Assembly (NCBI GenBank): GCA_902805545.1
Contig: CADCTD010000049.1
Span: 62,001-126,000 of the forward strand
Direction of reading: 5' to 3'
Length of the DNA stretch: 64,000 nt
From: an uncultured Craurococcus sp.
Lineage (GTDB): Bacteria; Pseudomonadota; Alphaproteobacteria; Acetobacterales; Acetobacteraceae
The notes beneath the pieces were generated by a model that was not told the origin of the DNA, made no database searches, and saw only the letters and a program-made list of their open reading frames with translations. A program made the position numbers and the translations under genes. Position 1 is the stretch's first letter. Each line of letters opens with the position of its first letter. Shown here piece after piece: positions 1-64,000 of this stretch.

Positions 1-733
1 CCGTCGCCGGGCTGCGCAAGCGGTTCGGCGGGCTGGCAGTGACGGATGACGTCACCTTCAGCGTCGCCGAGGGGGGGATCCATGCGGTCATCGGGCCGAA
101 CGGGGCGGGGAAGACGACACTGATCCACCAGCTCTCCGGCACGCTGCGGCCGGATGCCGGGAGCATCCGCTTCGGCGGGCGGGAGCTGGTGGGGATGGGG
201 CTGGCGCGGCGGGCGCGGCTGGGGCTCGCCCGCAGCTTCCAGATCACCTCCGTGCTGGCGGGATTCTCGGCGCTCGAGAATGCGGCGCTGGCGGTCCAGG
301 CCCGCAGCGGGCCGTCCTTCCGCTTCTTCCGCGCGGCGGCAGCGGAGCGGGCGCTCAACGACCAGGCGATGACGGCGCTGGAGCAGGTAGGGCTCGGGGC
401 GCGGGCGGGGGTGCTGGCGGGGCGGCTGTCGCACGGCGAGAAGCGGCAGCTCGAGCTCGCCATCGCGCTCGCCATGCAGCCGCGGCTGCTGCTGCTGGAC
501 GAGCCGCTCGCCGGCGCCGGGCCGGAGGAGACGGAGCGGCTGATCGGCATCCTCCTCGGGCTGAAGGGCACCTATACGATCCTGCTCGTCGAGCATGACA
601 TGCAGGCGGTCTTCGCCCTCGCCGACCGCATCTCGGTGCTGGTCTATGGGCGGGTGATCGCGACCGACGGGCCGGAGGCGATCCGGGCGGATCCGGCGGT
701 GCGCGCCGCCTATCTCGGCGAGGACGAGGCGGC

Positions 734-737
<4 letters not shown>
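1..737 (+). CDS. livG: ABC transporter ATP-binding protein, LivG type (5' end outside window)
   Basis: Cytoplasmic ATPase subunit of a branched-chain-amino-acid-type (HAAT) importer. The reading frame is open from base 3, and the residues before the GTG at 39 (RKRFGGLAV) already match the family, so the true start lies upstream of the window. Walker A GPNGAGKT is at 93-116, the signature is LSHGEKRQ, Walker B is LLLLDEP and the switch is LVEHD. Its stop overlaps the livF start (ATGA). HAAT systems also carry aromatic acids, and the anthranilate-type catabolic genes nearby suggest such a substrate, which is inference. The binding protein and permeases would lie upstream and are not visible. 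Confidence 0.93.
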
Positions 738-1447
<710 letters not shown>

Positions 1448-1461
1448 AGGAGGAGGCGAGG

Positions 1462-1911
1462 ATGGAGATGCCGGCAATGACGGCGGGGATCACCCCGGCG
1501 GGCGAGGGCGAAGGGGGTGTCGCATGGAACATCCTCGGCCAGACCTACAAGCCGATCCAGCATTCGGCGGCGTCCTTCGCCTTCCACACCTATTTCCCGG
1601 ACGGGACCTTCGTGCCGCCGCACGTGCACACGCGGCAGGACGAGTTCATCTACGTGCTCGACGGAAAATTCGAGCTGATGCTGGATGGCCAGACCGCCGT
1701 CGCCGGCAAGGGCGACCTGGTACGGCTGCCGATGGGGCTGCCGCATGGCATATTCAACAAGTCGGGCAGCCCGGTGACGGCGCTGTTCTGGGTGGCGCCG
1801 AGCCATGGGTTGTATGAGCTGTTCAGCCGCATCCACAATGTCGGCGACCCGGCGGAGGTGGTGCGGATCGCGGCCGGGTACGAGGTGAACTTCCTGCCAC
1901 CGCCGGGCTGA
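1462..1911 (+). CDS. Cupin domain-containing protein
   Basis: Small single-domain cupin of 149 residues. The metal-binding motif is visible as PPHVHTRQDEFIYVLDG (H-x-H-x4-E), and a second motif near GLPHGIFN supplies the last histidine. An in-frame ATG exists at 1381, but that lies inside livF; the ATG at 1462 has an AGGAGG-rich leader just upstream and gives the normal length. It follows livF by 14 bases. Cupins of this kind include dioxygenases, isomerases and sensors, and the sequence does not decide among them. A role in the adjacent aromatic pathway is only suggested by position. Confidence 0.85.
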   Translation: MEMPAMTAGITPAGEGEGGVAWNILGQTYKPIQHSAASFAFHTYFPDGTFVPPHVHTRQDEFIYVLDGKFELMLDGQTAVAGKGDLVRLPMGLPHGIFNKSGSPVTALFWVAPSHGLYELFSRIHNVGDPAEVVRIAAGYEVNFLPPPG

Positions 1912-1917
1912 GGCGGG

Positions 1918-2412
1918 TCAGGACGCCGGCGCCTCGATCATCAGAGTCGATTTCGCCGGCCCAGCCCCCACCATCGAGAGGGTGATCCCGCCGGCCAGCA
2001 GCGCCAGCAGCCCGGCCGCGACGGCAAGGCGGCGGCTGCGGCGATTGCGGCGCCGGCGTGGGGCGATGGGGACGACCGCACCCTGCGGGGCGTCGCGCTC
2101 CAGGGCGCGGCGGGCGCAGGTGAACCAGGCGTCGCCACCGGGCAGGGTCAGCGGCTGCTTGGGGTCGAACCCCGTCTCCGGGCGCTGGCCCGGGGCAAGG
2201 CGGACGATCGGCAGGTGGCCGGGGAAGATGGCCGGGAGGCGCGCGCGCTCCAGGCGCTGGCGGAGCAGTGCCATGGCCTCGGGCGGGCCGCCCTGGATGG
2301 CGATGCCGTAGCGCGGATGCAGCAGCACCAGCGGCAGGACCTGGCCGCCGACGCGGCAGCGCGGCAGGGCCAGCCAGCCGGTTTCGGGATCAGGGGTGGA
2401 ATCGGGCGACAT
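1918..2412 (-). CDS. Hypothetical protein with one C-terminal membrane segment
   Basis: Unrecognised protein of 164 residues. The start at 2412 is chosen because AGGAG lies three bases upstream; the frame is open back to 2490. The N-terminal half is a compact mixed segment (WLALPRCRVGGQVLPLVLLHPRYG). It is followed by a very basic stretch (RRRRNRRSRR) and a hydrophobic helix (LAVAAGLLALLAGGITLSMVG), which predicts a cytoplasmic domain anchored close to the C terminus with the basic run on the inside. It is the last gene of the minus-strand group, 93 bases after the hydratase stop, and converges on the cupin gene. No function is proposed. Confidence 0.7.
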   Translation of the reverse strand: MSPDSTPDPETGWLALPRCRVGGQVLPLVLLHPRYGIAIQGGPPEAMALLRQRLERARLPAIFPGHLPIVRLAPGQRPETGFDPKQPLTLPGGDAWFTCARRALERDAPQGAVVPIAPRRRRNRRSRRLAVAAGLLALLAGGITLSMVGAGPAKSTLMIEAPAS

Positions 2413-2504
2413 CGTCTCCTGCGTGTCCTGCCTGCGCACATCCCCGATGTAGGGATCGCGGCAGGCGATGTCGCTGCATTGCACCATCAAAGCTGCGGGA
2501 GAGC

Positions 2505-3281
2505 TTACCGGTTGCGACGGCCGAAGGCGCCGAGCATGCGGCGGGGTTCATCCGTCCGCCATGCGGAGGCGAAGCTTGGGATGCCGGCGGCGATGGCCTG
2601 CTGCATCGGCAGGTCCTCCCAGCGGCGGATGAGGGCCTTCTGCAGGCGGAGCGCCTCGCGGCCGGCAGCGCCGAGCAGGGCGAGCCATTCGGCGAGCGAG
2701 GCGTCGAGGGTGTCATCCGGGCAGATGCGCTCGACCAGGCCCCAGTCGAGGGCCTCCGCGGCGCCGATGGTCTCGCCGAGGAGCAGCAGGCGGCGGGTGC
2801 GGCCCCAGCCGATCAGGCCGGGGAGCAGCGCGGCCTCCACCACCGAGGGGATGCCGACGCGGACCTCGGGCATGCCGAAGCGGGCGGAATGGGCGGCGAG
2901 GCGGAGGTCGCAGGCGGCGGCGAGCTCGAGGCCGGCGCCGAGCGTCCAGCCGTTGATCCGGGCGATGACCGGGGCGGGGCAGGCGCGGACGGCGCGGCAG
3001 CAGTCGTGGACCTGGGTGATGAAGGCTTCCGCCTCCGCCTCGGTCGCAATCGCCGCCATGGTGGTGATGTCGGCGCCGCCGATGAAGGATTTGGCGCCGG
3101 CGCCGGTCACGACGACGGCGTGGAGGCCGGGGTCGGCGGCAAGGCTCGCCATGGCGGCGACGAAGTCGGCCATCAGCCCCGGGTTGAGCGTGTTCAGCTT
3201 GGCCTGGTGATCGATGGTGAGATGGGCGACGCGGCCGGTCTCGGGCGCCTCGGCATGGGTGATGCGGATGGTGCCGGGCAT
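2505..3281 (-). CDS. Enoyl-CoA hydratase/isomerase family protein
   Basis: Crotonase-fold protein of 258 residues, expected to act on a CoA thioester. The oxyanion-hole segment is SFIGGADI and the second is GWTLGAGLELA. Both glutamates used by classical hydratases are present, in GLELA and in GMPEVRVG, so water addition or removal is plausible. The ATG overlaps the stop of the upstream flavin monooxygenase (ATGA). It is third in a minus-strand unit with the fused monooxygenase/reductase, which suggests beta-oxidation-like processing of the dearomatised ring product. The exact substrate is inferred. Confidence 0.88.
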   Translation of the reverse strand: MPGTIRITHAEAPETGRVAHLTIDHQAKLNTLNPGLMADFVAAMASLAADPGLHAVVVTGAGAKSFIGGADITTMAAIATEAEAEAFITQVHDCCRAVRACPAPVIARINGWTLGAGLELAAACDLRLAAHSARFGMPEVRVGIPSVVEAALLPGLIGWGRTRRLLLLGETIGAAEALDWGLVERICPDDTLDASLAEWLALLGAAGREALRLQKALIRRWEDLPMQQAIAAGIPSFASAWRTDEPRRMLGAFGRRNR

Positions 3282-4486
3282 CAGCGCGCCACCGCGAAGC
3301 CGGCGGTCTGGGCATAGCCGCGGGCGATGGCGGCGAGGTCCTCCATCGGGATCACGTCCTCGATGCGGGTGAAGCCGCTCGGGGCACGCTCGCAGACCAC
3401 GTCGACGACGCGCTCGGGGCCGCCGCGGCGGTTGCTGGCGACGAGGGCGGCGGTCTTCGGCAGGCGCTCGGCCTCATAGGCGGCAAGCGCCGCCGGGGCG
3501 GGCTGCGCCGCCAGCAGGTCGGCGAGGCAGCGGGCGTCGAGGATGGCCTGGGAGGCGCCGTTGGAGCCGACCGGGTACATCGGGTGGGCGGCATCGCCGA
3601 GCAGGGTGACGCGGCCCTGCGTCCACCAGGGCAGCGGGTCGCGGTCGCACATCGGATACTCGAGGCGCATGGGCGAGGCGCGGATCATCCCCTCGATGTC
3701 GAGGAAGGGCAGCTTCAGGCGGCGGGCGAGCGGCAGCACGTCGCGCAGGCGGCCGGGACGGGACCAGTCCTCCCGCCTAGGCGGAGCGGCCTCGCCGGTG
3801 GCGACGCGGGCGTAGATGACCCAGTTGGTGAGGCGATGCCCAGGCGTGCTGCCGGGGCCGATCGGGTAGAAGACGAGCTTCGCCTTGAGGTCGCCGGCGA
3901 TCAGCATGACGTCGCCGCTCTCGAAGGCGGGCCAGTCGAGGGCGCCGCGCCACATCTGGATGCCCTGCCAGCGGATGCCGCCGTCATCGGGGTGGAGCAG
4001 GCCGCGCAGCGCCGAGTGGATGCCGTCGGCGCCGATCAGGGCGGTGCCGCGCATCGGGCCGGAGGTAGTGTGCGCGGTGACGCCGGTGTCGTCCTGGGTG
4101 ACGGAGAGCAGGCGCTCGCCGGTGCGGAGCGCGCCGGCGGGCAGGCGCTCGGCTGCGGCACGCCAGAGCAGGCCGTGCAGGCGGCCGCGATGGATGGAGA
4201 ATTGCGGCATTGCATGGCCGGCATGGAGGCCGCGCGGCTCCGACCACAGCGTCTGGCCGAGATGGTTGAGGTAGCGCAGCTCCCGCGTGCGGATGGCGAC
4301 CGCATCGAGGGCGGGGAGCAGGCCGAGCTCCGCGAGCTCCGCGATGCCGTGCGGCAGGGTGTTGATGCCGACGCCGAGCTCGCGCACCTCCGCCGCTGCC
4401 TCGAAGACGGTGCAGGGGATGCCGCGCCGGTGGAGCATCAGCGCGAGGGTGAGGCCTCCGACTCCGCCGCCTGCGATGAGGATCAT
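3281..4486 (-). CDS. FAD-dependent monooxygenase, PhzS-like
   Basis: Group A flavoprotein monooxygenase of 401 residues. The dinucleotide motif AGGGVGGLTLAL starts at about residue 4, the DG motif is LIGADGIHSALRG and the FAD ribityl motif is VTLLGDAAHPMYPVGSNG. The start at 4486 has GGAGGG upstream; an earlier in-frame start at 4681 would add a low-complexity Arg/Ala stretch and overlap the previous gene. Overall pattern (VGINTLPH, SIHRGRLH, YPMCDRDPLPWW) is like the PhzS group of flavin-dependent oxidoreductases. It lies between the bifunctional hydroxylase and a hydratase. The substrate is unknown but is probably an aromatic or heteroaromatic compound. Confidence 0.85.
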   Translation of the reverse strand: MILIAGGGVGGLTLALMLHRRGIPCTVFEAAAEVRELGVGINTLPHGIAELAELGLLPALDAVAIRTRELRYLNHLGQTLWSEPRGLHAGHAMPQFSIHRGRLHGLLWRAAAERLPAGALRTGERLLSVTQDDTGVTAHTTSGPMRGTALIGADGIHSALRGLLHPDDGGIRWQGIQMWRGALDWPAFESGDVMLIAGDLKAKLVFYPIGPGSTPGHRLTNWVIYARVATGEAAPPRREDWSRPGRLRDVLPLARRLKLPFLDIEGMIRASPMRLEYPMCDRDPLPWWTQGRVTLLGDAAHPMYPVGSNGASQAILDARCLADLLAAQPAPAALAAYEAERLPKTAALVASNRRGGPERVVDVVCERAPSGFTRIEDVIPMEDLAAIARGYAQTAGFAVAR

Positions 4487-4520
4487 CCCGGTCCCTCCCC
4501 TGCCCTGAGATGGTGCGAGG

Positions 4521-6839
4521 CTACTCCGCGGCGCGCGCCAGCGGCAATTGCGGGGCGTGGCTGCGCGGCCGGGCCTTGAGCTTGAGGTCGCGCAGGTCCG
4601 CCTGGTCGCGGGCGGCGTTGCGCAGCAGCGCGTCCTTGCCCCAGCGGTATTGCGGCGGGCAGGCGATATCGGCGACGCCATAGGCCGCCGCGGCGCGGAG
4701 GGTGAAGCTGGGGTCGGTGAGGTGCGGGCGGGCGAGTGCGACGAGATCGGCGCGGCCGGCGGCGAGGATGGTGTTCGCCTGGTCGGCGGTGGTGATGTTG
4801 CCGACGCACATGGTGGCGATGCCGGCCTCCTGGCGGATCATGTCGGACCAGGGGACCTGGAACATGCGGCCGAAGACGGGGGCGGCGTCATGCACCGTCT
4901 GGCCGGTCGAGACGTCGATCAGGTCGCAGCCGGCCTCCGCGAAGGCGCGGGCGATGGCCAGCGTGTCCTCGTCGGAGACTCCGCCATCGGCCCAGTCTGT
5001 GGCCGAGATGCGGACGGACATCGGCTTCTCCGCCGGCCAGAGCGCGCGGAGGGCGGTGAAGACCTCGAGCGGGTAGCGGAGGCGGTTCTCGATCGGGCCG
5101 CCATAGTCGTCGGTGCGGCGGTTGGTCAGCGGGGAGAGGAAGCTGGCCAGCAGGTAGCCGTGGGCGCAGTGCAGCTCCAGCATGTCGAAGCCGCAGCGGA
5201 GGCCGCGCCCGGCGGCGGCCAGGAAATCGGCTTTCACCGCATCCATGTCGGCGCGGGTCATCTCGCGCGGGGTCTGGTTGTCGGGGCGGTAGGGGATGGG
5301 GCTGGCCGAGAGGACGGGCCAGGCGCCCTCCTCGAGCGGACGGTCCATGCCCTCCCACATCAGCTTCGTCGCGCCCTTGCGGCCGGCATGGCCGAGCTGG
5401 AGGGCGATCTTCGCCGGGCCATGGGCGTGGACGAAGGAGACGATGCGGGTCCAGGCGGCTTCCTGCTCGTCGGTCCAGAGGCCGGTGCAGCCGGGGGTGA
5501 TGCGGGAGTCGGCGGAGGGGCAGGTCATCTCGGTGAAGATCAGGCCGGCCCCGCCGACGGCCCGCGCCCCGTAATGCATCAGGTGGAAGTCGGTGGGGAC
5601 GCCCTCCTCGGCGCTGTACATGCACATGGGCGAGACGACGGTGCGGTTGGCGAGCTCCATCCCGCGGAGGCGAAGGGGCTGGAACATGGGCGGCTTCGCG
5701 GGGTCGCCGCCCTCTTCCGCGGCGAAGACGGCCTGGGTCCCGGCGGTGAACTCGGGAGCGCGGAGGGCGAGGTTGTCCCAGGTGATCGCCTTGCTGCGGG
5801 TCATCAGGCCGAAGGCGAAGCGCGTGGGGTGCATGTCCCAGAAGCGCTTCACATGCTCGAACCAGACGAGGGAGACATCCGCCGCGTGCTGCGTCTTCTC
5901 CACATCCTCGCGGCGGCCGTGCTCGAAGCGCGACAGGGCGTCGGCCACGCTGCCGGAGTGGAGGAAGGACTGGTGGAGGGCGATGGAGTCCTCCATGGCA
6001 AGCTTGGTGCCGGAGCCGATGGAGAAATGCGCGCTGGCCTTGGCGTCGCCGATGAGGACCAGGTTGCCGCGCGTCCAGCGGGCGCATTTCAGCGCCGGGA
6101 AGCGGCGCCAGGCGGAGCGGTTGGTGACGAGGCGGTGGCCGGCCAGTTCCTCGGCGAAGACCTCCTCGAGGAAGCGGGCGCTCTCGGCCTCGTCCATGGC
6201 GTCGAGGCCGGCGTGGGCGAAGGTCTCGGGGTCCGTTTCGAGGACCCAGGTGCTGGCATTCGCCTCGTACTGGTAGCAATGGGCGATGAAGATACCCTCC
6301 GGCCGCTCCTTGAAGAAGAAGGTGAAGGCGTCGAAGGGGCGCGTCGAGCCCATCCAGGCGAAGCGGTTGGGGCGGAGGGTGACCTCCGGCTGGAAATGGT
6401 CGGCGAAGCGGGAGCGGATGGGGCTGTTGATGCCGTCGGCGGCGACGATGAGGTCGGCATCGGGGAAATCCTCGGGCTGCGCCTCCTCGCCGAAGCGGAG
6501 CTCGACGCCGAGGTGCCGGGCGCGCTGCTGGAGCAGGAGCAGGAGGGTGCGGCGGGAGCAGCCGCAGAAGCCGTTGCCGCCGATGCGGTGGACCGCCCCT
6601 TTGGCGTGAATCGCAATGTCGTCCCAGTAGGCGAAGCTCTCGGTGATGGCGCGGTAGCTCGGCGCGTCGGCGGCGGCGAAGGCGTCGAGCGTCGCGTCGC
6701 TGAAGACGACGCCGAAGCCGAAGGTATCGTCGGCGCGGTTGCGCTCCACCACGGTGATGCGCGCACGGGGGAAGTCGCGCTGCATCAGGATGGCGAAATA
6801 GAGGCCGGCGGGGCCGCCGCCGATGATCGCGATGCGCAT
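4521..6839 (-). CDS. Bifunctional flavin monooxygenase/OYE-type reductase (2-aminobenzoyl-CoA monooxygenase/reductase or salicylyl-CoA 5-hydroxylase family)
   Basis: Two-domain flavoprotein of 772 residues. Residues 1-380 are a group A monooxygenase: GGGPAGL near residue 7, [10 protein letters not shown] near 134 and [16 protein letters not shown] near 262. From about residue 385 an Old Yellow Enzyme barrel follows ([25 protein letters not shown]). This fusion is known from the Azoarcus evansii 2-aminobenzoyl-CoA monooxygenase/reductase, which hydroxylates and then reduces the ring, and from salicylyl-CoA 5-hydroxylases. The aryl-CoA ligase, regulator and hydratases nearby favour a CoA-thioester substrate. 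The start at 6839 (GGAGG upstream) is preferred over 6878, which would lie inside the operator. Confidence 0.88.
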
Positions 6840-6862
6840 GGATAGGGCCTCCGCTGGCCGGG

Positions 6863-6882
6863 ATAGTTTAGGCTTCAACTAT
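6863..6882. promoter_or_regulatory. Candidate MarR operator, copy 1
   Basis: Near-palindrome with perfect outer arms ATAGTT and AACTAT around TAGGCTTC (16 of 20 positions symmetric). It lies 24 bases upstream of the monooxygenase/reductase start in the divergent intergenic region. It shares the 12-base core TTTAGGCTTCAA with copy 2. The marR gene in the divergent unit is the obvious candidate binder, by inference. Confidence 0.65.
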
Positions 6883-6924
6883 TTTCCGCCGCAACCGGAA
6901 TTGGGCATTGCGGGATCTGGAGAC

Positions 6925-6946
6925 GATGTTTTAGGCTTCAAGCATC
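6925..6946. promoter_or_regulatory. Candidate MarR operator, copy 2
   Basis: Second copy of the core TTTAGGCTTCAA (6930-6941), flanked by GATG and CATC arms. It is 63 bases from copy 1 in the same orientation, about six helical turns, so both sites face the same side of the DNA. It ends directly against the ATG of the SDR gene, leaving no room for a normal ribosome-binding site. A protein bound here would block transcription or early elongation of the plus-strand unit. Confidence 0.62.
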
Positions 6947-7690
6947 ATGGATCAGGGCAGCGCCGCATTGAGGGGTCTGCCTGCGCTCGTCACCGGCGGG
7001 GGCAGCGGGATCGGCCTGGCCTGCGCCCGGGCGCTGAGCGCGGCCGGGGCCGAGGTCACGGTGCTCGGGCGGCGCGAGGCGCCGCTGCGGGCGGCGGTGG
7101 AGGCGGGAGCGGCCATTGGCTTCGTCGTTGCGGATGTGGCGGGGGAGATGCCTCCCCTGCCCCGCTCGGCGCTGCTGGTGAATGCGGCGGGGGCGGCGGA
7201 GAGCGCGCCCTTCCTCAGGACCGACGGGGCGGCCTGGCAGCGGATGCTCGGCGTCAACCTGCTCGGCGCGGCCGCCGTCATCCGGGCGGTGCTGCCTGGG
7301 ATGATCGAGGCGGGGCATGGGCGGGTCGTCAACATCGCCTCGACGGCGGCGGTGAAGGGCTACCCCTACGTCACGGCCTATGCGGCGGCGAAGCATGGGC
7401 TCCTCGGCCTGACCCGGGCGCTGGCGCTGGAAGTCGCGGGGCGAGGCGTCACGGTGAACTGCGTGTGCCCCGGCTTCACCGAGACGGAGATCGTCGCCGA
7501 GAGCGTCGCCCGCATCATGGCGAAGACCGGGCGCGGCGAGGCGGAGGCACGGGCGGAGCTGACGCGGCACAATCCGCAGGGACGGCTCGTCACGCCGGAG
7601 GAGGTGGCGGCGGCGGTGCTCTTCCTCTGCCGGCCCGAGGCGGCGGCGGTGAATGGCGTGGCGCTGCCGGTGGCGGGGGGCGAGGCATGA
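6947..7690 (+). CDS. SDR family oxidoreductase (3-hydroxyacyl-CoA dehydrogenase-like)
   Basis: Classical short-chain dehydrogenase of 247 residues. It shows the cofactor motif TGGGSGIG, VNAAG, the catalytic Ser in NIAST and YAAAK as the Tyr-x3-Lys pair. In this catabolic setting it probably oxidises a 3-hydroxyacyl-CoA after hydration of the ring-cleavage or dearomatisation product, which is inference from neighbours. The ATG follows an operator-like repeat directly and no good ribosome-binding site is visible. Translation may be leaderless or weak, or the start may be slightly downstream. Its stop overlaps the marR start (ATGA). First gene of SDR-marR-hydratase-ligase-Rid. Confidence 0.88.
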   Translation: MDQGSAALRGLPALVTGGGSGIGLACARALSAAGAEVTVLGRREAPLRAAVEAGAAIGFVVADVAGEMPPLPRSALLVNAAGAAESAPFLRTDGAAWQRMLGVNLLGAAAVIRAVLPGMIEAGHGRVVNIASTAAVKGYPYVTAYAAAKHGLLGLTRALALEVAGRGVTVNCVCPGFTETEIVAESVARIMAKTGRGEAEARAELTRHNPQGRLVTPEEVAAAVLFLCRPEAAAVNGVALPVAGGEA

Positions 7691-8184
7691 GGCTGCTCGA
7701 TGCGGAGACTGCGCTCGCCGATGCGCCGCCGGGCCACAAGGACGAGCTGCGGCTGTGGCTGCGGCTGCTGACCTGCACCAACCTGATCGAGGCGGAGATC
7801 AGGCGGCGGCTGCGGGCCGAGTTCGACACGACGCTGCCGCGCTTCGACCTGCTGGCGCAGCTCGAGCGGCATCCGGGCGGGCTGACGCTCGGCGAGATCT
7901 CGCGGCGGATGATGGTCAGCAACGGCAATGTCACCGGGCTCGCCGCGCGGCTCGAGGAGGAGGGGCTGGTCGAGCGGCGCGTGAGCGCGACGGACCGGCG
8001 GGCGCAGAGCCTCCGGCTGACGGCGAAGGGGCGGCGGGAGTTCGCCCGGCAATCCTCGGCGCATGAGGGCTGGGTGGCGGAGCTGCTGGGCGGGCTGAGC
8101 CTGCCCGAGCGGGAGGCGCTGCAGCGGTTGCTGGGGCGGGCGAAGGCGAGCGTCAGGTCAGGCTTGCAGGAGGTTGGCGCATGA
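7687..8184 (+). CDS. MarR family transcriptional regulator
   Basis: Winged-helix regulator of 165 residues. The central fold is visible as [36 protein letters not shown] (helix-turn-helix, written here as one motif region around residues 50-85), followed by the wing [19 protein letters not shown]. MarR proteins of aromatic-acid clusters usually repress until a CoA thioester or the free acid binds. The ATG overlaps the SDR stop and its stop overlaps the next start (ATGA twice), so it is co-expressed with the pathway it probably controls. Two matching near-palindromes in the divergent promoter 0.8 kb upstream are the likely targets. Confidence 0.92.
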
Positions 8185-8993
8185 TTCCGCTGGCGTCGTA
8201 CCAGGCGGAGCATTTCCGCCTGGCCGTGGATGGGGCGGTGGCAACCATCATCCTCGACCGGCCGGAGCGGAAGAACCCCCTCACCTTCGAAAGCTATGCG
8301 GAGCTCGGCGCGCTGTTCCGGGCGGCGGCGCGTGAGGAGCAGGTGAAGGTCTTCGTGCTGCAGGGCGCGGGGGGGAATTTCTGCTCGGGCGGCGACGTGC
8401 ACGAGATCATCGGGCCGCTGCTGGAGCGCGACACCAAGGGGCTGATGCAGTTCACCGCCATGACGGGCGAGCTGGTGAAGGCGATGCGGGCCTGCCCGCA
8501 GCCGATCATCGCCGCCGTCGACGGCGTGGCGGCCGGCGCGGGGGCGATCCTGGCCATGAGCGCCGATCTCAGGCTGGCGACGCCGCGGGCGAAGGTGGCC
8601 TTCCTCTTCAACCGCGTCGGCCTCGCCGGTTGCGACATGGGGGCCTGCGCAATCCTGCCGCGGATCATCGGCCAGGGGCGGGCGAGCGAGCTGCTCTATC
8701 TCGGGCGGAGCATGGGCGCGGAGGAGGGGCAGGCCTGGGGCTTCTTCAACGCGGTGCATGCGCCGGAGGAGCTGGAGGGCCGCGCGGCGGCGCTGGCGCG
8801 GGAGATCGCCGGGGGGCCGAGCTTCGGCCACGCGATGACCAAGCGCATGCTGCAGATGGAATGGGCCATGAGCGTCGAGCAGGCGATCGAGGCCGAGGCC
8901 GTCGCGCAGGCGCTCTGCATGACGACAGGGGATTTCCGCCGCGCCTATGAGGCTTTCGCGGCCAAGCAGCGTCCGGTCTTCAAGGGCGACTAG
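8181..8993 (+). CDS. Enoyl-CoA hydratase/isomerase family protein lacking the classical glutamates
   Basis: Crotonase-fold protein of 270 residues. The oxyanion-hole segments are recognisable ([11 protein letters not shown] and [19 protein letters not shown]). At the place of the first hydratase glutamate the sequence reads GAGAILA and at the second [10 protein letters not shown], so neither glutamate is kept. The enzyme is therefore unlikely to be an ordinary hydratase; a hydrolase, lyase or isomerase acting on a CoA thioester fits better. The ATG overlaps the marR stop. The next gene, the aryl-CoA ligase, begins 46 bases downstream. Confidence 0.87.
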
Positions 8994-9038
8994 GGACACG
9001 CACAGCCGGCCGACTGCACTCCGGGATGGGAGGTTGCG

Positions 9039-10658
9039 ATGGATGGCATGATGATGGAGACCGTCTCGGCGCATATCGATGGCTTCGCGCGGGAGCGGCT
9101 GCCGCCGCGCGACCAGTGGCCGGAATTCCGCTTCACCCTGCCGCAGCTGCGCTATCCGGCGCGGCTCAACTGCGCGAGCGTGCTGCTGGACCGGAACCTG
9201 GCGGCGCGGGCGGATCATCCGGCGCTGGTGACGCCGGCGGAGACGCTGACCTACGGGCAACTCGCCGAGCGGGTGAACCGCATCGCCCATGTGCTCGTCA
9301 ACCGCACGGGGCTGGTGCCGGGCAACCGCGTGCTGCTGCGCGGCGCCAATACGGCCTGGATGGTGGCTGCCTATTTCGCGGTGCTGAAGGCGGGTGGAAT
9401 CGTCGTCGCCACGATGCCGCTGCTGCGCGCGAAGGAGCTCGGGCAAATCCTGCGGAAGGCCTCCATCAGCCATGCGCTCTGCGACGCGCGGCTGCGCGAT
9501 GCGCTCGCGGAGGCGGATGCGCCGGCGCTGCGGCATGTGCTGCATTGGGGGGATGGGGAGCTGGAGGCGCTCTGCGACGCGGAGAGCCGGGACTTCAAGG
9601 CCTGCGACACGGCGGCGGAGGATATCGCGCTGATCGGCTTCACCTCCGGCACCACCGGCGAGCCGAAGGGAACGCTGCATTTCCACCGCGACATGCTGGC
9701 GATCTGCGATGCCTATGGGCGGGAGGTGCTTCGGCCGGAGCCTTCCGATGTCTTCATCGGCTCGCCGCCGCTCGCCTTCACCTTCGGGCTCGGGGGGCTG
9801 GTGCTCTTCCCCTTCAGCGTCGGTGCGACGGCGGTGCTGCTGGAGCGGGCCTCGCCGGAAGACCTGCTGCCGGCGATCGCGCGGCACCACGCGACGGTCT
9901 GCTTCACCGCGCCGACAGCCTATCGGGCGATGGCGGCGAAGGCGGGGGAGCATGACCTCTCCAGCCTACGGAAATGCGTCTCGGCGGGGGAGGCCTTGCC
10001 GCGGCCGGTCTTCGACGCCTGGCGGGAGGCGACCGGGCTCAGCCTGATGGACGGAATCGGTGCGACGGAGATGCTGCACATCTTCATCGCCGCCCGCGAG
10101 GAGCAGATCAGGCCCGGGGCGACGGGGCTGCCGGTGCCGGGCTACGAGGCGAAGGTCATCGATGCAGACGGCGCAAAGGTGCCGCGCGGCACGCCGGGGC
10201 GGCTTGCGGTCCGGGGGCCGACGGGGTGCCGGTACCTCGATGATCCCCGCCAGGCCCGCTATGTCGAGGATGGCTGGAACATAACCGGAGATACCTACAT
10301 CCAGGATGGGGACGGGTACTTCTGGTACCAGGCGCGCAGCGACGACATGATCATCTCCGCCGGCTACAACATCGCGGGCCCAGAGGTGGAGGCCGCGCTG
10401 CTGACCCATCCGCTGGTGCAGGAATGCGGCGTCATCGGCGTGCCGGATGACGAGCGGGGAATGGTGGTGAAGGCCTTCGTCGTCCTCGCTGACGGCGGCG
10501 CCGGCGATGCCGCGCTGGTGCGGGCGTTGCAGGAGCACGTGAAGGCGGAGATCGCGCCCTACAAATATCCGCGACAGGTCGAGTTCGTCGACCGTCTGCC
10601 GCGTACGGAAACCGGCAAGCTGCAACGCTTCGCCTTGCGCCAGGGAGTTGTCGCGTGA
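9039..10658 (+). CDS. Aryl-CoA ligase, benzoate/2-aminobenzoate-CoA ligase family
   Basis: Acyl-adenylate-forming enzyme of 539 residues that activates an aromatic acid with ATP and CoA. The P-loop SGTTGEPKG is at about residues 203-211, the A5 region reads [11 protein letters not shown] (characteristic of benzoate-CoA ligases), then TGD and the C-terminal lysine motif TETGKLQRF. The start at 9039 has GGGAGG seven bases upstream; other ATGs follow within 15 bases. With the fused monooxygenase/reductase this is the pairing known for aerobic 2-aminobenzoate breakdown, so 2-aminobenzoate is the best guess. Salicylate or benzoate remain possible. Confidence 0.9.
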
Positions 10659-11050
10659 GTCTGGAAACCCTCCAGCCGCCGGGCTGGCCGCCGCCGAAGG
10701 GCTATGCGAATGGCATGGCCGGGCGGGGCAGGAACGTGCTCGTCGGCGGGCAGATCGGCTGGGATGCGGAGGGGCGCTTCGCCCAGGGTTTCCTCCGACA
10801 GGTGGAGCAGGCGCTACGCAACATCCTCGCCATCCTGGCGGAGGCGGGCGGCAGGCCGGAACATATCGGGCGGATGACCTGGTACGTCACCGACATGGCG
10901 GAGTACCGGGACAGCCTGCGGGCGCTCGGGCCGGTCTATCGCGCCGTGATGGGACGGCATTTCCCGGCGATGACGCTGGTGCAGGTGGTGGCGCTGGTGG
11001 AGCCGGAAGCGCGGGTCGAGATCGAGGCGACGGCGCTCATTCCGGAGTGA
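10655..11050 (+). CDS. RidA/YjgF-family protein (non-canonical)
   Basis: Rid-fold protein of 131 residues starting with GTG that overlaps the ligase stop (GTGA). Family features are GQIGWD, the central helix [24 protein letters not shown] and the C-terminal [12 protein letters not shown]. In canonical RidA the catalytic Arg lies in a FPARSCVEV-like strand; here that strand reads FPAMTLVQV, so the Arg is Met. It is therefore probably not a standard enamine/imine deaminase. Rid genes accompany amino-aromatic pathways, where they may act on the released amino intermediate, but this copy may bind rather than hydrolyse. Last gene of the plus-strand unit. Confidence 0.88.
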
Positions 11051-11405
11051 GCGGCGCCAGCATCTCGATAATGCGGCAGTTGGCTCCGGCGCGGCAGCGG
11101 CCGATCAGCTCCGCCAGCTCGTCGCGGAGCTTGGTGAGGCGCGGCGGGTGATAGGGTCGACTGCGTCGTAGGACCGGTCCCGCTCATCAGCGCGTCCGAG
11201 CAGCGCGGCACCTGGTCGAGCGGGAAGCCGAGGTCTCGCGCGCGGCGGATGAAGCTCAGCCGGCTGCGCTGGCCGGCGTCGTAGCTGCGGTAGTTGCCCG
11301 GGGTGCGGGCAGGCTCGGCAGCAGGCCGATTCGCCCGTAGTATAGGATGGTCTCTGCCTGGGTGCCCGTGGACCGCACCAGCGCGCCGATCGACAAGCCT
11401 TCCAT
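11038..11405 (-). pseudogene. MerR-family metal-responsive regulator, frameshifted remnant
   Basis: From ATG 11405 the frame reads MEGLSIGALVRSTG then ETILYYGRIGLLP, a MerR helix-turn-helix. It then leaves frame near 11315, where CCGAGCCT stands where CCGGAGCCT would be expected. The next frame gives PGNYRSYDAGQRSRLSF and RARDLGFPLDQV, breaking near 11207. The third gives LADERDRSYDAV-like sequence, breaking near 11141. The last gives KLRDELAELIGRCRAGANCR with the paired cysteines of metal-sensing MerR proteins, ending in TGA at 11038. All three breaks fit single-base losses in G/C runs, so sequencing error is possible. The divergent transporter and MerR-type promoter are intact. Confidence 0.85.
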
Positions 11406-11409
11406 CGCC

Positions 11410-11440
11410 TTGACCCTGTAGCCGCTACAGGCCCCAAAAT
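11410..11440 (+). promoter_or_regulatory. MerR-type promoter with 19-base spacer
   Basis: -35 TTGACC (11410-11415) and -10-like CAAAAT (11435-11440) are separated by 19 bases. Between them lies a perfect dyad, CCTGTAG and CTACAGG (11415-11431, 3-base centre). This overlong spacer with a central dyad is the hallmark of MerR-activated metal promoters. It drives the cation-efflux gene starting at 11476 and lies directly upstream of the merR remnant. Confidence 0.8.
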
Positions 11441-11475
11441 GGGCAGGCGCATCGGATAGGACGAGGTGAAACGCC

Positions 11476-12117
11476 ATGGCGGGATGCTGCGGGCCGCAGG
11501 GTTGCTCCCCCACCCCGTCGTTAGATTCGCCGCAGTGGCGGCGGGCCCTTTGGATCGCGCTGGCGGTGAATGCGGGCATGTTCCTCGCCGAGATCGGCGC
11601 GGGCGTGGCGGCGGGCTCGGCCTCCTTGCAGGCGGATGCGATCGACTTCCTGGGGGATTCGGCGAATTACGCCATCAGCCTCGGCGTGGCCGGCATGGTG
11701 CTGGCGTGGCGGGCGCGGGCGGCGCTGGTGAAGGGCTGGTCGCTCGGGCTGCTCGGGGCCGGGGTGCTGGCCTCGACCGCCTGGCACGCCCAGGCAGGGA
11801 GCCTGCCGGGGGCTGGGACGATGGGTGTCGTTGGGCTGCTGGCGCTTGCCGCCAATGCGGGGGTGGCGCTGATGCTGTACCGCTACCGCGAGGGCGATGC
11901 GAACATGCGCTCGGTCTGGATCTGCTCGCGCAACGACGCCATCGGCAACCTCGCCGTGCTGGCGGCGGCAGCGGGCGTCTTCGGCACGGGTACGGCCTGG
12001 CCGGACCTGATAGTCGCCACGGCCATGGCGGCGCTCGGGCTCAGCGGCGGGTGGCAGATCGTGCGGCAGGCGAGGGTGGAGCTACGGCTGCCGCAAGCCG
12101 TTGCAGCATCGCCCTGA
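11476..12117 (+). CDS. Cation efflux transporter, CDF-like
   Basis: Inner-membrane cation exporter of 213 residues with about six hydrophobic helices. The N terminus carries a short metal-binding-like segment MAGCCGPQGC. The substrate-site aspartates appear in DAIDFLGDS (helix 2) and RNDAIGNLAVL (helix 5), as in cation diffusion facilitators. The protein lacks the long cytoplasmic domain of CzcD, which is usual for the short family found beside merR genes. GAGG lies 9-12 bases upstream of the start. Metal unknown. Expression presumably needs the MerR partner, which looks broken here. Confidence 0.9.
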   Translation: MAGCCGPQGCSPTPSLDSPQWRRALWIALAVNAGMFLAEIGAGVAAGSASLQADAIDFLGDSANYAISLGVAGMVLAWRARAALVKGWSLGLLGAGVLASTAWHAQAGSLPGAGTMGVVGLLALAANAGVALMLYRYREGDANMRSVWICSRNDAIGNLAVLAAAAGVFGTGTAWPDLIVATAMAALGLSGGWQIVRQARVELRLPQAVAASP

Positions 12118-12126
12118 CCTGCGGCA

Positions 12127-12148
12127 CCCCGGGTGGTGCCACCCGGGG
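12127..12148. terminator. Hairpin between converging genes
   Basis: Perfect 10-base arms, CCCCGGGTGG and CCACCCGGGG, with a 2-base centre, starting 10 bases after the efflux gene stop and ending 17 bases before the stop of the converging small gene. No T-run follows. A bidirectional, G/C-rich terminator is the likely role. Confidence 0.55.
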
Positions 12149-12165
12149 CGATCGCGGGCCGGAGG

Positions 12166-12390
12166 TCAGATCGGGTTGGCGCCGGCCATAGGCTCGCCCT
12201 CGTCGGGCATCGCCTCGGTGACGGACATGCTCGCGGTGTCGTCCTTCCAGCTGTTGCGGCGCTTCATCGCCTGGCGGGCGAGGCAGGCGCCGCCGATCGC
12301 GGCCGCGCCGACGCCGATGCCGGTGAGGAAGGCGAAGCTGGCGACGATCATGCCGGTGGTGGTGGCGGCAGCGGCTGCGCGCATGAACAT
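12166..12390 (-). CDS. Small hypothetical membrane protein
   Basis: Predicted protein of 74 residues with a glycine/alanine-rich hydrophobic helix (TTTGMIVASFAFLTGIGVG then AAAIGG), a basic stretch ARQAMKRRNSW and an acidic tail. GGAG lies nine bases upstream of the ATG. The topology would leave the tail in the cytoplasm. It sits between the converging efflux gene and pqqE and has no recognised family. Codon-position bias looks coding, but so short a frame in this G+C content carries some doubt. Confidence 0.55.
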   Translation of the reverse strand: MFMRAAAAATTTGMIVASFAFLTGIGVGAAAIGGACLARQAMKRRNSWKDDTASMSVTEAMPDEGEPMAGANPI

Positions 12391-12414
12391 GGCGGATCTC
12401 CGTGAAGCGGCGTT

Positions 12415-13527
12415 TCAGCCTAGAGGTGGGACCGGCAGGGCAGGAGGCAAGCGGGCGGGCTCACGGTAGGTGAAGCCCTCCCCTGCCCTGTCGGAGGCGT
12501 CGAGCGCCTCGGCCAGCAACGCATGATGGGGCGAGAGGGCGCAGGCGGGGTCGGTCGCTGCCGCGTCGCCGGTGAGGGCGAAGGCCTGGCAGCGGCAACC
12601 GCCCCAGTCCTGCTCGGCACGCGCACAGCCCTGGCAGGGCGCGGGCATCCAGCCAGTGCCGCGGAAGCGGTTGAAGGCCTCCGAGGCTTCCCAGGCAGCG
12701 CGAAGGGTGGTGGTGCGGGCATCGGGGAAGTCGAAGCCGGGCAGGCTCTCCGCGGCATGGCAAGGCAGGATGCGGCCGGCGGGGGAGACGGCGAGGAAGC
12801 GCTGGCCCCAGCCGCCCATGCAGGATTTCGGCCGGGTGGCGTAGTAGTCGGGGACGACGTAGTCGATGACGAGGCGGCCGCGATGGGCAATGCGGGCGGC
12901 CTCGACGGCCGCCGTCGCGGCGTCGAGCTGGGTGCGGGTCGGCATCAGCGCGTCGCGGTTGGCAAGCGCCCAGCCGTAGTACTGGACATGGGCGACCTCC
13001 AGCCGGCCGGCGCCGAGCGCGAGGGCAAGGTCGATCATCGCCGGGAGGCGGTCGAGGTTCTGGCGGTGGACGACGGCGTTGAGGGTCAGCGGCAGCCCGG
13101 CCGCGGTGACGAGGCGGGCGAAATCGAGCTTCTTCGCGTGGCCGCCGCGATAGCCGCCGATGCGGTCGGCGGAGGCCGGCTCGGCATCCTGAACGGAGAG
13201 CTGCACGTGGTCGAGGCCGGCTGCGGCCAGCGCGTCGAGGCGGGTGCCGTTCAGCAGCACGCCGGAGGTGATGAGGTTGGTGTAGAGCCCGGCCTCGCTG
13301 GCGGCGCGGACGAGGTCGAGGATGTCGCGACGGGCGGTCGGCTCGCCGCCGGAGAGGTGGATCTGGAGGCAGCCGAGCTCCGCCGCCTCGACGAAGAGGC
13401 GGGACCAGGTCGCGGTGTCCAGCTCCTCGCCCGGGCGGGTGAGCGCGGTCGGGTTGGAGCAATAGGGGCAGCGCAGCGGGCAGCGATGGGTCAGCTCGGC
13501 CAGCAGGGCGAGCGGGGGAGCGGTCAT
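12415..13527 (-). CDS. pqqE: PQQ synthesis radical SAM enzyme PqqE
   Basis: Radical SAM/SPASM enzyme of 370 residues that joins Glu and Tyr side chains of the PqqA peptide, the first step to PQQ. The cluster-binding cysteines are C16, C20 and C23 (CPLRCPYC), followed by the SAM motif SGGEPTARRD. Auxiliary-cluster cysteines are in KSCMGGWG, ILPCHAAE, PCQGCARAEQDWGGC and CRCQAF. The ATG at 13527 overlaps the pqqD stop by four bases, giving a normal PqqE length; the frame is open further up but that would run into pqqD. Last gene of the PQQ unit. Confidence 0.97.
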   Translation of the reverse strand: MTAPPLALLAELTHRCPLRCPYCSNPTALTRPGEELDTATWSRLFVEAAELGCLQIHLSGGEPTARRDILDLVRAASEAGLYTNLITSGVLLNGTRLDALAAAGLDHVQLSVQDAEPASADRIGGYRGGHAKKLDFARLVTAAGLPLTLNAVVHRQNLDRLPAMIDLALALGAGRLEVAHVQYYGWALANRDALMPTRTQLDAATAAVEAARIAHRGRLVIDYVVPDYYATRPKSCMGGWGQRFLAVSPAGRILPCHAAESLPGFDFPDARTTTLRAAWEASEAFNRFRGTGWMPAPCQGCARAEQDWGGCRCQAFALTGDAAATDPACALSPHHALLAEALDASDRAGEGFTYREPARLPPALPVPPLG

Positions 13528-13793
13528 GCGGTGACAACGCCCTTCGCAGCCAAGTCGTCCAGCAGGCTGGTAATGTCGGCGAGGATTTCCTCGCGCGGGG
13601 CGGCATAGCGGGAGGCAAGCTCGTCGGCGATGGCTGCGAGGCTGCGGCTGCCGTCGAGCAGGCGGATGATCTCGAGGGCGATCTCGTCGGGGACGAACAT
13701 GCGCTCCGGGCCGAGGACGACCCATTGGGCGCGGGCCTTGTCCTCGCGGAGCTTCATGCCGCGGGCGAGTTTCGGGACCGTCTCCGGGCTCAC
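13524..13793 (-). CDS. pqqD: PqqA-binding chaperone PqqD
   Basis: RiPP recognition element protein of 89 residues that presents PqqA to PqqE. Family pattern is clear: MKLREDKARAQWVVLGPER, FVPDEIALEIIRLLDG, LAAIADELASRYAAPREEI and DLAAKGVV at the end. The start is taken as GTG at 13793 because it overlaps the pqqC stop (GTGA) and gives the usual length; the first ATG in frame would cut off part of the conserved N terminus. Its stop overlaps the pqqE ATG, so C, D and E are translationally coupled. Confidence 0.95.
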   Translation of the reverse strand: MSPETVPKLARGMKLREDKARAQWVVLGPERMFVPDEIALEIIRLLDGSRSLAAIADELASRYAAPREEILADITSLLDDLAAKGVVTA

Positions 13794-14518
13794 GGCCGGA
13801 AGGCGCCGGGCGGTGGCAGGCCAGGCTCCACATAGGCGAAGTGGAGCGCGTCGAGTTGGGCCCATAGCAGGTCGCATTTGAAGCGAAGGGCGGCGAGCAC
13901 CTGCTCCTGCTCGGCGCGGGTACGGGCCTCGCGCTTCACATAGGCCAGAGCGAAGTCGACATCCTGCGGCGCCTGGGTGAGGCGCGGGGTGAAGTAGGCG
14001 AGCGTCTCCGGCGAGACGAAGTCGTAGTTGCGGAGCATGCCGGAGACGCGCTGGGAGATGATCGCGGGCGAGAACATCTCGGTCAGCGAGGAGGCAACGG
14101 CTTCCAGCACCGAACGCGACCTCACGAAATTCACATAAGCGTCGACGGCAAAGCGGGTGGCGGGGAGCAGGCCCTCGAGCGAGACGACGTAGCCGCGGTC
14201 GAGGCCGAGGCCCTCGGTGAGTTTCAGCCAGCGCTCGATGCCGCCGGGATGGGTGCCGTCGCCGTCGTGGTCGACGATGCGGCGGCGCCATTCGCGGCGG
14301 AGCTCGGGCGTCGGCAGGCGGGCCAGCAGCGAGGCGTCCTTCGCCGGGATGCTGGCCTGGTAGTAGTAGCGGTTCAGCGCCCAGGCCTGGACCTGACCCT
14401 TCGTCAATTTCCCGCCATGCAGTAGGTGATGGAAGGGGTGGTGGACGTGGTAGCGCTCGGCGCCGATGGCCTCGAGCCGGGCGTGAAGCTCCTCGGGCGG
14501 AAGCAGCGCATCGGTCAT
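13790..14518 (-). CDS. pqqC: Pyrroloquinoline-quinone synthase PqqC
   Basis: Cofactor-free oxidase of 242 residues catalysing the last ring closure and oxidation to PQQ. Conserved segments are RYHVHHPFHHLLHGGKL, NRYYYQASIPAKDA, IVDHDGD and RNYDFVSPETLAYF; the histidines and Arg/Tyr of the active site are retained. It overlaps pqqB upstream (ATGA) and pqqD downstream. A separate gene here, not a pqqC/D fusion as in Methylorubrum. Confidence 0.97.
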   Translation of the reverse strand: MTDALLPPEELHARLEAIGAERYHVHHPFHHLLHGGKLTKGQVQAWALNRYYYQASIPAKDASLLARLPTPELRREWRRRIVDHDGDGTHPGGIERWLKLTEGLGLDRGYVVSLEGLLPATRFAVDAYVNFVRSRSVLEAVASSLTEMFSPAIISQRVSGMLRNYDFVSPETLAYFTPRLTQAPQDVDFALAYVKREARTRAEQEQVLAALRFKCDLLWAQLDALHFAYVEPGLPPPGAFRP

Positions 14519-15444
14519 GGGATGACCTCCATGCCGTCCTCAGCGACCTCCCATCCGGCGGCGAGGACTGCCTCGCGCTCGGGGCTGTCGTCCAGCAGGA
14601 CGGGGTTGGTGTTGTTCAGGTGGATGAGGATGCGGCGGCGGATGCCCAGGCTGCGGCAGGTGGCGAGGGCGCCCGCTGGCCCGTCGATGCTCATATGGCC
14701 CATCCGGGCACCGGTTTTGGGGCCGGCGCCGGCCAGGATCATCTCGTCGTCGCGCCAGAGCGTGCCGTCGAGGAAGAGGCAGTCGGCACCCCGGAGGCGG
14801 GCGGCGAGCGCCGGCGTCATCGCCGCGCAGCCGGGAATGAAGTGGAAGCCGCGGCCGCCGGCGGAGAGGCGGAGGCCAATGGTCTCGCCGTCATCGGCAC
14901 GGCCGGGATCGCCACCCTGCTCGGCGAAGAGCGGAACCTTGCCCGGGACGGCATAGGCCTCGACCGTCAGGCCGAGCGGCTTACCATCCGCCCCGGTCAA
15001 CGCCAGGGGCTCGCCGAGCGGCAGCGGACGGCGGGGAACGAGGCTGGGGTTCACCGCGAGAAAGATGGGGTTCGCCTCCAGGACCGCGAGGGATTGCGGA
15101 GAGCCGTAGAGGGCGAAGGCGTGGCGCTCCCGCATCGTCAGCAGGCCGGCGATGGTGTCGACCTCGGCGCCGGTCAGCACCACGGCGGCGACCGGGGAGT
15201 GGCGGATGGCGCCGCCCTGCGGCCGCGGGTGCAGCGCCGGCGTCGCCTGGAGCTGAGCGCGAAGATCGGGCGAGGCGTTGAGCAGCACCCAGCGCTCGCC
15301 ATCGGCCGTCACCGCCAGCGAGGCCTGGCTGCGGGGCCGTGCGGCGGGGTCGCCGGCGCGGGCGCGGAGGCAGCCTGGGCCGGCGGAATTCCATTGCGGG
15401 AAGCCGCCGCCGGCCGCGGCGCCGAGGACGATGGCGCGGAGCAT
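14515..15444 (-). CDS. pqqB: PQQ biosynthesis protein PqqB
   Basis: Metallo-beta-lactamase-fold protein of 309 residues, thought to hydroxylate or transport a PQQ intermediate. N terminus MLRAIVLGAAAGGGFPQWN and the segments PDLRAQL, AVVLTGAEVDTIAGLL, LFLDGTLWRDDEM and HLNNTNPVL match PqqB. As in other PqqB proteins the usual HxHxDH is altered (TGAEVD). It follows the cytochrome gene stop by eight bases, so it is transcribed with the dehydrogenase-cytochrome pair and not directly after pqqA. Confidence 0.96.
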   Translation of the reverse strand: MLRAIVLGAAAGGGFPQWNSAGPGCLRARAGDPAARPRSQASLAVTADGERWVLLNASPDLRAQLQATPALHPRPQGGAIRHSPVAAVVLTGAEVDTIAGLLTMRERHAFALYGSPQSLAVLEANPIFLAVNPSLVPRRPLPLGEPLALTGADGKPLGLTVEAYAVPGKVPLFAEQGGDPGRADDGETIGLRLSAGGRGFHFIPGCAAMTPALAARLRGADCLFLDGTLWRDDEMILAGAGPKTGARMGHMSIDGPAGALATCRSLGIRRRILIHLNNTNPVLLDDSPEREAVLAAGWEVAEDGMEVIP

Positions 15445-15452
15445 AGGGTGTT

Positions 15453-15791
15453 CTAACGCCCAGGGGGTGTCGCCGTCACCTCGATCGCGGCGTACCAGGC
15501 GGCGAGGTTGGCGATGTCGGTCTCGCTCAGCGCTGCGGCCATGAGGTTCATCTGCTCATGGAGGCGGACCTTGTCGCGGAAGGCGCGGAGCTGCTCGGCC
15601 AGGTAGGCGGGGTTCTGGCCGGCGAGGTTGGGCGCGTCCGGCTGCACGGCGATGCCGTCATTGCCGTGGCAGACGGCGCAGCGGCCGCCGGCGAGGCGCC
15701 GGCCGGCGCGGGCATCGCCCTCCTGCGCCCAGGCGGGGGCGAAGGCCGGGCTGGCCAGGAGCACGGCCAGCCCGAGACGTGCCAGCCGCAT
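15453..15791 (-). CDS. Periplasmic cytochrome c
   Basis: Single-haem c-type cytochrome of 112 residues. A signal peptide ends near residue 22 (FAPAWA-QEGD). The haem motif CAVCH is at 38-42 and the likely axial Met is in MNLMAAALSETDIANLAAWYA. The start overlaps the stop of the sugar dehydrogenase upstream (ATGA). That coupling suggests it takes electrons from the PQQ-type dehydrogenase in the periplasm and passes them to the respiratory chain. Confidence 0.93.
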   Translation of the reverse strand: MRLARLGLAVLLASPAFAPAWAQEGDARAGRRLAGGRCAVCHGNDGIAVQPDAPNLAGQNPAYLAEQLRAFRDKVRLHEQMNLMAAALSETDIANLAAWYAAIEVTATPPGR

Positions 15792-17155
15792 CAGCGCCGG
15801 CGGTCGTAGGAGATGCGATAGACGGCGCCGGCCATGTCGTCCGAGACCAGCAGGGAGCCGTCGCGCAGCATCGCCACGTCGACGGGGCGACCGAGATACT
15901 CGTTGGTCTCGGTGTCGAGCCAGCCCTCGGCGAAGGGCCGGTGCTCGCGCACGCTGCCGTCCTGGTTGAGGAAGGTCACCATGATGCGGGCGCCGATCGG
16001 CGTGGTGCGGTTCCAGGAGCCGTGCTGGGCGTTGAAGATGGCGCCGCGATACTCCTCCGGAAACATGCGGCCCTCGTAGAAGGTCAGGCCGAGATCGGCG
16101 GCATGCGGGGTGGTCTCGACCACGGGGGGAACGGTCTCAGCCGGGACCTGGGCGGTGCGGTACTCGTTGGTGCGGACGGTGCCGCCGCCATACCAGGGAA
16201 AGCCGAAATTCTGGTTGGCCGAGGTGATGCGGTTCAGCTCGCCGGGCGGGGTGTCGTCGCCCATGCCGTCGACCTGGTTGTCGGTGAACCAGAGCTCGGA
16301 GGTGTTCGGGCGGAAGGCGATGCCGACGCTGTTGCGGATGCCGCGCGCATAGACCTCGCGGTTCTGGCCGTTGCGGTCCATGCGGACGATGCCGGCCATG
16401 CCGACCTGGTTGAAGATCTCCATCTTCGCCTGCGTCGGCACGTTGAAGGGCTGGCCGAGCGAGATGTAGAGCTTGTTGTCCGGGCCGATGCGGCAGACGC
16501 GGGCGCCGTGGTTGAAGCTCTCCTCGGCCGCGGGAATCAGGCCGCCCTGCGGGACCACGACCTCGGCGGCGACGTCGGGCGTCTCGTAGAAGAACTCGGC
16601 GGCGGGGAAGGCAATGACGCGGTTGTGCTCGACGACGTGCAGGAAGCCGTCGGGCGAGAAGCAGAGGCCGTTCGGCACGCTGAACTGGATCGAAGGGGCG
16701 AAGACCTTCACCTCATCGGCGATGCGGTCGCGGTCGCGGTCAGTGACGGCCCAGACGCGCTGCTTGCGCGTGCCGACGAAGACGACGCCCGAGGAAGGGC
16801 CGACGGCGATGTGGCGGGCATCGGGCACCACCGCGAAGAGCTCGATCTTGAAGCCCTCGGGCAGGCGGATGGATTCGAGGTTGCGGCGCAGCGCGTCGGC
16901 GCGGCGGCCCTCCTGCGGCACGGTCTCGATCTGCATCGAGGTGCCGGTGGTGCGGAACTGGCCGAGGCGCTCGAGATTGTTCTGGCCGGCATTCGGCACG
17001 GGACCAGGGGGCGGGGGGCGGACTGCCGGGCTCGTCTCGCCGGGGACGGCGCCGCCGGTATTGGTGGTGGTCCGGCCCGGTTGGGCCTGGTTTTGGGCGA
17101 TCGCGGGCGCGGCCGCGACGATGGCCGCGCCGAGCAGGATGGCGAAATGCTTCAT
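15791..17155 (-). CDS. PQQ-dependent sugar (sorbosone-type) dehydrogenase
   Basis: Secreted soluble quinoprotein of 454 residues. The signal peptide ends near AIAQNQ at about residue 21, followed by a Pro/Thr-rich linker. The six-bladed propeller shows family marks: LPEGFKIELFA, GVVFVGTRKQRVWAV, VPNGLCFSPDG, ARGIRNSVGIAFRP, LWFTDNQVDGMGDD, HGSWNRT and GRPVDVAMLRDGSLLVSDD. It oxidises an aldose or related alcohol using PQQ. Start 17155 has GAGGG upstream. The next gene is its probable cytochrome partner. Its place inside a pqq locus supports PQQ use; the substrate is not known. Confidence 0.9.
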   Translation of the reverse strand: MKHFAILLGAAIVAAAPAIAQNQAQPGRTTTNTGGAVPGETSPAVRPPPPGPVPNAGQNNLERLGQFRTTGTSMQIETVPQEGRRADALRRNLESIRLPEGFKIELFAVVPDARHIAVGPSSGVVFVGTRKQRVWAVTDRDRDRIADEVKVFAPSIQFSVPNGLCFSPDGFLHVVEHNRVIAFPAAEFFYETPDVAAEVVVPQGGLIPAAEESFNHGARVCRIGPDNKLYISLGQPFNVPTQAKMEIFNQVGMAGIVRMDRNGQNREVYARGIRNSVGIAFRPNTSELWFTDNQVDGMGDDTPPGELNRITSANQNFGFPWYGGGTVRTNEYRTAQVPAETVPPVVETTPHAADLGLTFYEGRMFPEEYRGAIFNAQHGSWNRTTPIGARIMVTFLNQDGSVREHRPFAEGWLDTETNEYLGRPVDVAMLRDGSLLVSDDMAGAVYRISYDRRR

Positions 17156-17268
17156 TGGGTCCCTCTTCCCGCTTCCGCCCTCGGTGGCGGTTCGCTGGTC
17201 AGGGAGCATGAACGGGCAAGCGGCGGCGGCGGGATGACATGGCCGTGAGAGCCCGTTCGCGACAACGC

Positions 17269-17293
17269 CGTGCCCAGGGGTTGCCCGGGCACG
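17269..17293 (-). terminator. Hairpin between pqqA and the dehydrogenase gene
   Basis: Seven-base arms CGTGCCC and GGGCACG with an 11-base middle, 23 bases downstream of the pqqA stop on the minus strand. No T-run is seen. It may be a partial terminator or 3' stabiliser that lets pqqA be made in excess over the downstream genes, as reported for other pqq operons. Confidence 0.45.
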
Positions 17294-17315
17294 GCGCTGC
17301 TGTAGGCGTGGCGGC

Positions 17316-17396
17316 TTAGCCGATTTCGGCGCAGGCGTAGCTGTTGATTTCGAGGGCGAGCGAAATCTCGGTCACCCGCGGCTTCTTCCAGGCCAT
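17316..17396 (-). CDS. pqqA: PQQ precursor peptide PqqA
   Basis: Short peptide gene, 26 codons plus TAA. It begins MAWKKPRVTEISLALE and continues INSYACAEIG. Glu16 and Tyr20, separated by three residues, are the two side chains that become PQQ. GGAGG lies five bases before the ATG. It is the first gene of the PQQ locus; pqqB-E follow 1.9 kb downstream after the sugar dehydrogenase and cytochrome genes. The residues around the Glu/Tyr pair (EINSYACAE) match alphaproteobacterial PqqA. Confidence 0.96.
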   Translation of the reverse strand: MAWKKPRVTEISLALEINSYACAEIG

Positions 17397-17518
17397 GATA
17401 TCCTCCATGCGTAACGGTGCGCCTCAAATGTGGTGCACCCGGCGGCGATGAGCAAGCTTGAACCACGCGGCAGGCTTCCCCAGAACACCAGCATGAGCGT
17501 GAGGCAAGGAGCAAGGGC

Positions 17519-18547
17519 ATGAGCTACAGGGTCGCGGTCGTCGGCGCCACCGGTGCGGTGGGGCGCGAGATGCTGAAGACCCTGGCGGAGCGGGACTTCC
17601 CTGTCCGCGAGGTGGTGGCGCTGGCCTCGGCGCGGTCGGTCGGGGCGGAGGTCTCCTTCGGCGAGAAGTCGGTGCTGAAGGTGAAGAGCCTCGACAGCTT
17701 CGACTTCAAAGGGATGGATATCGCGCTGTTCTCGCCGGGCGCGGCGATCTCGGCCGTGCATGCGCCGCGGGCGGCGGCGGCGGGGTGCCTCGTGATCGAC
17801 AATACGAGCCGCTTCCGCATGGATCACGACGTGCCGCTGGTGGTGCCGGAGGTCAATCCGCAGGCGTTGAAGCGTCTGGGCAAGCGGGGGATCATCGCCA
17901 ACCCGAACTGCTCCACCATCCAGATGGTGGTGGCGCTGAAGCCGCTGCAGGACATCGCGCGCATCAGGCGCGTCGTCGTCTCGACCTACCAGTCGGTGAG
18001 CGGCGCGGGGAAGGAGGGGATGGACGAGCTCTTCAACCAGACCCGCGCCATCTACGTGAACGACGCGACGGTGCCGGAGCAGTTCCCCAAGCCGATTGCC
18101 TTCAACGTCATCCCGCATATCGACGTCTTCCAGGAGGACGGGGAGACGAAGGAGGAGTGGAAAATGGCGGTGGAGACGCGGAAGATCCTCGACCCGGACA
18201 TCGCCGTCATCGCCACCTGCGTGCGGGTGCCGGTCTTCGTCGGGCATGCGGAGGCGGTGCATGTCGAGTTCGAGGGGCCGATCTCGGTCGAAGAGGCCAT
18301 CGAGGCGCTGCGGGATGCGCCGGGGGTGCAACTCGTCGACAAGCGGGAGGATGGCGGCTACGTCACGCCGATCGATGCGGCGGGGGAGGATGCGGTCTTC
18401 GTCAGCCGGCTGCGGCGCGACCCGACGGTGCCGCACGGCCTCGCCTTCTGGTGCGTCAGCGACAACCTGCGCAAGGGGGCGGCGCTGAACGCGGTGCAGA
18501 TCGCCGAGCTCGTCGTGGAACAGGGGATCGTGGAGGGGAGGCGCTGA
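17519..18547 (+). CDS. asd: Aspartate-semialdehyde dehydrogenase
   Basis: Enzyme of 342 residues reducing aspartyl phosphate to aspartate semialdehyde with NADPH, the branch point to Lys/diaminopimelate, Met and Thr. The cofactor motif GATGAVG is at residues 9-15. The catalytic nucleophile is Cys131 in NPNCSTIQ, and phosphate/substrate segments SVSGAGKEGMDEL and RVPVFVGHAEAV are present. AAGGAGCAAGGG precedes the ATG. Transcribed alone, divergent from pqqA. Core metabolism, with no sign of transfer. Confidence 0.97.
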   Translation: MSYRVAVVGATGAVGREMLKTLAERDFPVREVVALASARSVGAEVSFGEKSVLKVKSLDSFDFKGMDIALFSPGAAISAVHAPRAAAAGCLVIDNTSRFRMDHDVPLVVPEVNPQALKRLGKRGIIANPNCSTIQMVVALKPLQDIARIRRVVVSTYQSVSGAGKEGMDELFNQTRAIYVNDATVPEQFPKPIAFNVIPHIDVFQEDGETKEEWKMAVETRKILDPDIAVIATCVRVPVFVGHAEAVHVEFEGPISVEEAIEALRDAPGVQLVDKREDGGYVTPIDAAGEDAVFVSRLRRDPTVPHGLAFWCVSDNLRKGAALNAVQIAELVVEQGIVEGRR

Positions 18548-18556
18548 GCGCCCCCG

Positions 18557-19018
18557 TCAGGCGATCGGGTCGAGGACGACGACAGGGATCTCGCGGTCGG
18601 TCTTCGTCGCGTAGTCGGCATAGGGCGGCCAGAAGGTCAGGGCGAGGTCCCAGAGGCGGGCGCGCTCCTCGCCGGAGACGGTGCGGGCGCGGACACGCAG
18701 GTGCTCGGTGCCGACCTGGATCTCGGCCTCCGGACTGGCGAGCAGGTTCTTGTACCAGCCGGGATGGTCCGGTGCGCCGCCCTTCGAGGCGACGATGACA
18801 TAGCCCTCGCCCGCGCGGCCGTAGAAGAGCGGGAAGATGAAGCGCTCGCCCGACTTGCGGCCGGTGGTGGTCAACAGCAGGGAGGGGACGGTCATCTCGC
18901 CATAGCCGGCGGGCGCGATGGTGTACATGTGGCCGTCCGTGCCGCCGCTCGAGAGGTAGCGGTTGATGTGGTCCAGCATCCATCCCGGGAGGTTGGGGGC
19001 GATCTTGGCGTCGGGCAT
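18557..19018 (-). CDS. Nitroreductase family deazaflavin-dependent oxidoreductase
   Basis: Protein of 153 residues of the Ddn/split-barrel family. Marks are LLLTTTGRKSGERFIFPLFYG, YVIVASKGGAPDHPGWYKNLLASPEAEIQVG, which bind the 5-deazaflavin phosphate in F420-using relatives. Whether this organism makes F420 cannot be seen here; some members may use FMN. The ribosome-binding GGAG lies inside the 3' arm of an 11-base hairpin just upstream. Converges on asd with nine bases between stops. Confidence 0.87.
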   Translation of the reverse strand: MPDAKIAPNLPGWMLDHINRYLSSGGTDGHMYTIAPAGYGEMTVPSLLLTTTGRKSGERFIFPLFYGRAGEGYVIVASKGGAPDHPGWYKNLLASPEAEIQVGTEHLRVRARTVSGEERARLWDLALTFWPPYADYATKTDREIPVVVLDPIA

Positions 19019-19021
19019 GGT

Positions 19022-19049
19022 CTCGGCTCTCCGCTGGAGGAGAGCCGAG
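19022..19049 (-). promoter_or_regulatory. Leader hairpin covering a ribosome-binding site
   Basis: Perfect 11-base stem (CTCGGCTCTCC with GGAGAGCCGAG, 6-base loop) between the DUF6496-like gene and the nitroreductase gene on the minus strand. The 3' arm contains the only GGAG before the downstream ATG. It could end transcription from upstream, hide the start site, or both. Confidence 0.5.
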
Positions 19050-19074
19050 GCTAGCACCCTCAGTCGCGCTTCGG

Positions 19075-19392
19075 CTAATGCGCGTTGAGGGCGCGGACCA
19101 GGGCGGCCTTGTCCATGCTCGAGCGGCCGGGGATGTTGCGGCGGCGGGCCTCGGCCATCAGCGCCGCCTTGCTCTGGCCACTGTCCTGCTCGCGGGCCTT
19201 GGTACGGCGGAGGTTCTGGCGGTTGCGGGCGGGGGTCTCGTCGCGCGAGGCGCCGGCCTCGTGCAGCGCGATGGCGACGGCCTGGCGCTGGGAGCGGACG
19301 GGGGTGCCGCGGCTGGTCTCCAGCTCGCCTTCCTTGAACTCGCGCATGACGCGCTCGATGGTCTCGCGCTGCGGCTTCGATTGCTTCGCCAT
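19075..19392 (-). CDS. DUF6496-like small basic protein with SAP/Rho-N-like tail
   Basis: Protein of 105 residues, strongly charged. The N-terminal half (ETIERVMREFKEGELETSRG, RSQRQAVAIALHEAG) resembles DUF6496 proteins. The C-terminal KAALMAEARRRNIPGRSSM followed by DKAALVRALNAH looks like a SAP or Rho-N helix-extended-helix motif, which often binds nucleic acid. A DNA- or RNA-associated stress function is conceivable, but the family has no firm role. The next gene upstream, the Cys-rich protein, ends 12 bases before its start. Confidence 0.75.
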   Translation of the reverse strand: MAKQSKPQRETIERVMREFKEGELETSRGTPVRSQRQAVAIALHEAGASRDETPARNRQNLRRTKAREQDSGQSKAALMAEARRRNIPGRSSMDKAALVRALNAH

Positions 19393-19404
19393 GGTGTGGG
19401 CCTC

Positions 19405-19806
19405 CTACTGCATGGCATCGAGAAGGGATTGGCAGGCCTCGGCGCAGGCGTCGCAGGCCTCGGCGCAGATGCGGCAATGGGCGTGCATCTCCGCATGCTC
19501 GCGGCACTCGTCGCCGCAGGCGCCGCAGGCGATGATGCAAGCCTCGAGCGCCGCCTCGGTCAGGGCGCGGTTCGGCTTGGTGAGGCGGGAGACGATGCGG
19601 CCGGTGGCGGTGGCGATGTCGGCGCAGTCGAGGTCGAGGCGCATGCAGTAGACCAGCATCGCCGGGTCCTTCTCGGACATGCAGGCATCGGCGCAGCTGG
19701 TGCAGGTCTGGGCGCAATCATAGCAGGCGGCGATGCAGCGCTCGATCGCCCCCATCGCGGAGGGCTGGTGCGGCTGGCTGCGGAGCATTTCCGGGAGATG
19801 GTCCAT
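19405..19806 (-). CDS. Four-helix-bundle copper-storage-type protein
   Basis: Protein of 133 residues with 17 cysteines in helical spacings (ERCIAACYDCAQTCTSCADAC, written as a motif near residues 22-42, then EACIIACGACGDEC, HCRICAEACDACAEAC). This is the DUF326/Csp pattern, in which thiolates line a four-helix bundle and hold many Cu(I) ions. No signal peptide is seen, so it should be cytosolic, like Csp3. HAEMHAHC adds histidine and methionine ligands. It lies upstream of the DUF6496-like gene, probably in one transcript. Confidence 0.9.
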   Translation of the reverse strand: MDHLPEMLRSQPHQPSAMGAIERCIAACYDCAQTCTSCADACMSEKDPAMLVYCMRLDLDCADIATATGRIVSRLTKPNRALTEAALEACIIACGACGDECREHAEMHAHCRICAEACDACAEACQSLLDAMQ

Positions 19807-19939
19807 GTCGGCGCGCCTCGGTCAGGTGATGCGCGGGGCAACGCCTGCGGGCCGGGGCCCGTTCATTTCAGACTGGCGCCAAGCCTGCGGTTTCCGGCAA
19901 GCTTGCGCGAGTGCGGGAGCGGAACGGCAGGTGGCGGCG

Positions 19940-20320
19940 ATGGATGGATCGGTGCGGCGGGGCTTCCAGCCCCTGGTTCCGGAGCCGCCGGACATGATGG
20001 CGCTGCACCGGCACGGGCTGGAAATGATGGCGGCGACGCACCGGCTGGCGCTCGGCTGGCTGCAGAGCGCTGCGGCGCAGCAGGCGGCGATCAGCCGGCG
20101 GACCTTCGAGGAAATGAGCGAGGCGGCGCGGCGCGTGGCCGCGGCGGATGCCGGCTCGGCCCAGGCGGAGGCGATGCTCGTCATGCTGGAGCAGGCCCGG
20201 CGGCTCGGCCTGGAGACGGCGGAAGAGCTCGCCCAGCTGATGGAACGGGTGCAGGGCGAGGCGATCGAGCTGGTGGGGCGGTCGATGCGGGTGCCAGAGG
20301 AGGAAATGCCGGAGGAGTAG
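19940..20320 (+). CDS. Phasin-like helical hypothetical protein
   Basis: Protein of 126 residues, almost wholly helical. Amphipathic stretches (MMALHRHGLEMMAATHRLAL, QAAISRRTFEEMSEAARRVA) and an acidic end (MRVPEEEMPEE) resemble short phasins that coat polyhydroxyalkanoate granules. The start at 19940 has AGGTGG upstream; the frame is open further up but without a good start signal. No pha genes are adjacent, so the assignment is tentative. Confidence 0.65.
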   Translation: MDGSVRRGFQPLVPEPPDMMALHRHGLEMMAATHRLALGWLQSAAAQQAAISRRTFEEMSEAARRVAAADAGSAQAEAMLVMLEQARRLGLETAEELAQLMERVQGEAIELVGRSMRVPEEEMPEE

Positions 20321-20335
20321 GCGCCGAAGGCGCCT
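20319..20335. terminator. Short hairpin between converging genes
   Basis: Arms AGGCGCC and GGCGCCT with a GAA loop, starting on the stop codon of the phasin-like gene and ending seven bases before the stop of the converging hydratase gene. Probably a bidirectional terminator; no T-run. Confidence 0.45.
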
Positions 20336-20341
20336 GTCCGC

Positions 20342-21142
20342 TCAGCGGCCGGTGAAGGTCGGCTTCCGCTTCTCCAGCATCGCGCTCACCGCCTCCTTGT
20401 GGTCCTCCGTGCTGTGGGCCAGGGCCTGGAAGGCGGCGGACATCTCCAGCAACGTCGAGAGACGGGTGTGCTGGCCCTCGCGCAGCAGGCGCTTCGTCAT
20501 CCGCACCATCTCGGGCGGGTTGACGGCGATGCGGGCGGCCAGCGCCCCGGCGGCGGCCATCAGCTCCTCATGGGGCACGACGCGGGAGACGAGGCGGACC
20601 TCCTTCGCCTCCTGCGCATTCAGCACGTCGCCGGTGAAGCTCATCTCGCAGGCGACGGACATGCCGACGACGCGCGGCAGCAGCCAGGCGCCGCCATCGC
20701 CGGGGACGATGCCGACCTTGACGAAGCTCTCGGCGAAGCTCGCCTTCTCGGAGGCGATGCGCATGTCGCACATGCAGGCGACGTCGAGGCCCAATCCGAT
20801 GGCAGGTCCGTTCACCGCGGCGATGGTGGGGGCGTCGCAGTCGTAGAGGGCATTCGCCATGGCCTGGACGCCGCGACGGTAATTCTCCCGGAGGTCGGCA
20901 TGGCTGCCCTCGATGATGCCGCGCCGGTCGCGCATCGCCTTGAGGTCACCGCCGGCGCAGAAGGCGGTGCCGGCGCCGGTGAGGATCACGGCGCGGACGG
21001 AGCGATCGCGGTTGATGCGGTGGACGGCCGCGACCACCGCATCGCAATCGGCGAAGGTGGAGATGGCGTTGCGGCGCTCGGGGGCGTTCAGCGTCAGGGT
21101 GACGATGGGGCCGTCCTGCTCGTAGGTGACGTAGTCGCTCAT
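20342..21142 (-). CDS. Enoyl-CoA hydratase/isomerase family protein
   Basis: Crotonase-fold protein of 266 residues. The oxyanion hole is AFCAGGDLKAM and GPAIGLGLDVACMCD. The first catalytic position is Asp (GLGLDVA) instead of Glu, and the second Glu is present (FAESFVKVGIVPGDGG), a pattern seen in crotonase-like isomerases and hydratases of branched or cyclic acyl-CoAs. The ATG overlaps the stop of the acyl-CoA dehydrogenase upstream. Third gene of a minus-strand unit with two acyl-CoA dehydrogenases. Confidence 0.9.
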   Translation of the reverse strand: MSDYVTYEQDGPIVTLTLNAPERRNAISTFADCDAVVAAVHRINRDRSVRAVILTGAGTAFCAGGDLKAMRDRRGIIEGSHADLRENYRRGVQAMANALYDCDAPTIAAVNGPAIGLGLDVACMCDMRIASEKASFAESFVKVGIVPGDGGAWLLPRVVGMSVACEMSFTGDVLNAQEAKEVRLVSRVVPHEELMAAAGALAARIAVNPPEMVRMTKRLLREGQHTRLSTLLEMSAAFQALAHSTEDHKEAVSAMLEKRKPTFTGR

Positions 21143-22143
21143 GCGGCGGGTTCCTCGTCGCGGCTGGTGAGATCGGCCCAGAGATGGGCGCCGCCGCGGG
21201 CGAGCGCGGCATCGCCGATGCGGCGGGCCCAGAGGCGCTCCGGCCCGGCGCCGTCCCGCCAGGCCCAGATGCGGCGGGTGAAGAGGTGCAGCGGGTGGTC
21301 GTCGGTGAAGCCGATGGCGGCATGGACCTGGTGGACGATCTCCGCGCCGGTGCCGCCCGCCTCGCCGGCGACGACCTTCGCGGCGGCGATCTCGAATTCG
21401 GCGCCGGCCAGGCCGCGGCGGTCGGCGGCGCGGCCGGCATTGGCGACGGCAACGCCGGCGGCGGCGACCTCGCCGGCGCAGCGGGCAAGGAGCTGCTGCA
21501 CCGCCTGGAAGCCGCCGATGGGGCGGCCGAACTGCTTGCGGGTATTCGCGTAGTCGACGGTCATCAAGAGAACCGTCTCGAGCGCGCCGGCGATACGCGC
21601 GGCGTTCAGCAGGGCGCCGGCGAGCAGGGCGGCGTCGGGGCCATAGGCGCCAGGCAGGCGGCCCTCGGCGAGGGGCGCGCCGAGGACGGGCCGGTCGGCG
21701 GGCTCGCGGGCGATGAGGCCCCTGCCTTGCTGCCAATCGGTCGGGGCGTGGAGGGCGGCCTCGCCGCCGGGGGCGAGGGCAAGATGCCCGGCGCGGCGGC
21801 CCCAGGCGATGGCCTCGCCGGGGAGGCCGAGGGCGATGAGGCCGGTGGGCGGCGTGATGCCGGCGCCGGCGAGCAGGGCGGCGGCGGCCATGCTCTCGCC
21901 GAGCGGGATGGGGGCGGCGTGGCGGCCAAGGGCCTGCCAAAGCGCCGCGGCATCGCCCCAGCCGAGGCCGGTGCCGCCCATCCCCTCCGGGACCAGGGCG
22001 AGCGGAAGGCCGAGCGCCTCCGCCTCGGCCCAGAGCGCCTCGGGCCAGGTGCCGGCCTCGGCGGCGCGGAGGGTGGCGGGGTCGGCGCGGTCGGAGAGCA
22101 GGCGGTCCACCTGCTCAACCAGCATGTCGCGGATGTCGCTCAT
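21139..22143 (-). CDS. Acyl-CoA dehydrogenase family protein (short, FadE-like partner)
   Basis: Protein of 334 residues with the acyl-CoA dehydrogenase fold, shorter and more divergent than the 380-residue norm. The N-terminal helical domain (LPLALVPEGMGGTGLGWGDA) and C-terminal domain (YANTRKQFGRPIGGFQAVQQLLA, AIGFTDDHPLHLFTRR) are clear, while the middle barrel is reduced. Such a protein usually pairs with a full-length one as an alpha-beta complex, as in steroid and aromatic side-chain degradation. The full-length partner is immediately upstream, one base away. Confidence 0.87.
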   Translation of the reverse strand: MSDIRDMLVEQVDRLLSDRADPATLRAAEAGTWPEALWAEAEALGLPLALVPEGMGGTGLGWGDAAALWQALGRHAAPIPLGESMAAAALLAGAGITPPTGLIALGLPGEAIAWGRRAGHLALAPGGEAALHAPTDWQQGRGLIAREPADRPVLGAPLAEGRLPGAYGPDAALLAGALLNAARIAGALETVLLMTVDYANTRKQFGRPIGGFQAVQQLLARCAGEVAAAGVAVANAGRAADRRGLAGAEFEIAAAKVVAGEAGGTGAEIVHQVHAAIGFTDDHPLHLFTRRIWAWRDGAGPERLWARRIGDAALARGGAHLWADLTSRDEEPAA

Positions 22144-22144
22144 C

Positions 22145-23284
22145 TCAGCGGAGCCCCAGCTGGCGGGCGATGATGCCGCGCAGGATCTCGCGGGTGCCGC
22201 CGCGCAGGCTGTAGCTGCGGGCGACCATGGTCATCAGGCCGAGCATCTCCAGCACCTGCGGCGGGGTGCGGGCGGGGTCGACCAGGCCGCGGATGGTCTC
22301 CGGCAGGGCCTGTTCGAAATCGTTGCCGGCGTCCTTCACCAGGGCGGCCTCCCGCGCGGGGGTGTGGCCCTCCTGCAGCATGCCGGCAACCGAGAGGGAC
22401 ATCTGGCGGAGGGTGGCGGCGCGGGCCAGCAGCCGGCCGACCGCCTCGGGGGCGGCGGGCTCGGCGCGGAGGTCATTCAACGCCTCGGTCAGCAGGGGGA
22501 GGGAGGAGAGGTAGCGCTCCGGCCCGGCGCGCTCGAAGGCGAGCTCGGCCGTCGCCTGCTCCCAGCCATTGCCCTCCTGGCCGACCAGCATGGCGTCAGG
22601 GACGAAAACGTCGTCGAAGGTGATCTCGTTGAAGCCGTCCTGGCCCACGAGGTCGAGGATCGGGCGGATGGTGAGGCCGGAGGAGCGGAGATCGACCAGG
22701 AATTGGCTGAGGCCCTGGTGCTTCGCCTTGGGGTCGGGCGCCGGGGCGGTGCGGAGGAGCGCGATCATGAAGTCGCAGCGATGGGCGCTGCTGGTCCAGA
22801 CCTTGCGGCCGTTCACCTTCCAGCCGCCGGGGACCTTCTCCGCCTTGGTGCGGAGGCTGGCGAGGTCGGAGCCGCTGTCGGGCTCGGAGAGGCCGATGGC
22901 GAAGGCCATCTCGCCGCGGATGATGCGGGGGAGGAACTCCCGCCGCTGCTCCTCGGTGCCGAGGCGGAGGATGAGGGGGCCGGACTGCCGGTCGCCGATC
23001 CAATGGGCGCCGACCGGGGCGCCGACGGCGAGCATCTCCTCCAGCACCACGTAGCGCTCGAGGGCGGTGCGCTCCCCTCCCCCATAGGCCTTGGGCCAGG
23101 TCATGCCGATCCAGCCGCGCTTCCCGACCTCGCGGGAGAAGTCACGGTCGAAGCCCATCCAGGAATAGGCGGGGACCATGGGCGGCCAGTCGCGGCCGGT
23201 CTCGGCGAGGAAGGCGCGGAGCTCGGCACGAAGGGCGGGCGCCTCGGCGGGCGTGTCCCGGAGCGGGAATTGCAGGCTGGGCAT
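22145..23284 (-). CDS. Acyl-CoA dehydrogenase
   Basis: Protein of 379 residues introducing an alpha-beta double bond in an acyl-CoA, using FAD. Family marks are GWIGMTWPKAYGGGERT, FAIGLSEPDSGSDLASLRT, WKVNGRKVWTSSAH, ITFDDVFVPDAMLVG and the C-terminal RGGTREILRGIIARQLGL, with the Glu of GTREI near the usual catalytic place. GGAG precedes the ATG. It leads the unit formed with the shorter dehydrogenase and hydratase, and is divergent from the molybdenum hydroxylase gene. Acyl substrate unknown. Confidence 0.92.
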   Translation of the reverse strand: MPSLQFPLRDTPAEAPALRAELRAFLAETGRDWPPMVPAYSWMGFDRDFSREVGKRGWIGMTWPKAYGGGERTALERYVVLEEMLAVGAPVGAHWIGDRQSGPLILRLGTEEQRREFLPRIIRGEMAFAIGLSEPDSGSDLASLRTKAEKVPGGWKVNGRKVWTSSAHRCDFMIALLRTAPAPDPKAKHQGLSQFLVDLRSSGLTIRPILDLVGQDGFNEITFDDVFVPDAMLVGQEGNGWEQATAELAFERAGPERYLSSLPLLTEALNDLRAEPAAPEAVGRLLARAATLRQMSLSVAGMLQEGHTPAREAALVKDAGNDFEQALPETIRGLVDPARTPPQVLEMLGLMTMVARSYSLRGGTREILRGIIARQLGLR

Positions 23285-23419
23285 GGACGTTCTCCCTTCC
23301 CCGATTGGTGCCCCGGATCGGGCGCGGACGCTACCCCCTCCCCTCGCCCTTTCCCCTTGGGCCTCTCGACAGGCCGGGATGGCAGGGCTTTGCTGGCGGG
23401 CCAGGGAGGGCGCGCGTCC

Positions 23420-25741
23420 ATGGACAAGTTCGGGATCGGGCAGCCGGTGCGGCGGAAGGAAGACGTGCGGCTGCTCACCGGGCAGGGCAGCTACACCGCC
23501 GATATCGATCGGCCGGGGCAGGTCCATGCCTATGTCCTGCGCTCGCCGCATGCCCATGCGCGGATCGTCTCCATCGATGTAACGGAGGCGATGGCGGCGC
23601 CGGGGGTGCTCGCGGTGCTGACGGGGCTCGACGCGGCGAAGGACGGGATCGGGCATTTCCCGGTGATGGTGGAAGTGCCGGGCAAGGACGGCACCAGGCT
23701 CTTCCCGACGCCGCGGGAGATCCTGCAGACGCGGAAGGTGCGTTTCGTCGGCGACCCGGTGGCGCTGGTCGTCGCCGGGACGCGGGCCGAGGCGCAGGAT
23801 GCGGCGGAGCTGATCGAGGTCGAGTACGAGACCCTGCCGAGCGTCACCGATACGGGCGCGGCGCTCGAGCCGGAGGCGCCGCTGCTCTGGGAGGAGAATG
23901 GCAGCAATCTCTGCGTGCTCTGGGACAGCGGGCGGGAGGCGGAGGCCGAGGCGGGGCTGGCGCGGGCGGCGCGGACCGTCTCGATCGAGCTGGTGAACAA
24001 CCGGCTGGTCGGCAACCCGATGGAGCCGCGCGTCGCCATCGGCGAGTATGAGGCGGCGACGGGGCGCTACACGCTGCACTCGCCGACCCAGGGCGTGATG
24101 CGGGTGCAGGACGGGCTGGCGCGGCTGATCCTCAAGGTGCCGAAGGAGCAGGTGCGGGTGGTCTCGCCGGATGTGGGGGGCGGGTTCGGGCTCCGGGGGA
24201 AGATCCACCCGGAGAGCGGGATGGTGCTCTGGGCGGCGCGGCGGGTCGGGCGGCCGGTCAAATGGGTCAGCGACCGGAGCGAGACCTTCCTCTGCGACCC
24301 GCATGGGCGGGACCATGTGACGCGGGCGCGGATGGGCTTCGATGCCGGGGGACGGATCACCGGCGTCGCCATCCGCACCTTCGCGGCGATGGGGGCCTAT
24401 CTGCAGGATTTCGGGCCGCGGGTGCCGACCGTCGCGGGCGGGCGGATCATGGGCACGGTCTACGACATCCAGGCGCTGAACGCGCAGGTGAGCTGCGTCT
24501 TCACCAATACCGCGCCGACGGATGCCTATCGCGGGGCGGGGCGGCCGGAGCAGGCCTATGTGCTGGAGCGGCTGCTCGACCTCGGCGCGGCGGAGCTCGG
24601 GCTGGGGCGGGAGGAGATCAGGCGGCGCAACTACATCCGGCCGGAGCAGATCCCCTACGTCAACGTCGTCGGCAACGCGATCGACAGCGGGCTGTTTGCG
24701 GAGACCCAGGCGCGCGCGCTGCATCTGGCGGATTGGGACGGGTTCCCGGCGCGGCGGGCCGAGGCGCTGGCGCAGGGGAAGCGCCGGGGCATCGGGCTCG
24801 GATACTTCATCGAGGCGTCGGGCGGGCAGCCGAGCGAGTGGGCGCGGGTCCGGTTCGAGGACGATGGGGGTGTTTCCGTGACCGTCGGGACCTTCAGCCA
24901 TGGGCAGGGGCATGAGACCGCCTATGCGCAGGTGCTGCATGACCGGCTCGGCGTCGACTTCGGCAAGGTGCGGCTGGTGCAGGGCGATACGGATGTCGTC
25001 GAGCGGGGCAACGGCACCGGCGGGTCGCGCAGTTCGCAGATGGGCGGCGTCGCCATCGCGCGGGCGGCGGAGCTGGTGATTGCCAAGGGGCGGCGGCTGG
25101 CGGCGCATCTGCTCGAGGCCGCGGCGGAGGACGTGGAGTTCGAGCGCGGCGTCTTCCGCGTGGCGGGGACGGACCTGCAGGTCGGCTGGGAGCGCATCTA
25201 TCAACTCGCGCAGCAGCCGCCGGAGGGGGAGACGCCGGGGCTCGACGAGCAGCTGCTCTACACCCGCAACACCGAGTGCAATTTCCCCAATGGCTGCCAC
25301 GTGGCGGAGGTGGAGGTCGATCCCGAGACGGGGCAGGTTGCGCTGGTCCGCTACGCCGCCGTCGACGATGTGGGCAACGTCATCAATCCGATGCTGGTGC
25401 ACGGGCAGTCGCATGGCGGGATCATGAGCGGGATCGGCCAGGCGCTGCTGGAGCACGCCGTCTATGACCGGGAGAGCGGGCAGTTCCTCACCGCGACCTT
25501 CCAGGACTATTGCATGCCGCGGGCCAGCGATGCGCCGGACTTCGAGCTCGGCTTCCATGTGGTGCCCTGCCCGAACAACGACCTCGGCGTGAAGGGGGCC
25601 GGCGAGGGCGGGTCCTGCGGAGCGCCGCCGGCGATCGTCTCGGCGGTCTGCGATGCGCTCGGCGTCGGGCATGTCGACATGCCGGTGACGGCGGAGAAGG
25701 TGTGGCGGGTATTGCGGGCACGGGAGCAGGTGGCGGCGTGA
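23420..25741 (+). CDS. Molybdenum hydroxylase large subunit (xanthine dehydrogenase/CoxL family)
   Basis: Molybdopterin-cytosine-dinucleotide-type catalytic subunit of 773 residues. Key segments are RKEDVRLLTGQGSY, VRFVGDPVALVVA, PDVGGGFGLRG near residue 253, TDAYRGAGRPEQAY, SHGQGHET and GVKGAGEGGSCGAPPA, with the catalytic Glu near residue 729. It is not a CO dehydrogenase by motif (no AYRCSFR). The start at 23420 has GGGAGGG upstream. No FAD or 2Fe-2S subunit gene lies next to it, so partners must be elsewhere. It overlaps the PrpF-family gene. Confidence 0.93.
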   Translation: MDKFGIGQPVRRKEDVRLLTGQGSYTADIDRPGQVHAYVLRSPHAHARIVSIDVTEAMAAPGVLAVLTGLDAAKDGIGHFPVMVEVPGKDGTRLFPTPREILQTRKVRFVGDPVALVVAGTRAEAQDAAELIEVEYETLPSVTDTGAALEPEAPLLWEENGSNLCVLWDSGREAEAEAGLARAARTVSIELVNNRLVGNPMEPRVAIGEYEAATGRYTLHSPTQGVMRVQDGLARLILKVPKEQVRVVSPDVGGGFGLRGKIHPESGMVLWAARRVGRPVKWVSDRSETFLCDPHGRDHVTRARMGFDAGGRITGVAIRTFAAMGAYLQDFGPRVPTVAGGRIMGTVYDIQALNAQVSCVFTNTAPTDAYRGAGRPEQAYVLERLLDLGAAELGLGREEIRRRNYIRPEQIPYVNVVGNAIDSGLFAETQARALHLADWDGFPARRAEALAQGKRRGIGLGYFIEASGGQPSEWARVRFEDDGGVSVTVGTFSHGQGHETAYAQVLHDRLGVDFGKVRLVQGDTDVVERGNGTGGSRSSQMGGVAIARAAELVIAKGRRLAAHLLEAAAEDVEFERGVFRVAGTDLQVGWERIYQLAQQPPEGETPGLDEQLLYTRNTECNFPNGCHVAEVEVDPETGQVALVRYAAVDDVGNVINPMLVHGQSHGGIMSGIGQALLEHAVYDRESGQFLTATFQDYCMPRASDAPDFELGFHVVPCPNNDLGVKGAGEGGSCGAPPAIVSAVCDALGVGHVDMPVTAEKVWRVLRAREQVAA

Positions 25742-26874
25742 CCCAGCGCTTCATCCCAGCGGCCTTCATCCGGGGCGGATCGTCCAAAGGCGTCTTCTTC
25801 CATGCGCGCGACCTGCCTGCGGACAGGGCCGAGCTCGATCCGATCCTGCTCTCGGCGCTCGGGAGCCCGGACCCCTATGGGCGGCAGCTCGACGGCATGG
25901 GAGGCGGCATTTCCTCGCTCTCCAAGGCCGTCATCATCGGGCCGCCGACGCACCCGGAGGCGGATGTGGACTACACCTTCGCCCAGGTCGCAGTGGACCG
26001 GCCGGTGGTGGACTGGAACGGGAATTGCGGGAACCTTTCCGCCGCGGTCGGGCCCTTCGCGGTCGATGAGGGGCTGGTGCGCCTACCCGATGGGGAGGCG
26101 CTGGTCCGCATCCACCAGGTGAACACGCGGAAGATCATCCATGCGCGGTTCCCGGTGCGCGGCGGCAGGGCAGAGGTGCGGGGCGACTTCGCCATCGCCG
26201 GCGTCGCGGGGACGGGCGCGCGGATCAGGCTCGATTTCCTGGCACCGGGCGGGACCCAGACGGCGGGGCTGTTCCCGACCGGGCGCGTCGCCGATGCGCT
26301 GGAGGTGCCGGGCCTCGGGTCTCTGCGCGCAACGCTGGTCGATGCCGGCAATCCGGCAGCCTTCGTCGATGCGCGGGATCTGGGGCTGACGGGCGGCGAG
26401 AGCCCGGAGGAGATCGAGGTGCAGGGCGAGGTGATGGCGCTGCTCGACCGCATCCGCCGGGCGGCGGGGGTGGCGATGGGGCTGGCCGCGGCGCCCGAGG
26501 GGGTGGGGCTGGCGGCGCCGCGCATCGCCCTCGTCGCCGGGCCGCTGGCGGCGCGGACGCTGGACGGGGCGGTGCTCGACCCCGGCGCGCATGACGTAAC
26601 GGTGCGGATGCTGTCGATGGAGCGGCCGCACCGGGCGGTGCCGATGACGGGGGCGATGGGGCTGGCCGTCGCCTGCCGGGTGGAGGGGAGCATCCCCCAT
26701 GGGCTGGCGCGGCACGGCGGGCGGGCGGAGGAGATCCGGGTGGCGCATCCTTCCGGCATGCTGACCGTGGGCGCCGAGGTGGAGCGGCGGCCGGGCGGAT
26801 GGCATGCGGAGAGCGCGGTGGTGTTCCGCACCCAGCGGCGGCTGATGGAGGGGGCGGTGGCGATACCCGCCTAG
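25738..26874 (+). CDS. PrpF/4-oxalomesaconate tautomerase family protein
   Basis: Isomerase of 378 residues with the diaminopimelate-epimerase fold, shifting a double bond in an unsaturated di- or tricarboxylate. It shows FIRGGSSKGVFF, GMGGGISSLSKAVII, DWNGNCGNLSAAVGPFA and MTGAMGLAVA. It starts with GTG overlapping the stop of the molybdenum hydroxylase (GTGA), so the two are made together. This pairing suggests a pathway in which a heteroaromatic or aromatic acid is hydroxylated and an enol intermediate isomerised, by inference. Its stop shares a CTAG with the stop of the converging permease gene. Confidence 0.9.
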   Translation: MTQRFIPAAFIRGGSSKGVFFHARDLPADRAELDPILLSALGSPDPYGRQLDGMGGGISSLSKAVIIGPPTHPEADVDYTFAQVAVDRPVVDWNGNCGNLSAAVGPFAVDEGLVRLPDGEALVRIHQVNTRKIIHARFPVRGGRAEVRGDFAIAGVAGTGARIRLDFLAPGGTQTAGLFPTGRVADALEVPGLGSLRATLVDAGNPAAFVDARDLGLTGGESPEEIEVQGEVMALLDRIRRAAGVAMGLAAAPEGVGLAAPRIALVAGPLAARTLDGAVLDPGAHDVTVRMLSMERPHRAVPMTGAMGLAVACRVEGSIPHGLARHGGRAEEIRVAHPSGMLTVGAEVERRPGGWHAESAVVFRTQRRLMEGAVAIPA

Positions 26875-27632
26875 GCGAGCAGTTTCGGCAGGCTGCCGGC
26901 CAGCAGCGCCGCGCCGGAGGCCGCCAGCAGGCCGAGGACGATGCGCTGGAAGCCGAGATCGCCGAGGCGGCGGTAGGCGGCGGCGCCGAGCAGCGCCGTG
27001 GCGATGACGATGGGCAGCATCACCGGGAAGAGCCAGGCGGCGTGGGCGGAGACGGTGCCGGTCAGCAGGTAGCCGGCCATCGTCGTCACATGCATGCTGA
27101 GGAAGACGAGCTGAAAGACGCTCCGCTGCGTCGCCCGGTCCCAGCCGCGCAGCACGCACCAGAGGGTCGGAATGGGGCCGGGGAGGCCGCCGAGGCCGCC
27201 CATGATGCCGCCGAGGAAGCCGGCAACGCCATCCGCGAAGCGGCCGCCACGGGTGATCCGCGGCAGGCGGGCGGCAAGCAGCATCGCCGGGCACCAGAGG
27301 ATGAGCAGGGCGCCGAGCCCGGCCTGGAAGAGCCGCGGATCGACCATCGGCAGCAGCCATACGCCGATCGGCACGCCGGGGAGGCCACCGAGGATGAAGG
27401 GGATGGCGCGGGGGACAGCGGACAGCCTGAGGAGGCGAAGGCCCATCGCCTGGCCGATCAGCGAGCAGAAGACGACGAGGGGGCCGGCGACCGAGGGCTC
27501 CAGCGTCCAGGACCAGAAGGCCATCGCCACCAGGCCGAAGGCGAAGCCGGAGACGCCCTGGATGAAGCCGGCCAGGGCGCCGCCGAGCACCACGATGATC
27601 ATCCCGAATGTCACGCGGCCGGCCCCTGGCAT
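26871..27632 (-). CDS. TauE/SafE family permease
   Basis: Inner-membrane protein of 253 residues with about eight hydrophobic helices. Family repeats are recognisable in ALAGFIQGVSGFAFGLVAM and GFLGGIMGGLGGLPGPI. These proteins export organosulfonates, sulfite or organic acids. The start is uncertain: 27632 gives MPGAGRVTFGM, 27602 begins at the first helix, and neither has a good ribosome-binding site. It converges on the PrpF gene with overlapping stops, and faces away from the hydroxyacid dehydrogenase gene. Confidence 0.87.
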   Translation of the reverse strand: MPGAGRVTFGMIIVVLGGALAGFIQGVSGFAFGLVAMAFWSWTLEPSVAGPLVVFCSLIGQAMGLRLLRLSAVPRAIPFILGGLPGVPIGVWLLPMVDPRLFQAGLGALLILWCPAMLLAARLPRITRGGRFADGVAGFLGGIMGGLGGLPGPIPTLWCVLRGWDRATQRSVFQLVFLSMHVTTMAGYLLTGTVSAHAAWLFPVMLPIVIATALLGAAAYRRLGDLGFQRIVLGLLAASGAALLAGSLPKLLA

Positions 27633-27707
27633 GTCAGGCGCCGGGTTTTCGCCCGGCGCGGCGGGGGATACAACCGGGGCAAGCACGATCCTTGGGGAAA
27701 CATCCGC

Positions 27708-28760
27708 ATGCGCCGCTTCCGTGTCGGCTACCTGTCGCATCTGCCGCACCAGGCCTTCCTCGACACGGCGGCGGGCTGCGCGGCGCTGGAGGTGGTGCGG
27801 ATCCCGCTCGACCAGCCGGAGGGGGATGTGCTGGCGGCGCTCGCCGGGATGGACGGGTATTACTGCATGGCCTCGCGGGACGAGTTGCCGCGGCGCTTCC
27901 ACGTGACGGCGGAGCTGCTCGGGGCGCTGCCGCGGCTGCTGATGGTGGGCAGCACGGGTGCGGGCTACGATACGGTCGATCCCGCGGCCTGCACCGCGGC
28001 GGGGGTGCTGCTGGTCAACCAGGCGGGCGGCAATGCGGAGGGCGTTGCCGAGCATGCGGTCGGCATGATGCTCGCCCTGCTGAAGCGCATGCCGGAGGCG
28101 CAGGCGGCGATGCGGGCGGGACGGGCGCAGAGCCGCGAGGCGCTGATGGGGCGGGAGCTGCGCGGGCGCACCGTCGGGCTTGTCGGCATCGGGCATGTCG
28201 GCACGCGGGTCGCCGAGATCCTGCGGCTCGCCTTCGGCTGCAGGGTGCTGGCCTGCGACCCCTATCTCGATGCGGAGACGGTGGCGGCGCGGGGGGCGCG
28301 GCAGGTCCCCATCGAGGAGCTTCTGGCGGAGAGCGACGTGGTCAGCCTCCACCTGCCGCTGGCGCCGGAGAGCCGGGGGTTGATGAGCGCGGCGAGCTTC
28401 GCGCGGATGAAGCGGGGCGCGATCTTCGTCACCACGGCGCGGGGGCATGTCCATGACGAGCCGGCGCTGGCCGAAGCGCTGGCGAGCGGGCATCTCGCCG
28501 GGGCGGGGCTTGATGTCTGGGCGCAGGAGCCGCCGCCGCCCTCGCATCCGCTGCTGCAGATGGACAACGTGATCGTGACGCAGCACACGGCCGGCGTCAC
28601 GCAGGAGAGCCGGGCGAACATCACCCGCATCGCGGCGCTCGCCTTCGCCGATGCGGCCGAGGGGCGGCTGCCGCCGCGGATCGTCAACCCGGATGTGGTG
28701 CAGCGCTTCGCCGGGCGCTGGGCGGCAGCCTTCGGGCGGGCGATGCAGCCGACGGGGTGA
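27708..28760 (+). CDS. D-2-hydroxyacid dehydrogenase family protein
   Basis: NAD-dependent dehydrogenase of 350 residues. The nucleotide motif is GLVGIGHVGTRVAEIL, and the catalytic Arg (TTARGHV), Glu (DVWAQEPP) and His (TQHTAGVT) are all kept. The N-terminal half carries STGAGYDTVD and NQAGGNAEGVAEHAVG as in phosphoglycerate-dehydrogenase-like enzymes. GGGGAAA lies upstream of the ATG. The substrate is a 2-oxo or 2-hydroxy acid. It is followed 55 bases later by the SDR-dehydrogenase-ligase unit and may belong to it. Confidence 0.9.
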   Translation: MRRFRVGYLSHLPHQAFLDTAAGCAALEVVRIPLDQPEGDVLAALAGMDGYYCMASRDELPRRFHVTAELLGALPRLLMVGSTGAGYDTVDPAACTAAGVLLVNQAGGNAEGVAEHAVGMMLALLKRMPEAQAAMRAGRAQSREALMGRELRGRTVGLVGIGHVGTRVAEILRLAFGCRVLACDPYLDAETVAARGARQVPIEELLAESDVVSLHLPLAPESRGLMSAASFARMKRGAIFVTTARGHVHDEPALAEALASGHLAGAGLDVWAQEPPPPSHPLLQMDNVIVTQHTAGVTQESRANITRIAALAFADAAEGRLPPRIVNPDVVQRFAGRWAAAFGRAMQPTG

Positions 28761-28815
28761 TGGCTTGCCCCCTTCCCGCCCCTGGTGGTCAAGTGCGGGA
28801 AACGGGAGGAATGGG

Positions 28816-29586
28816 ATGGTCGATCCGAAAGGCTTGTTCGGACTGGAAGGCTCGGTCGCCCTGGTGACCGGCGCCTCGGGGGCGCTCGGGGCCCATTTCG
28901 CACGTGTGCTGCACGGGGCCGGGGCGAAGGTGGTGCTGGCGGCGCGGCGCGTGGAGGCGCTCGAGGCGCTGGCCGGGGAACTGGGCGCGGGTGCCGTTGC
29001 CGTGCCGCTCGACGTCGCCCGGGCGGAGAGCGTCGCCGCCTGCTTCGACGCGGCGGAGGCGGCCTGCGAGGCGGTGCCGGACATCCTCGTCAACAATGCG
29101 GGCATCGCGGTCTCGAAGCCCGCGCTGCAGCAGAGCGCCGAGGACTGGGACGGCGTGCTCGACGTCAACCTGCGCGGCTGCTTCCTGGTGGCGACCGAGG
29201 CCGGCCGGCGGCTGGTGGCGGCGAAGCGCGGCGGGGCGATCGTCAACATCGCCTCCATCGGCGGGTTGCGCATCCTCCAGGGCGTCGTCGGCTATACGGC
29301 GTCCAAGGCGGGGCTGGTGCAGATGACGCGGCAGCTCGCCGTCGAATGGGCGAGGTACGGCATCCGGGTGAATGCGCTCTGCCCAGGCTATGTCGAGACG
29401 CCGATCAACCGGGAATTCTTTGCCTCCGAGGCGGGCCAGGCGGTGGTGAAGCGGGTGCCGCAGCGGCGGCTCGGCGCGCCCGAGGACCTCACCGGCCCGC
29501 TTCTCCTGCTCGCCTCGAAGGCGGGCGCCCATATGACGGGCGCCGCGCTGGTCGTCGATGGCGGGCATTCGGTCAACGCTCTGTAG
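28816..29586 (+). CDS. SDR family oxidoreductase
   Basis: Classical short-chain dehydrogenase of 256 residues. It shows VTGASGALGAHFA, LVNNAGIAVSKPAL, the catalytic NIASIGG and YTASK, and the PGYVETP segment. The start at 28816 has GGGAGG eight bases upstream; an out-of-frame ATG lies five bases before it. Eleven bases separate its stop from the acyl-CoA dehydrogenase start. A 3-hydroxyacyl-CoA dehydrogenase role in this acyl-CoA unit is likely but not proven. Confidence 0.9.
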   Translation: MVDPKGLFGLEGSVALVTGASGALGAHFARVLHGAGAKVVLAARRVEALEALAGELGAGAVAVPLDVARAESVAACFDAAEAACEAVPDILVNNAGIAVSKPALQQSAEDWDGVLDVNLRGCFLVATEAGRRLVAAKRGGAIVNIASIGGLRILQGVVGYTASKAGLVQMTRQLAVEWARYGIRVNALCPGYVETPINREFFASEAGQAVVKRVPQRRLGAPEDLTGPLLLLASKAGAHMTGAALVVDGGHSVNAL

Positions 29587-29597
29587 GACCTGACACG

Positions 29598-30806
29598 ATG
29601 GATTTCAGCCTGTCTCCCGAGGTCGAGGCGACCCGCGCGCGCATCCGCGAATTCGTCGAGGGGCGGATCATCCCGCTCGAGGCCGACCCCGCCAGCTATG
29701 ACGAGCATGAGAACATCGCCCGGCCGCTGCTGGAGCGGCTGCGGGCGGAGGCGAAGGCGGAAGGGCTCTGGGCGCTCAACCTGCCGAAGGAGCGCGGCGG
29801 CGGCGGCTTCCCGATGGTGGCGATCGCCGCCTTCTACGAGGAGATGAACCGCAGCATCTTCGGCCCCGTCGTCTTCCATGGCGCCGCACCCGATGACGGC
29901 AACATGCGCGTGCTCAACATGGTCGGCACCGAGGCGCAGAAGGAGCGCTGGCTGCAGCCGATCATCGATGGAAAGGTGCAGTCGAGCTTCGCCATGACGG
30001 AGCCGGATGGCTGCGGCAGCGACCCATCGATGACCTACACGAAGGCCGAGCGGCGCGGAAACGAGCGCTGGGTCATCACCGGGCGGAAGCACTACATCAC
30101 CGGCGCCGAGACCGCGAAGCACTTCATCCTCATGGCGCGCACCTCGGATGACGACAGGACGGGGCTGACCGCCTTCCTCTTCCATGCGGACCAGCCGGGG
30201 TGGCGGATCGTGCGGCGCATCCCGATCATGGGGCCGGAGGAGCATGGCGGGCATTGCGAGCTCGAATTCGACGGGCTCGAAGTGGCCGACGAGAACGTGC
30301 TCATGGGCGTGGGCGACGGGCTGCGCGTTACGCAGATCCGGCTCGGGCCGGCACGCCTCACCCATTGCATGCGCTGGACGGGCATGGGGCGACGGGCCCT
30401 CGAGATCGCCATGGCGCATATCGAGCAGCGCAGCAGCTTCGGCAGCAAGCTCGTCGAGAAGGAGGCGGTGCAGCAGCTCGTCGGGCAGGCGGCGATGGAG
30501 CTCGATATCGGGCGGCTGCTGACCATGCGGGCGGCCTGGCTGCTCGACCAGGGAAGCCTCGCGCGGAAGGAGATTTCGATGGCGAAGGTCGTCGTCGCCG
30601 ATGCGCTGCACAAGGCAGTCGATACCTCGTTGCAGCTGCTCGGCGCGAGGGGCTACTCGAAGGATACGCCGGTCGAGTGGATGTACCGCTACGCCCGGCA
30701 GGCCCGCCTCGTCGACGGGGCGAGCGAGGTGCACCGGATGGTGCTGGCGAATTTCCTGCGGCGGCAGGGGAAGGACTTCTTCAAGTGGGGGGCGGATCGT
30801 GGATGA
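29598..30806 (+). CDS. Acyl-CoA dehydrogenase
   Basis: Protein of 402 residues with the full acyl-CoA dehydrogenase fold. The marks are LNLPKERGGGGFPM, SSFAMTEPDGCGSDPSMTYT, WVITGRKHYITGAE, CELEFDGLEVADENVL, RSSFGSKLVEKEAVQQLV and LVDGASEVHRMVLANF, with the catalytic-position Glu in GASEVH. This resembles the ACAD10/11-type C-terminal domain group. The next gene, an acyl-CoA ligase, starts inside its last codons, so the acid activated by the ligase is probably its substrate. Confidence 0.92.
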   Translation: MDFSLSPEVEATRARIREFVEGRIIPLEADPASYDEHENIARPLLERLRAEAKAEGLWALNLPKERGGGGFPMVAIAAFYEEMNRSIFGPVVFHGAAPDDGNMRVLNMVGTEAQKERWLQPIIDGKVQSSFAMTEPDGCGSDPSMTYTKAERRGNERWVITGRKHYITGAETAKHFILMARTSDDDRTGLTAFLFHADQPGWRIVRRIPIMGPEEHGGHCELEFDGLEVADENVLMGVGDGLRVTQIRLGPARLTHCMRWTGMGRRALEIAMAHIEQRSSFGSKLVEKEAVQQLVGQAAMELDIGRLLTMRAAWLLDQGSLARKEISMAKVVVADALHKAVDTSLQLLGARGYSKDTPVEWMYRYARQARLVDGASEVHRMVLANFLRRQGKDFFKWGADRG

Positions 30807-32406
30807 CCATGACCTGCCGAGGCTGGCGGCCAACCATGTGCCGCTCTCGCCGGTCTCCTTCCTGCTGCGGGCGGCGCGGGTCTATCCGGGGCGCGTCGCC
30901 GTCATCCATGGGCGGCGGCGGACCACCTATGCGGAAATGGCGGAGAGGTGCCGGCGGCTCGCCTCGGCGCTGAGGCGGGCGGGTGTCGGCACGGGGGATG
31001 TCGTCGCGGTGCTGGCACCGAACACGCCGGAGATGCTGGAGGCGCATTACGGCGTGCCGATGACGGGCGCGGTGCTGCTGACGATCAACATCCGGCTGGA
31101 TACGGCGGCGATCGGCTTCATCCTGCGGCATGCGGGGGCGAAGCTGCTGCTGGTGGACCGGGAGTTCACCCGCGTTGCGCGCGGGGCGGTGCCGGAGGGT
31201 GTGACGGTCGTCGATATCGCCGACAGCGAAGCGCCGGAGGGCGAGGCGCTGGGCGCCACCGACTACGAGGCCTTCCTGGCGACGGGGAATGCGGCGGAGC
31301 CGGTGCGGATGCCGGAGGATGAGTGGGAGGCGATCAGCCTCTCCTACACCTCGGGCACGACGGGCAATCCGAAGGGCGTCGTCGCGCATCATCGCGGCGC
31401 CTATCTCAACGCGACGGCGAATGCGCTGGCCTTCGAGCTCACGCCGCGAAGCGTCTATCTATGGACGCTGCCGATGTTCCACTGCAATGGCTGGACCTAC
31501 ACCTGGGCGGTGACGCTCCAGGGCGGGACGCATGTCTGCCTGCGCAAGGTTGAGCCGGGTGCGATCTTCGCCGCCATCGCCGAGCATGGGGTGACGCATA
31601 TGTGCGCCGCGCCCGTGGTGCTGACCATGCTGATCCATGCACCGGAGGCCGTGAAGCGGGCGCTGCCGGGGAAGGTTGCCATCGCCACCGGCGGGGCAGC
31701 GCCGCCCTCGCCCGTCATCGCGGGCATGGAAGGGATGGGCTTCGCCGTCACCCATCTCTATGGGCTGACGGAGTGCTACGGGCCGGCGACGATCTGCCTG
31801 TGGCAGCCGGGGCTGGAGGAGATGCCGCTCGGCGAGAAGGCGGCCTTCATGGCGCGGCAGGGGGTCAACCACCCGATGCTGGAGGAGGCGGCGGTGATCG
31901 ACCCAGCCAGCATGGCACCGGTGCCGGCGGATGGCAGGACGCTCGGCGAGGTGATGCTGCGCGGCAATACGGTGATGAAGGGCTATCTGCGCAACCCGGA
32001 GGCCAACCGCGAGGCCTTCGCCGGCGGCTGGTTCCATACCGGCGATCTCGGGGTGATGCACGGGGATGGCTATATCGAGGTGAAGGACCGGGCGAAGGAC
32101 ATCGTCATCTCCGGCGGCGAGAACATCTCGACCCTCGAGGTGGAGGAGGTGCTCTACGCGCATCCCGCCATCATGGAGGCGGCCGTCGTCGCCGCGCCCG
32201 ATGCGAAATGGGGCGAGGTGCCGCATGCTTTCGTCACGCCGCGGCCGGGGGCCGAGCCGCCCACGGAGGCGGAGGTGATCGCCTGGTGCAGGGCGCGGCT
32301 GGCGCATTTCAAATGCCCGAAGCGGGTGAGCTTCGGTCCCCTGCCGAAGACCTCGACGGGAAAGATCCAGAAATTCGAACTGCGCGGACGGCTGCAGGGC
32401 GTGTAG
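30799..32406 (+). CDS. Acyl-CoA synthetase (AMP-forming)
   Basis: Acyl-adenylate-forming ligase of 535 residues. The P-loop TSGTTGNPKG starts near residue 184, then YGLTECYG, WFHTGDLGVMHGDGYIEVKDRAKDIVISGGENIS and the catalytic Lys in TSTGKIQKFELR. The pattern (LPMFHCNGWTYTWAVT) fits medium-chain or DMSP-type acyl-CoA synthetases. It starts with GTG at 30799, overlapping the dehydrogenase stop by eight bases, with a purine run upstream. It activates a carboxylic acid for the SDR and acyl-CoA dehydrogenase encoded just before it. Confidence 0.92.
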   Translation: MDDHDLPRLAANHVPLSPVSFLLRAARVYPGRVAVIHGRRRTTYAEMAERCRRLASALRRAGVGTGDVVAVLAPNTPEMLEAHYGVPMTGAVLLTINIRLDTAAIGFILRHAGAKLLLVDREFTRVARGAVPEGVTVVDIADSEAPEGEALGATDYEAFLATGNAAEPVRMPEDEWEAISLSYTSGTTGNPKGVVAHHRGAYLNATANALAFELTPRSVYLWTLPMFHCNGWTYTWAVTLQGGTHVCLRKVEPGAIFAAIAEHGVTHMCAAPVVLTMLIHAPEAVKRALPGKVAIATGGAAPPSPVIAGMEGMGFAVTHLYGLTECYGPATICLWQPGLEEMPLGEKAAFMARQGVNHPMLEEAAVIDPASMAPVPADGRTLGEVMLRGNTVMKGYLRNPEANREAFAGGWFHTGDLGVMHGDGYIEVKDRAKDIVISGGENISTLEVEEVLYAHPAIMEAAVVAAPDAKWGEVPHAFVTPRPGAEPPTEAEVIAWCRARLAHFKCPKRVSFGPLPKTSTGKIQKFELRGRLQGV

Positions 32407-32436
32407 CATTCCCGGAACAACCGGGAGGAAACAAGC

Positions 32437-33411
32437 ATGACCATCCTGCGGAGGGGGCTGCTGGCGGCCCCTGCCCTGCTCGTCCCCCTGCTTGCCGGGA
32501 AGGCGCGGGCGGAGACCTGGCCGGACCGGCCGGTGCGCATCCTCGTGCCCTACACGCCGGGCGCGATCAACGACACGCTCGCCCGGCTCGTCGGCGAGCG
32601 GATGATGGATGCGGTCGGGCAGCTCGGCGTCGTCGAGAACAGGCCCGGGGCGAGCGGCTCCCTCGCCATCGCGGCGACCGCGCAGGCCGGGGACAATTAC
32701 ACGATCTGCGTCGCCAATACGGCGAACCTCACCATGAACCCCTTCCTCTTTGCCAATACGGGCTACGATTCGACGAAGGACATCGCGCCGCTCTGCGTGA
32801 CGACCCGGCTGATGAACTGCCTGGCGGTGCGGACGGACAGCGGCATCGGCAGCCTGCGCGAGCTCATCGCCCGGGCCAAGGCACAGCCGGGGAAGCTGAG
32901 CTATGCGAGCTCCGGCGCGGGCAGCAGCCCGCATCTGGCAGCGGAGTTGTTCCGCGTGCGGGCGGGGATCGAGCTCACGCATGTGCCGTATCGGGGCAGC
33001 GCACCGGGCATCGCCGACCTGCTCGGCGGCCGCGTCGACATGACGATCGACAACCTGCCGAACGTGCTGCCGCATGTGCAGGGCGGGCGGCTGAAGGCGC
33101 TCGCCGTGACGGGAAGCGAGCGGGACCCGACGCTGCCGGATGTGCCGACCTTCGCCGAGGCGGCGCTGCCGGGCTACGAGGTCTATGTCTGGTTCGGCTT
33201 CGTCGGCCCGGCTGCGATGCCGCAGCCGGTGCGGGACCGGCTGTCGAAAGCGATCATCGGGATCGTGCAGGGGGCGGAGACGGCGGAGCGGATCCAGCGG
33301 GCGGGGGCGGCGGTCTGGGTGCAGGACCAGTCGCAGATGGCGGCGCTGATCCGGAGCGAGCTCGAGAAATGGGGCGGGGTGATCCGGGCGGCCGGGCTCA
33401 GGCTCGAATGA
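32437..33411 (+). CDS. Bug-family (tripartite tricarboxylate) periplasmic binding protein
   Basis: Secreted solute-binding protein of 324 residues with a signal peptide ending near AGKARAE at about residue 24. Bug marks are WPDRPVRILVPYTPGA, ENRPGASGS, LSYASSGAGSSPHLAAELF and HVPYRGSAPGIADLLGGRVDM. It follows the ligase by 30 bases with GGGAGG upstream, so it may bind the acid degraded by this unit. No tctA/tctB permease genes are nearby, as is common for the many orphan Bug proteins of these bacteria. Confidence 0.93.
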   Translation: MTILRRGLLAAPALLVPLLAGKARAETWPDRPVRILVPYTPGAINDTLARLVGERMMDAVGQLGVVENRPGASGSLAIAATAQAGDNYTICVANTANLTMNPFLFANTGYDSTKDIAPLCVTTRLMNCLAVRTDSGIGSLRELIARAKAQPGKLSYASSGAGSSPHLAAELFRVRAGIELTHVPYRGSAPGIADLLGGRVDMTIDNLPNVLPHVQGGRLKALAVTGSERDPTLPDVPTFAEAALPGYEVYVWFGFVGPAAMPQPVRDRLSKAIIGIVQGAETAERIQRAGAAVWVQDQSQMAALIRSELEKWGGVIRAAGLRLE

Positions 33412-34089
33412 TCAGGCGATCTCGCGGATCAGCTTCGCCCGCAGCGCCCGCGCGATGTCCCGGCGGTCCTCCGCGGTCACGACGAAGGCGCCGGGGCCGC
33501 CGATGACCTCGCGGCGATAGGTCTCGGCGAGCGGCTCGCCGGCGCGGGTGACCTGGCCGGCGGCGGCGACGGCAAGCGCGTTGATCGTGATTCCGGCGGA
33601 GACGGCCTCGTCGCGGGCGGTGGCGGCGGAAATGTGCGAGCGGAGGTCCAGCCCGTCGCCGGAGAGGTCGATGACGCGCTCGGCGGCGCGGAAAGGCGCC
33701 ATGGCGATCAGCCGGCCGCAATGGTCGAGCGCATCGCCGATGGCGTTCCAGCTCTGCGGGCTGCGCGGCGCCTGGAGCACCGCCTCGGCGAGGGCTCTGG
33801 CGGAGGCGCCGTCGGAGAGGCGCATCCACTCCATCACCGTCGCGGCGCCGCCGGGCGAGCCCCACTCCACCATGGCGACGGCGATGGCGCCGCGGGGCTT
33901 GCCGCGGATGGCGGCGAGTACGCCTGGATGCGCCAGCGCCTCGGCATAGCCCTCGCGCTGGAGCTGGAATTCGTCCGGATCGATCGAGCCGGAGGCGTCG
34001 ACCGCGAGGGCGAGGAGCAGGTCGACTTCGACAGGCTGGGTGACCGCCGGGGCGGCCGCGAGGCTGGCGAGGAGGTGGCGGCGGCGCAT
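33412..34089 (-). CDS. DUF1194 domain-containing protein (von Willebrand A-like)
   Basis: Secreted protein of 225 residues with a twin-arginine-like start (MRRRHLLASLAAAP). The metal-site motif of a von Willebrand A fold is present as AVDASGSID, with later segments VEWGSPGG and VIDLSGDGLD. The family is DUF1194, of unknown role, perhaps in protein-protein contacts in the periplasm. It converges on the Bug gene with adjoining stops and is divergent from the hydrolase gene. Confidence 0.88.
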   Translation of the reverse strand: MRRRHLLASLAAAPAVTQPVEVDLLLALAVDASGSIDPDEFQLQREGYAEALAHPGVLAAIRGKPRGAIAVAMVEWGSPGGAATVMEWMRLSDGASARALAEAVLQAPRSPQSWNAIGDALDHCGRLIAMAPFRAAERVIDLSGDGLDLRSHISAATARDEAVSAGITINALAVAAAGQVTRAGEPLAETYRREVIGGPGAFVVTAEDRRDIARALRAKLIREIA

Positions 34090-34151
34090 CGGCTCTCCTT
34101 GCGGGGACGGGCCGGGGCCCGCATCCTTCGGTGCAGGATGGGAGGGAAGCG

Positions 34152-34970
34152 ATGCCGAGCCTGACGGTCAATGGCCATGACATGGCCTATGCGGAAGCCG
34201 GGACCGGGGCGCCGGTGGTGCTGATCCACGGTTCGCTCAACGACTACCGCTACTGGGCGCCGCAGATGGAGCCGCTCGGGGCGCGCTTCCATGCCATCGC
34301 CCCCAGCCTGCGGCATTACTGGCCGGAGCGCTGGGACGGCGTCGGCGAGACCTTCAAGATCGACCAGCATGTCGAGGATGTGGCGGGCTTCATCCGAGGG
34401 CTCGGCGCGGGACAGGTCGACCTGGTCGGGCATTCTCGGGGCGGGCATATCGCCTTCCGCGTGGCGGAGCGGCACCCCGGGCTGGTCCGGCGGCTGGTGC
34501 TGGCGGAGCCCGGGGGCGAGCTGGATGAGAGCCTGGGCGGGCCGCCGGGTGGCGCGGGGAAGCAGGCCAGCGCCTTCGCCGCGGCCGCTGAACTCCTGCG
34601 TACCGGCGACATCGAGGGGGCAATGCGGCGTTTCGCCGAGCATACCGGCGGGCCTGGCGCCTGGGAGCGGCGGAGCGCGGTGCGGCGGGGGATCAACCTC
34701 GACAATGCGCATACGCTGCTCGGGCAGGTCGACGAGCGGCGGCAACCCTATGGGCGGGCGGCGGCGGAGGCGATCCGGGTGCCGACCCTGCTGGTTCATG
34801 GAGCGCAGACCCAGCCGCAATTCGTTGCCATCATCGATGCGCTGGAGCGGGTGATGGCGGATACGCGTCGGGTCGTTGTCCCGAATGCGGCGCATGGGAT
34901 GAGCAGCGACAATCCGGCAGCCTTCAATGCGGCGGTACTGGACTTTCTCGGCCAGCCAGGGGCGGCATAG
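34152..34970 (+). CDS. Alpha/beta hydrolase
   Basis: Hydrolase of 272 residues. The nucleophile elbow is GHSRGG, the oxyanion segment is LIHGSLND and the catalytic His lies in PNAAHGMSSDNP. The start at 34152 has GGAGGG upstream; an in-frame ATG at 34131 would add a short unlikely extension. The substrate is unknown (esterase, lactonase or ring-cleavage-product hydrolase). The next gene, a hydratase-family gene, begins 47 bases later. Confidence 0.9.
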   Translation: MPSLTVNGHDMAYAEAGTGAPVVLIHGSLNDYRYWAPQMEPLGARFHAIAPSLRHYWPERWDGVGETFKIDQHVEDVAGFIRGLGAGQVDLVGHSRGGHIAFRVAERHPGLVRRLVLAEPGGELDESLGGPPGGAGKQASAFAAAAELLRTGDIEGAMRRFAEHTGGPGAWERRSAVRRGINLDNAHTLLGQVDERRQPYGRAAAEAIRVPTLLVHGAQTQPQFVAIIDALERVMADTRRVVVPNAAHGMSSDNPAAFNAAVLDFLGQPGAA

Positions 34971-35017
34971 GCGACGCTGCGGGCCAGCATGGCGCAGCAC
35001 GCAAGGGAGGAAGGACC

Positions 35018-35821
35018 ATGGAAGACGCGCCCGTCCTGCTCGCCCGTGACGCGCGGGGCATCGTGACCGCCACGCTGAACCGGCCGCATCGCGCCAATGC
35101 CTATGACGCCGCGATGCTGGCAGGGCTGACCGGGGCGCTGGAGGCGCTCGCCGGGGATGGCGGGGTGCGGGCGCTCGTGCTGCGCGGCGCGGGGCGGCAT
35201 TTCGCCGCCGGGGCGGATATCGACTGGCTGGCGGAGGTGGCCGGCTATCCGCCAGGAGCCGCTTTCGAGGCCTCGCTGGCGACGACGCGGGCGATGCAGC
35301 TGCTCAACGAATTCCCCCACCCCACCCTCGCCCTGGTGCAGGGCGCGGCCTTCGGCGGGGGATGCGGCCTGGTCTGCTGCGTGGATGTCGCGCTGGCGGT
35401 GCCGGAGGCGGTCTTCGGCCTGACCGAGGTGCGGGTCGGCGTGGCGCCGACGCCGATCTCGCCGCAGATGGTGCAGGCCATGGGGCTGCGGCAGGCGCGG
35501 CGCTATGCCGTCACCGGGGAGCGCTTCGATGCGGTGGAGGCGCTGCGGATCGGCCTGGTGCATGAGGTGGTGGCGGCGGAAGCGATCGAGGCGCGGCTGG
35601 AGGCCATCCTCGCCGAGGTGCTGCTGGCGGCACCCGGGGCGGCCTCGGTGGCGAAGGACAGTTTGCTCGGTGCCAATGGGGCGAAGCTCGATGCGCGGGC
35701 CATGGCGCTGCTCGCGCATGAGGGCTGGGTGCAGCGGGCATCGGCCGAGGGGCGGGAGGGGTTGGCCGCCTTTCGCGGAAGGCGCCGTCCCGCCTGGACC
35801 TCTGGGACCGGAAACGTATAA
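35018..35821 (+). CDS. Enoyl-CoA hydratase/isomerase family protein
   Basis: Crotonase-fold protein of 267 residues. The oxyanion hole is HFAAGADIDWL and GAAFGGGCGLVCCVD. The first catalytic position is Gly (GGGCGLV) while the second Glu is present (LTEVRVGVAP), as in methylglutaconyl-CoA hydratase-like proteins. AAGGGAGGAAGG precedes the start. It ends 35 bases before the Pho box of the phosphate operon. The codons are G-ending (CGG, GGG), unlike those of the following pst genes. Confidence 0.88.
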   Translation: MEDAPVLLARDARGIVTATLNRPHRANAYDAAMLAGLTGALEALAGDGGVRALVLRGAGRHFAAGADIDWLAEVAGYPPGAAFEASLATTRAMQLLNEFPHPTLALVQGAAFGGGCGLVCCVDVALAVPEAVFGLTEVRVGVAPTPISPQMVQAMGLRQARRYAVTGERFDAVEALRIGLVHEVVAAEAIEARLEAILAEVLLAAPGAASVAKDSLLGANGAKLDARAMALLAHEGWVQRASAEGREGLAAFRGRRRPAWTSGTGNV

Positions 35822-35855
35822 GAGATACTGGATAACTGAGGCAGTCGTCGGGTGA

Positions 35856-35877
35856 CTGTCATCGAACCTTCACGAAT
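35856..35877 (+). promoter_or_regulatory. Pho box upstream of pstS
   Basis: Two 11-base direct half-sites, CTGTCATCGAA and CCTTCACGAAT, match the PhoB recognition pattern (CTGTCA-type repeats). They lie about 90 bases before the pstS start. PhoB, encoded at the end of the same operon, would bind here under phosphate starvation. Confidence 0.7.
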
Positions 35878-35966
35878 TTGCAATCGCTCCGTCTTTCCGG
35901 GCCTCTAGGAAGGCGCCGCATCCGGGGCCTTGGAGTCCCGGCCAGGACAGACGCGGAGAGACACAC

Positions 35967-37016
35967 GTGCAACGTCGCCAACTGCTGGCCACGGCCAGCC
36001 TGCTCGCCGCCGGCACCGCCTTCGGCAACCGCGCCTTCGCCCAGGGCGGGCAGATCACCGGCGCCGGCGCCACCTTCCCCAACCCGGTCTACCAGAAATG
36101 GGCCGAGGCGGCGCGCGGAGCGACCGGCATCACGGTGAACTACCAGTCGGTCGGCTCGGGCGCCGGCATCAACCAGATCCGCAACCGCACGGTCGATTTC
36201 GGCGCCTCCGACGCGCCGCTGACGCCGCAGCAGCTGGCCGAGGCGAACCTGCTGCAGTTCCCCGCGGTGATGGGCAGCCTGGTCGCCATCGTGAACATCC
36301 CCGGCATCGAGGACGGCCAGCTGAAGCTGACCGGCGAGCTGCTGGCCGATATCTATCTCGGCAAGATCACCAAGTGGAACGACCCGAAACTGGCCGAGCT
36401 GAACCGCGGCCTGACCCTGCCGAACCTCGCCATCGCCCCGGCCTACCGGGCGGATGGCTCGGGTACGACCTTCGTCTGGGTCTCCTACCTCTCGGCGGTC
36501 TCGCCGGAATGGAAGGAGAAGGTCGGCATCGGCACCTCCGTACGCTTCCCGACCGGCACCGGCGCGCGCGGCAACGAGGGCGTCGCCGGCACGGTGAAGA
36601 ACATCCGCGGCGCCATCGGCTATGTCGAGAATGCCTATGCGGTCTCGAACAAGCTGGTCGCCACGCAGCTGCGCAACAAGGCCGGGCAGTTCGTGAAGCC
36701 GACGCATGAAAGCTTCATCGCTGCGGCGCAGAGCGCCGACTGGAACGCGCCGGGCATGGCGGCGAGCCTGATCGACCAGCAGGGCGCCACCTCCTGGCCG
36801 ATCGTCTCGCCGACCTTCATCCTGCTGCCGAAGAACCCGGCAGAGGCCGAGCGCAGCCGCAACGTGATGAAGTTCTTCGACTGGGCCTTCAACAACGGCT
36901 CCCAGCTGGCGACGCAGCTCGAATACATCCCGCTGCCGAAGCCGGTGCAGGACCAGATCCGCGCCACCTGGAAGACGGAGGTGAAGGCGAACGGCCAGCC
37001 GGTGTGGAACGGCTGA
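35967..37016 (+). CDS. pstS: Phosphate ABC transporter substrate-binding protein
   Basis: Periplasmic phosphate-binding protein of 349 residues. The signal peptide has a double Arg (QRRQLLATAS) and ends near RAFAQ at about residue 27. Phosphate-binding segments ITGAGATFPNPVYQKW, SVGSGAGINQI, DFGASDAPL and ADGSGTTFVWVSYLS are intact. It is first in pstSCAB-phoU-phoB and lies behind a Pho box. Arg and Gly codons are almost all CGC and GGC, which suggests high expression compared with flanking catabolic genes. Confidence 0.97.
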   Translation: MQRRQLLATASLLAAGTAFGNRAFAQGGQITGAGATFPNPVYQKWAEAARGATGITVNYQSVGSGAGINQIRNRTVDFGASDAPLTPQQLAEANLLQFPAVMGSLVAIVNIPGIEDGQLKLTGELLADIYLGKITKWNDPKLAELNRGLTLPNLAIAPAYRADGSGTTFVWVSYLSAVSPEWKEKVGIGTSVRFPTGTGARGNEGVAGTVKNIRGAIGYVENAYAVSNKLVATQLRNKAGQFVKPTHESFIAAAQSADWNAPGMAASLIDQQGATSWPIVSPTFILLPKNPAEAERSRNVMKFFDWAFNNGSQLATQLEYIPLPKPVQDQIRATWKTEVKANGQPVWNG

Positions 37017-37041
37017 GCCAGACGGGCGGGGAGCGCGACGC

Positions 37042-38013
37042 GTGTCGCAGGCCACTACCATGAGCACGGGCGTGCGGCGGGCTGCCGCCGCGCGCCGCGG
37101 CAATCTCGGCGACGCGCTCTTCGCCGGAGCCTGCCAGGCGGCAGGCGGCTTCGTGCTGCTGCTGCTCGGCGGCATCATCGTCGAGCTCTTCATCGGCGGG
37201 CTACCCGCCTTCAGAGCCTTCGGCCTGCCCTTCCTCTGGTCCACGGAATGGGACCCGGTCAGCGAGGTCTTCGGCGCCGGTGTCTCCATCTACGGCACCG
37301 TCGTGACGGCCGTGCTGGCGATCCTGCTCGCCGTGCCGCTCGCCTTCGGCATCGCCTTCACCCTGACCGAGCTGGCGCCGCCCTGGCTGCGGCGGCCGGT
37401 CGGCACTGCGGTGGAGCTGCTGGCGGCCGTGCCTTCCATCATCTACGGCATGTGGGGCTTCTTCCTCATCGCGCCGCTGATGGCGCAGTATGTCCAGCCG
37501 ACGCTGATCGATAGCCTCGGCGAGGTGCCAGGCATCGGCGCCCTCTTCCAGGGACCGCCCTTCGGCACCGGCATTCTGACCGCGGCGCTGATCCTCGCGA
37601 TCATGATCCTGCCCTTCATCGCCGCGACCATGCGCGATGTCTTCGAGCAGGTGCCGCCTGTCTTCAAGGAAAGCGCCTACGGCCTTGGCTGCACCACCTG
37701 GGAGGTGATGCGCGGCGTGGTGCTGCCCTATACGCGCATCTCGGTCGCGGGCGGCGTGATGCTGGGGCTGGGCCGTGCGCTCGGCGAGACCATGGCCGTG
37801 ACCTTCGTCATCGGCAATGCTAACCGGATCTCGACGACGCTGTTCGGGCCAGGCAACACCATCGCATCGGTCGTGGCACTGGAGTTCGGCGAGAGCGAGA
37901 CGGGGAGCCTGAAGCTCTCGGCGCTGCTGGCGCTGGGCTTCATCCTCTTCGTGCTCTCCTTCATCGTGCTGGCCACCTCGCGCTTCCTGCTGCGCTCCCG
38001 GTTGAAGGGCTGA
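37042..38013 (+). CDS. pstC: Phosphate ABC transporter permease PstC
   Basis: Inner-membrane permease of 323 residues with six helices. The coupling (EAA) loop is [20 protein letters not shown] and the PstC-specific segment [14 protein letters not shown] is present. A GTG at 37042 with GGAG upstream is taken as the start; an ATG six codons later is possible. It starts 25 bases after pstS and ends four bases before pstA. It pairs with PstA to form the phosphate channel. Confidence 0.96.
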
Positions 38014-38017
38014 TCCG

Positions 38018-38905
38018 ATGAGCGGCACGGCAAACCCGGCGCTGACGCCGGTGAAGAATCCCGGCAACGCAACCCGGCTCAGCCGGCGGCGGAAGCGCAC
38101 GGACCTCGTCATCCGCAGCCTCTCGCTGGTGGCGACGGGGATCGGGCTGGTCTTCCTCGCCTCGATCCTGATCACGCTCTTCGTCAAGGGCTTCGGGGCG
38201 ATGAACCTCTCGGTCTTTACCGAGGTGACGAAGCCGCCTGGCTCGGAAGGCGGGCTGTTGAACGCCATCGTCGGGAGCCTGATCCAGGTGGTCCTGGCGA
38301 CGCTCATCGGCACGCCGATCGGCATGCTGGTCGGCACCTATCTCGCCGAATATGCGCGGGACTCGCGCTTCGGCGACGTGGTGCGCTTCGTCTCCGACAT
38401 CCTGCTCTCGGCGCCCTCGATCCTGATCGGCCTTTTCGTCTACCAGCTGCTGGTGCTGCCCTTCGGCGGCTTCTCCGGCTGGGCGGGCGTCGCGGCGCTC
38501 GCCATCATCATCATCCCGATCGTGGTGCGGACGACGGAGGACATGCTGAGCCTCATCCCGAACACGCTGCGCGAGGCGGTGATCGGGCTCGGCTCGCCCA
38601 AATGGAAGATGATCGTGCTGGTGAGCTGGCGCTCGGCCCTGTCCGGCATCATCACCGGCGTGCTGCTCGGCATCGCCCGCATCGCCGGCGAGACGGCGCC
38701 GCTGCTCTTCACCAGCCTCGGCAACAATGCCTGGTCGACCAACCTCTCGGCACCGATGCCGAGCCTGCCGATCACCATCTACTCCTATGCCGGCTCGCCC
38801 TTCCAGGACTGGATCGAACTGGCCTGGGCCGGCGCCCTCATCATCACCCTCGCCGTGCTGCTGCTGAACATCGGCGCGCGCAGCCTGCTCGGCCGCGGCA
38901 AGTGA
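38018..38905 (+). CDS. pstA: Phosphate ABC transporter permease PstA
   Basis: Second permease subunit, 295 residues with six helices. It shows the coupling loop [21 protein letters not shown] and the segment [21 protein letters not shown] typical of PstA. It starts five bases after the pstC stop. Its stop overlaps a GTG that is in frame with pstB, 18 bases before the ATG taken as the pstB start. Confidence 0.96.
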
Positions 38906-38919
38906 AGGACATCGACCGC

Positions 38920-39756
38920 ATGAGCCACTCCGCGACGAGCGACACGACCACCGCCCGGCCGAATATCGGCGCCATGCAGGCGCGCTCCGGCGCGGCGCTG
39001 AACGAGGCGAAGCTGGCGATCAAGGACCTCGATTTCTACTACGGCGCGCACAAGGCGCTGAAGGGGATCGGCCTCGACATCCCGGCGCGGCAGGTAACGG
39101 GCATGATCGGTCCCTCGGGCTGCGGCAAGTCGACCTTGCTGCGCGTGCTGAACCGCATGTACAGCCTCTACCCCGGGCAGCGGGCCGAGGGGCAGGTGCT
39201 GCTCGATGGCGAGAACATCATCGAGCCGGGCGTCGACCTGAACGGGCTGCGCTCGAAGATCGGCATGGTGTTCCAGAAGCCGACCCCCTTCCCCATGACC
39301 ATCTACGAGAACATCGCCTTCGGCGTCCGGCTGCACGAGCAGCTGAGCAAGGCGCAGATGGACGAGCGGGTGGAATGGGCGTTGGCCCGCGCGGCGCTCT
39401 GGTCGGAGGCAAAGGACCGGCTCAACACCTCGGCGATGGGGCTGTCGGGCGGGCAGCAGCAGCGGCTCTGCATCGCGCGCACCATCGCGGTGCGGCCGGA
39501 GGTGATCCTCTTCGACGAGCCGACCTCGGCGCTCGACCCGATCTCGACCCTGAAGATCGAGGAGCTGATCGACGAGCTGAAGCGCGACTTCACCATCGCC
39601 ATCGTGACCCACAACATGCAGCAGGCGGCGCGCTGCGCCGACCAGGTTGCCTTCTTCTATCTTGGCGAGCTGGTCGAAGTGGCGCCGGCGGGGCAGCTCT
39701 TCACCGCCCCGCGGCACCCGAAGACGCAGGAATACATCACCGGCCGGTTCGGCTGA
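38920..39756 (+). CDS. pstB: Phosphate ABC transporter ATP-binding protein
   Basis: ATPase of 278 residues. Walker [11 protein letters not shown]-loop [18 protein letters not shown], signature LSGGQQQRL, Walker [13 protein letters not shown] and switch VTHNM are complete. The ATG at 38920 has AAGGA upstream. A GTG at 38902 overlapping the pstA stop is an alternative start that would add six residues. The N-terminal Thr/Ala-rich tail is longer than in E. coli PstB. Confidence 0.97.
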
Positions 39757-39772
39757 GACGGAGGCCAGAGCG

Positions 39773-40492
39773 ATGGAACCGATGGCCGAGCATACCGTGC
39801 GCTCCTATGCCGAGGAGCTGCGGCGGCTGCGCGACATGATCGCCCGCATGGGCGGGCTCGCCGAGCGGCAGGTAGCGGATGCCGTTGCCTCGCTGATCCG
39901 GCGCGACACCGAACTTGCGACCGAGGTGGTCGGGCGCGATGCCGCCATCGACGTGCTGGAGCGGGAGGTCGAGGATTTCTGCATCCGCATCCTGGCGCTG
40001 CGCCAGCCGGTGGGGCAGGACCTGCGGCTGGTCATCGCCTGCCTCAAGATCAGCCATGGGATCGAGCGGATCGGCGACTATGCCCGCAACGCGGCGAAGC
40101 GGAGCATCGTGCTGGCCCAGCAACCGGCGATCGGCAGCCTCAACGGCTTCAACCGGATGGCGGCGATGGTGCAGGAGAACCTGAAGGGCGCGATCGATGC
40201 GCTGGTCAACGACGATGCGGCCCGCGCCGACGAGGTCTGGGAGGCCGACGAGCCGGTCGACCAGGTCTATAACGGCATCTTCCGCGAGATGCTGACCTTC
40301 ATGATGGAGGATCCGCGCAACATCACCGCCGCGACGCATCTTCTCTTCGTCGCCAAGAACCTTGAGCGGATCGGCGATCACGCGACGAACATCGCCGAGA
40401 CGGTGCATTATGCTGTGCGCGGCGAGAATCTGCCCGACGAGCGGCCGAAGGGCGACGGCTCCGCCTATGCCGTCGTCAGGCCGCCTGGCTGA
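39773..40492 (+). CDS. phoU: Phosphate signalling protein PhoU
   Basis: Helical protein of 239 residues with the two three-helix PhoU repeats. Metal-binding motifs are visible (ERIGDYARNAAKRS and ERIGDHATNIAETV). It links the Pst transporter to the PhoR/PhoB pair, keeping the regulon off when phosphate is plentiful. It starts 16 bases after pstB with GGAGG upstream. Confidence 0.96.
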   Translation: MEPMAEHTVRSYAEELRRLRDMIARMGGLAERQVADAVASLIRRDTELATEVVGRDAAIDVLEREVEDFCIRILALRQPVGQDLRLVIACLKISHGIERIGDYARNAAKRSIVLAQQPAIGSLNGFNRMAAMVQENLKGAIDALVNDDAARADEVWEADEPVDQVYNGIFREMLTFMMEDPRNITAATHLLFVAKNLERIGDHATNIAETVHYAVRGENLPDERPKGDGSAYAVVRPPG

Positions 40493-40508
40493 GGAAGGAA
40501 CCCCTTAC

Positions 40509-41225
40509 ATGCCGGACATGGTCCAGGGCCATGCCAAGCCGACCATCCTGGTGGTCGAGGACGAGGCGCCGCTGATCACGCTGCTGCGCTACAATCTCGA
40601 GAAGCAGGGCTTCCGCGTCGAGGAGGCCGCCGACGGGCAGGAGGCCCTGCTGCGCGTCGCCGAGGCGCGGCCGGACCTCGTCCTGCTCGACTGGATGCTG
40701 CCGGCGCTCTCGGGCATCGAGGTCTGCCGCCAGCTTCGCCGCAAGCCGGCGACGCGGGACCTGCCGATCATCATGGTGACGGCGCGGACCGAGGACCAGG
40801 ACGCGGTGCGGGCGCTCGATACCGGCGCCGATGACTACATCGCCAAGCCCTTCGCCATGGACAGCCTGCTGGCGCGCATTCGGGCGCTGCTGCGGCGCTC
40901 CGGGAGCATCGCCACAAAGGGGACGCTCTCCTATCTCGACATCGCCCTCGATCAGGATGCGCACCGGGTGACGCGGGCGGGCCGCGCGCTGCATCTCGGC
41001 CCGACCGAGTACCGGATGCTGGAGTTCTTCCTGCAGAACCCGGGGCGCGTCTTCAGCCGGGAGCAGCTGCTGGATGCGGTTTGGGGGCGCGACATCCATG
41101 TCGAGCCGCGCACCGTCGACGTGCACATCCGCCGGCTGCGGAAGGCGATCAACGTGGATGGCGGGGCGGATGTGATCCGCACCGTGCGTTCGGCGGGATA
41201 TGCGCTGGACCAGGATGGCGACTAG
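40509..41225 (+). CDS. phoB: Phosphate regulon response regulator PhoB
   Basis: OmpR-type response regulator of 238 residues. The receiver domain has the acidic pair VVEDEA, the phosphorylated Asp61 in LVLLDWMLP and Lys near 112 in DDYIAKPF. The winged-helix domain ends RTVDVHIRRLRKAIN, typical of PhoB. It starts 16 bases after phoU. No phoR kinase gene follows; the next gene is on the other strand, so PhoR must be encoded elsewhere. Confidence 0.95.
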   Translation: MPDMVQGHAKPTILVVEDEAPLITLLRYNLEKQGFRVEEAADGQEALLRVAEARPDLVLLDWMLPALSGIEVCRQLRRKPATRDLPIIMVTARTEDQDAVRALDTGADDYIAKPFAMDSLLARIRALLRRSGSIATKGTLSYLDIALDQDAHRVTRAGRALHLGPTEYRMLEFFLQNPGRVFSREQLLDAVWGRDIHVEPRTVDVHIRRLRKAINVDGGADVIRTVRSAGYALDQDGD

Positions 41226-41692
41226 CCGTCGCGGCGGATGATGAAGCCGTTCTCGACCCGCTCCATGCCGAGCCTCGGATACCAGGTCATCGGGTCCGGC
41301 GCCGAGAGCAGCAGCAGCATGCAGCCGGGGCCGAGGATGCGCTTGGTCTCCGCGATGAGACCACGCCCGATGCCCCTTCCCTGCCCGGCCGGATCGACGC
41401 AGAGGTCGGACAGGTAGCAGCCATAGGCGAAGTCGGTGACGCTGCGGGCGGCGCCGACCAGCCGGCCCGCCTCGTCGCGCGCGGTGACGATGAGGTTGGA
41501 GCCGGCGACCATGGCGGCCATGCGCGCCGCGTCGTCCACGGGCCGGACCAGGCCGGAGGCACGGACCACGGCGGTGTAGTCCGCCGGGTCGAGGCGGCCC
41601 TCCTCGCGGGCGAAGCTGATTCCGGGGGGCGGCGCCGCGAGCGCGACCCAGGCGGCGTGGCCGGTGACCAGCGGGTGATCGGGCATCGGCAT
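41222..41692 (-). CDS. GNAT family N-acetyltransferase
   Basis: Acetyltransferase of 156 residues. The acetyl-CoA site is VDPAGQGRGIGRGLI, preceded by the strand YLSDLCVD. The rest (FAREEGRLDPADYTAVVRASG, WYPRLGMERVENGF) fits the GNAT fold. The ATG overlaps the stop of the creatininase-family gene upstream (ATGA), so the two probably serve one small-molecule pathway. The acceptor amine is unknown. Its stop overlaps that of phoB in convergence. Confidence 0.88.
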   Translation of the reverse strand: MPMPDHPLVTGHAAWVALAAPPPGISFAREEGRLDPADYTAVVRASGLVRPVDDAARMAAMVAGSNLIVTARDEAGRLVGAARSVTDFAYGCYLSDLCVDPAGQGRGIGRGLIAETKRILGPGCMLLLLSAPDPMTWYPRLGMERVENGFIIRRDG

Positions 41693-42447
41693 CAGCCCCA
41701 GAGCTTGGGGTTGCGGAGGAGCTCGGCCATGCGGGTTGCGATGGCGTCGAGCAGCCTCTCGCCCTTCTCGGCGGTCGCCACGCGGGCATCGCCGATGACG
41801 CCGGAGGGCGAGATCGCCTTGAAGGAGCGGCGCAGCGCGAGGCCGGTAGGCTGGCCCTCGACACGGGTGGAATGCGGGCCATGCGCCTCGGGCAGGCGCT
41901 CGGTGCGGACGCTCGAGGGCTGGAGGTGGAGCATCAGGCTCGTCTCGGCCTCGCAGGCATGCATCAGGCCAGGCTGGCGCTCGAGGAGCGGGGCGATGAC
42001 CTCGGGGGCGGCGTGCCAATACGTGGCGGCGGCGACGCTGATGCCGAATGCGACGGAGAACTCGCCGGCGGCGACGGCGACGGCTTCGGCATTGCCGCCA
42101 TGGCCGTTCAGCAGCATCACCCGCCGGAAGCCGTGGCGGGCGGCGGAGCGGACGATGCCGCGGAGGACGCCGGCGAAGCTCTCGTAATCCAGCGTCACCG
42201 TGCCGCCGAACTCCATGTGGTGCTCGGCAAGCCCCGTCCAGACGCAGGGGGTGACGATCACCGGGCCGCCGAGGCGATGGGCCGTCTGGTGGGCGACGGC
42301 GGTGGCGAGAATGATGTCGACGCCGGTCGCCATATGCGGGCCGTGCTGCTCGAGCGAGGCGACGGGGATGATGACCAGCGCGTCGGCGGCGGCGCGGGCG
42401 CGGAGTTCCTCGGCGGTGAGGCGCATCCATTCGATCTCGTCGGCCAT
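41692..42447 (-). CDS. Creatininase family protein
   Basis: Amidohydrolase of 251 residues with metal ligands in SLEQHGPHMATGVDI, NGHGGNAEAV and HACEAETSLML. The family includes creatinine amidohydrolase, the mycofactocin peptidase MftE and formamidopyrimidine amide hydrolases; nothing nearby favours one. GGGGGAA lies upstream of the start. It is coupled to the downstream acetyltransferase by a four-base overlap. Confidence 0.9.
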   Translation of the reverse strand: MADEIEWMRLTAEELRARAAADALVIIPVASLEQHGPHMATGVDIILATAVAHQTAHRLGGPVIVTPCVWTGLAEHHMEFGGTVTLDYESFAGVLRGIVRSAARHGFRRVMLLNGHGGNAEAVAVAAGEFSVAFGISVAAATYWHAAPEVIAPLLERQPGLMHACEAETSLMLHLQPSSVRTERLPEAHGPHSTRVEGQPTGLALRRSFKAISPSGVIGDARVATAEKGERLLDAIATRMAELLRNPKLWG

Positions 42448-42498
42448 GTTCCCCCCCTGGCGTTGCGGGGCGGGATGATGCGCCGGCGCCGGGGTGGG

Positions 42499-44037
42499 TC
42501 AAGCCTCCGGGCGCATCTCCGGCCCGGCGAGGAAGGCGGCGGCCTGGGCGCGCAGCGCGTCCCGCTTCTCGGGCGCCATCTTGCGGAGGGTCTGCAGGGG
42601 CATGGCCATGCGGGGGTTGGCGCTGAAGCGGCGCTCGTGGCGGGCGATGAAGTCCCAGTAGAGGGCGTTCATCGGGCAGGCCTCCGGGCCGGTCGCTGCC
42701 TTCACGTCATAGGCGCAGAGCCGGCAGTAGTCGGACATGCGGTTGATGTAGGCGCCGCTCGCCGCATAGGGCTTGCTGGCGATGATGCCGCCATCGGCAT
42801 GGATCGCCATGCCATGGGTGTTGGGCAGCTCCACCCACTCGAAGGCATCGGCATAGACGGCCATGTACCACTCGTTCACCTGCGCCGGGTCGAGGCCGGC
42901 GAGGAGGGCGAAGTTGCCGGTCACCATCAGCCGCTGGATGTGGTGGGCATAGGCCAGGTCGCGGGTCTGGCGGACGACCTGCTTCAGGCAGTTCATCCGC
43001 GTCTCGCCGCCCCACCAGGACCAGGGGAGCGGGCGGTTCGCCTCCAGCGCGTTGAGGCGGGCGTAGTCGGGCATCTTCAGCCAGTAGAGGCCGCGGACAT
43101 ATTCGCGCCAACCGAGGATCTGGCGGATGAAGCCCTCGACGGCGTTGAGCGGCGCGCGGCCGGCGCGGAAGGCGGCTTCGGCGGCCTCGCAGCAGGCGCG
43201 GGGGGAGAGCAGGCCGAGATTGAGGCTGGTCGAGACCAGGGCGTGGAAGAGGATGGGCTCGCCGGCCGCCATGGCGTCCTGGTAGTCGCCGAAGCGGGAC
43301 AGGCGGTGGGCGATGAAGTCAGCGAGAACGGCCTCGGCCTCGGCGGCGGTGACGGGCCAGGCAAAGGCGTCGAGCGTGCCGAAATTCCCGGGGAAACGGG
43401 CGGCGACGAGGTCCATCACCCCCTGCGTCACGGGGTCGGGCGGGAAGCGGCGGGGCGGCGGGGGCATGGTGCCGGGCTCGAGGCGGCGGCGGTTCTCAGC
43501 GTCGTAATTCCACTGGCCGCCGACAGGGCCGTCCGGGTCCATGAGCAGGCCGGCCTCGCGCCGCATCTCGCGGTAGAAGAACTCCATCCGCAGCTGGCGC
43601 CGGCCCTGCGCCCAGCGGCGGAAGCGGGGGAGCGGACAGAGGAAGCGGACGTCCTCGCGGATGTCGACGGGAAGGCCGAGCACCTCCTCCCAGCCGCGCA
43701 TCGCCTCCAGCACGCGCCATTCGCCGGGGAAGGTGGCGACGATGCCGGCCGGACGATGGCGGGCGACGGCGCGGGCGAGCTCGCCGGACAAGGTTCCGGT
43801 ATTGTCCGGGTCGTCGAGGCGGATGTAGTCGACCGGAATGCCGCGGGCGCGGAGCTCCTCCGCAAAATGGCGCATCGCGGAGAGGACCAGCACCAGCTTC
43901 TGCTTGTGGTGCGGCACATAGGTGCATTCACCCATGACCTCGGCCATCAGCACCACGTCGCGCCCGGGGTCGATGCCTTCGAGTGCGGCGATGTCGTGAG
44001 AAAGCTGGTCGCCGAGGACGAGGCGAAGGAGGCCCAT
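42499..44037 (-). CDS. Cryptochrome/photolyase family protein, FeS (PhrB-like) class
   Basis: Flavoprotein of 512 residues related to bacterial (6-4) photolyases with an iron-sulfur cluster. The N-terminal Rossmann-like domain begins RLVLGDQLSHDIAALEG. The C-terminal FAD domain has NPFALLSG-like sequence read here as TGNFALLAGLDPAQVNEWYM. Candidate cluster cysteines are in RMNCLKQ, SDYCRLCAY and PEACPMN, the expected four. It repairs UV lesions with blue light. The ATG overlaps the stop of the DUF6134 gene. Confidence 0.93.
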   Translation of the reverse strand: MGLLRLVLGDQLSHDIAALEGIDPGRDVVLMAEVMGECTYVPHHKQKLVLVLSAMRHFAEELRARGIPVDYIRLDDPDNTGTLSGELARAVARHRPAGIVATFPGEWRVLEAMRGWEEVLGLPVDIREDVRFLCPLPRFRRWAQGRRQLRMEFFYREMRREAGLLMDPDGPVGGQWNYDAENRRRLEPGTMPPPPRRFPPDPVTQGVMDLVAARFPGNFGTLDAFAWPVTAAEAEAVLADFIAHRLSRFGDYQDAMAAGEPILFHALVSTSLNLGLLSPRACCEAAEAAFRAGRAPLNAVEGFIRQILGWREYVRGLYWLKMPDYARLNALEANRPLPWSWWGGETRMNCLKQVVRQTRDLAYAHHIQRLMVTGNFALLAGLDPAQVNEWYMAVYADAFEWVELPNTHGMAIHADGGIIASKPYAASGAYINRMSDYCRLCAYDVKAATGPEACPMNALYWDFIARHERRFSANPRMAMPLQTLRKMAPEKRDALRAQAAAFLAGPEMRPEA

Positions 44038-44636
44038 CAGGCCCTTTCGTAGGTGACGAGGCTGCCGTCATCGCCCTTGGTGCGCCAGGCGAGCCAGGTG
44101 CCGTCGGCGGCATACTGGCCCTCACCCTCCTCGTCGCCGGCCACGCGCCAGGTGATGACGCTGCCGGGACCCTGCATGCGGGTCCACTGCAGGCGCAGGG
44201 GCTTGCCGGTCTCGTTGTCGAAGAGCGGGCGGTCGAAGCGGCGGGGGTCCCACCAGCTGAGCGGCGCGGCCTCGGCGGCAAGGCGCTGCGGGCCCTCGGG
44301 CCCCTGGACCAGGATGGCGCCGCCCTCGGCCCGGGCTGTCATGTCCTTCACCGTGCCGTTGCGGTCATGGCGGGAGACGATGGAGCGGAGGCGGTCGCCG
44401 GCCCAGACCTCGGTGAAATTGTGGGTCAGGCGGAAGACGGTGATGCCCACCAGCTTCACCTGCACGATGACCTCGCTGCGGGCGGTGAGCTCGCGGCCGG
44501 CCTCGCTCAGCGTCACCGTATGGTTACCAATGGCGCTGCCCTCGCGCATGATGCGGAAGCGGGTGACCGAGGGGGCGGCGCCGGCGGGCCGGGCGAGCAG
44601 CGGGAGCGCCAGCAGCGGCAGGTGGCGCCGCCGCAT
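44037..44636 (-). CDS. DUF6134 family secreted protein
   Basis: Protein of 199 residues with a signal peptide (MRRRHLPLLALPLLARPAGA). The body (FRIMREGSAIGNHTVTLSEAG, ITVFRLTHNFTEVWAGDRL) is a beta-rich, lipid-binding-like fold of the DUF6134 family. Function unknown. It is coupled at both ends: its ATG overlaps the SDR stop, and its stop overlaps the photolyase ATG. A place between an SDR and a photolyase gene is common in relatives, by recollection of such clusters. Confidence 0.82.
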   Translation of the reverse strand: MRRRHLPLLALPLLARPAGAAPSVTRFRIMREGSAIGNHTVTLSEAGRELTARSEVIVQVKLVGITVFRLTHNFTEVWAGDRLRSIVSRHDRNGTVKDMTARAEGGAILVQGPEGPQRLAAEAAPLSWWDPRRFDRPLFDNETGKPLRLQWTRMQGPGSVITWRVAGDEEGEGQYAADGTWLAWRTKGDDGSLVTYERA

Positions 44637-45358
44637 CACCCGCGGCCCCGGAGGCTGGAGCGGCCGCCATCGACGCCGATCACCTGGCCGGTGATCCAGC
44701 CCGACTGGTCGGAGAGGAGGAAATCGGCCAAGGCCGCCGCATCCTCGGCCTCGCCGAGGCGGGGGATGGGGTGGAGCTTGGCGATGGCTTCGGCCATCTG
44801 CGGGTTCTTCGTCATGGGTGTGGCGATGCCCGTGCGGGTGAGGCTGGGAGCGATGCAGTTCACCCGTACGGATGGCGCCAGTTCGGCGGCGAGTGCAAGG
44901 GATAATCCCTCGACCGCGGCCTTGGCGGCGCCGATCACCGCATGGGCCGGGAAACCGGCCCGGGCGGCGACGGAGGAGAAGAGGACGACGCTGCCTTGTC
45001 CCGCCGCCAGCGCAGGTGCGGCGGCCTGCACGGCGAGCGCCGCGGCGGTGACGTTGAGGGCGAAGGTCTCGGCGAAATCGTCCGGGGTCGCGCGGGCGAG
45101 CGGCTTCATCAGGATGGAACCGATGCAGAAGGCGAGGCCGGCGAGCGGGGTGCCGGCGGCGGCAAGCGCGGCTTTCAGCGCGGCCGGGTCGGTGACGTCG
45201 CAGGGGGCTGAGGGGGCGCGCAGCTCATCGGCCAGGGCGGAGAGCCGGGCGGCATCCCGGCCGATGAGGAAGAGCGGCGCGCCGCGTGCGGCCAGGCGGC
45301 GGGCGAGCGCCCCGCCGATGCCGCCCGTGGCTCCTAGGATCGCAACAGGTCCCGACAT
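44636..45358 (-). CDS. SDR-fold protein lacking the catalytic Tyr
   Basis: Protein of 240 residues with the cofactor motif LGATGGIGGALA and the Ser of LFSSVAA. At the Tyr-x3-Lys position the sequence is IGAAK, so the Tyr is Ile while the Lys stays. The rest (RVNCIAPSLTRTGIA, VIGVDGG) is that of a classical SDR. Catalysis may be altered or lost. The start at 45358 has GAAGGG six bases upstream. First gene of the SDR-DUF6134-photolyase unit, divergent from an M20 peptidase gene. Confidence 0.87.
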   Translation of the reverse strand: MSGPVAILGATGGIGGALARRLAARGAPLFLIGRDAARLSALADELRAPSAPCDVTDPAALKAALAAAGTPLAGLAFCIGSILMKPLARATPDDFAETFALNVTAAALAVQAAAPALAAGQGSVVLFSSVAARAGFPAHAVIGAAKAAVEGLSLALAAELAPSVRVNCIAPSLTRTGIATPMTKNPQMAEAIAKLHPIPRLGEAEDAAALADFLLSDQSGWITGQVIGVDGGRSSLRGRG

Positions 45359-45474
45359 TCGCATCCCTTCGCTTGCCGGGCCGAGATGGGGGCGCAAGGC
45401 TGGAACGGAAGGGGCCCTTGCCTCGCCGGGGCGCCGGGGACAGGCTCGGTGCCCTTCCCTTCGACGAGGCCGCC

Positions 45475-46653
45475 ATGACCACCGAATCCGCCGTCACCGC
45501 CTGGCTCGCCACCCAGCAGGAGGCGATGCTCAAGGTGCTGGAAGCCATGGTGAACACCGATGGCGGCAGCTACGACAAGCCCGGCGTCGATGCGGTCGGG
45601 CGGATCGTGCAGGACTTCATGGCCGGAGAGGGCATCCCGGTCGAGGTCATCCCGCGGGAGCGATACGGCGACTGCCTGAAGGCGCGGGTGGCGGGCGGCG
45701 AGGCGCCCGCCTCGGGCAACGAGAAGCAGGCCATCGTGCTGATGGGGCACCGGGACACGGTCTTCCCGAAGGGCGAGCCGGAGCGGCGGCCCTTCCGCAT
45801 CGAGGATGGCATCGCCACCGGACCAGGCGTTGCCGACATGAAGGCCGGGCTGGTGATGAACATGTTCGTCCTCGCGGCCTTCCGCCGCTTCGGCGGGGCG
45901 CCGGGGCCGCTGGTCGGGCTCTTCACCGGCGACGAGGAGATCGGCAGCCCGGAAGGGCGGGCGGTAATCGAGGCGACGGCGCGGGAGGCGCGGGTGGTCT
46001 TCAACTCGGAGCCGGGGCGGCCCAATGGCGGGGTGGTGACGGGGCGGAAGGGCGGCGTCTTCTCCGTCTTCGACATCGAGGGAAAGGCGGCGCATTCCGG
46101 CGGCAATTTCGAGGCGGGCATCAGCGCCATCGGCGAGCTGGCGGCGAAGATCACGGCGCTGCACGCGCTGACCGATCTCGAGCGGGGCATCACGTTGAAT
46201 GTCGGGCTGGTCGCGGGCGGGCAGAGCGTCAACACGGTGGCGCCCTGGGCGCAGGGGCAGATCGACCTGCGCTACAAGGAGCCGGCCGACCGGGACGAGG
46301 TGATGGCAAAGATCCACGCCATCATCGAGCGCGCTTATGTGCCGGGGACGCGCTCGCACCTCACCATCCGCGGCGAGTTCCTGCCGCTGACCCAGACGCC
46401 GGCCGCGGCGAGGCTGTTCGACATGTATCGCGCCGCGGCGGGCGAGAGCGGGCTCGCCATCACCGGGGAGTTCAGCGGCGGCTGCGCCGATAGCGGCTTC
46501 ACCGCCGCGGTCGGGGCGCCGACGATCTGCGCCGTCGGGCCGGTAGGCGGCAAGGCGCATAGCCCGGAGGAGTATCTCGAGGTGGCCAGCCTGGTGCCGC
46601 GGGCGCAGGCCATGGCGCGGGCCATCCTGCGGCTCGACCGGGCCGGCCTCTGA
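45475..46653 (+). CDS. M20 family metallopeptidase
   Basis: Zinc amidohydrolase of 392 residues, of the glutamate-carboxypeptidase (CPG2) type. Metal ligands are in LMGHRDTVFP, GPGVADMKAG, TGDEEIGSPEG (catalytic Glu then metal Glu) and the C-terminal KAHSPEEYLE. The dimerisation domain begins near KGGVFSVFDIEGKAAHSGG. No signal peptide is seen, so it should be cytoplasmic. It is a single gene; the ribosome-binding site is weak. Confidence 0.92.
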   Translation: MTTESAVTAWLATQQEAMLKVLEAMVNTDGGSYDKPGVDAVGRIVQDFMAGEGIPVEVIPRERYGDCLKARVAGGEAPASGNEKQAIVLMGHRDTVFPKGEPERRPFRIEDGIATGPGVADMKAGLVMNMFVLAAFRRFGGAPGPLVGLFTGDEEIGSPEGRAVIEATAREARVVFNSEPGRPNGGVVTGRKGGVFSVFDIEGKAAHSGGNFEAGISAIGELAAKITALHALTDLERGITLNVGLVAGGQSVNTVAPWAQGQIDLRYKEPADRDEVMAKIHAIIERAYVPGTRSHLTIRGEFLPLTQTPAAARLFDMYRAAAGESGLAITGEFSGGCADSGFTAAVGAPTICAVGPVGGKAHSPEEYLEVASLVPRAQAMARAILRLDRAGL

Positions 46654-46680
46654 TCGCCTGAGGCCCGGCCGGCCGCTAAC

Positions 46681-47406
46681 TCAGCCCTGCCTGCCGAACA
46701 GGTCGACGGCGCGGCCATAGACCGCATCGTCCACCCGGCAGCCGATCCAGCTCTCGCCACGCGGCGGCTGAGGGCAATGGGAGGGGCCGATTTCCTGCGT
46801 CACCACGGCGTCAAGCAGGGCACGAAGCCGGTCCGGGTGCTTGATCCGCCCCTCCGGGCCGAACAGGTCGAGATCCTCGGTCGGCTGCACTCCGGCCGCC
46901 CGGGCCGCCCGCACGGCGGTGACGGGCGGGGTCGTCTCGTTCTCGACGCAGCCGCCGCCCTCGCGCCGCTCGCTCGGCGGCACCGAGGGCGCCCCCGAGC
47001 AGTCGCCCGGCGGCGCGTAGCGCCTGAGGATGTCGGCGGCGGAGCGGGCATTGTGGCGGGCCTGGTACTGCTGCATCAGGTCGATGAAGGCGCGGACCGC
47101 ATAGGCCGGGTCGTCGAACCGCGCGAAGCCGTTGGCATTGGCCCCGGTCTGGCCGGGCCAGCGGCCGCTCAGATTGGGTCCCTTGAGGCCGACCCAGTTG
47201 TTGTTGCGCAGCCCGAAGGGCGCCGAGCCGGGATCGAAGGTCACGGCCTCGAAGGCGCCACTCTCCTGCCGGGCGAGGAGGCCGCTTACGGTCCGTTGCT
47301 CGCCACGGCGGATGCCGGCATCGCCTTGCGCCAAGGCAGCGCCGGGGAAGGTCAAGGCCGAAGCCAATGCCAGCGCGCAGCCGGCCTGGAACAGTCGGTG
47401 GATCAT
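46681..47406 (-). CDS. Secreted protein with P5/virion-lysin-like domain
   Basis: Protein of 241 residues with a signal peptide ending near GAALAQG at about residue 27. The central part (FGLRNNNWVGLKG, GFARFDDPAYAVRAFIDLMQQYQ, ADILRRYAPPGD) follows the pattern of phage structural/lysin P5-like domains with RNNNPGNI and RYAPPxDN motifs. Four cysteines in the C-terminal half could form disulfides. It may bind or process the cell wall. No phage genes are nearby, so it is probably a host gene. Function tentative. Confidence 0.72.
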   Translation of the reverse strand: MIHRLFQAGCALALASALTFPGAALAQGDAGIRRGEQRTVSGLLARQESGAFEAVTFDPGSAPFGLRNNNWVGLKGPNLSGRWPGQTGANANGFARFDDPAYAVRAFIDLMQQYQARHNARSAADILRRYAPPGDCSGAPSVPPSERREGGGCVENETTPPVTAVRAARAAGVQPTEDLDLFGPEGRIKHPDRLRALLDAVVTQEIGPSHCPQPPRGESWIGCRVDDAVYGRAVDLFGRQG

Positions 47407-47646
47407 GGCGTCGCTCCCTATTGGCCGCCGGTCGGGATGGCTCCCCCGCAAGACGGCCGTCGGCCCCGCTAACAGCCTGCTCCGCGCCCTGGTTCCTCGG
47501 CGAATCCGGCCCATCGCCTCCTGCAACGGCATGCGGCCCCCGGCCCCGGCCGGCGCGCCCGCGATGCTGCCGGACCTGTCAGCCCCCGCCCCTTTGCGAC
47601 CCGGCCCGTTTCCGCCTAGTTAGCCGGGGAATAATGGAGGCCATCC

Positions 47647-49818
47647 ATGGCGGAACGGGTTGAGGTTGCGGGGCTTGGCGTCGAACGGGCGCTCAAGGAC
47701 TTCATGGAGCAGGAAGCCCTGCCGGGCACCGGTGTCACGCCGGAGCGGTTCTGGTCCTCCTACGCGGCCATCCTCCGCGACCTCGCCCCGCGCAACGCGG
47801 CCCTGCTGGCGAAGCGGGATGCGCTGCAGGCGAAGATCGACGAGTGGCACCGGGCGCATCCGGTCCGGCCGGTCGATGCGGCCGCCTATACCGCCTTCCT
47901 CCAGGAAATCGGCTACCTCGTGCCGGAGGGGCCGGCCTTCCAGGTCGGCACCACGAATGTCGATGCCGAATTCGGCCACGTCGCCGGGCCGCAGCTGGTC
48001 GTGCCCGTCTCCAATGCCCGCTATGCGCTGAATGCCGCCAATGCGCGCTGGGGCAGCCTCTACGACGCGCTCTACGGCACGGATGCGATCCCTGAGGATG
48101 GCGGGGCGGAGCGCGGCCGGGGCTACAACCCGAAGCGCGGCGAGAAGGTGATCGCCTTCGCCCGGGCGACGCTCGACAGGATCGCGCCGCTGGCCGGCGG
48201 GGTCTCCCATGCCGAGGCGAAGTTCTATGCGATCGCCGCCGGGGCGCTCTCGGTCGGGCTGAAGGACGGGCGGAGCGTCGGGCTCGCCCAGGCCGGCCAG
48301 TGCGTCGGCTACCAGGGCGAGCCGGCCTCGCCGACCTCCATCCTCTTCGTCCATCACGGGCTGCATGCGGAGCTGGTGATCGACCGCGACCACCCGATCG
48401 GCAAGGACGACCCGGCGGGCGTCGCCGACCTGGTGCTGGAAGCGGCCGTCACCACCATCGTCGATTGCGAGGACAGCGTCGCCGCGGTGGATGCCGAGGA
48501 CAAGGTGGTGGTCTACCGCAACTGGCTCGGGCTCATGGCCGGGACGCTGGAGGCGAGCTTCGAGAAGGGCGGCAGGACGCTCGTCCGCAAGCTCAATGCC
48601 GACCGGACCTACCTGAAGCCGGGCGGCGGCGCCGTCACGCTGCACGGCCGCTCGGTGATGCTGGTGCGCAATGTCGGGCATCACATGATGACCGATGTGG
48701 TGACGCTGGACGGGGCGGAGACGCCGGAGACGATCCTCGATGCCATGTGCACCGTGGCCATCGCGCTGCATGACCTGCGCGGCCAGGGCCGCGGGCGGAA
48801 CAGCCGGGCGGGCAGCGTCTACATCGTCAAGCCGAAGATGCACGGGCCGGAGGAAGTGGCCTGGGCGAACGAGCTCTTCGGCCGCGTCGAGGACGCCTTC
48901 GGCCTGCCGCGGGCGACGCTGAAGATGGGCATCATGGACGAGGAACGCCGGACGACGGTGAACCTCATGGAATGCATCCGCGCGGCCAGGGACCGGGTCG
49001 CCTTCATCAACACCGGCTTCCTCGACCGCACCGGCGACGAGATCCACACCTCGATGGCGGCGGGCGCCGTGCTGCGCAAGAACGACATGCGCGGCACGGT
49101 CTGGATCAAGGGCTATGAGGAGTGGAATGTCGATGTCGGCCTCGCCTGCGGGCTGCGCGGCCGGGCGCAGATCGGCAAGGGGATGTGGGCCGCGCCGGAT
49201 GCGATGGCGGAGATGCTGCAGCAGAAGGTCGGGCACCCGAAGGCGGGCGCGAATACCGCCTGGGTCCCCTCCCCCACCGCGGCGGTGCTGCATGCGCTGC
49301 ACTACCACGAGGTCGACGTGGCGGCGCGGCAGGAGGAGCTGGCGCGGGGCGGGCGCCGGGCCAGGCTCGAGGATATTCTCACCATCCCGCTGGCGAGCGA
49401 CACCAACTGGCCGGCGGATGCGGTGCAGGCGGAGCTCGACAACAACTGCCAGGGCATCCTCGGCTATGTCGTGCGCTGGATCGACCAGGGCGTCGGCTGC
49501 TCCAAAGTGCCAGACATTAATGATGTCGGGCTGATGGAGGACCGGGCGACGCTCAGGATCAGCGCGCAGCATATCGCCAACTGGCTGCAGCACGGCATCA
49601 CCACCGAGGCGCAGGTGATGGAGACGCTGAAGCGCATGGCGAAGGTCGTCGACGGGCAGAATGCGGGCGACCCGCTCTACACGCCGATGGCGCCGGGCTA
49701 TGAGGGGGTGGCCTTCAAGGCGGCCTGCGACCTGATCTTCCGGGGTGCCAGCCAGCCGAACGGCTACACGGAATTCATCCTGACCGCCCGTCGCCGCGAA
49801 GCAAAGGCCGCAGCCTAG
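47647..49818 (+). CDS. glcB: Malate synthase G
   Basis: Enzyme of 723 residues (normal for isoform G) condensing glyoxylate and acetyl-CoA to malate. It shows the metal and glyoxylate site [17 protein letters not shown], then [38 protein letters not shown] and the catalytic Asp in [23 protein letters not shown] precedes the ATG. No isocitrate lyase or glycolate oxidase gene is adjacent, so it may serve glyoxylate from several sources. A double hairpin follows the stop. Confidence 0.97.
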
Positions 49819-49830
49819 AACTCAAGGGTT

Positions 49831-49887
49831 CCAAGGGCCCTTCGGCCCTTGGCAGGAGGAGCTTGAGGAGGGCGGCGCCCTCCTCAA
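49831..49887. repeat. Double-hairpin intergenic repeat, copy 1
   Basis: First hairpin has a 9-base perfect stem, CCAAGGGCC and GGCCCTTGG (49831-49852). Ten bases later a second hairpin has an 11-base stem, TTGAGGAGGGC and GCCCTCCTCAA, with a 3-base loop (49863-49887). It lies between the converging glcB and DMT-transporter genes and covers the stop of the latter. The same layout recurs at 58250-58307. Confidence 0.8.
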
Positions 49888-50771
49888 CCTTGCTTCCGTG
49901 CCTCGCGTCGTGCGATCCAGCTCGTGCTGGCGAAGATGATCAGCCCGCCGATCCAGGTCGCCGTCCCCGGCACGTCGCCCCAGACGGCGAGGCCGAAGAG
50001 CGAGGCCCAGACCAGCTCGAGGAATTTGATCGGCTGGGTCACCGACATGTCGGCGAGGCGGAAGGCCCGCGTCAGGCAGATATGCCCCGCCGTGCCGATC
50101 GCGCCGCAGAAGGCGAAGGCGGCCCACTGGTCGGGCGAGGGCCATTCCCAGTTCGGCAGGGCGAAGGGCAGGCTGAACAGCGCAACGGTGAGGGATTGCC
50201 AGACGACGATGACATGCGGCGAGTCGCGCCGGGTCAGCGCCTTGGTGATGAGGAAGGAGGCGGCGAAGAGCGGCGAGGAGGCGAGCATCACGAGGCCGTA
50301 GAGGCCCGCGCCGCCCGTGAGATTGGGCGAGACGACGACGAGCACGCCGCCGAAGCCGATCAGCGCCGCGGCCCAGCGGGCGGCGACCATGCGCTCGCGC
50401 AGGAAGAGCACGGCGCCAAGCATGATGAAGAGCGGCGTGGTGAAGCCGAGCGCCGTCATGTCGGCCAGCGGCACATGCGGCACGGCGATGAACCAGAGCA
50501 GCAGGCCGGAGGTGTGGATGGCGCCGCGCCAGATCTGCCCGCCGAGATTGGCGGGGCGGTAGGCGGCCCAGCCGGCGCGCAGGATGAAGGGCAGCATCAC
50601 CAGCACGCCGAAGCTGTAGCGCAGGAAGCCGGTGACGAAGGGGTCGAGCTGCTGCGCCAGCAGGCGCAGCGTGCCGTTCAGCAGGATGAACAGCACGCCC
50701 GAGGCCAGCATCCACAGGATGGCGCGCGGCGTGTCGCCGAGGGCGGCGAGGCGTGGCAGGGCGAGGCTCAT
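49884..50771 (-). CDS. DMT family transporter (EamA)
   Basis: Inner-membrane carrier of 295 residues with ten helices in two EamA repeats (MLASGVLFILLNGTLRLLAQ starts the first, LYGLVMLASSPLFAASFLIT the second). Such proteins export metabolites or amino acids. The start overlaps the stop of the M20 peptidase gene (ATGA). It is last in the four-gene unit MBL hydrolase-amine oxidase-peptidase-exporter, so it may move a product of those enzymes. Confidence 0.9.
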   Translation of the reverse strand: MSLALPRLAALGDTPRAILWMLASGVLFILLNGTLRLLAQQLDPFVTGFLRYSFGVLVMLPFILRAGWAAYRPANLGGQIWRGAIHTSGLLLWFIAVPHVPLADMTALGFTTPLFIMLGAVLFLRERMVAARWAAALIGFGGVLVVVSPNLTGGAGLYGLVMLASSPLFAASFLITKALTRRDSPHVIVVWQSLTVALFSLPFALPNWEWPSPDQWAAFAFCGAIGTAGHICLTRAFRLADMSVTQPIKFLELVWASLFGLAVWGDVPGTATWIGGLIIFASTSWIARREARKQG

Positions 50772-52012
50772 GCGGCGAGGAAGTCGAGCGCCGTCAGGGC
50801 ATGGACCTGGGCGACCTGGCGCAACTCCTCCACCAGCACGTATTCGTCGGCGCCGCCCATGTTGTGGGGTGTCGGGCCGTAGACGATGGTCGGCAGGCCC
50901 GCCATGCGGAACCAGCGGGCATCGGAGCCGCCGACGCGCATGTTGATGGCGCAGGGGGTCCCGAGGATGTCCGTCGCGGCCGAGGCGGCGCGGCGGACCA
51001 GCTCGTGCTCCGGGTCCGTGTGGTTCGGCTCGAAGCGGCGGAGGATGCGCCAGGCGATGCCGTCGCGCCCGTCGAGCGCGGCGGAGAGCGCCGCCTCGGC
51101 CGTGGCGCAGCCGAGGCCGATCGGCAGGCGGATGTCGATGCCGGCTCGGGCGCTGGCGGGGACGAGGTTGGTCGAGGTGCCGCCCTCGATACGGCCGATA
51201 TTCACCGTGACGCTGCCGAGCACCTCGGCCTCGCCGGCGCCGGAGAGCGGTTCGGAGATGGGGCGCGCGGCGGCGATGGCGGCGGTGACGGCGGGCGGGG
51301 CCTCCGGGCGCAGCGCGCGCAGGCCGCGCACCGCGTCCAGGGCGGCGCAAAGGCGGTCGAGGGCGTTGATGCCGAGATGGACATGGGCGCCGTGGCTGGC
51401 GCGGCCCTCGGCCTCGACCTCGATCCAGAGGAAGCCCTTCTCGCCGAAGCGCAGCACGCGGGGGCTGCCGGCATCGCCGATGATGACGGCATCGCCGGTG
51501 GCTTCGGGGACGTGGTCCATCAGCCATTTCGTGCCGAGCGGGCCCATCGATTCCTCGTCGCCGGCGAGGGTCAGCACGGCCTCGCCGCGCCAGAGGGCCG
51601 GATGGGCGGCGAGCAGTGCGAGGGCGGTGATGGAGGCGGCGATGCCGCCCTTCATGTCGGCGGTGCCGCGGCCGTAGAGCCGCCCGCCGCGCAGCAGGCC
51701 GCCGAGCGGGGGGACGGACCAGGGCAGGGCCTCGTTCACCGGATAGGTGTCGAGATGGCCGTTGAAGACCAGGCGGCGGCCGGGGGCATGGCCCCTCACC
51801 CGGGCAACCAGGTTGGTGACCTGGTCGGAGGTCGGGTGGAGGGAGATCTCGGCCGCTGGGATGAGGTCGCCGATCAGCCGGGCGGCCGCCTCGGCGCAGG
51901 CGCGGACATCGCCGGGCGGGTTTGAGGACGGGATGGCGACCAACGCCCGGGTCAGGGCGACGACGCGATCCTCGCAGGCGGCGGCCTCGGCGGCGAATGC
52001 GGTACGGCTCAT
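50768..52012 (-). CDS. M20 family peptidase (ArgE/DapE type)
   Basis: Zinc hydrolase of 414 residues. Metal ligands lie in VFNGHLDTYPV, GRGTADMKGG, AGDEESMGPLGT and the last His in PTPHNMGGADEYV. The dimerisation domain has RASHGAHVHLGINAL. Its pattern matches ArgE/DapE-like deacylases that cleave N-acyl amino acids. The ATG overlaps the amine oxidase stop, and its stop overlaps the exporter start. An oxidase, a deacylase and an exporter together suggest processing of an acylated amine or amino acid, by inference. Confidence 0.9.
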   Translation of the reverse strand: MSRTAFAAEAAACEDRVVALTRALVAIPSSNPPGDVRACAEAAARLIGDLIPAAEISLHPTSDQVTNLVARVRGHAPGRRLVFNGHLDTYPVNEALPWSVPPLGGLLRGGRLYGRGTADMKGGIAASITALALLAAHPALWRGEAVLTLAGDEESMGPLGTKWLMDHVPEATGDAVIIGDAGSPRVLRFGEKGFLWIEVEAEGRASHGAHVHLGINALDRLCAALDAVRGLRALRPEAPPAVTAAIAAARPISEPLSGAGEAEVLGSVTVNIGRIEGGTSTNLVPASARAGIDIRLPIGLGCATAEAALSAALDGRDGIAWRILRRFEPNHTDPEHELVRRAASAATDILGTPCAINMRVGGSDARWFRMAGLPTIVYGPTPHNMGGADEYVLVEELRQVAQVHALTALDFLAA

Positions 52013-53274
52013 CCGGGAAGCGTAGCGGATAAAGCCTCGGCTGCCGCCATGCCGCTCGCCCAGGCGCCGCCGACCGTGCCGGCATAGCGGGTGTGGCAGG
52101 CCTCGCCGGCGAAGCGGATGCGGCCATCGGCGGGGCGGGCTTCGGCCAGCGCGGCCCGCGCGCCGGCGGCGCCAGGGCGGGCATAGGTATAGGCGCCGAG
52201 GAAGAGCGGGTTCTCGCCCCAATCCGTGGCGACGGCCCTGCCGGAAAAGGCGCGGGCGACCTCGGCCGGGCCGAAATACCGGGCGAGTTCTGCGCGGGCA
52301 CAGGCCTCGGCTGCGGCGGGGCCTTCGCGGGCCAGGAACCAGGCGGCATCGCCGCCGAGGAAGCCGATGGCATGGTCGCGGCCGAAGGGGCTCATCACCC
52401 AGGACATGGGGCGGTCCCCTTCCCCTTCGACGCGGCGGCCGAGGCGGGCGAAGGGACCCAGGCCGAGGCCGGCGCCGCCGCGCAGCCCGATCTTGGACAG
52501 CAGGGCCATGGGGAGGCCATGGATGGCGGCCTCCACCTCCGGCGGCAGGCCGGGGGAGAAGCGAAGGGCGCCGGAGGCCAGCACGCCGGTGGAGAGGGTG
52601 ACGATGCAGCCGCGGGCGCGGATCGTGCCGCGCGGCCCTTCCAGCGTGACATCGCGGTCGGCCCGGAGGTGGTGGATGGGAGCCAAGAGATGGATCGGCA
52701 GGCCCTCGGCGAGGCGGGCGACGAGGGTGCCGAAACCCTCCCGCACCTGCGGATTCTCGCCGTCGAGGCCGGTATCGATGTAGTCGCGGAGGCTGTTCCG
52801 CCCGGGCTCGACGCCGCATACGGTGGTGCCGAGCCAGTGGGAGACGGTGGCATCCCAATAGCCGCCACGGGGCACGGCCTCGGCGATGGGGATGTCGGGG
52901 CCGCCCTCCGCGGCGCGGGCCTCGGCCGCTGCTTCCCAGGCATCGCAGGCGGCGTCGTGGGCGGCCTTCTCCTCCGGCATCGCGGGGCGGTCGCCGATGA
53001 GGAGGATGTCGCGGCGGCGGCGCTCGCCCTCGTGAAGGGTGAAGCCGAGGCGGCGGGCGATGGGCGTCAGCGGATTGTGCTCGGCGACATGGACCCAGGA
53101 GGCGCCATGATCGAAGGGCGAGCCGAGGCTGGCGGTGTCGGTGAAGGCGCGGCCGCCGGAGCGGGTGCCGGCCTCCAGCACCAGGCAGCTCCGGCCGAGC
53201 TCGGCCAGGCGCGCGGCGGCGGCGATGCCGGCGGCGCCGGCGCCGATGATGGCGATGTCGGTCTCGGTGGGCAT
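52009..53274 (-). CDS. Flavin-containing amine oxidase
   Basis: FAD enzyme of 421 residues. The dinucleotide motif is IIGAGAAGIAAAARLAELG with LEAGTRSGGRAFT following, and the C-terminal FAD segment is RIRFAGEACHTRYAGTVGGAW. The middle LTLSTGVL-like strand appears as IVTLSTGVLASGALRFSP. The pattern is that of polyamine or monoamine oxidases. No signal peptide is evident. ATGA overlap with the MBL gene upstream and with the peptidase gene downstream. Confidence 0.92.
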   Translation of the reverse strand: MPTETDIAIIGAGAAGIAAAARLAELGRSCLVLEAGTRSGGRAFTDTASLGSPFDHGASWVHVAEHNPLTPIARRLGFTLHEGERRRRDILLIGDRPAMPEEKAAHDAACDAWEAAAEARAAEGGPDIPIAEAVPRGGYWDATVSHWLGTTVCGVEPGRNSLRDYIDTGLDGENPQVREGFGTLVARLAEGLPIHLLAPIHHLRADRDVTLEGPRGTIRARGCIVTLSTGVLASGALRFSPGLPPEVEAAIHGLPMALLSKIGLRGGAGLGLGPFARLGRRVEGEGDRPMSWVMSPFGRDHAIGFLGGDAAWFLAREGPAAAEACARAELARYFGPAEVARAFSGRAVATDWGENPLFLGAYTYARPGAAGARAALAEARPADGRIRFAGEACHTRYAGTVGGAWASGMAAAEALSATLPG

Positions 53275-54320
53275 CAGATGGTCCGGAAGCGGGCGACCTC
53301 GCTGGCCTCGACGCGCAGCCGGCCCTGGCGTTCCAGGCGGCGGAGATGGGCCAGCGTCTCGCCCACGGTGAAGCCTACCTGGCCCATCTCCTGCGCGGCG
53401 CGGGGGAAGAGGAATTGCGCGGCCTCGTAGGCGGTGAGCGGCTCGTGGCAGGCCTCGGCCAGGGCGTCGAGCCGCTCGGCATGGTGCGCGGCGAGCATGT
53501 CGAGGCGGCGGTGCAGGGTCGTGAAGGGCTCGCCATGGCTGGGCAGGACCAGCGTGTCCTCCGGCAGGGCGCGGAAGCGGTCGTTGCTGGCGAGGAAGTC
53601 GCCGAGCGGGTCGGCCTCCGGCTCGCCGGGATGCAGGCCGACATAGGGCGAGATGCGGGGCAGGATCTGGTCGGCGGAGATCAGGATGCCGCGCTCGGCG
53701 CTGTAGAGCGTCGCCATGTCGGGGGCGTGGCCGGCGCCGGTCTGCACCCGCCACTCGCTGCAGCCGATGGCGACGCTGCGGCCGTCCTTCAGCGCGTGGA
53801 AGCTGCGCGGCAGCTCGCCGACGGAGCGCTGGTAGAGGGCGCCGCGGCTTTCGACGAAGGCGAGGAAGTCGGGCGGGCAGCCGGCACGGGCATAGTGCTC
53901 GACCTGCTGCGCCATCATGTGCGGGCCGCTGTCGTACCAGAGGGCGCGGGCCATCAGCCACTCGATGCGGGTCATCATCGGCAGGATGCCGAAGCGCTCG
54001 CAGAGCCAGCCGGCAAGGCCGACATGGTCGGGATGGAAATGGGTGATGAGCAGCGCGGTTAGCGGGCGGCCGCCGAGCGCGGGTTGGGCAAGGAGCTGGT
54101 CCCAGTGGCCGCGGGTGGTGCGGCTGGCGATCGCGGTGTCGATGGCGAGCCAGCCGCCTTCATGCTCGAGCAGCCAGATGTTCACATGGCCGGGGGCGAA
54201 GGGCAGCGGCATGCGGGCGCGCAGCAGGCCGGGCTGGATGGTGCGGAGCTCGCCGGGCGGCGGGGCCTCGGGCGGCAGCGGGGCCGGGACATAGGCGGGG
54301 GGGTTGGTCTGGTCCGGCAT
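53274..54320 (-). CDS. MBL fold metallo-hydrolase
   Basis: Hydrolase of 348 residues. The binuclear zinc motif is LITHFHPDHVG, with later ligands in TGAGHAPDM (His), ISADQILPRI (Asp) and LPSHGEPF (His). A C-terminal winged-helix-like domain (VGETLAHLRRLERQGRL) is as in LACTB2/thioesterase-like members. It opens the four-gene unit; its stop overlaps the amine oxidase start. The substrate is unknown, possibly a thioester or lactone. Confidence 0.92.
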   Translation of the reverse strand: MPDQTNPPAYVPAPLPPEAPPPGELRTIQPGLLRARMPLPFAPGHVNIWLLEHEGGWLAIDTAIASRTTRGHWDQLLAQPALGGRPLTALLITHFHPDHVGLAGWLCERFGILPMMTRIEWLMARALWYDSGPHMMAQQVEHYARAGCPPDFLAFVESRGALYQRSVGELPRSFHALKDGRSVAIGCSEWRVQTGAGHAPDMATLYSAERGILISADQILPRISPYVGLHPGEPEADPLGDFLASNDRFRALPEDTLVLPSHGEPFTTLHRRLDMLAAHHAERLDALAEACHEPLTAYEAAQFLFPRAAQEMGQVGFTVGETLAHLRRLERQGRLRVEASEVARFRTI

Positions 54321-54437
54321 CCGGCGCTCCCGTTGGGCAGGAAGGATAGGTCGCTATCGGTTGCCTTGTCGATGCAGCGCTTGCATCGTGGGGGTGTTCG
54401 GCCGGTATGCTCGCCTGCTTTGAGGAAGGGGGATGGG

Positions 54438-54677
54438 ATGGCGCCGGACGTTTTCGTACTGCTGAGCGGCTGCCTTACCTTCGGGGTGCCGCTGGTCTTC
54501 GCCATCCGCGAGCTGCGCAGCCTGCGACGCGGCGGGGGCGGCGGCTGGCGACCGGAGCCGACGCCGCCACGGCCGAGCCCGGTGCCGCAGGGGGGCACCG
54601 GCAAGCCGCTGCCCGACTGCCTCATCCCGAAGCCGCTGCCGGCGCGGCCGCGCGAGCGGGAGCTGGAGCCGGTCTGA
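54438..54677 (+). CDS. Small hypothetical membrane protein
   Basis: Predicted protein of 79 residues: an N-terminal helix (VFVLLSGCLTFGVPLVFAI), a basic segment RELRSLRRGGGGGW and a proline-rich cytoplasmic tail ending in ELEPV. GAGGAAGGGGG lies upstream of the ATG. It is divergent from the MBL gene and converges on an SDR gene. No family is recognised; similar short Pro-tailed proteins are common in this group. Moderately sure that it is a real gene. Confidence 0.6.
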   Translation: MAPDVFVLLSGCLTFGVPLVFAIRELRSLRRGGGGGWRPEPTPPRPSPVPQGGTGKPLPDCLIPKPLPARPRERELEPV

Positions 54678-54725
54678 CAGTCCCCGCGACGCCGCTGCGC
54701 GTCGCCGTCGGGACCCCGGTGGTCA

Positions 54726-55487
54726 TCACAACTGCACGCCGCGGGTGAGGGCACCGTCGATCACCAGGTTGGTCCCGGTGGTGAAAGAGGAGGCAGGGCT
54801 CGCCAGGAAGACGACGCCGCGGGCGATCTCCTCGGGTGCCGCCATCCGGCCGGTCGGGTTCAGCGCCATGGCCTCGGCGAAGAGCGCGGCGTTGTTTCGC
54901 TCGATCCATTGCCAGATCCCGCCCTCGAAATAGGTGTTGCCGGGCGAGACGGTGTTGGCGCGGATGCCGCGGCCGGCCAGGCGAAGGGCGAGCCCCTGCG
55001 CGTAGTGGACCAGCGCGGCCTTGAAGGCGCCGTAGGCCGGGCCGGTGAAGTCGATCTCGCGGCCGGAGACCGACGAGATGATGGTCACGGAGGCCGCCTT
55101 CGACGCCTCCAGATGCGGCAGCGCGGCGTTGACCACGCGGATCGTGTGCATCAGGTCGGTCTCGAAGCCGCGGCGCCAGGCCTCCTCGCTGTCATCGACC
55201 GCGAGCGCCGAGACATTGGCGACGACCATGTCGATGCCGCCGAGGGCCGTGGCGCTGGCGGCAATCCAGGCTTCGAGCGCCGGCCTGTCGGCGACGTCCA
55301 CCGCCTGGCCGAAAGCCGTCACCCCCTTCGCCTCGAGCGCGGCGACGGTCGCCGCGACCTCCGCCGCATCGCGGGCGCAAAGGGCGACATGGGCGCCTTC
55401 CGCGGCGAAGAGCTCGGCGCAGCGGCGGCCGATGCCCTTGCTGCCGCCGGTGACGATGGCCCTGAGGCCCTTGAGACCGAGATCCAT
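54726..55487 (-). CDS. SDR family oxidoreductase
   Basis: Classical short-chain dehydrogenase of 253 residues. It shows VTGGSKGIGRRCA, VVANVSALA (in place of NNAG), the catalytic Ser in ISSVSG and YGAFK as the Tyr-x3-Lys pair. AGGAG precedes the start at 55487. The MFS carrier gene upstream ends 38 bases before this start, and the two may be co-transcribed. The substrate is unknown. Confidence 0.9.
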   Translation of the reverse strand: MDLGLKGLRAIVTGGSKGIGRRCAELFAAEGAHVALCARDAAEVAATVAALEAKGVTAFGQAVDVADRPALEAWIAASATALGGIDMVVANVSALAVDDSEEAWRRGFETDLMHTIRVVNAALPHLEASKAASVTIISSVSGREIDFTGPAYGAFKAALVHYAQGLALRLAGRGIRANTVSPGNTYFEGGIWQWIERNNAALFAEAMALNPTGRMAAPEEIARGVVFLASPASSFTTGTNLVIDGALTRGVQL

Positions 55488-55524
55488 GCCGCCTCTCCTG
55501 GCGCTGGTGCGGCGACAGGTTCGG

Positions 55525-56736
55525 TCAGCGCATCGGCCGGCGCAACGCCCAGAAGGCAACCGATCCGGTCACATAGGCCGCGATCGAGAGCAGGAAGGCG
55601 ATGCGGTAGCTGGCGGTGAGGTCGAAGATCCATCCTGCCGCCCAGGAGCCGATGGCAGCCCCGAGGCCGGAGCCGATGGTGATGACGCCGAGGATGGTGC
55701 CGAGACGCGGCCCGGGGAAGAGATCGGCCGTCTTCGCGGTGATGGCCGGGCCGCGGGCGCCCCAGGTGAAGCCGAAGCCGCAGGCGTGCAGCCAGAGCAG
55801 CAGGTGCTGGTCGGGCGAGGTGATCAGCAGCGCGCAGATCACGCCGAGGATGGAGATGCCGTAGGCGAGCAGCGCCGAGGCCTCGCGGCCGATATAGTCG
55901 GACAGCGTGCCGGTCAGGATCACGCCGGGAAAGGCAAGGAAGCTCCCCATGCCGAGCACGCCGGCGGCATAGAGCGGGTCGAAGCCGATATCGACGGCGA
56001 AGGCGATCTGGTGCAGCGAGACCAGGAAGCTGCCGATGCTCGTGCACATGTAGACGAGGAAGAGCAGCCAGAAGGCGCGGGTGCGGATCGCCTCGGCGAG
56101 GGTCCAGTGGCGCGGGGCCGCGGTGGCGGCGCCCTCGGCCGCAGCGGGAATCTCCGGGCTGCGGCGGAAGATGGCGGCGAGCGGCAGGATCAGCGCGGCC
56201 ATCGCTGCGGCGGCCGCCAGGTAGGCGCCTCGCCAGCCGAGGCCGATGATCAGCACCTGGCTGGCCGGCGCCGAGAGCGCGCGGCCAAAGGCATTGGCCG
56301 ATTGCAGCACGGAGACGGCCATGCCGCGCTGGCGGTGGAAGATGCGCGAGACGAGGGGAACAAAGACCAGCAGGCCGAGGCAGTTGGCACCGATGGTCAT
56401 AACCACGCCGTAGAGGAAGACCACCTGCCAGAGCTCGGTGGCGAAGGCGCTGCCGAAGAGGCCGATCGCCAGCAGGCAGCCGCCGAGCAGCACGCAGCGC
56501 CGGGCGCCGAGGCGGTCCACGAGGCTGCCGACCAGCGGCGCGCTGGCGCCGCCGACGAGCTGGCCGATGGAATAGGCGAGCGAGCTCTCCGCCCGCGACC
56601 AGCCGAATTCGGCGACGAAGGCGAGCAGGAAGACGGTGTACGAATGCATCAGGCTGGCGCCGACCGTGAAGGCCGCGAAGGCGCCGGCGAGCATCAGCCA
56701 GGCCTGGCGGGAGGGTCTCTCGGCATGGGCTGGCAT
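55525..56736 (-). CDS. MFS transporter
   Basis: Major-facilitator carrier of 403 residues with twelve helices. The loop 2-3 motif reads GSLVDRLGARRCVLLGG and the second half repeats it as GTLSDYIGREASALLAYG. The layout resembles the monocarboxylate/oxalate-formate group (AEFGWSRAESSLAYSIGQ). Uptake of an organic acid is likely. It is upstream of the SDR gene on the minus strand. Confidence 0.92.
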   Translation of the reverse strand: MPAHAERPSRQAWLMLAGAFAAFTVGASLMHSYTVFLLAFVAEFGWSRAESSLAYSIGQLVGGASAPLVGSLVDRLGARRCVLLGGCLLAIGLFGSAFATELWQVVFLYGVVMTIGANCLGLLVFVPLVSRIFHRQRGMAVSVLQSANAFGRALSAPASQVLIIGLGWRGAYLAAAAAMAALILPLAAIFRRSPEIPAAAEGAATAAPRHWTLAEAIRTRAFWLLFLVYMCTSIGSFLVSLHQIAFAVDIGFDPLYAAGVLGMGSFLAFPGVILTGTLSDYIGREASALLAYGISILGVICALLITSPDQHLLLWLHACGFGFTWGARGPAITAKTADLFPGPRLGTILGVITIGSGLGAAIGSWAAGWIFDLTASYRIAFLLSIAAYVTGSVAFWALRRPMR

Positions 56737-56784
56737 CGCGCCATGCTGCGGCGGCCGGGTGGCACGGTCAATTGGGGCAGTCGC

Positions 56785-57411
56785 TCAGCCGCAGCCGTGG
56801 AAGCCGCCGCCGGGGATGGGCGCCAGGGCCAGGATGCCGAGCAGGGTGAAGCCCCCCTCGCCTCCCGGCTCGATGACGAGGGCGGCACCTTCCGGGAAGG
56901 CCTCGCCGGCGACGCGGGAGCCGACCACCATGATCGCCGGCGTGCGATGGCCGACCAGGACGCGGTTGGCGCCTTGCGGCACGGGTGCGCAGAGGAGGCG
57001 GCGATGTTCCGCCAGAACCCAGGCCAGCCGGCCGCCGGCATAGTCGTCGGCGAGCAGCGCCTCGGTGACGGCCACGCGCCCTGCGCCGAAGGCGAGCTCG
57101 GCGGTGTCGCGGGCGCGGAAGACGGGGCCGGCGAGGATCGGGGCGGCGAGCGGGATGCGCTCGGCGGCGAGGGCCTGGCCGAGGCGGGCGGCCTGCTCCC
57201 GGCCGGCCGGGGAGAGGTTGCGCTGCCCGGCGCGGTCGTCGATGCGGAAGCTGCGGTCGCAGGGCTCGCCGCGCGTATCGGCATGGCGGAGGAAGAGCAC
57301 GAGGCCGCCCTGGCGGAGCCGGGCCAGCAAGGCGGCGCCCTCCGGCGTCTCCGGTCCGTCTGCGGCTGCGAGGACCGGTGCGAGGGCGAGCAAGACACGG
57401 CGGCGGAACAT
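56785..57411 (-). CDS. Histidine phosphatase family protein, exported
   Basis: Branch 1 histidine phosphatase-like protein of 208 residues. The phosphorylated His lies in LVLFLRHADTRGEP and the second active-site His in LVGHRTPAIM. An N-terminal hydrophobic stretch (MFRRRVLLALAPVLAAADG) looks like a signal peptide. Arg in RHAD and NLSPAGREQA are conserved. It probably dephosphorylates a small molecule in the periplasm. It is divergent from the binding protein gene. Confidence 0.88.
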   Translation of the reverse strand: MFRRRVLLALAPVLAAADGPETPEGAALLARLRQGGLVLFLRHADTRGEPCDRSFRIDDRAGQRNLSPAGREQAARLGQALAAERIPLAAPILAGPVFRARDTAELAFGAGRVAVTEALLADDYAGGRLAWVLAEHRRLLCAPVPQGANRVLVGHRTPAIMVVGSRVAGEAFPEGAALVIEPGGEGGFTLLGILALAPIPGGGFHGCG

Positions 57412-57483
57412 GCAGGCCAGACGGTAGGCGAAGGCCGGGCTGCGCGGTAGAGCAGGCGGCGCGGAACATCCCGGAGGATTCAT

Positions 57484-58236
57484 ATGCGTCATCGCCTTGC
57501 GGCCCTCCTCGCCCTCTGTCTGCTGACCGGCCGAGTGGCACTGGCGGCCGAGTTGCAGGTGATGAGTGCCGGGGCGATGGAACCGGGGCTGGGGCCGGCG
57601 GTGCGGAGCTTCATCCAGGCCTCGAGCCAGGAGGTGCAGGTCCGCTACGGCACGGCGCCGATGCTGCAGCAGGCGCTGGCCGATGGGGGCGAGGCGCCGC
57701 AGCTGGTGATCGCGCCGGAGTCGCTGATGGCGGAGCTGGCGCGCGCGGGGCGGCTGGTGGGGGCGCCGGTGCCGATTGGCCGCGTCGGGGTCGGGATGGT
57801 GGCGCGGCCGGACCTCGCCTTCGCGCCGGTCACGGATGCGGAGGGGCTGCGTCGGCTGGTGACCGGGGCACAGTCGGTGGTCTTCAACCGTGCCTCGACA
57901 GGGCAGCACATGGAGCGGCTGTTCGAGCGCATGGGGCTGGCCGCGGTGGTGACGCCGAAGGCGCGGCGCTACCGCACCGGGGCGGAGGTGATGGCGCATC
58001 TGCTGCACGGGACGGGGCAGGAGATCGGCTTCGGCACGATCACCGAGATCCGCATGGTGCGGCAGCTGCGCTACCTCGGCCCGCTGCCGCCGGATGTGCA
58101 GGCCTACACGACCTACAGCGCCGCGCTGGCGCCGGGGGCGCCGGCCGCCGCGGAAGCGCTGCTGCGCTGGCTGAGCGGCCCCGAATCCCGCAGCGCCTTC
58201 GAGGCCGCTGGCATCGAGATCGCCGCTGCGCGCTGA
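57484..58236 (+). CDS. Periplasmic substrate-binding protein, ModA-like
   Basis: Solute-binding protein of 250 residues with a signal peptide ending near ALAAEL at about residue 22. The start of the mature part (LQVMSAGAMEPGLGPAVRSF) and RYGTAPMLQQAL, FNRASTGQHMERLFERMGL are like ModA/type 2 binding proteins. No permease or ATPase gene is next to it, so it is an orphan. The ligand may be molybdate-like or a small organic anion. GGAGG precedes the ATG. Confidence 0.87.
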   Translation: MRHRLAALLALCLLTGRVALAAELQVMSAGAMEPGLGPAVRSFIQASSQEVQVRYGTAPMLQQALADGGEAPQLVIAPESLMAELARAGRLVGAPVPIGRVGVGMVARPDLAFAPVTDAEGLRRLVTGAQSVVFNRASTGQHMERLFERMGLAAVVTPKARRYRTGAEVMAHLLHGTGQEIGFGTITEIRMVRQLRYLGPLPPDVQAYTTYSAALAPGAPAAAEALLRWLSGPESRSAFEAAGIEIAAAR

Positions 58237-58249
58237 CAAAACACGGGGC

Positions 58250-58307
58250 ACCAAGGGCCTTCGGGCCCTTGGTGGGTGGAGCTCGAGGAGGGCGATGCCC
58301 TCCTCGA
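58250..58307. repeat. Double-hairpin intergenic repeat, copy 2
   Basis: First hairpin has a 10-base perfect stem, ACCAAGGGCC and GGCCCTTGGT, around a TTCG tetraloop closed by C-G (58250-58273), an extra-stable type in RNA. A second hairpin has an 11-base stem, TCGAGGAGGGC and GCCCTCCTCGA, around GAT (58283-58307). It lies between converging genes. Stem sequences nearly match the copy at 49831-49887. Confidence 0.82.
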
Positions 58308-58310
58308 TCC

Positions 58311-59747
58311 TCAGAGCCCCGCCTGGCTCACGAACTTCGTGTTGAGGTAGGCCTCGATCGCCTCCGTGCCGCCCTCGGAGCCATAGCCGCTGTCCTTGAT
58401 GCCGCCGAAGGGCACCTCGGGCAGGGCGAGGCCCAGATGGTTGATCGTCATCATCCCGCTCTCGACCTTGGCGGCGATGGCATTCGCCGTCTTTGCCGAG
58501 CGGGTGAAGGCGTAGGAGGCGAGGCCGTAGGGCAGGCGGTTGGCCTCCTCCACCACCTCGTCGAACTCCCTGAAGGGCGCGATCATGGCGAGTGGGCCGA
58601 AGGGCTCCTCGTTCATCATGCGCGCTTCCTTGGTGACGCCGGTCAGCACGGTGGGCTGGTAGAAATAGCCCTTGTTGCCGATGCGCTCGCCGCCGGTATG
58701 GACCTGCGCGCCGCGCTGGCGGGCATCGGCCATCAGGCCCTCCATCCAGGGGATGCGGCGCTCATGGACGAGCGGGCCCATCTGCGTGCCCTGCTCCATG
58801 CCGTTGCCGACCTTCACCGCCTTGGCGGCCGCGACGAACTTCTCGACGAAGGGCTCGTAGTGCTTCTCCTGCACGAGGAAGCGCGTCGGGCTGACGCAGA
58901 CCTGGCCGGCATTGCGGAACTTGGCGCCTGCCAGGGTCTTCACCGCGAGGTCGAGATCGGCGTCGTCGAAGACGATGGCGGGGGCATGGCCGCCGAGCTC
59001 CATCGTGACGCGCTTCATGTGCTGGCCGGCGAGCGCCGCGAGCTGCTTGCCGACCGGGGTGGAGCCGGTGAAGGTCACCTTCTTGATGGTCGGGTGTGGG
59101 ATCAGGTACTCGCTGATCTCGGCCGGGATGCCGTAGACGAGGCCGACGACGCCCGCGGGCAGGCCGGCATCGACGAAGCAGCGGATCAGCTCGGCCGGCG
59201 AGGCCGGGGTCTCCTCCGGCGCCTTCACGATGATCGAGCAGCCGGTGGCGACGGCGGCGGAGAGCTTGCGGACGACCTGGTTGATCGGGAAGTTCCAGGG
59301 CGTGAAGGCCGCGACGGGGCCGACGGGCTCCTTCACCACGAGCTGGTAGACGCCCTCGGCGCGGGCCGGGATGACGCGGCCATAGGCGCGGCGGGCCTCC
59401 TCGGCGAACCAGTCGATGATGTCGGCGGCGGCCAGCGTCTCCATCTTCGCCTCGGGGACCGGCTTGCCCTGCTCGGCAGTCATCAGCGCGGCGATCTCGT
59501 CGGCGCGGGAGCGGAGGATGTCGGCGGCCTTGCGCATCAGCTTGGCGCGCTCGAAGGCGGACACCTTCTTCCAGGTGGCGAAGCCCTTGGCCGCGGCCCC
59601 CAGCGCCTCGTCGAGGTCGTCGGTCCCGGCATGGGCGACCTCGCCGATCACCTCCTCGGTCGCCGGGTTGATGACCTGGAGGGTCTTGCCGGAGCGGCTG
59701 CTGCGCCACTCCCCGTTGATGTGGAGCTGGACGGTCGGATAGGCCAT
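58311..59747 (-). CDS. NAD-dependent aldehyde dehydrogenase, succinate-semialdehyde type
   Basis: Aldehyde dehydrogenase of 478 residues. Catalytic Cys lies in [14 protein letters not shown] and Glu in [13 protein letters not shown]; the cofactor segments [10 protein letters not shown] and [10 protein letters not shown] are intact. The pattern is closest to succinate-semialdehyde dehydrogenases (GabD), though related semialdehydes are possible. The start at 59747 has AGGAG upstream; an in-frame ATG at 59777 lies inside a 16-base palindrome. No gabT is nearby. Confidence 0.92.
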
Positions 59748-59768
59748 GGGGGTCTCCTTGGCTATTTG

Positions 59769-59784
59769 GGCGGGCATGCCCGCC
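59769..59784. promoter_or_regulatory. Perfect 16-base palindrome upstream of the aldehyde dehydrogenase
   Basis: GGCGGGCA and TGCCCGCC form a perfect palindrome 22 bases upstream of the dehydrogenase start. It may be a regulator site, but such G/C palindromes can also arise by chance in this composition. Confidence 0.3.
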
Positions 59785-59849
59785 GGTAGCGCGGCGCAAT
59801 GTGGGCCTGTCGCCGGACGGGGGCAACCCGGGGCGCCCTAGCCGCGCCG

Positions 59850-60878
59850 CTACAGCTTGACGAAGCGCCCCTCCCCTGCCCCGCGCAGCAGCGCCTCGAT
59901 CAGGCGCTGCACCGCGAGCGCGCTGGCACCGGAATTGACGGGCGGGCGGCGGTCGGCGATGGCATCGAGCATCTCCGCATGCAGGGCGCGGTGCGGTCCG
60001 TGGTCGAAGGCCATCGGGTCGGCGCCGCCGCCGCCGGCGCTGCCGTGGTCGAGGATCTCGGGCGGGGCGCAGGCGAGGTGGAGCTCCAGGCGCTCCGCGA
60101 CGAGCATGGCGCTGCCGCCGGTGCCGGCGATCTCGATCCGCTCCGGGAAGCCGGGGCGGGCGACGGTGGTCGCGTCGAGCGTGCCGATGGCGCCGTTGGC
60201 GAAGCGCAGCGTCGCCGCGACGATGTCCTCCGTGTCGATGGCGCGGAGCGGGCTGGTGCGGGCGAAGGCGGCGGCCTCGGCGACCGGGCCCATCAGGTGG
60301 AGCAGCAGGTCGATCGTATGGATCGCCTGGGTGAGCAGCACGCCGCCGCCGTCGCGCGCCTTCGTCCCCCGGCCGGGTTGGGCGAAATAGGCGGCGTCGC
60401 GCCACCAGCGGATGGTGGCGGAGGCGGAGAGCGGGGTCCCGAGCAGGCCGGCCAGCAGCGCCGATTTCAGCCGGAGGGCGGCCGGGCGGAAGCGGTGCTG
60501 GAACACCACGCCGAGGGTGACGCCGGCGCGACCGGCCATCGCCACCAGGGCCTCGGCGCGGGCGAGGTCGAACTCCAGAGGCTTCTCGACCAGCAGGTGC
60601 TTGCCGGCGGCAGCGGCCGCCTCGGCGACCGGGAGATGCGCAGCGGGCGGCGTCAGCACGAGCACGAGGTCGAGGCCAGGCGCGGCCAGCAGGGAATCCA
60701 GGCTGTCAAAGACCGGCGCGCCCCAGCGGGCGGCGAAGGCCGTGCGGCGATCGGCGGAGGGGCTGAAGCCGCCGACCAGCCGGGCGCGGCCGGCTGCCTC
60801 GAGGTCGCGGAGGGCATGGGCGTGCGGGGCGACGGCCATGCCGAGGCCGACCATTCCGATGCCGATCATCCTCGCCAT
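59850..60878 (-). CDS. Gfo/Idh/MocA family oxidoreductase
   Basis: NAD(P)-dependent oxidoreductase of 342 residues acting on a sugar, inositol or similar polyol. The cofactor motif is IGMVGLGMAVAPHA, the family Lys is in GKHLLVEKPLEFD, and the catalytic His lies in GGVLLTQAIHTIDLL. It ends 103 bases before the aldehyde dehydrogenase start and is followed upstream by a hydroxyacid dehydrogenase gene in the same direction, so the three may form one catabolic unit. Confidence 0.9.
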   Translation of the reverse strand: MARMIGIGMVGLGMAVAPHAHALRDLEAAGRARLVGGFSPSADRRTAFAARWGAPVFDSLDSLLAAPGLDLVLVLTPPAAHLPVAEAAAAAGKHLLVEKPLEFDLARAEALVAMAGRAGVTLGVVFQHRFRPAALRLKSALLAGLLGTPLSASATIRWWRDAAYFAQPGRGTKARDGGGVLLTQAIHTIDLLLHLMGPVAEAAAFARTSPLRAIDTEDIVAATLRFANGAIGTLDATTVARPGFPERIEIAGTGGSAMLVAERLELHLACAPPEILDHGSAGGGGADPMAFDHGPHRALHAEMLDAIADRRPPVNSGASALAVQRLIEALLRGAGEGRFVKL

Positions 60879-60993
60879 GGCATTCCCTCCGTTCCTCCGC
60901 CTCCGGCCTCACCCGGCCGGCACCCGCGCTGCGGGCCCCGACTATTCCCGGCCGGCGGCCGCTGGCAAAGGGGCCACACCAGGGCGGCCTGCC

Positions 60994-61989
60994 TCAAGGA
61001 TGGATGCCGAGGCGTGACAGGCGGTGGGCCTTGTCAGCATTCACGGCATGGTCGGGCAGGCGGCCTTCGGCGAGGGCCGCGACCTGCCGCACCGTGTCGA
61101 AGGCCTGGTGCTCGATGGCCGCCGGGGTGAGGCCGCCGACATGCGGCGTGGCGATGACCTTCGGGTGGGCGGCGAGTGCCGGCGTCGGCATCTGGTCCGG
61201 GGCGCGGCCGACATCCATCGCGCAGCCGGCGAGATGGCCGCCGTCGAGGGCGCCGCGGAGGGCAGTTTCGTCCACGAGATTGCCGCGCGATGGGTTGAGG
61301 AAGAAGGCGCCGCGCTTCATCCGCGAGAAGGCGGCGGCATCCATCAGATTCTCGGTCTGCTCGTTGGCGATGGCGAGGCAGACCAAGAAATCGCTCTCGG
61401 CCAGCAGGCGGTCCAGCGCGACCTGCTCGATGCCGGCATCCTCGACGCGGGCGAAGGGGTCCGTCACCAGCACGCGCATGCCGATCGCGAGGCCGAGCGG
61501 GGCGAGATGGCGGGCGATGGCGCCGTAGCCAATGATCCCGAGGGTGCTGCCGCTGAGCTGCACGCCCATGCGGGCGGCGGGGACCTCGCCGCGATGGTAG
61601 CTGGCGGCGGCCGCGCCGATGCCGCGGGCGAGGTCGACCATCTGGCCGAGGACTAGCTCGGCGACCGAGGGGACGAAGCCGGGAGTCGCCCGGGTGACGA
61701 GCACGCCGGCGGCGCTGGCGGCCGCGACATCGACGTTGCGGATATCGACGGCGCAGCGGAGGAAGGCGACGAGGTCGGCGGCATGCTCGAAGGTTGCGGC
61801 CTCGCCAGGCGACTGCCGGTAGCTGACGATGGCCTGGCAGCCGGCCGCCGCCTCGGCCAGCTCGCGCCCGGCAAGGTGGCGGCCCGTCTCGTTCAGGCGG
61901 AGCTCGGCGACCGCGCGGAGCGCGGCGAGGGCGCGCGGGCCGTAGTAGTTCTCGAGCGCATCCTCGGTATGCGTCAGATAAACCAGCAT
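60994..61989 (-). CDS. D-2-hydroxyacid dehydrogenase family protein with altered Glu
   Basis: NAD-dependent dehydrogenase of 331 residues. It shows LGIIGYGAIARHLAPLG, the catalytic Arg in NPSRGNLVDE and His in TPHVGGLTP. Where typical members have DVFxxEP with the catalytic Glu, this reads DVGRAPDQMP, so the Glu is Ala. That variant is a recognisable subgroup and may use another residue or be slower. GGGAGGG precedes the start at 61989. The substrate is probably a 2-oxo acid. Confidence 0.88.
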   Translation of the reverse strand: MLVYLTHTEDALENYYGPRALAALRAVAELRLNETGRHLAGRELAEAAAGCQAIVSYRQSPGEAATFEHAADLVAFLRCAVDIRNVDVAAASAAGVLVTRATPGFVPSVAELVLGQMVDLARGIGAAAASYHRGEVPAARMGVQLSGSTLGIIGYGAIARHLAPLGLAIGMRVLVTDPFARVEDAGIEQVALDRLLAESDFLVCLAIANEQTENLMDAAAFSRMKRGAFFLNPSRGNLVDETALRGALDGGHLAGCAMDVGRAPDQMPTPALAAHPKVIATPHVGGLTPAAIEHQAFDTVRQVAALAEGRLPDHAVNADKAHRLSRLGIHP

Positions 61990-62173
61990 GCTTCCCTCCC
62001 GGCGGATCGTGGCCAGCCTACAGCCAAGCACCCATGGGGGAAGTGCGGCGGATGATACGGCCGGCGGGAATGCCGCCGGGGGCCTGGCCGATCCGCGCAA
62101 CGACGCGGGCGCTGCCCTGGCGGTGGATTCCCTGCCACTTCCCGGACGGGGTCTCCCATGCTGGAGTAGCGGC
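61990..62173. promoter_or_regulatory. Divergent intergenic region with nested inverted repeats
   Basis: 184 bases between two divergent genes. A hairpin with arms CCGGCGG and CCGCCGG lies at 62061-62079. It sits inside a longer imperfect inverted repeat (GCGGATCGTGGCCAG at 62002-62016 against CTGGCCGATCCGC at 62084-62096, two bases shorter). It must hold both promoters; I cannot place -35/-10 boxes with confidence. Confidence 0.35.
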
Positions 62174-63565
62174 ATGAGCTCCCATCTCCCCGACATCCTT
62201 GCCCGCCTCGATGCCGATGCCCCAGCGGCGGAGGCCCGGCTTATCGACTGGCTCCGCATCCCGAGCATCAGCGCCCAGCCGGCGCATGCGGGGGATTGCC
62301 TGCGCGCCGCCGAATGGGTGCGCGACCAGCTCTCTGGCATGGGCTTCGAAGCCGGCATCCGGCCGACCGCCGGGCATCCCGTCGTCGTCGCGCATCATCC
62401 GGGGCCGGGCGGCCATGCGCCGCACCTGCTGTTCTACGGTCATTACGACGTGCAGCCGGCCGATCCGCTGGCGCTCTGGACCTCGCCGCCCTTCGATCCG
62501 GTCGTCGTCGACGGGCCGCATGGGCGGCGCGTCGTCGCGCGCGGCGCGGTCGACGACAAGGGGCAGACGGCGATGTGGCTGGAGGCGCTGCGCGCCTGGC
62601 ACGAGGTGGCCGGCGGGCCGCCCTGCCGCGTCTCCGTCCTCGTCGAGGGCGAGGAGGAGGTGGGCTCGCCGAACCTCGATGCCTTCCTTGCCGCGAACCG
62701 TGGGGAGCTTGCCGCCGATGTCGCCGTCATCAGCGACACCGGGATGTGGGACATCGATACCCCGGCGATCACCACGCGGCTGCGCGGCATGGTCTATGCG
62801 CAGGTCGACCTGAAGGCGGCGTCGCGCGACCTGCATTCCGGCATCTATGGCGGGGCGGCGCTCAACCCGATCAATGCGCTCTCGCGGGTGATGGGCGGGC
62901 TGCATGACGAGAACGGCCGGGTGCAGATCCCCGGCTTCTATGACGGCATCGCCGAGATCACCAATGCGCAGCGCGTCGAGTGGGACAGCCTCGGCTTCGA
63001 CGAGCGCGCCTTCCTCGGCGATATCGGGCTGGCGACGCCGGCGGGCGAGCGCGGGCGGGGCGCGCTGGAGCGGCTCTGGGCGCGGCCGACGGCCGACCTG
63101 AACGGCATCTGGGGCGGCTACACGGGGGATGGGAGCAAGACCGTGATCGCGGCCGAGGCTCATGCCAAGCTCTCCTGCCGGCTCGTCCCCGGGCAGGATC
63201 CTGCGAAGGTGGCGGAGGGCATCCGCCGCTTCGTCGCCGAGCGGCTGCCGCCCGATGCGAAGGCGGAGGTGCAGGTCTTCACCACCACGCCGGGGATTGA
63301 GGTGCCGGCCGACAGCCGCTGGGTCGGCGCGGCGCGCGAGGCGCTGGCCGAGGAGTACGGCCGGCCGGCGGTGCTGATCGGCAGCGGCGGGTCCATCCCG
63401 GTCGTCGAGAGCATGCGGCGCCTGCTTGGCCTCGACAGCCTGCTGGTCGGCTTCGGGCTGAATGACGATCAGGTGCACAGCCCCAACGAGAAATTCGAGC
63501 TGCGCTGCCTGCACAAGGGCGCACGGAGCCATGCGCGGATGCTGGCGGCCTTCGCCCAGGGGTAA
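62174..63565 (+). CDS. M20 family dipeptidase
   Basis: Zinc dipeptidase of 463 residues, of the CNDP/carnosinase-like group. Metal ligands lie in LLFYGHYDVQP, ARGAVDDKGQ, LVEGEEEVGSPN (catalytic and metal Glu) and the last His in DDQVHSPNEKFEL. The segment RDLHSGIYGGAALNPINAL belongs to the lid domain. No signal peptide is present. It is divergent from the hydroxyacid dehydrogenase. The ribosome-binding site is weak (GGAG 9-12 bases upstream). Confidence 0.93.
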   Translation: MSSHLPDILARLDADAPAAEARLIDWLRIPSISAQPAHAGDCLRAAEWVRDQLSGMGFEAGIRPTAGHPVVVAHHPGPGGHAPHLLFYGHYDVQPADPLALWTSPPFDPVVVDGPHGRRVVARGAVDDKGQTAMWLEALRAWHEVAGGPPCRVSVLVEGEEEVGSPNLDAFLAANRGELAADVAVISDTGMWDIDTPAITTRLRGMVYAQVDLKAASRDLHSGIYGGAALNPINALSRVMGGLHDENGRVQIPGFYDGIAEITNAQRVEWDSLGFDERAFLGDIGLATPAGERGRGALERLWARPTADLNGIWGGYTGDGSKTVIAAEAHAKLSCRLVPGQDPAKVAEGIRRFVAERLPPDAKAEVQVFTTTPGIEVPADSRWVGAAREALAEEYGRPAVLIGSGGSIPVVESMRRLLGLDSLLVGFGLNDDQVHSPNEKFELRCLHKGARSHARMLAAFAQG

Positions 63566-63640
63566 CAGGTCGCCCAACTGTGAGTGAGGACGGGCACCGC
63601 GGAACTCGACACCGCGGCGCCACTCTTCCAGCATCACCCG

Positions 63641-64000
63641 ATGTCCAGGGAAGCATCTGTGGCGCCGGTGGTTGCGCTCAACCGCGGCAACCTCCCCCTG
63701 CTCGCGGCGCGGGCGGCGGTGCCGGGATACGATCCGGCGGCGGTGCGGCCGGGAATCGTGCATCTCGGCCTCGGTGGATTCCATCGCGCGCACATGGCGC
63801 GCTACACCCATGACCTGATGGAGCGGCGGGCGGATGCGTTGCGCTGGGGCATCCTCGGCGCCGGGCTGTTGCCAGGCGACCGGGCGATGCAGGAGAGCCT
63901 CGGGCCGCAGGACTGGCTCTACACGCTGGTGGAGCGCAGCGGGGCGGAGGAACAGGCGACCGTCATCGGCGTGCTGGCTGGGATGGTGCTGGCGGCAGAG
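63641..64000 (+). CDS. Mannitol dehydrogenase family protein (3' end outside window)
   Basis: The frame is open to the window end and covers the first 120 residues of a polyol-specific long-chain dehydrogenase. After a short variable start come NRGNLPLLAARAAVPGYD, GIVHLGLGGFHRAHMARYTHDLM and WGILGAGLLPGDRAMQESL, then YTLVERSGAEEQATVIG, all as in mannitol/fructuronate dehydrogenases. The start may be ATG 63641 or GTG 63659; the latter has AGGGA upstream. It follows the dipeptidase stop by 75 bases. Substrate is probably a sugar alcohol or hexuronate. Confidence 0.82.
   Translation, partial: MSREASVAPVVALNRGNLPLLAARAAVPGYDPAAVRPGIVHLGLGGFHRAHMARYTHDLMERRADALRWGILGAGLLPGDRAMQESLGPQDWLYTLVERSGAEEQATVIGVLAGMVLAAE

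Follow-up and report, generated by a model that had tools for sequence, protein, structure and literature searches.

The locus examined here raises two questions: how a dehydrogenase-cytochrome pair came to lie between pqqA and pqqB, and whether the enzyme, its electron acceptor, and the synthesis of its cofactor are expressed together. In the window (i.e., the whole 64,000-nt stretch of DNA that was analyzed), the minus-strand order is pqqA, a GSDH-type dehydrogenase, a one-haem cytochrome c, pqqB, pqqC, pqqD, and pqqE (Table 1). The gene order and coordinates given in the initial annotation were borne out, with all five Pqq proteins scoring above curated cut-offs (NCBIfam equivalogs). There are six junctions from pqqA to pqqE: three (B/C, C/D, and D/E) are 4-nt ATGA/GTGA overlaps, the dehydrogenase and cytochrome genes share a 1-nt TGATG overlap, the cytochrome gene is followed by pqqB after 8 nt, and an open gap of 160 nt separates pqqA from the dehydrogenase gene. 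The longest dehydrogenase open reading frame (472 aa; ATG at 17209) begins within a conserved DNA element; a putative signal peptide and ribosome-site-like bases make the ATG at 17155 (454 aa) the likelier start.

Table 1. Features of the pqq locus and its surroundings (window coordinates).
Feature	Position	Strand	Description
Small protein gene	12166..12390	-	74 aa, conserved; 24 nt 3' of pqqE
pqqE	12415..13527	-	TIGR02109, 546.7 bits (cut-off, 381.35)
pqqD	13524..13793	-	GTG start; TIGR03859, 75.3 bits (cut-off, 46)
pqqC	13790..14518	-	TIGR02111, 376.8 bits (cut-off, 240)
pqqB	14515..15444	-	TIGR02108, 374 bits (cut-off, 245)
One-haem cytochrome c gene	15453..15791	-	CAVCH, signal peptide, c4/c554-like; PF00034, 33.6 bits (cut-off, 21.3)
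AA12/GSDH-type PQQ dehydrogenase gene	15791..17155	-	454 aa with signal peptide (likelier start); PF07995, 50.8 bits
Conserved box pair	17202..17249	-	5' of the dehydrogenase gene; candidate own promoter/operator of the pair
Hairpin	17262..17300	-	17 bp, 3' of the pqqA stop codon; fold z, -3.5
pqqA	17316..17396	-	26-aa PQQ precursor peptide, EINSY core; TIGR02107, 39.6 bits (cut-off, 20); PF08042, 28.8 bits (cut-off, 21.1)
Candidate pqqA promoter	17427..17456	-	CTTGCT-N18-CACATT; suggested by reading asd-pqqA gaps by eye
Aspartate-semialdehyde dehydrogenase gene (asd)	17519..18547	+	Divergent; PF02774 and PF01118; synteny anchor

A survey of related genomes, proposed with the initial annotation, showed that the window order recurs in five named genomes, with the cytochrome genes of L145 and L147 confirmed. 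Among 73 family pqqB loci and the best 80 ortholog loci listed, pqqA-pair-pqqB was found only in the window, three Belnapia spp., Paeniroseomonas aquatica, and Roseicella aerolata. In a related metagenome-assembled genome (MAG) the form is eroded: dehydrogenase-cytochrome-pqqB remains, and pqqA, pqqC, pqqD, and pqqE are missing from the locus. The premise that pqqB usually follows pqqA holds in the family: pqqA lies upstream on the pqqB strand in 62 of the 73 stretches, on the other strand in 2, and was not found in 9. Of these 62 same-strand loci, 61 have pqqA and pqqB no more than 464 nt apart; in the window the distance is 1,871 nt and takes in two genes. The asd gene adjoins pqqA-pqqB in seven loci that lack the pair (G024, G028, G047, G063, G088, G112, and G115) and is likewise the neighbor in the window and in L144 to L148, where the pair is present; because loci with and without the pair share this neighbor, the pair was inserted between pqqA and pqqB. 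Both inserted genes are under purifying selection (dN/dS of the window versus Belnapia, 0.125 to 0.140 for the dehydrogenase and 0.043 to 0.120 for the cytochrome), and this low dN/dS, together with recurrence in five named genomes, makes the gene order more than chance.

The window arrangement is uncommon and is assembled from known parts. The canonical Acetobacteraceae pqqABCDE operon has five genes in otherwise the same order and a hairpin after pqqA, as in the window, and in seven sampled relatives it has the same asd neighbor; the window differs in the two genes between pqqA and pqqB and in a possible second control element, and its small gene after pqqE is also seen in some insertion-free relatives. 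Among the matches listed, the dehydrogenase-cytochrome pair is widespread in Alpha- and Betaproteobacteria, mostly without pqq genes nearby, and it also occurs on plasmids of Caballeronia and Paracoccus. A cytochrome gene lies within 900 nt 3' of the dehydrogenase gene in 75 of 79 ortholog loci (among the best matches listed), and the best PDB match of the window cytochrome is cytochrome c4. A pre-existing pair would have been inserted in a lineage ancestral to Belnapia, Paeniroseomonas, and Roseicella. In the tree, Roseomonas pecuniae, in which the pair is not linked to pqq genes, groups with the eroded MAG, a placement compatible with loss of linkage as well as with a never-linked state.

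The dehydrogenase had been labeled sorbosone type, a label that is not well supported, as it depends on a partial Pfam GSDH match (PF07995, 50.8 bits against a cut-off of 25) covering only positions 107 to 274 of the 332-position profile. The best matches by both profile and predicted fold are AA12 PQQ-dependent pyranose dehydrogenases, the nearest solved relatives. A predicted beta-propeller model (mean pLDDT, 82.3) aligned with TrAA12 of Trichoderma reesei (6h7t; Z, 37.5; rmsd, 2.8; 345 residues aligned) and CcPDH of Coprinopsis cinerea (6jt5; Z, 36.8; rmsd, 2.9; 342 residues aligned). The nine PQQ contacts described for CcPDH (R273, H363, R430, N431, H539, H560, W563, N564, and R621) align to R114, H216, R274, N275, H351, H378, W381, N382, and R423 of the window protein, and these positions, which include the catalytic His/Arg/Asn, are invariant across 45 sequences. 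The Ca2+ ligand Asp451 of CcPDH is kept as D296, whereas Ser449 is replaced by Gln294. The window enzyme further differs from AA12 in being bacterial, with about 20% identity, and in its partner: CcPDH is described as passing electrons to its cytochrome domain, a fused b-type domain, whereas the window enzyme has a separate c-type cytochrome. Soluble glucose/aldose sugar dehydrogenases (1CQ1, 2G8S, and 3A9G) have the same fold (Z, 29.9, 31.2, and 33.4, respectively) and the same catalytic His/Arg/Asn; sGDH is reported to bind PQQ via Lys377, in place of which AA12 and the window protein have an HGSWNR loop. It is very improbable that the enzyme is instead a lactonase-like beta-propeller protein that no longer uses PQQ: lactonases were also matched by fold, but the best of them (Z, 26.1) scored far below AA12 (Z, 37.5), and the nine contacts as described for CcPDH are invariant. 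Our searches found no tested member of this AA12-like branch of Alpha- and Betaproteobacteria.

As the initial annotation proposed, the dehydrogenase is a likely PQQ user; this reading is supported by its full set of the described contacts. It is not the sole likely one in its genome, which also encodes two quinoprotein alcohol dehydrogenases that score above their family cut-off and, at other sites, three more GSDH matches. (Genes that we labeled xoxF are matches to TIGR03075; the name is our own.) These further candidates would suit a bystander, i.e., a pair that landed by chance and whose enzyme is independent of the local pqq genes, as would the relatives living in several genomes without pqq genes. 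A dehydrogenase relative and pqqB occur together in 51 of the 120 family genomes; 12 have a dehydrogenase relative only, 22 pqqB only, and 35 neither. The 12 without pqqB, out of 63 family genomes positive for the dehydrogenase, were all without pqqE as well at the cut-off applied. Likewise, 6 of 30 named dehydrogenase-positive genomes lack pqqE, so the pair persists without PQQ synthesis of its own; G102 retains a dehydrogenase ortholog with 76% identity. Nevertheless, a dehydrogenase relative lies within 3.1 kb of pqqB in 14 of 73 loci (the window and G075 counted), compared with a rough expectation of ~0.4 (108 table rows, or 106 on a recount that leaves the value at ~0.4, with 17 kb and a mean genome of 4.4 Mb assumed); the Fisher and Poisson values for this co-localization ignore relatedness. 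Several distinct pqq-linked arrangements exist (L153, L201, L212, L190, and G114), and the window order is kept in six genomes, against which a chance landing appears improbable. In the other linkages examined, the enzyme flanks the pqq genes, whereas that of the window splits pqqA from pqqB. A comparable clustering is described for the Pseudomonas ped cluster, which contains the pqq operon, so that a PQQ-using enzyme is clustered with the synthesis genes, as in the window.

The PQQ contacts, the adjoining cytochrome (3' of the dehydrogenase in 75 of the 79 listed loci), and the proximity to pqq genes together make it plausible that cofactor, user, and acceptor belong together. This part of the initial proposal stands, while its single seven-gene transcript is doubtful, because a strong hairpin follows pqqA and the element before the dehydrogenase gene is shared with the unlinked pair of R. 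pecuniae. In the best-hairpin comparison across family loci, the window hairpin has a z of -5.6. Hairpins follow pqqA in 5 of 5 named relatives, with T5 behind them in L147 and L148, and the best hairpin behind pqqA reached a z of -2 or lower at 40 of 64 family loci, compared with 2 of 64 control stretches; the window hairpin is probably a partial terminator or processing site. Measured against composition-matched shuffles, hairpins at the seven nearest insertion-free loci gave z values of +0.5 to -1.0 in six cases and -2.6 in one, and because of the weak hairpins in those six we do not claim that the window hairpin was inherited from these relatives. A sigma-70/terminator scan returned three terminator-like sites, every one on the plus strand, and an Rfam scan of positions 11000 to 19000 matched no family.

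A strict pattern for the box pair was tried on 89 upstream regions; it matched those of the six loci with the insertion and was not found in the remaining 83. In R. pecuniae, 29 of the 30 positions agree with the B. moabensis form at an identical spacing (highest random score in 300, 21), a post hoc test in that the element was noticed by reading the upstream sequence and scored afterwards. In the eroded MAG, the element scores 18 of 30 and is not recognizable (random 99% level, 20). The 23-nt spacing is not that of an ordinary sigma-70 promoter. CATGCT alone is enriched upstream of dehydrogenase orthologs (23 versus 5.7 expected); it was dropped as a shared signal, as hits outside the clade do not line up. 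The candidate pqqA promoter has CTTG..CA(C/G)TAT-like counterparts in L144 to L148. A sigma-70 consensus scan found no promoter, at either this candidate or the element before the dehydrogenase gene.

These features can be read in several ways. The pqqA promoter may drive all seven genes through the hairpin as one plain operon, the box pair being an mRNA feature or a relic. The tight junctions from the dehydrogenase to pqqE agree with this, and a review reports Gluconobacter oxydans reporter results that, as described there, suggest PpqqA to be the only pqqABCDE promoter, which favors plain read-through. Hairpins also follow pqqA across the family ahead of ordinary pqqB genes and must therefore be compatible with pqqB expression. 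Nevertheless, the near-identical element of R. pecuniae stands before a pair with no pqqA upstream, and the window hairpin is strong, with T5 behind it in two relatives, so that we regard a plain operon as tenable at less than even odds. Similarly tentative is a division into two units, in which pqqA would end at the hairpin and dehydrogenase-cytochrome-pqqBCDE would be transcribed from the pair's promoter, placing cofactor synthesis under the enzyme's control: the hairpin, the 160-nt gap, and the element common to an unlinked pair point that way, but the element has no known factor and an odd spacing, and the consensus scan matched no promoter there. Less likely than not is a reading in which the pair brought its control element and captured pqqBCDE, leaving pqqA on a short transcript of its own; the eroded MAG would then represent a subsequent stage, with PqqB linked to the enzyme instead of to the pathway. 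If true, PqqBCDE would be induced with the client dehydrogenase, and cofactor synthesis would answer to the enzyme's substrate.

Most likely, the pair came to lie between pqqA and pqqB together with a control region of its own and now drives or co-drives pqqBCDE. To the explanation as a whole, an inserted, PQQ-using AA12-type pair expressed with pqqBCDE by read-through and/or from its own element, we assign a probability of roughly 0.7. The transcription pattern, regulation, electron flow, and substrate class that we infer are as follows. The pqqA gene would have its own promoter, and the hairpin would probably stop many transcripts, so that the precursor peptide could be in excess. Read-through from pqqA and/or the pair's control element would then express the dehydrogenase, the cytochrome, and pqqBCDE together, and the dehydrogenase and the cofactor-making enzymes would rise and fall together. 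The periplasmic AA12-type enzyme would oxidize a sugar (an aldose or 2-keto-aldose) with PQQ and Ca2+, and electrons would pass to the one-haem cytochrome c and on to the respiratory chain. Non-acetous Acetobacteraceae are described as having few PQQ-dependent dehydrogenases, although PQQ operons are widespread among them (PMC10715153). The present locus provides a likely PQQ user for this group, from an AA12-like branch spread across Alpha- and Betaproteobacteria, and may represent a natural case in which a cofactor pathway and its client were fused into one control unit.

The 74-aa small protein encoded after pqqE had no match in Pfam or NCBIfam, and no relative was seen in L148. Its relatives are encoded 3' of pqqE in L144 to L147, G024, and G088 and 3' of pqqB in G075, and its gene is possibly the last of the pqq unit.

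The order pqqA-dehydrogenase-cytochrome c-pqqB-C-D-E proposed in the initial annotation is present on the minus strand at positions 12415 to 17396, and each of the five pqq genes scores above the cutoff of its NCBIfam equivalog. The two genes between pqqA and pqqB encode a probable PQQ dehydrogenase and a one-haem cytochrome c of 112 aa; the N termini of both resemble signal peptides by eye. Of the six junctions, three overlap by 4 nt (ATGA/GTGA), one overlaps by 1 nt (TGATG), and one is an 8-nt gap; the distance from pqqA to the dehydrogenase is 160 nt. An aspartate-semialdehyde dehydrogenase gene (asd) lies upstream of pqqA and is divergent from it. The small protein listed below has no match in Pfam or NCBIfam.

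Coordinates of features at the pqq locus
Feature	Position	Strand	Remarks
asd	17519-18547	plus	
Conserved element (box pair)	17202-17249		before dehydrogenase
Dehydrogenase	15791-17155	minus	ATG at 17155, 454 aa; first ATG, 472 aa
Cytochrome c	15453-15791	minus	
Conserved small protein	12166-12390		74 aa; 24 nt 3' of pqqE; in several relatives

That pqqA normally stands straight before pqqB was borne out in a sample of 120 Acetobacteraceae genomes, in which pqqB occurs in 73 and a dehydrogenase relative (E ≤ 1e-20) in 63. Among the 73 pqqB surroundings compared (i.e., the window and 72 others, some shortened by contig ends), pqqA lies upstream on the pqqB strand in 62, with a gap of at most 464 nt in 61 of these; it is on the opposite strand in 2, and none was found in 9. 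The window genome, a 4.5-Mb draft, has a gap of 1,871 nt. The median is 70 nt, and two loci of the same genus have gaps of 362 nt (L075) and 337 nt (L081). One same-genus genome in the sample showed no pqqB, pqqE, or dehydrogenase. Since seven loci retain the asd neighbor and have pqqB after pqqA without the dehydrogenase-cytochrome pair (G024, G028, G047, G063, G088, G112, and G115), the pair looks like a later addition to the pqq locus.

The same order recurs in related genomes, as the annotation had suggested should be surveyed. Ten ortholog queries were scanned against genome_contigs (84,980 species), and of the best 80 loci, 5 contain asd followed by the complete order: Belnapia rosea (dehydrogenase 93% identical to that of the window), B. 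moabensis, B. arida, Paeniroseomonas aquatica, and Roseicella aerolata. A sixth genome, the metagenome-assembled AVDCRST_MAG04 (L150 and G075, counted as one), carries asd and dehydrogenase-cytochrome-pqqB-small gene on one contig without N across the locus, where no pqqA, C, D, or E was seen; pqqA' and pqqE' lie elsewhere in this genome (77% complete), and pqqC was not found anywhere in it. The small gene still adjoins pqqB at this eroded locus (L077), which has lost C, D, and E. Four other loci of the best 80 adjoin pqq genes differently: the pair is convergent with pqqBCDE in L153 and L201 and downstream of pqqE in L212, and pqqA follows the cytochrome in Azospirillum rugosum (L190). In one genome of the family sample (G114), a dehydrogenase relative is divergent from pqqA. 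The remaining 70 loci have no pqq gene within up to 8 kb on each side (less at contig ends). The cytochrome lies within 900 nt downstream of the dehydrogenase in 75 of the 79 loci with enough sequence. Twelve of 334 matching plasmid records carry the dehydrogenase at 60 to 80% identity, with an annotated cytochrome neighbor in Caballeronia and Paracoccus sanguinis. All components are of known kinds and the arrangement appears to be a new variant; the titles and abstract beginnings retrieved from an open-access library gave no description of a pqqA-pair-pqqB order.

The Pfam GSDH match of the dehydrogenase is partial (50.8 bits; profile positions 107 to 274 of 332). A profile built from 25 homologs ranks the AA12 pyranose dehydrogenase structures of Trichoderma reesei (TrAA12; 6h7t, 1.1e-18) and Coprinopsis cinerea (CcPDH; 6jt5, 2e-15) first, and a model predicted from 45 sequences (mean pLDDT, 82.3; <50 for residues 1 to 57) is closest to TrAA12 and CcPDH (Z = 37.5 and 36.8, respectively), with aldose/glucose dehydrogenases lower (Z = 29 to 33). 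The PQQ contacts of CcPDH named in excerpts of PMC6881789 align to R114, H216, R274, N275, H351, H378, W381, N382, and R423 (M1 at base 17155), all invariant across the 45 sequences. The CcPDH Ca2+ ligand Asp451 corresponds to D296, whereas Ser449 is replaced by Q294. A homolog has 2-keto-D-glucose dehydrogenase activity (PMC6881789), and D-glucosone is one of the CcPDH substrates (PMC4332668), according to the same kind of excerpts; because of these activities, an osone or aldose is a fair guess at the substrate, and no more.

Dehydrogenase relatives and pqqB occur together in 51 of the 120 family genomes, the dehydrogenase alone in 12, pqqB alone in 22, and neither in 35. A relative lies within 3.1 kb of pqqB in 14 of 73 loci (including the window and G075), against a rough expectation of 0.4. 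pqqE is absent from all 12 dehydrogenase-only genomes at E ≤ 1e-60 and from 6 of 30 named carriers at E ≤ 1e-80; one genome (G102) keeps a dehydrogenase ortholog (76%), and pqqB, C, and E were not found in it. Excerpts of PMC12124388 state that many Gram-negative bacteria possess PQQ enzymes without synthesizing the cofactor themselves, but also that the known PQQ importer is largely absent from Alphaproteobacteria.

A 17-bp hairpin follows the pqqA stop in the window (z = -3.5). Such hairpins are common across the family: the best one after pqqA has z ≤ -2 at 40 of 64 loci, compared with 2 of 64 control stretches placed 500 nt beyond, and T-runs accompany it in several loci, including P. aquatica and R. 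aerolata. The pqqA transcript is in excess in Methylobacterium. Read-through from pqqA into the dehydrogenase and onward is quite possible, because reporter results suggest that Gluconobacter oxydans transcribes pqqABCDE from PpqqA alone (review PMC8102297, in excerpt).

The element, TGTCA(A/T)-N22/23-CATGCT, a candidate promoter or operator, lies 3' of the hairpin and is common to the window, the three Belnapia species, Paeniroseomonas, and Roseicella. CATGCT closes it 47 to 58 nt before the aligned dehydrogenase start in five of these loci; in P. aquatica it is further upstream, and the aligned start there is not the start codon. Roseomonas pecuniae agrees with the B. moabensis form at 29 of 30 positions and has the same spacing (highest random score, 21 in 300) before a pair with no pqq neighbor in the stretch examined, and its pqq locus is an uninterrupted pqqA-B-C-D-E. 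These comparisons thus indicate that the element travels with the pair, not with pqqA. AVDCRST_MAG04 scores only 18 of 30.

In a tree of 54 sequences, the window groups first with B. rosea; the other Belnapia species, Paeniroseomonas, and Roseicella join next to make six rows (98/91). AVDCRST_MAG04 pairs with the unlinked R. pecuniae sequence (96/89), and these two and the six rows together make up a single group (94/98, slightly below the program's star). A single insertion followed by relocation in R. pecuniae would fit, and two events would fit as well. Between the window and Belnapia, dN/dS is 0.125 to 0.140 for the dehydrogenase, 0.043 to 0.120 for the cytochrome, and 0.218 to 0.241 for pqqB.

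R. pecuniae also has a dehydrogenase relative that, with its cytochrome, is convergent to pqqE (L232). The window genome carries a 42%-identical dehydrogenase paralog, also with a cytochrome (G000:C143:40640-41677), and a second couple, pqqA'-pqqE' (G000:C190, locus L138, 13323-14649), with pqqB, C, and D not beside it. A hairpin is visible by eye 3' of this pqqA', and a quinoprotein alcohol dehydrogenase (TIGR03075 match) lies ~5.6 kb from the couple. The same couple occurs in G075 (L139), and A. rugosum has a pqqA-pqqE couple (L234).
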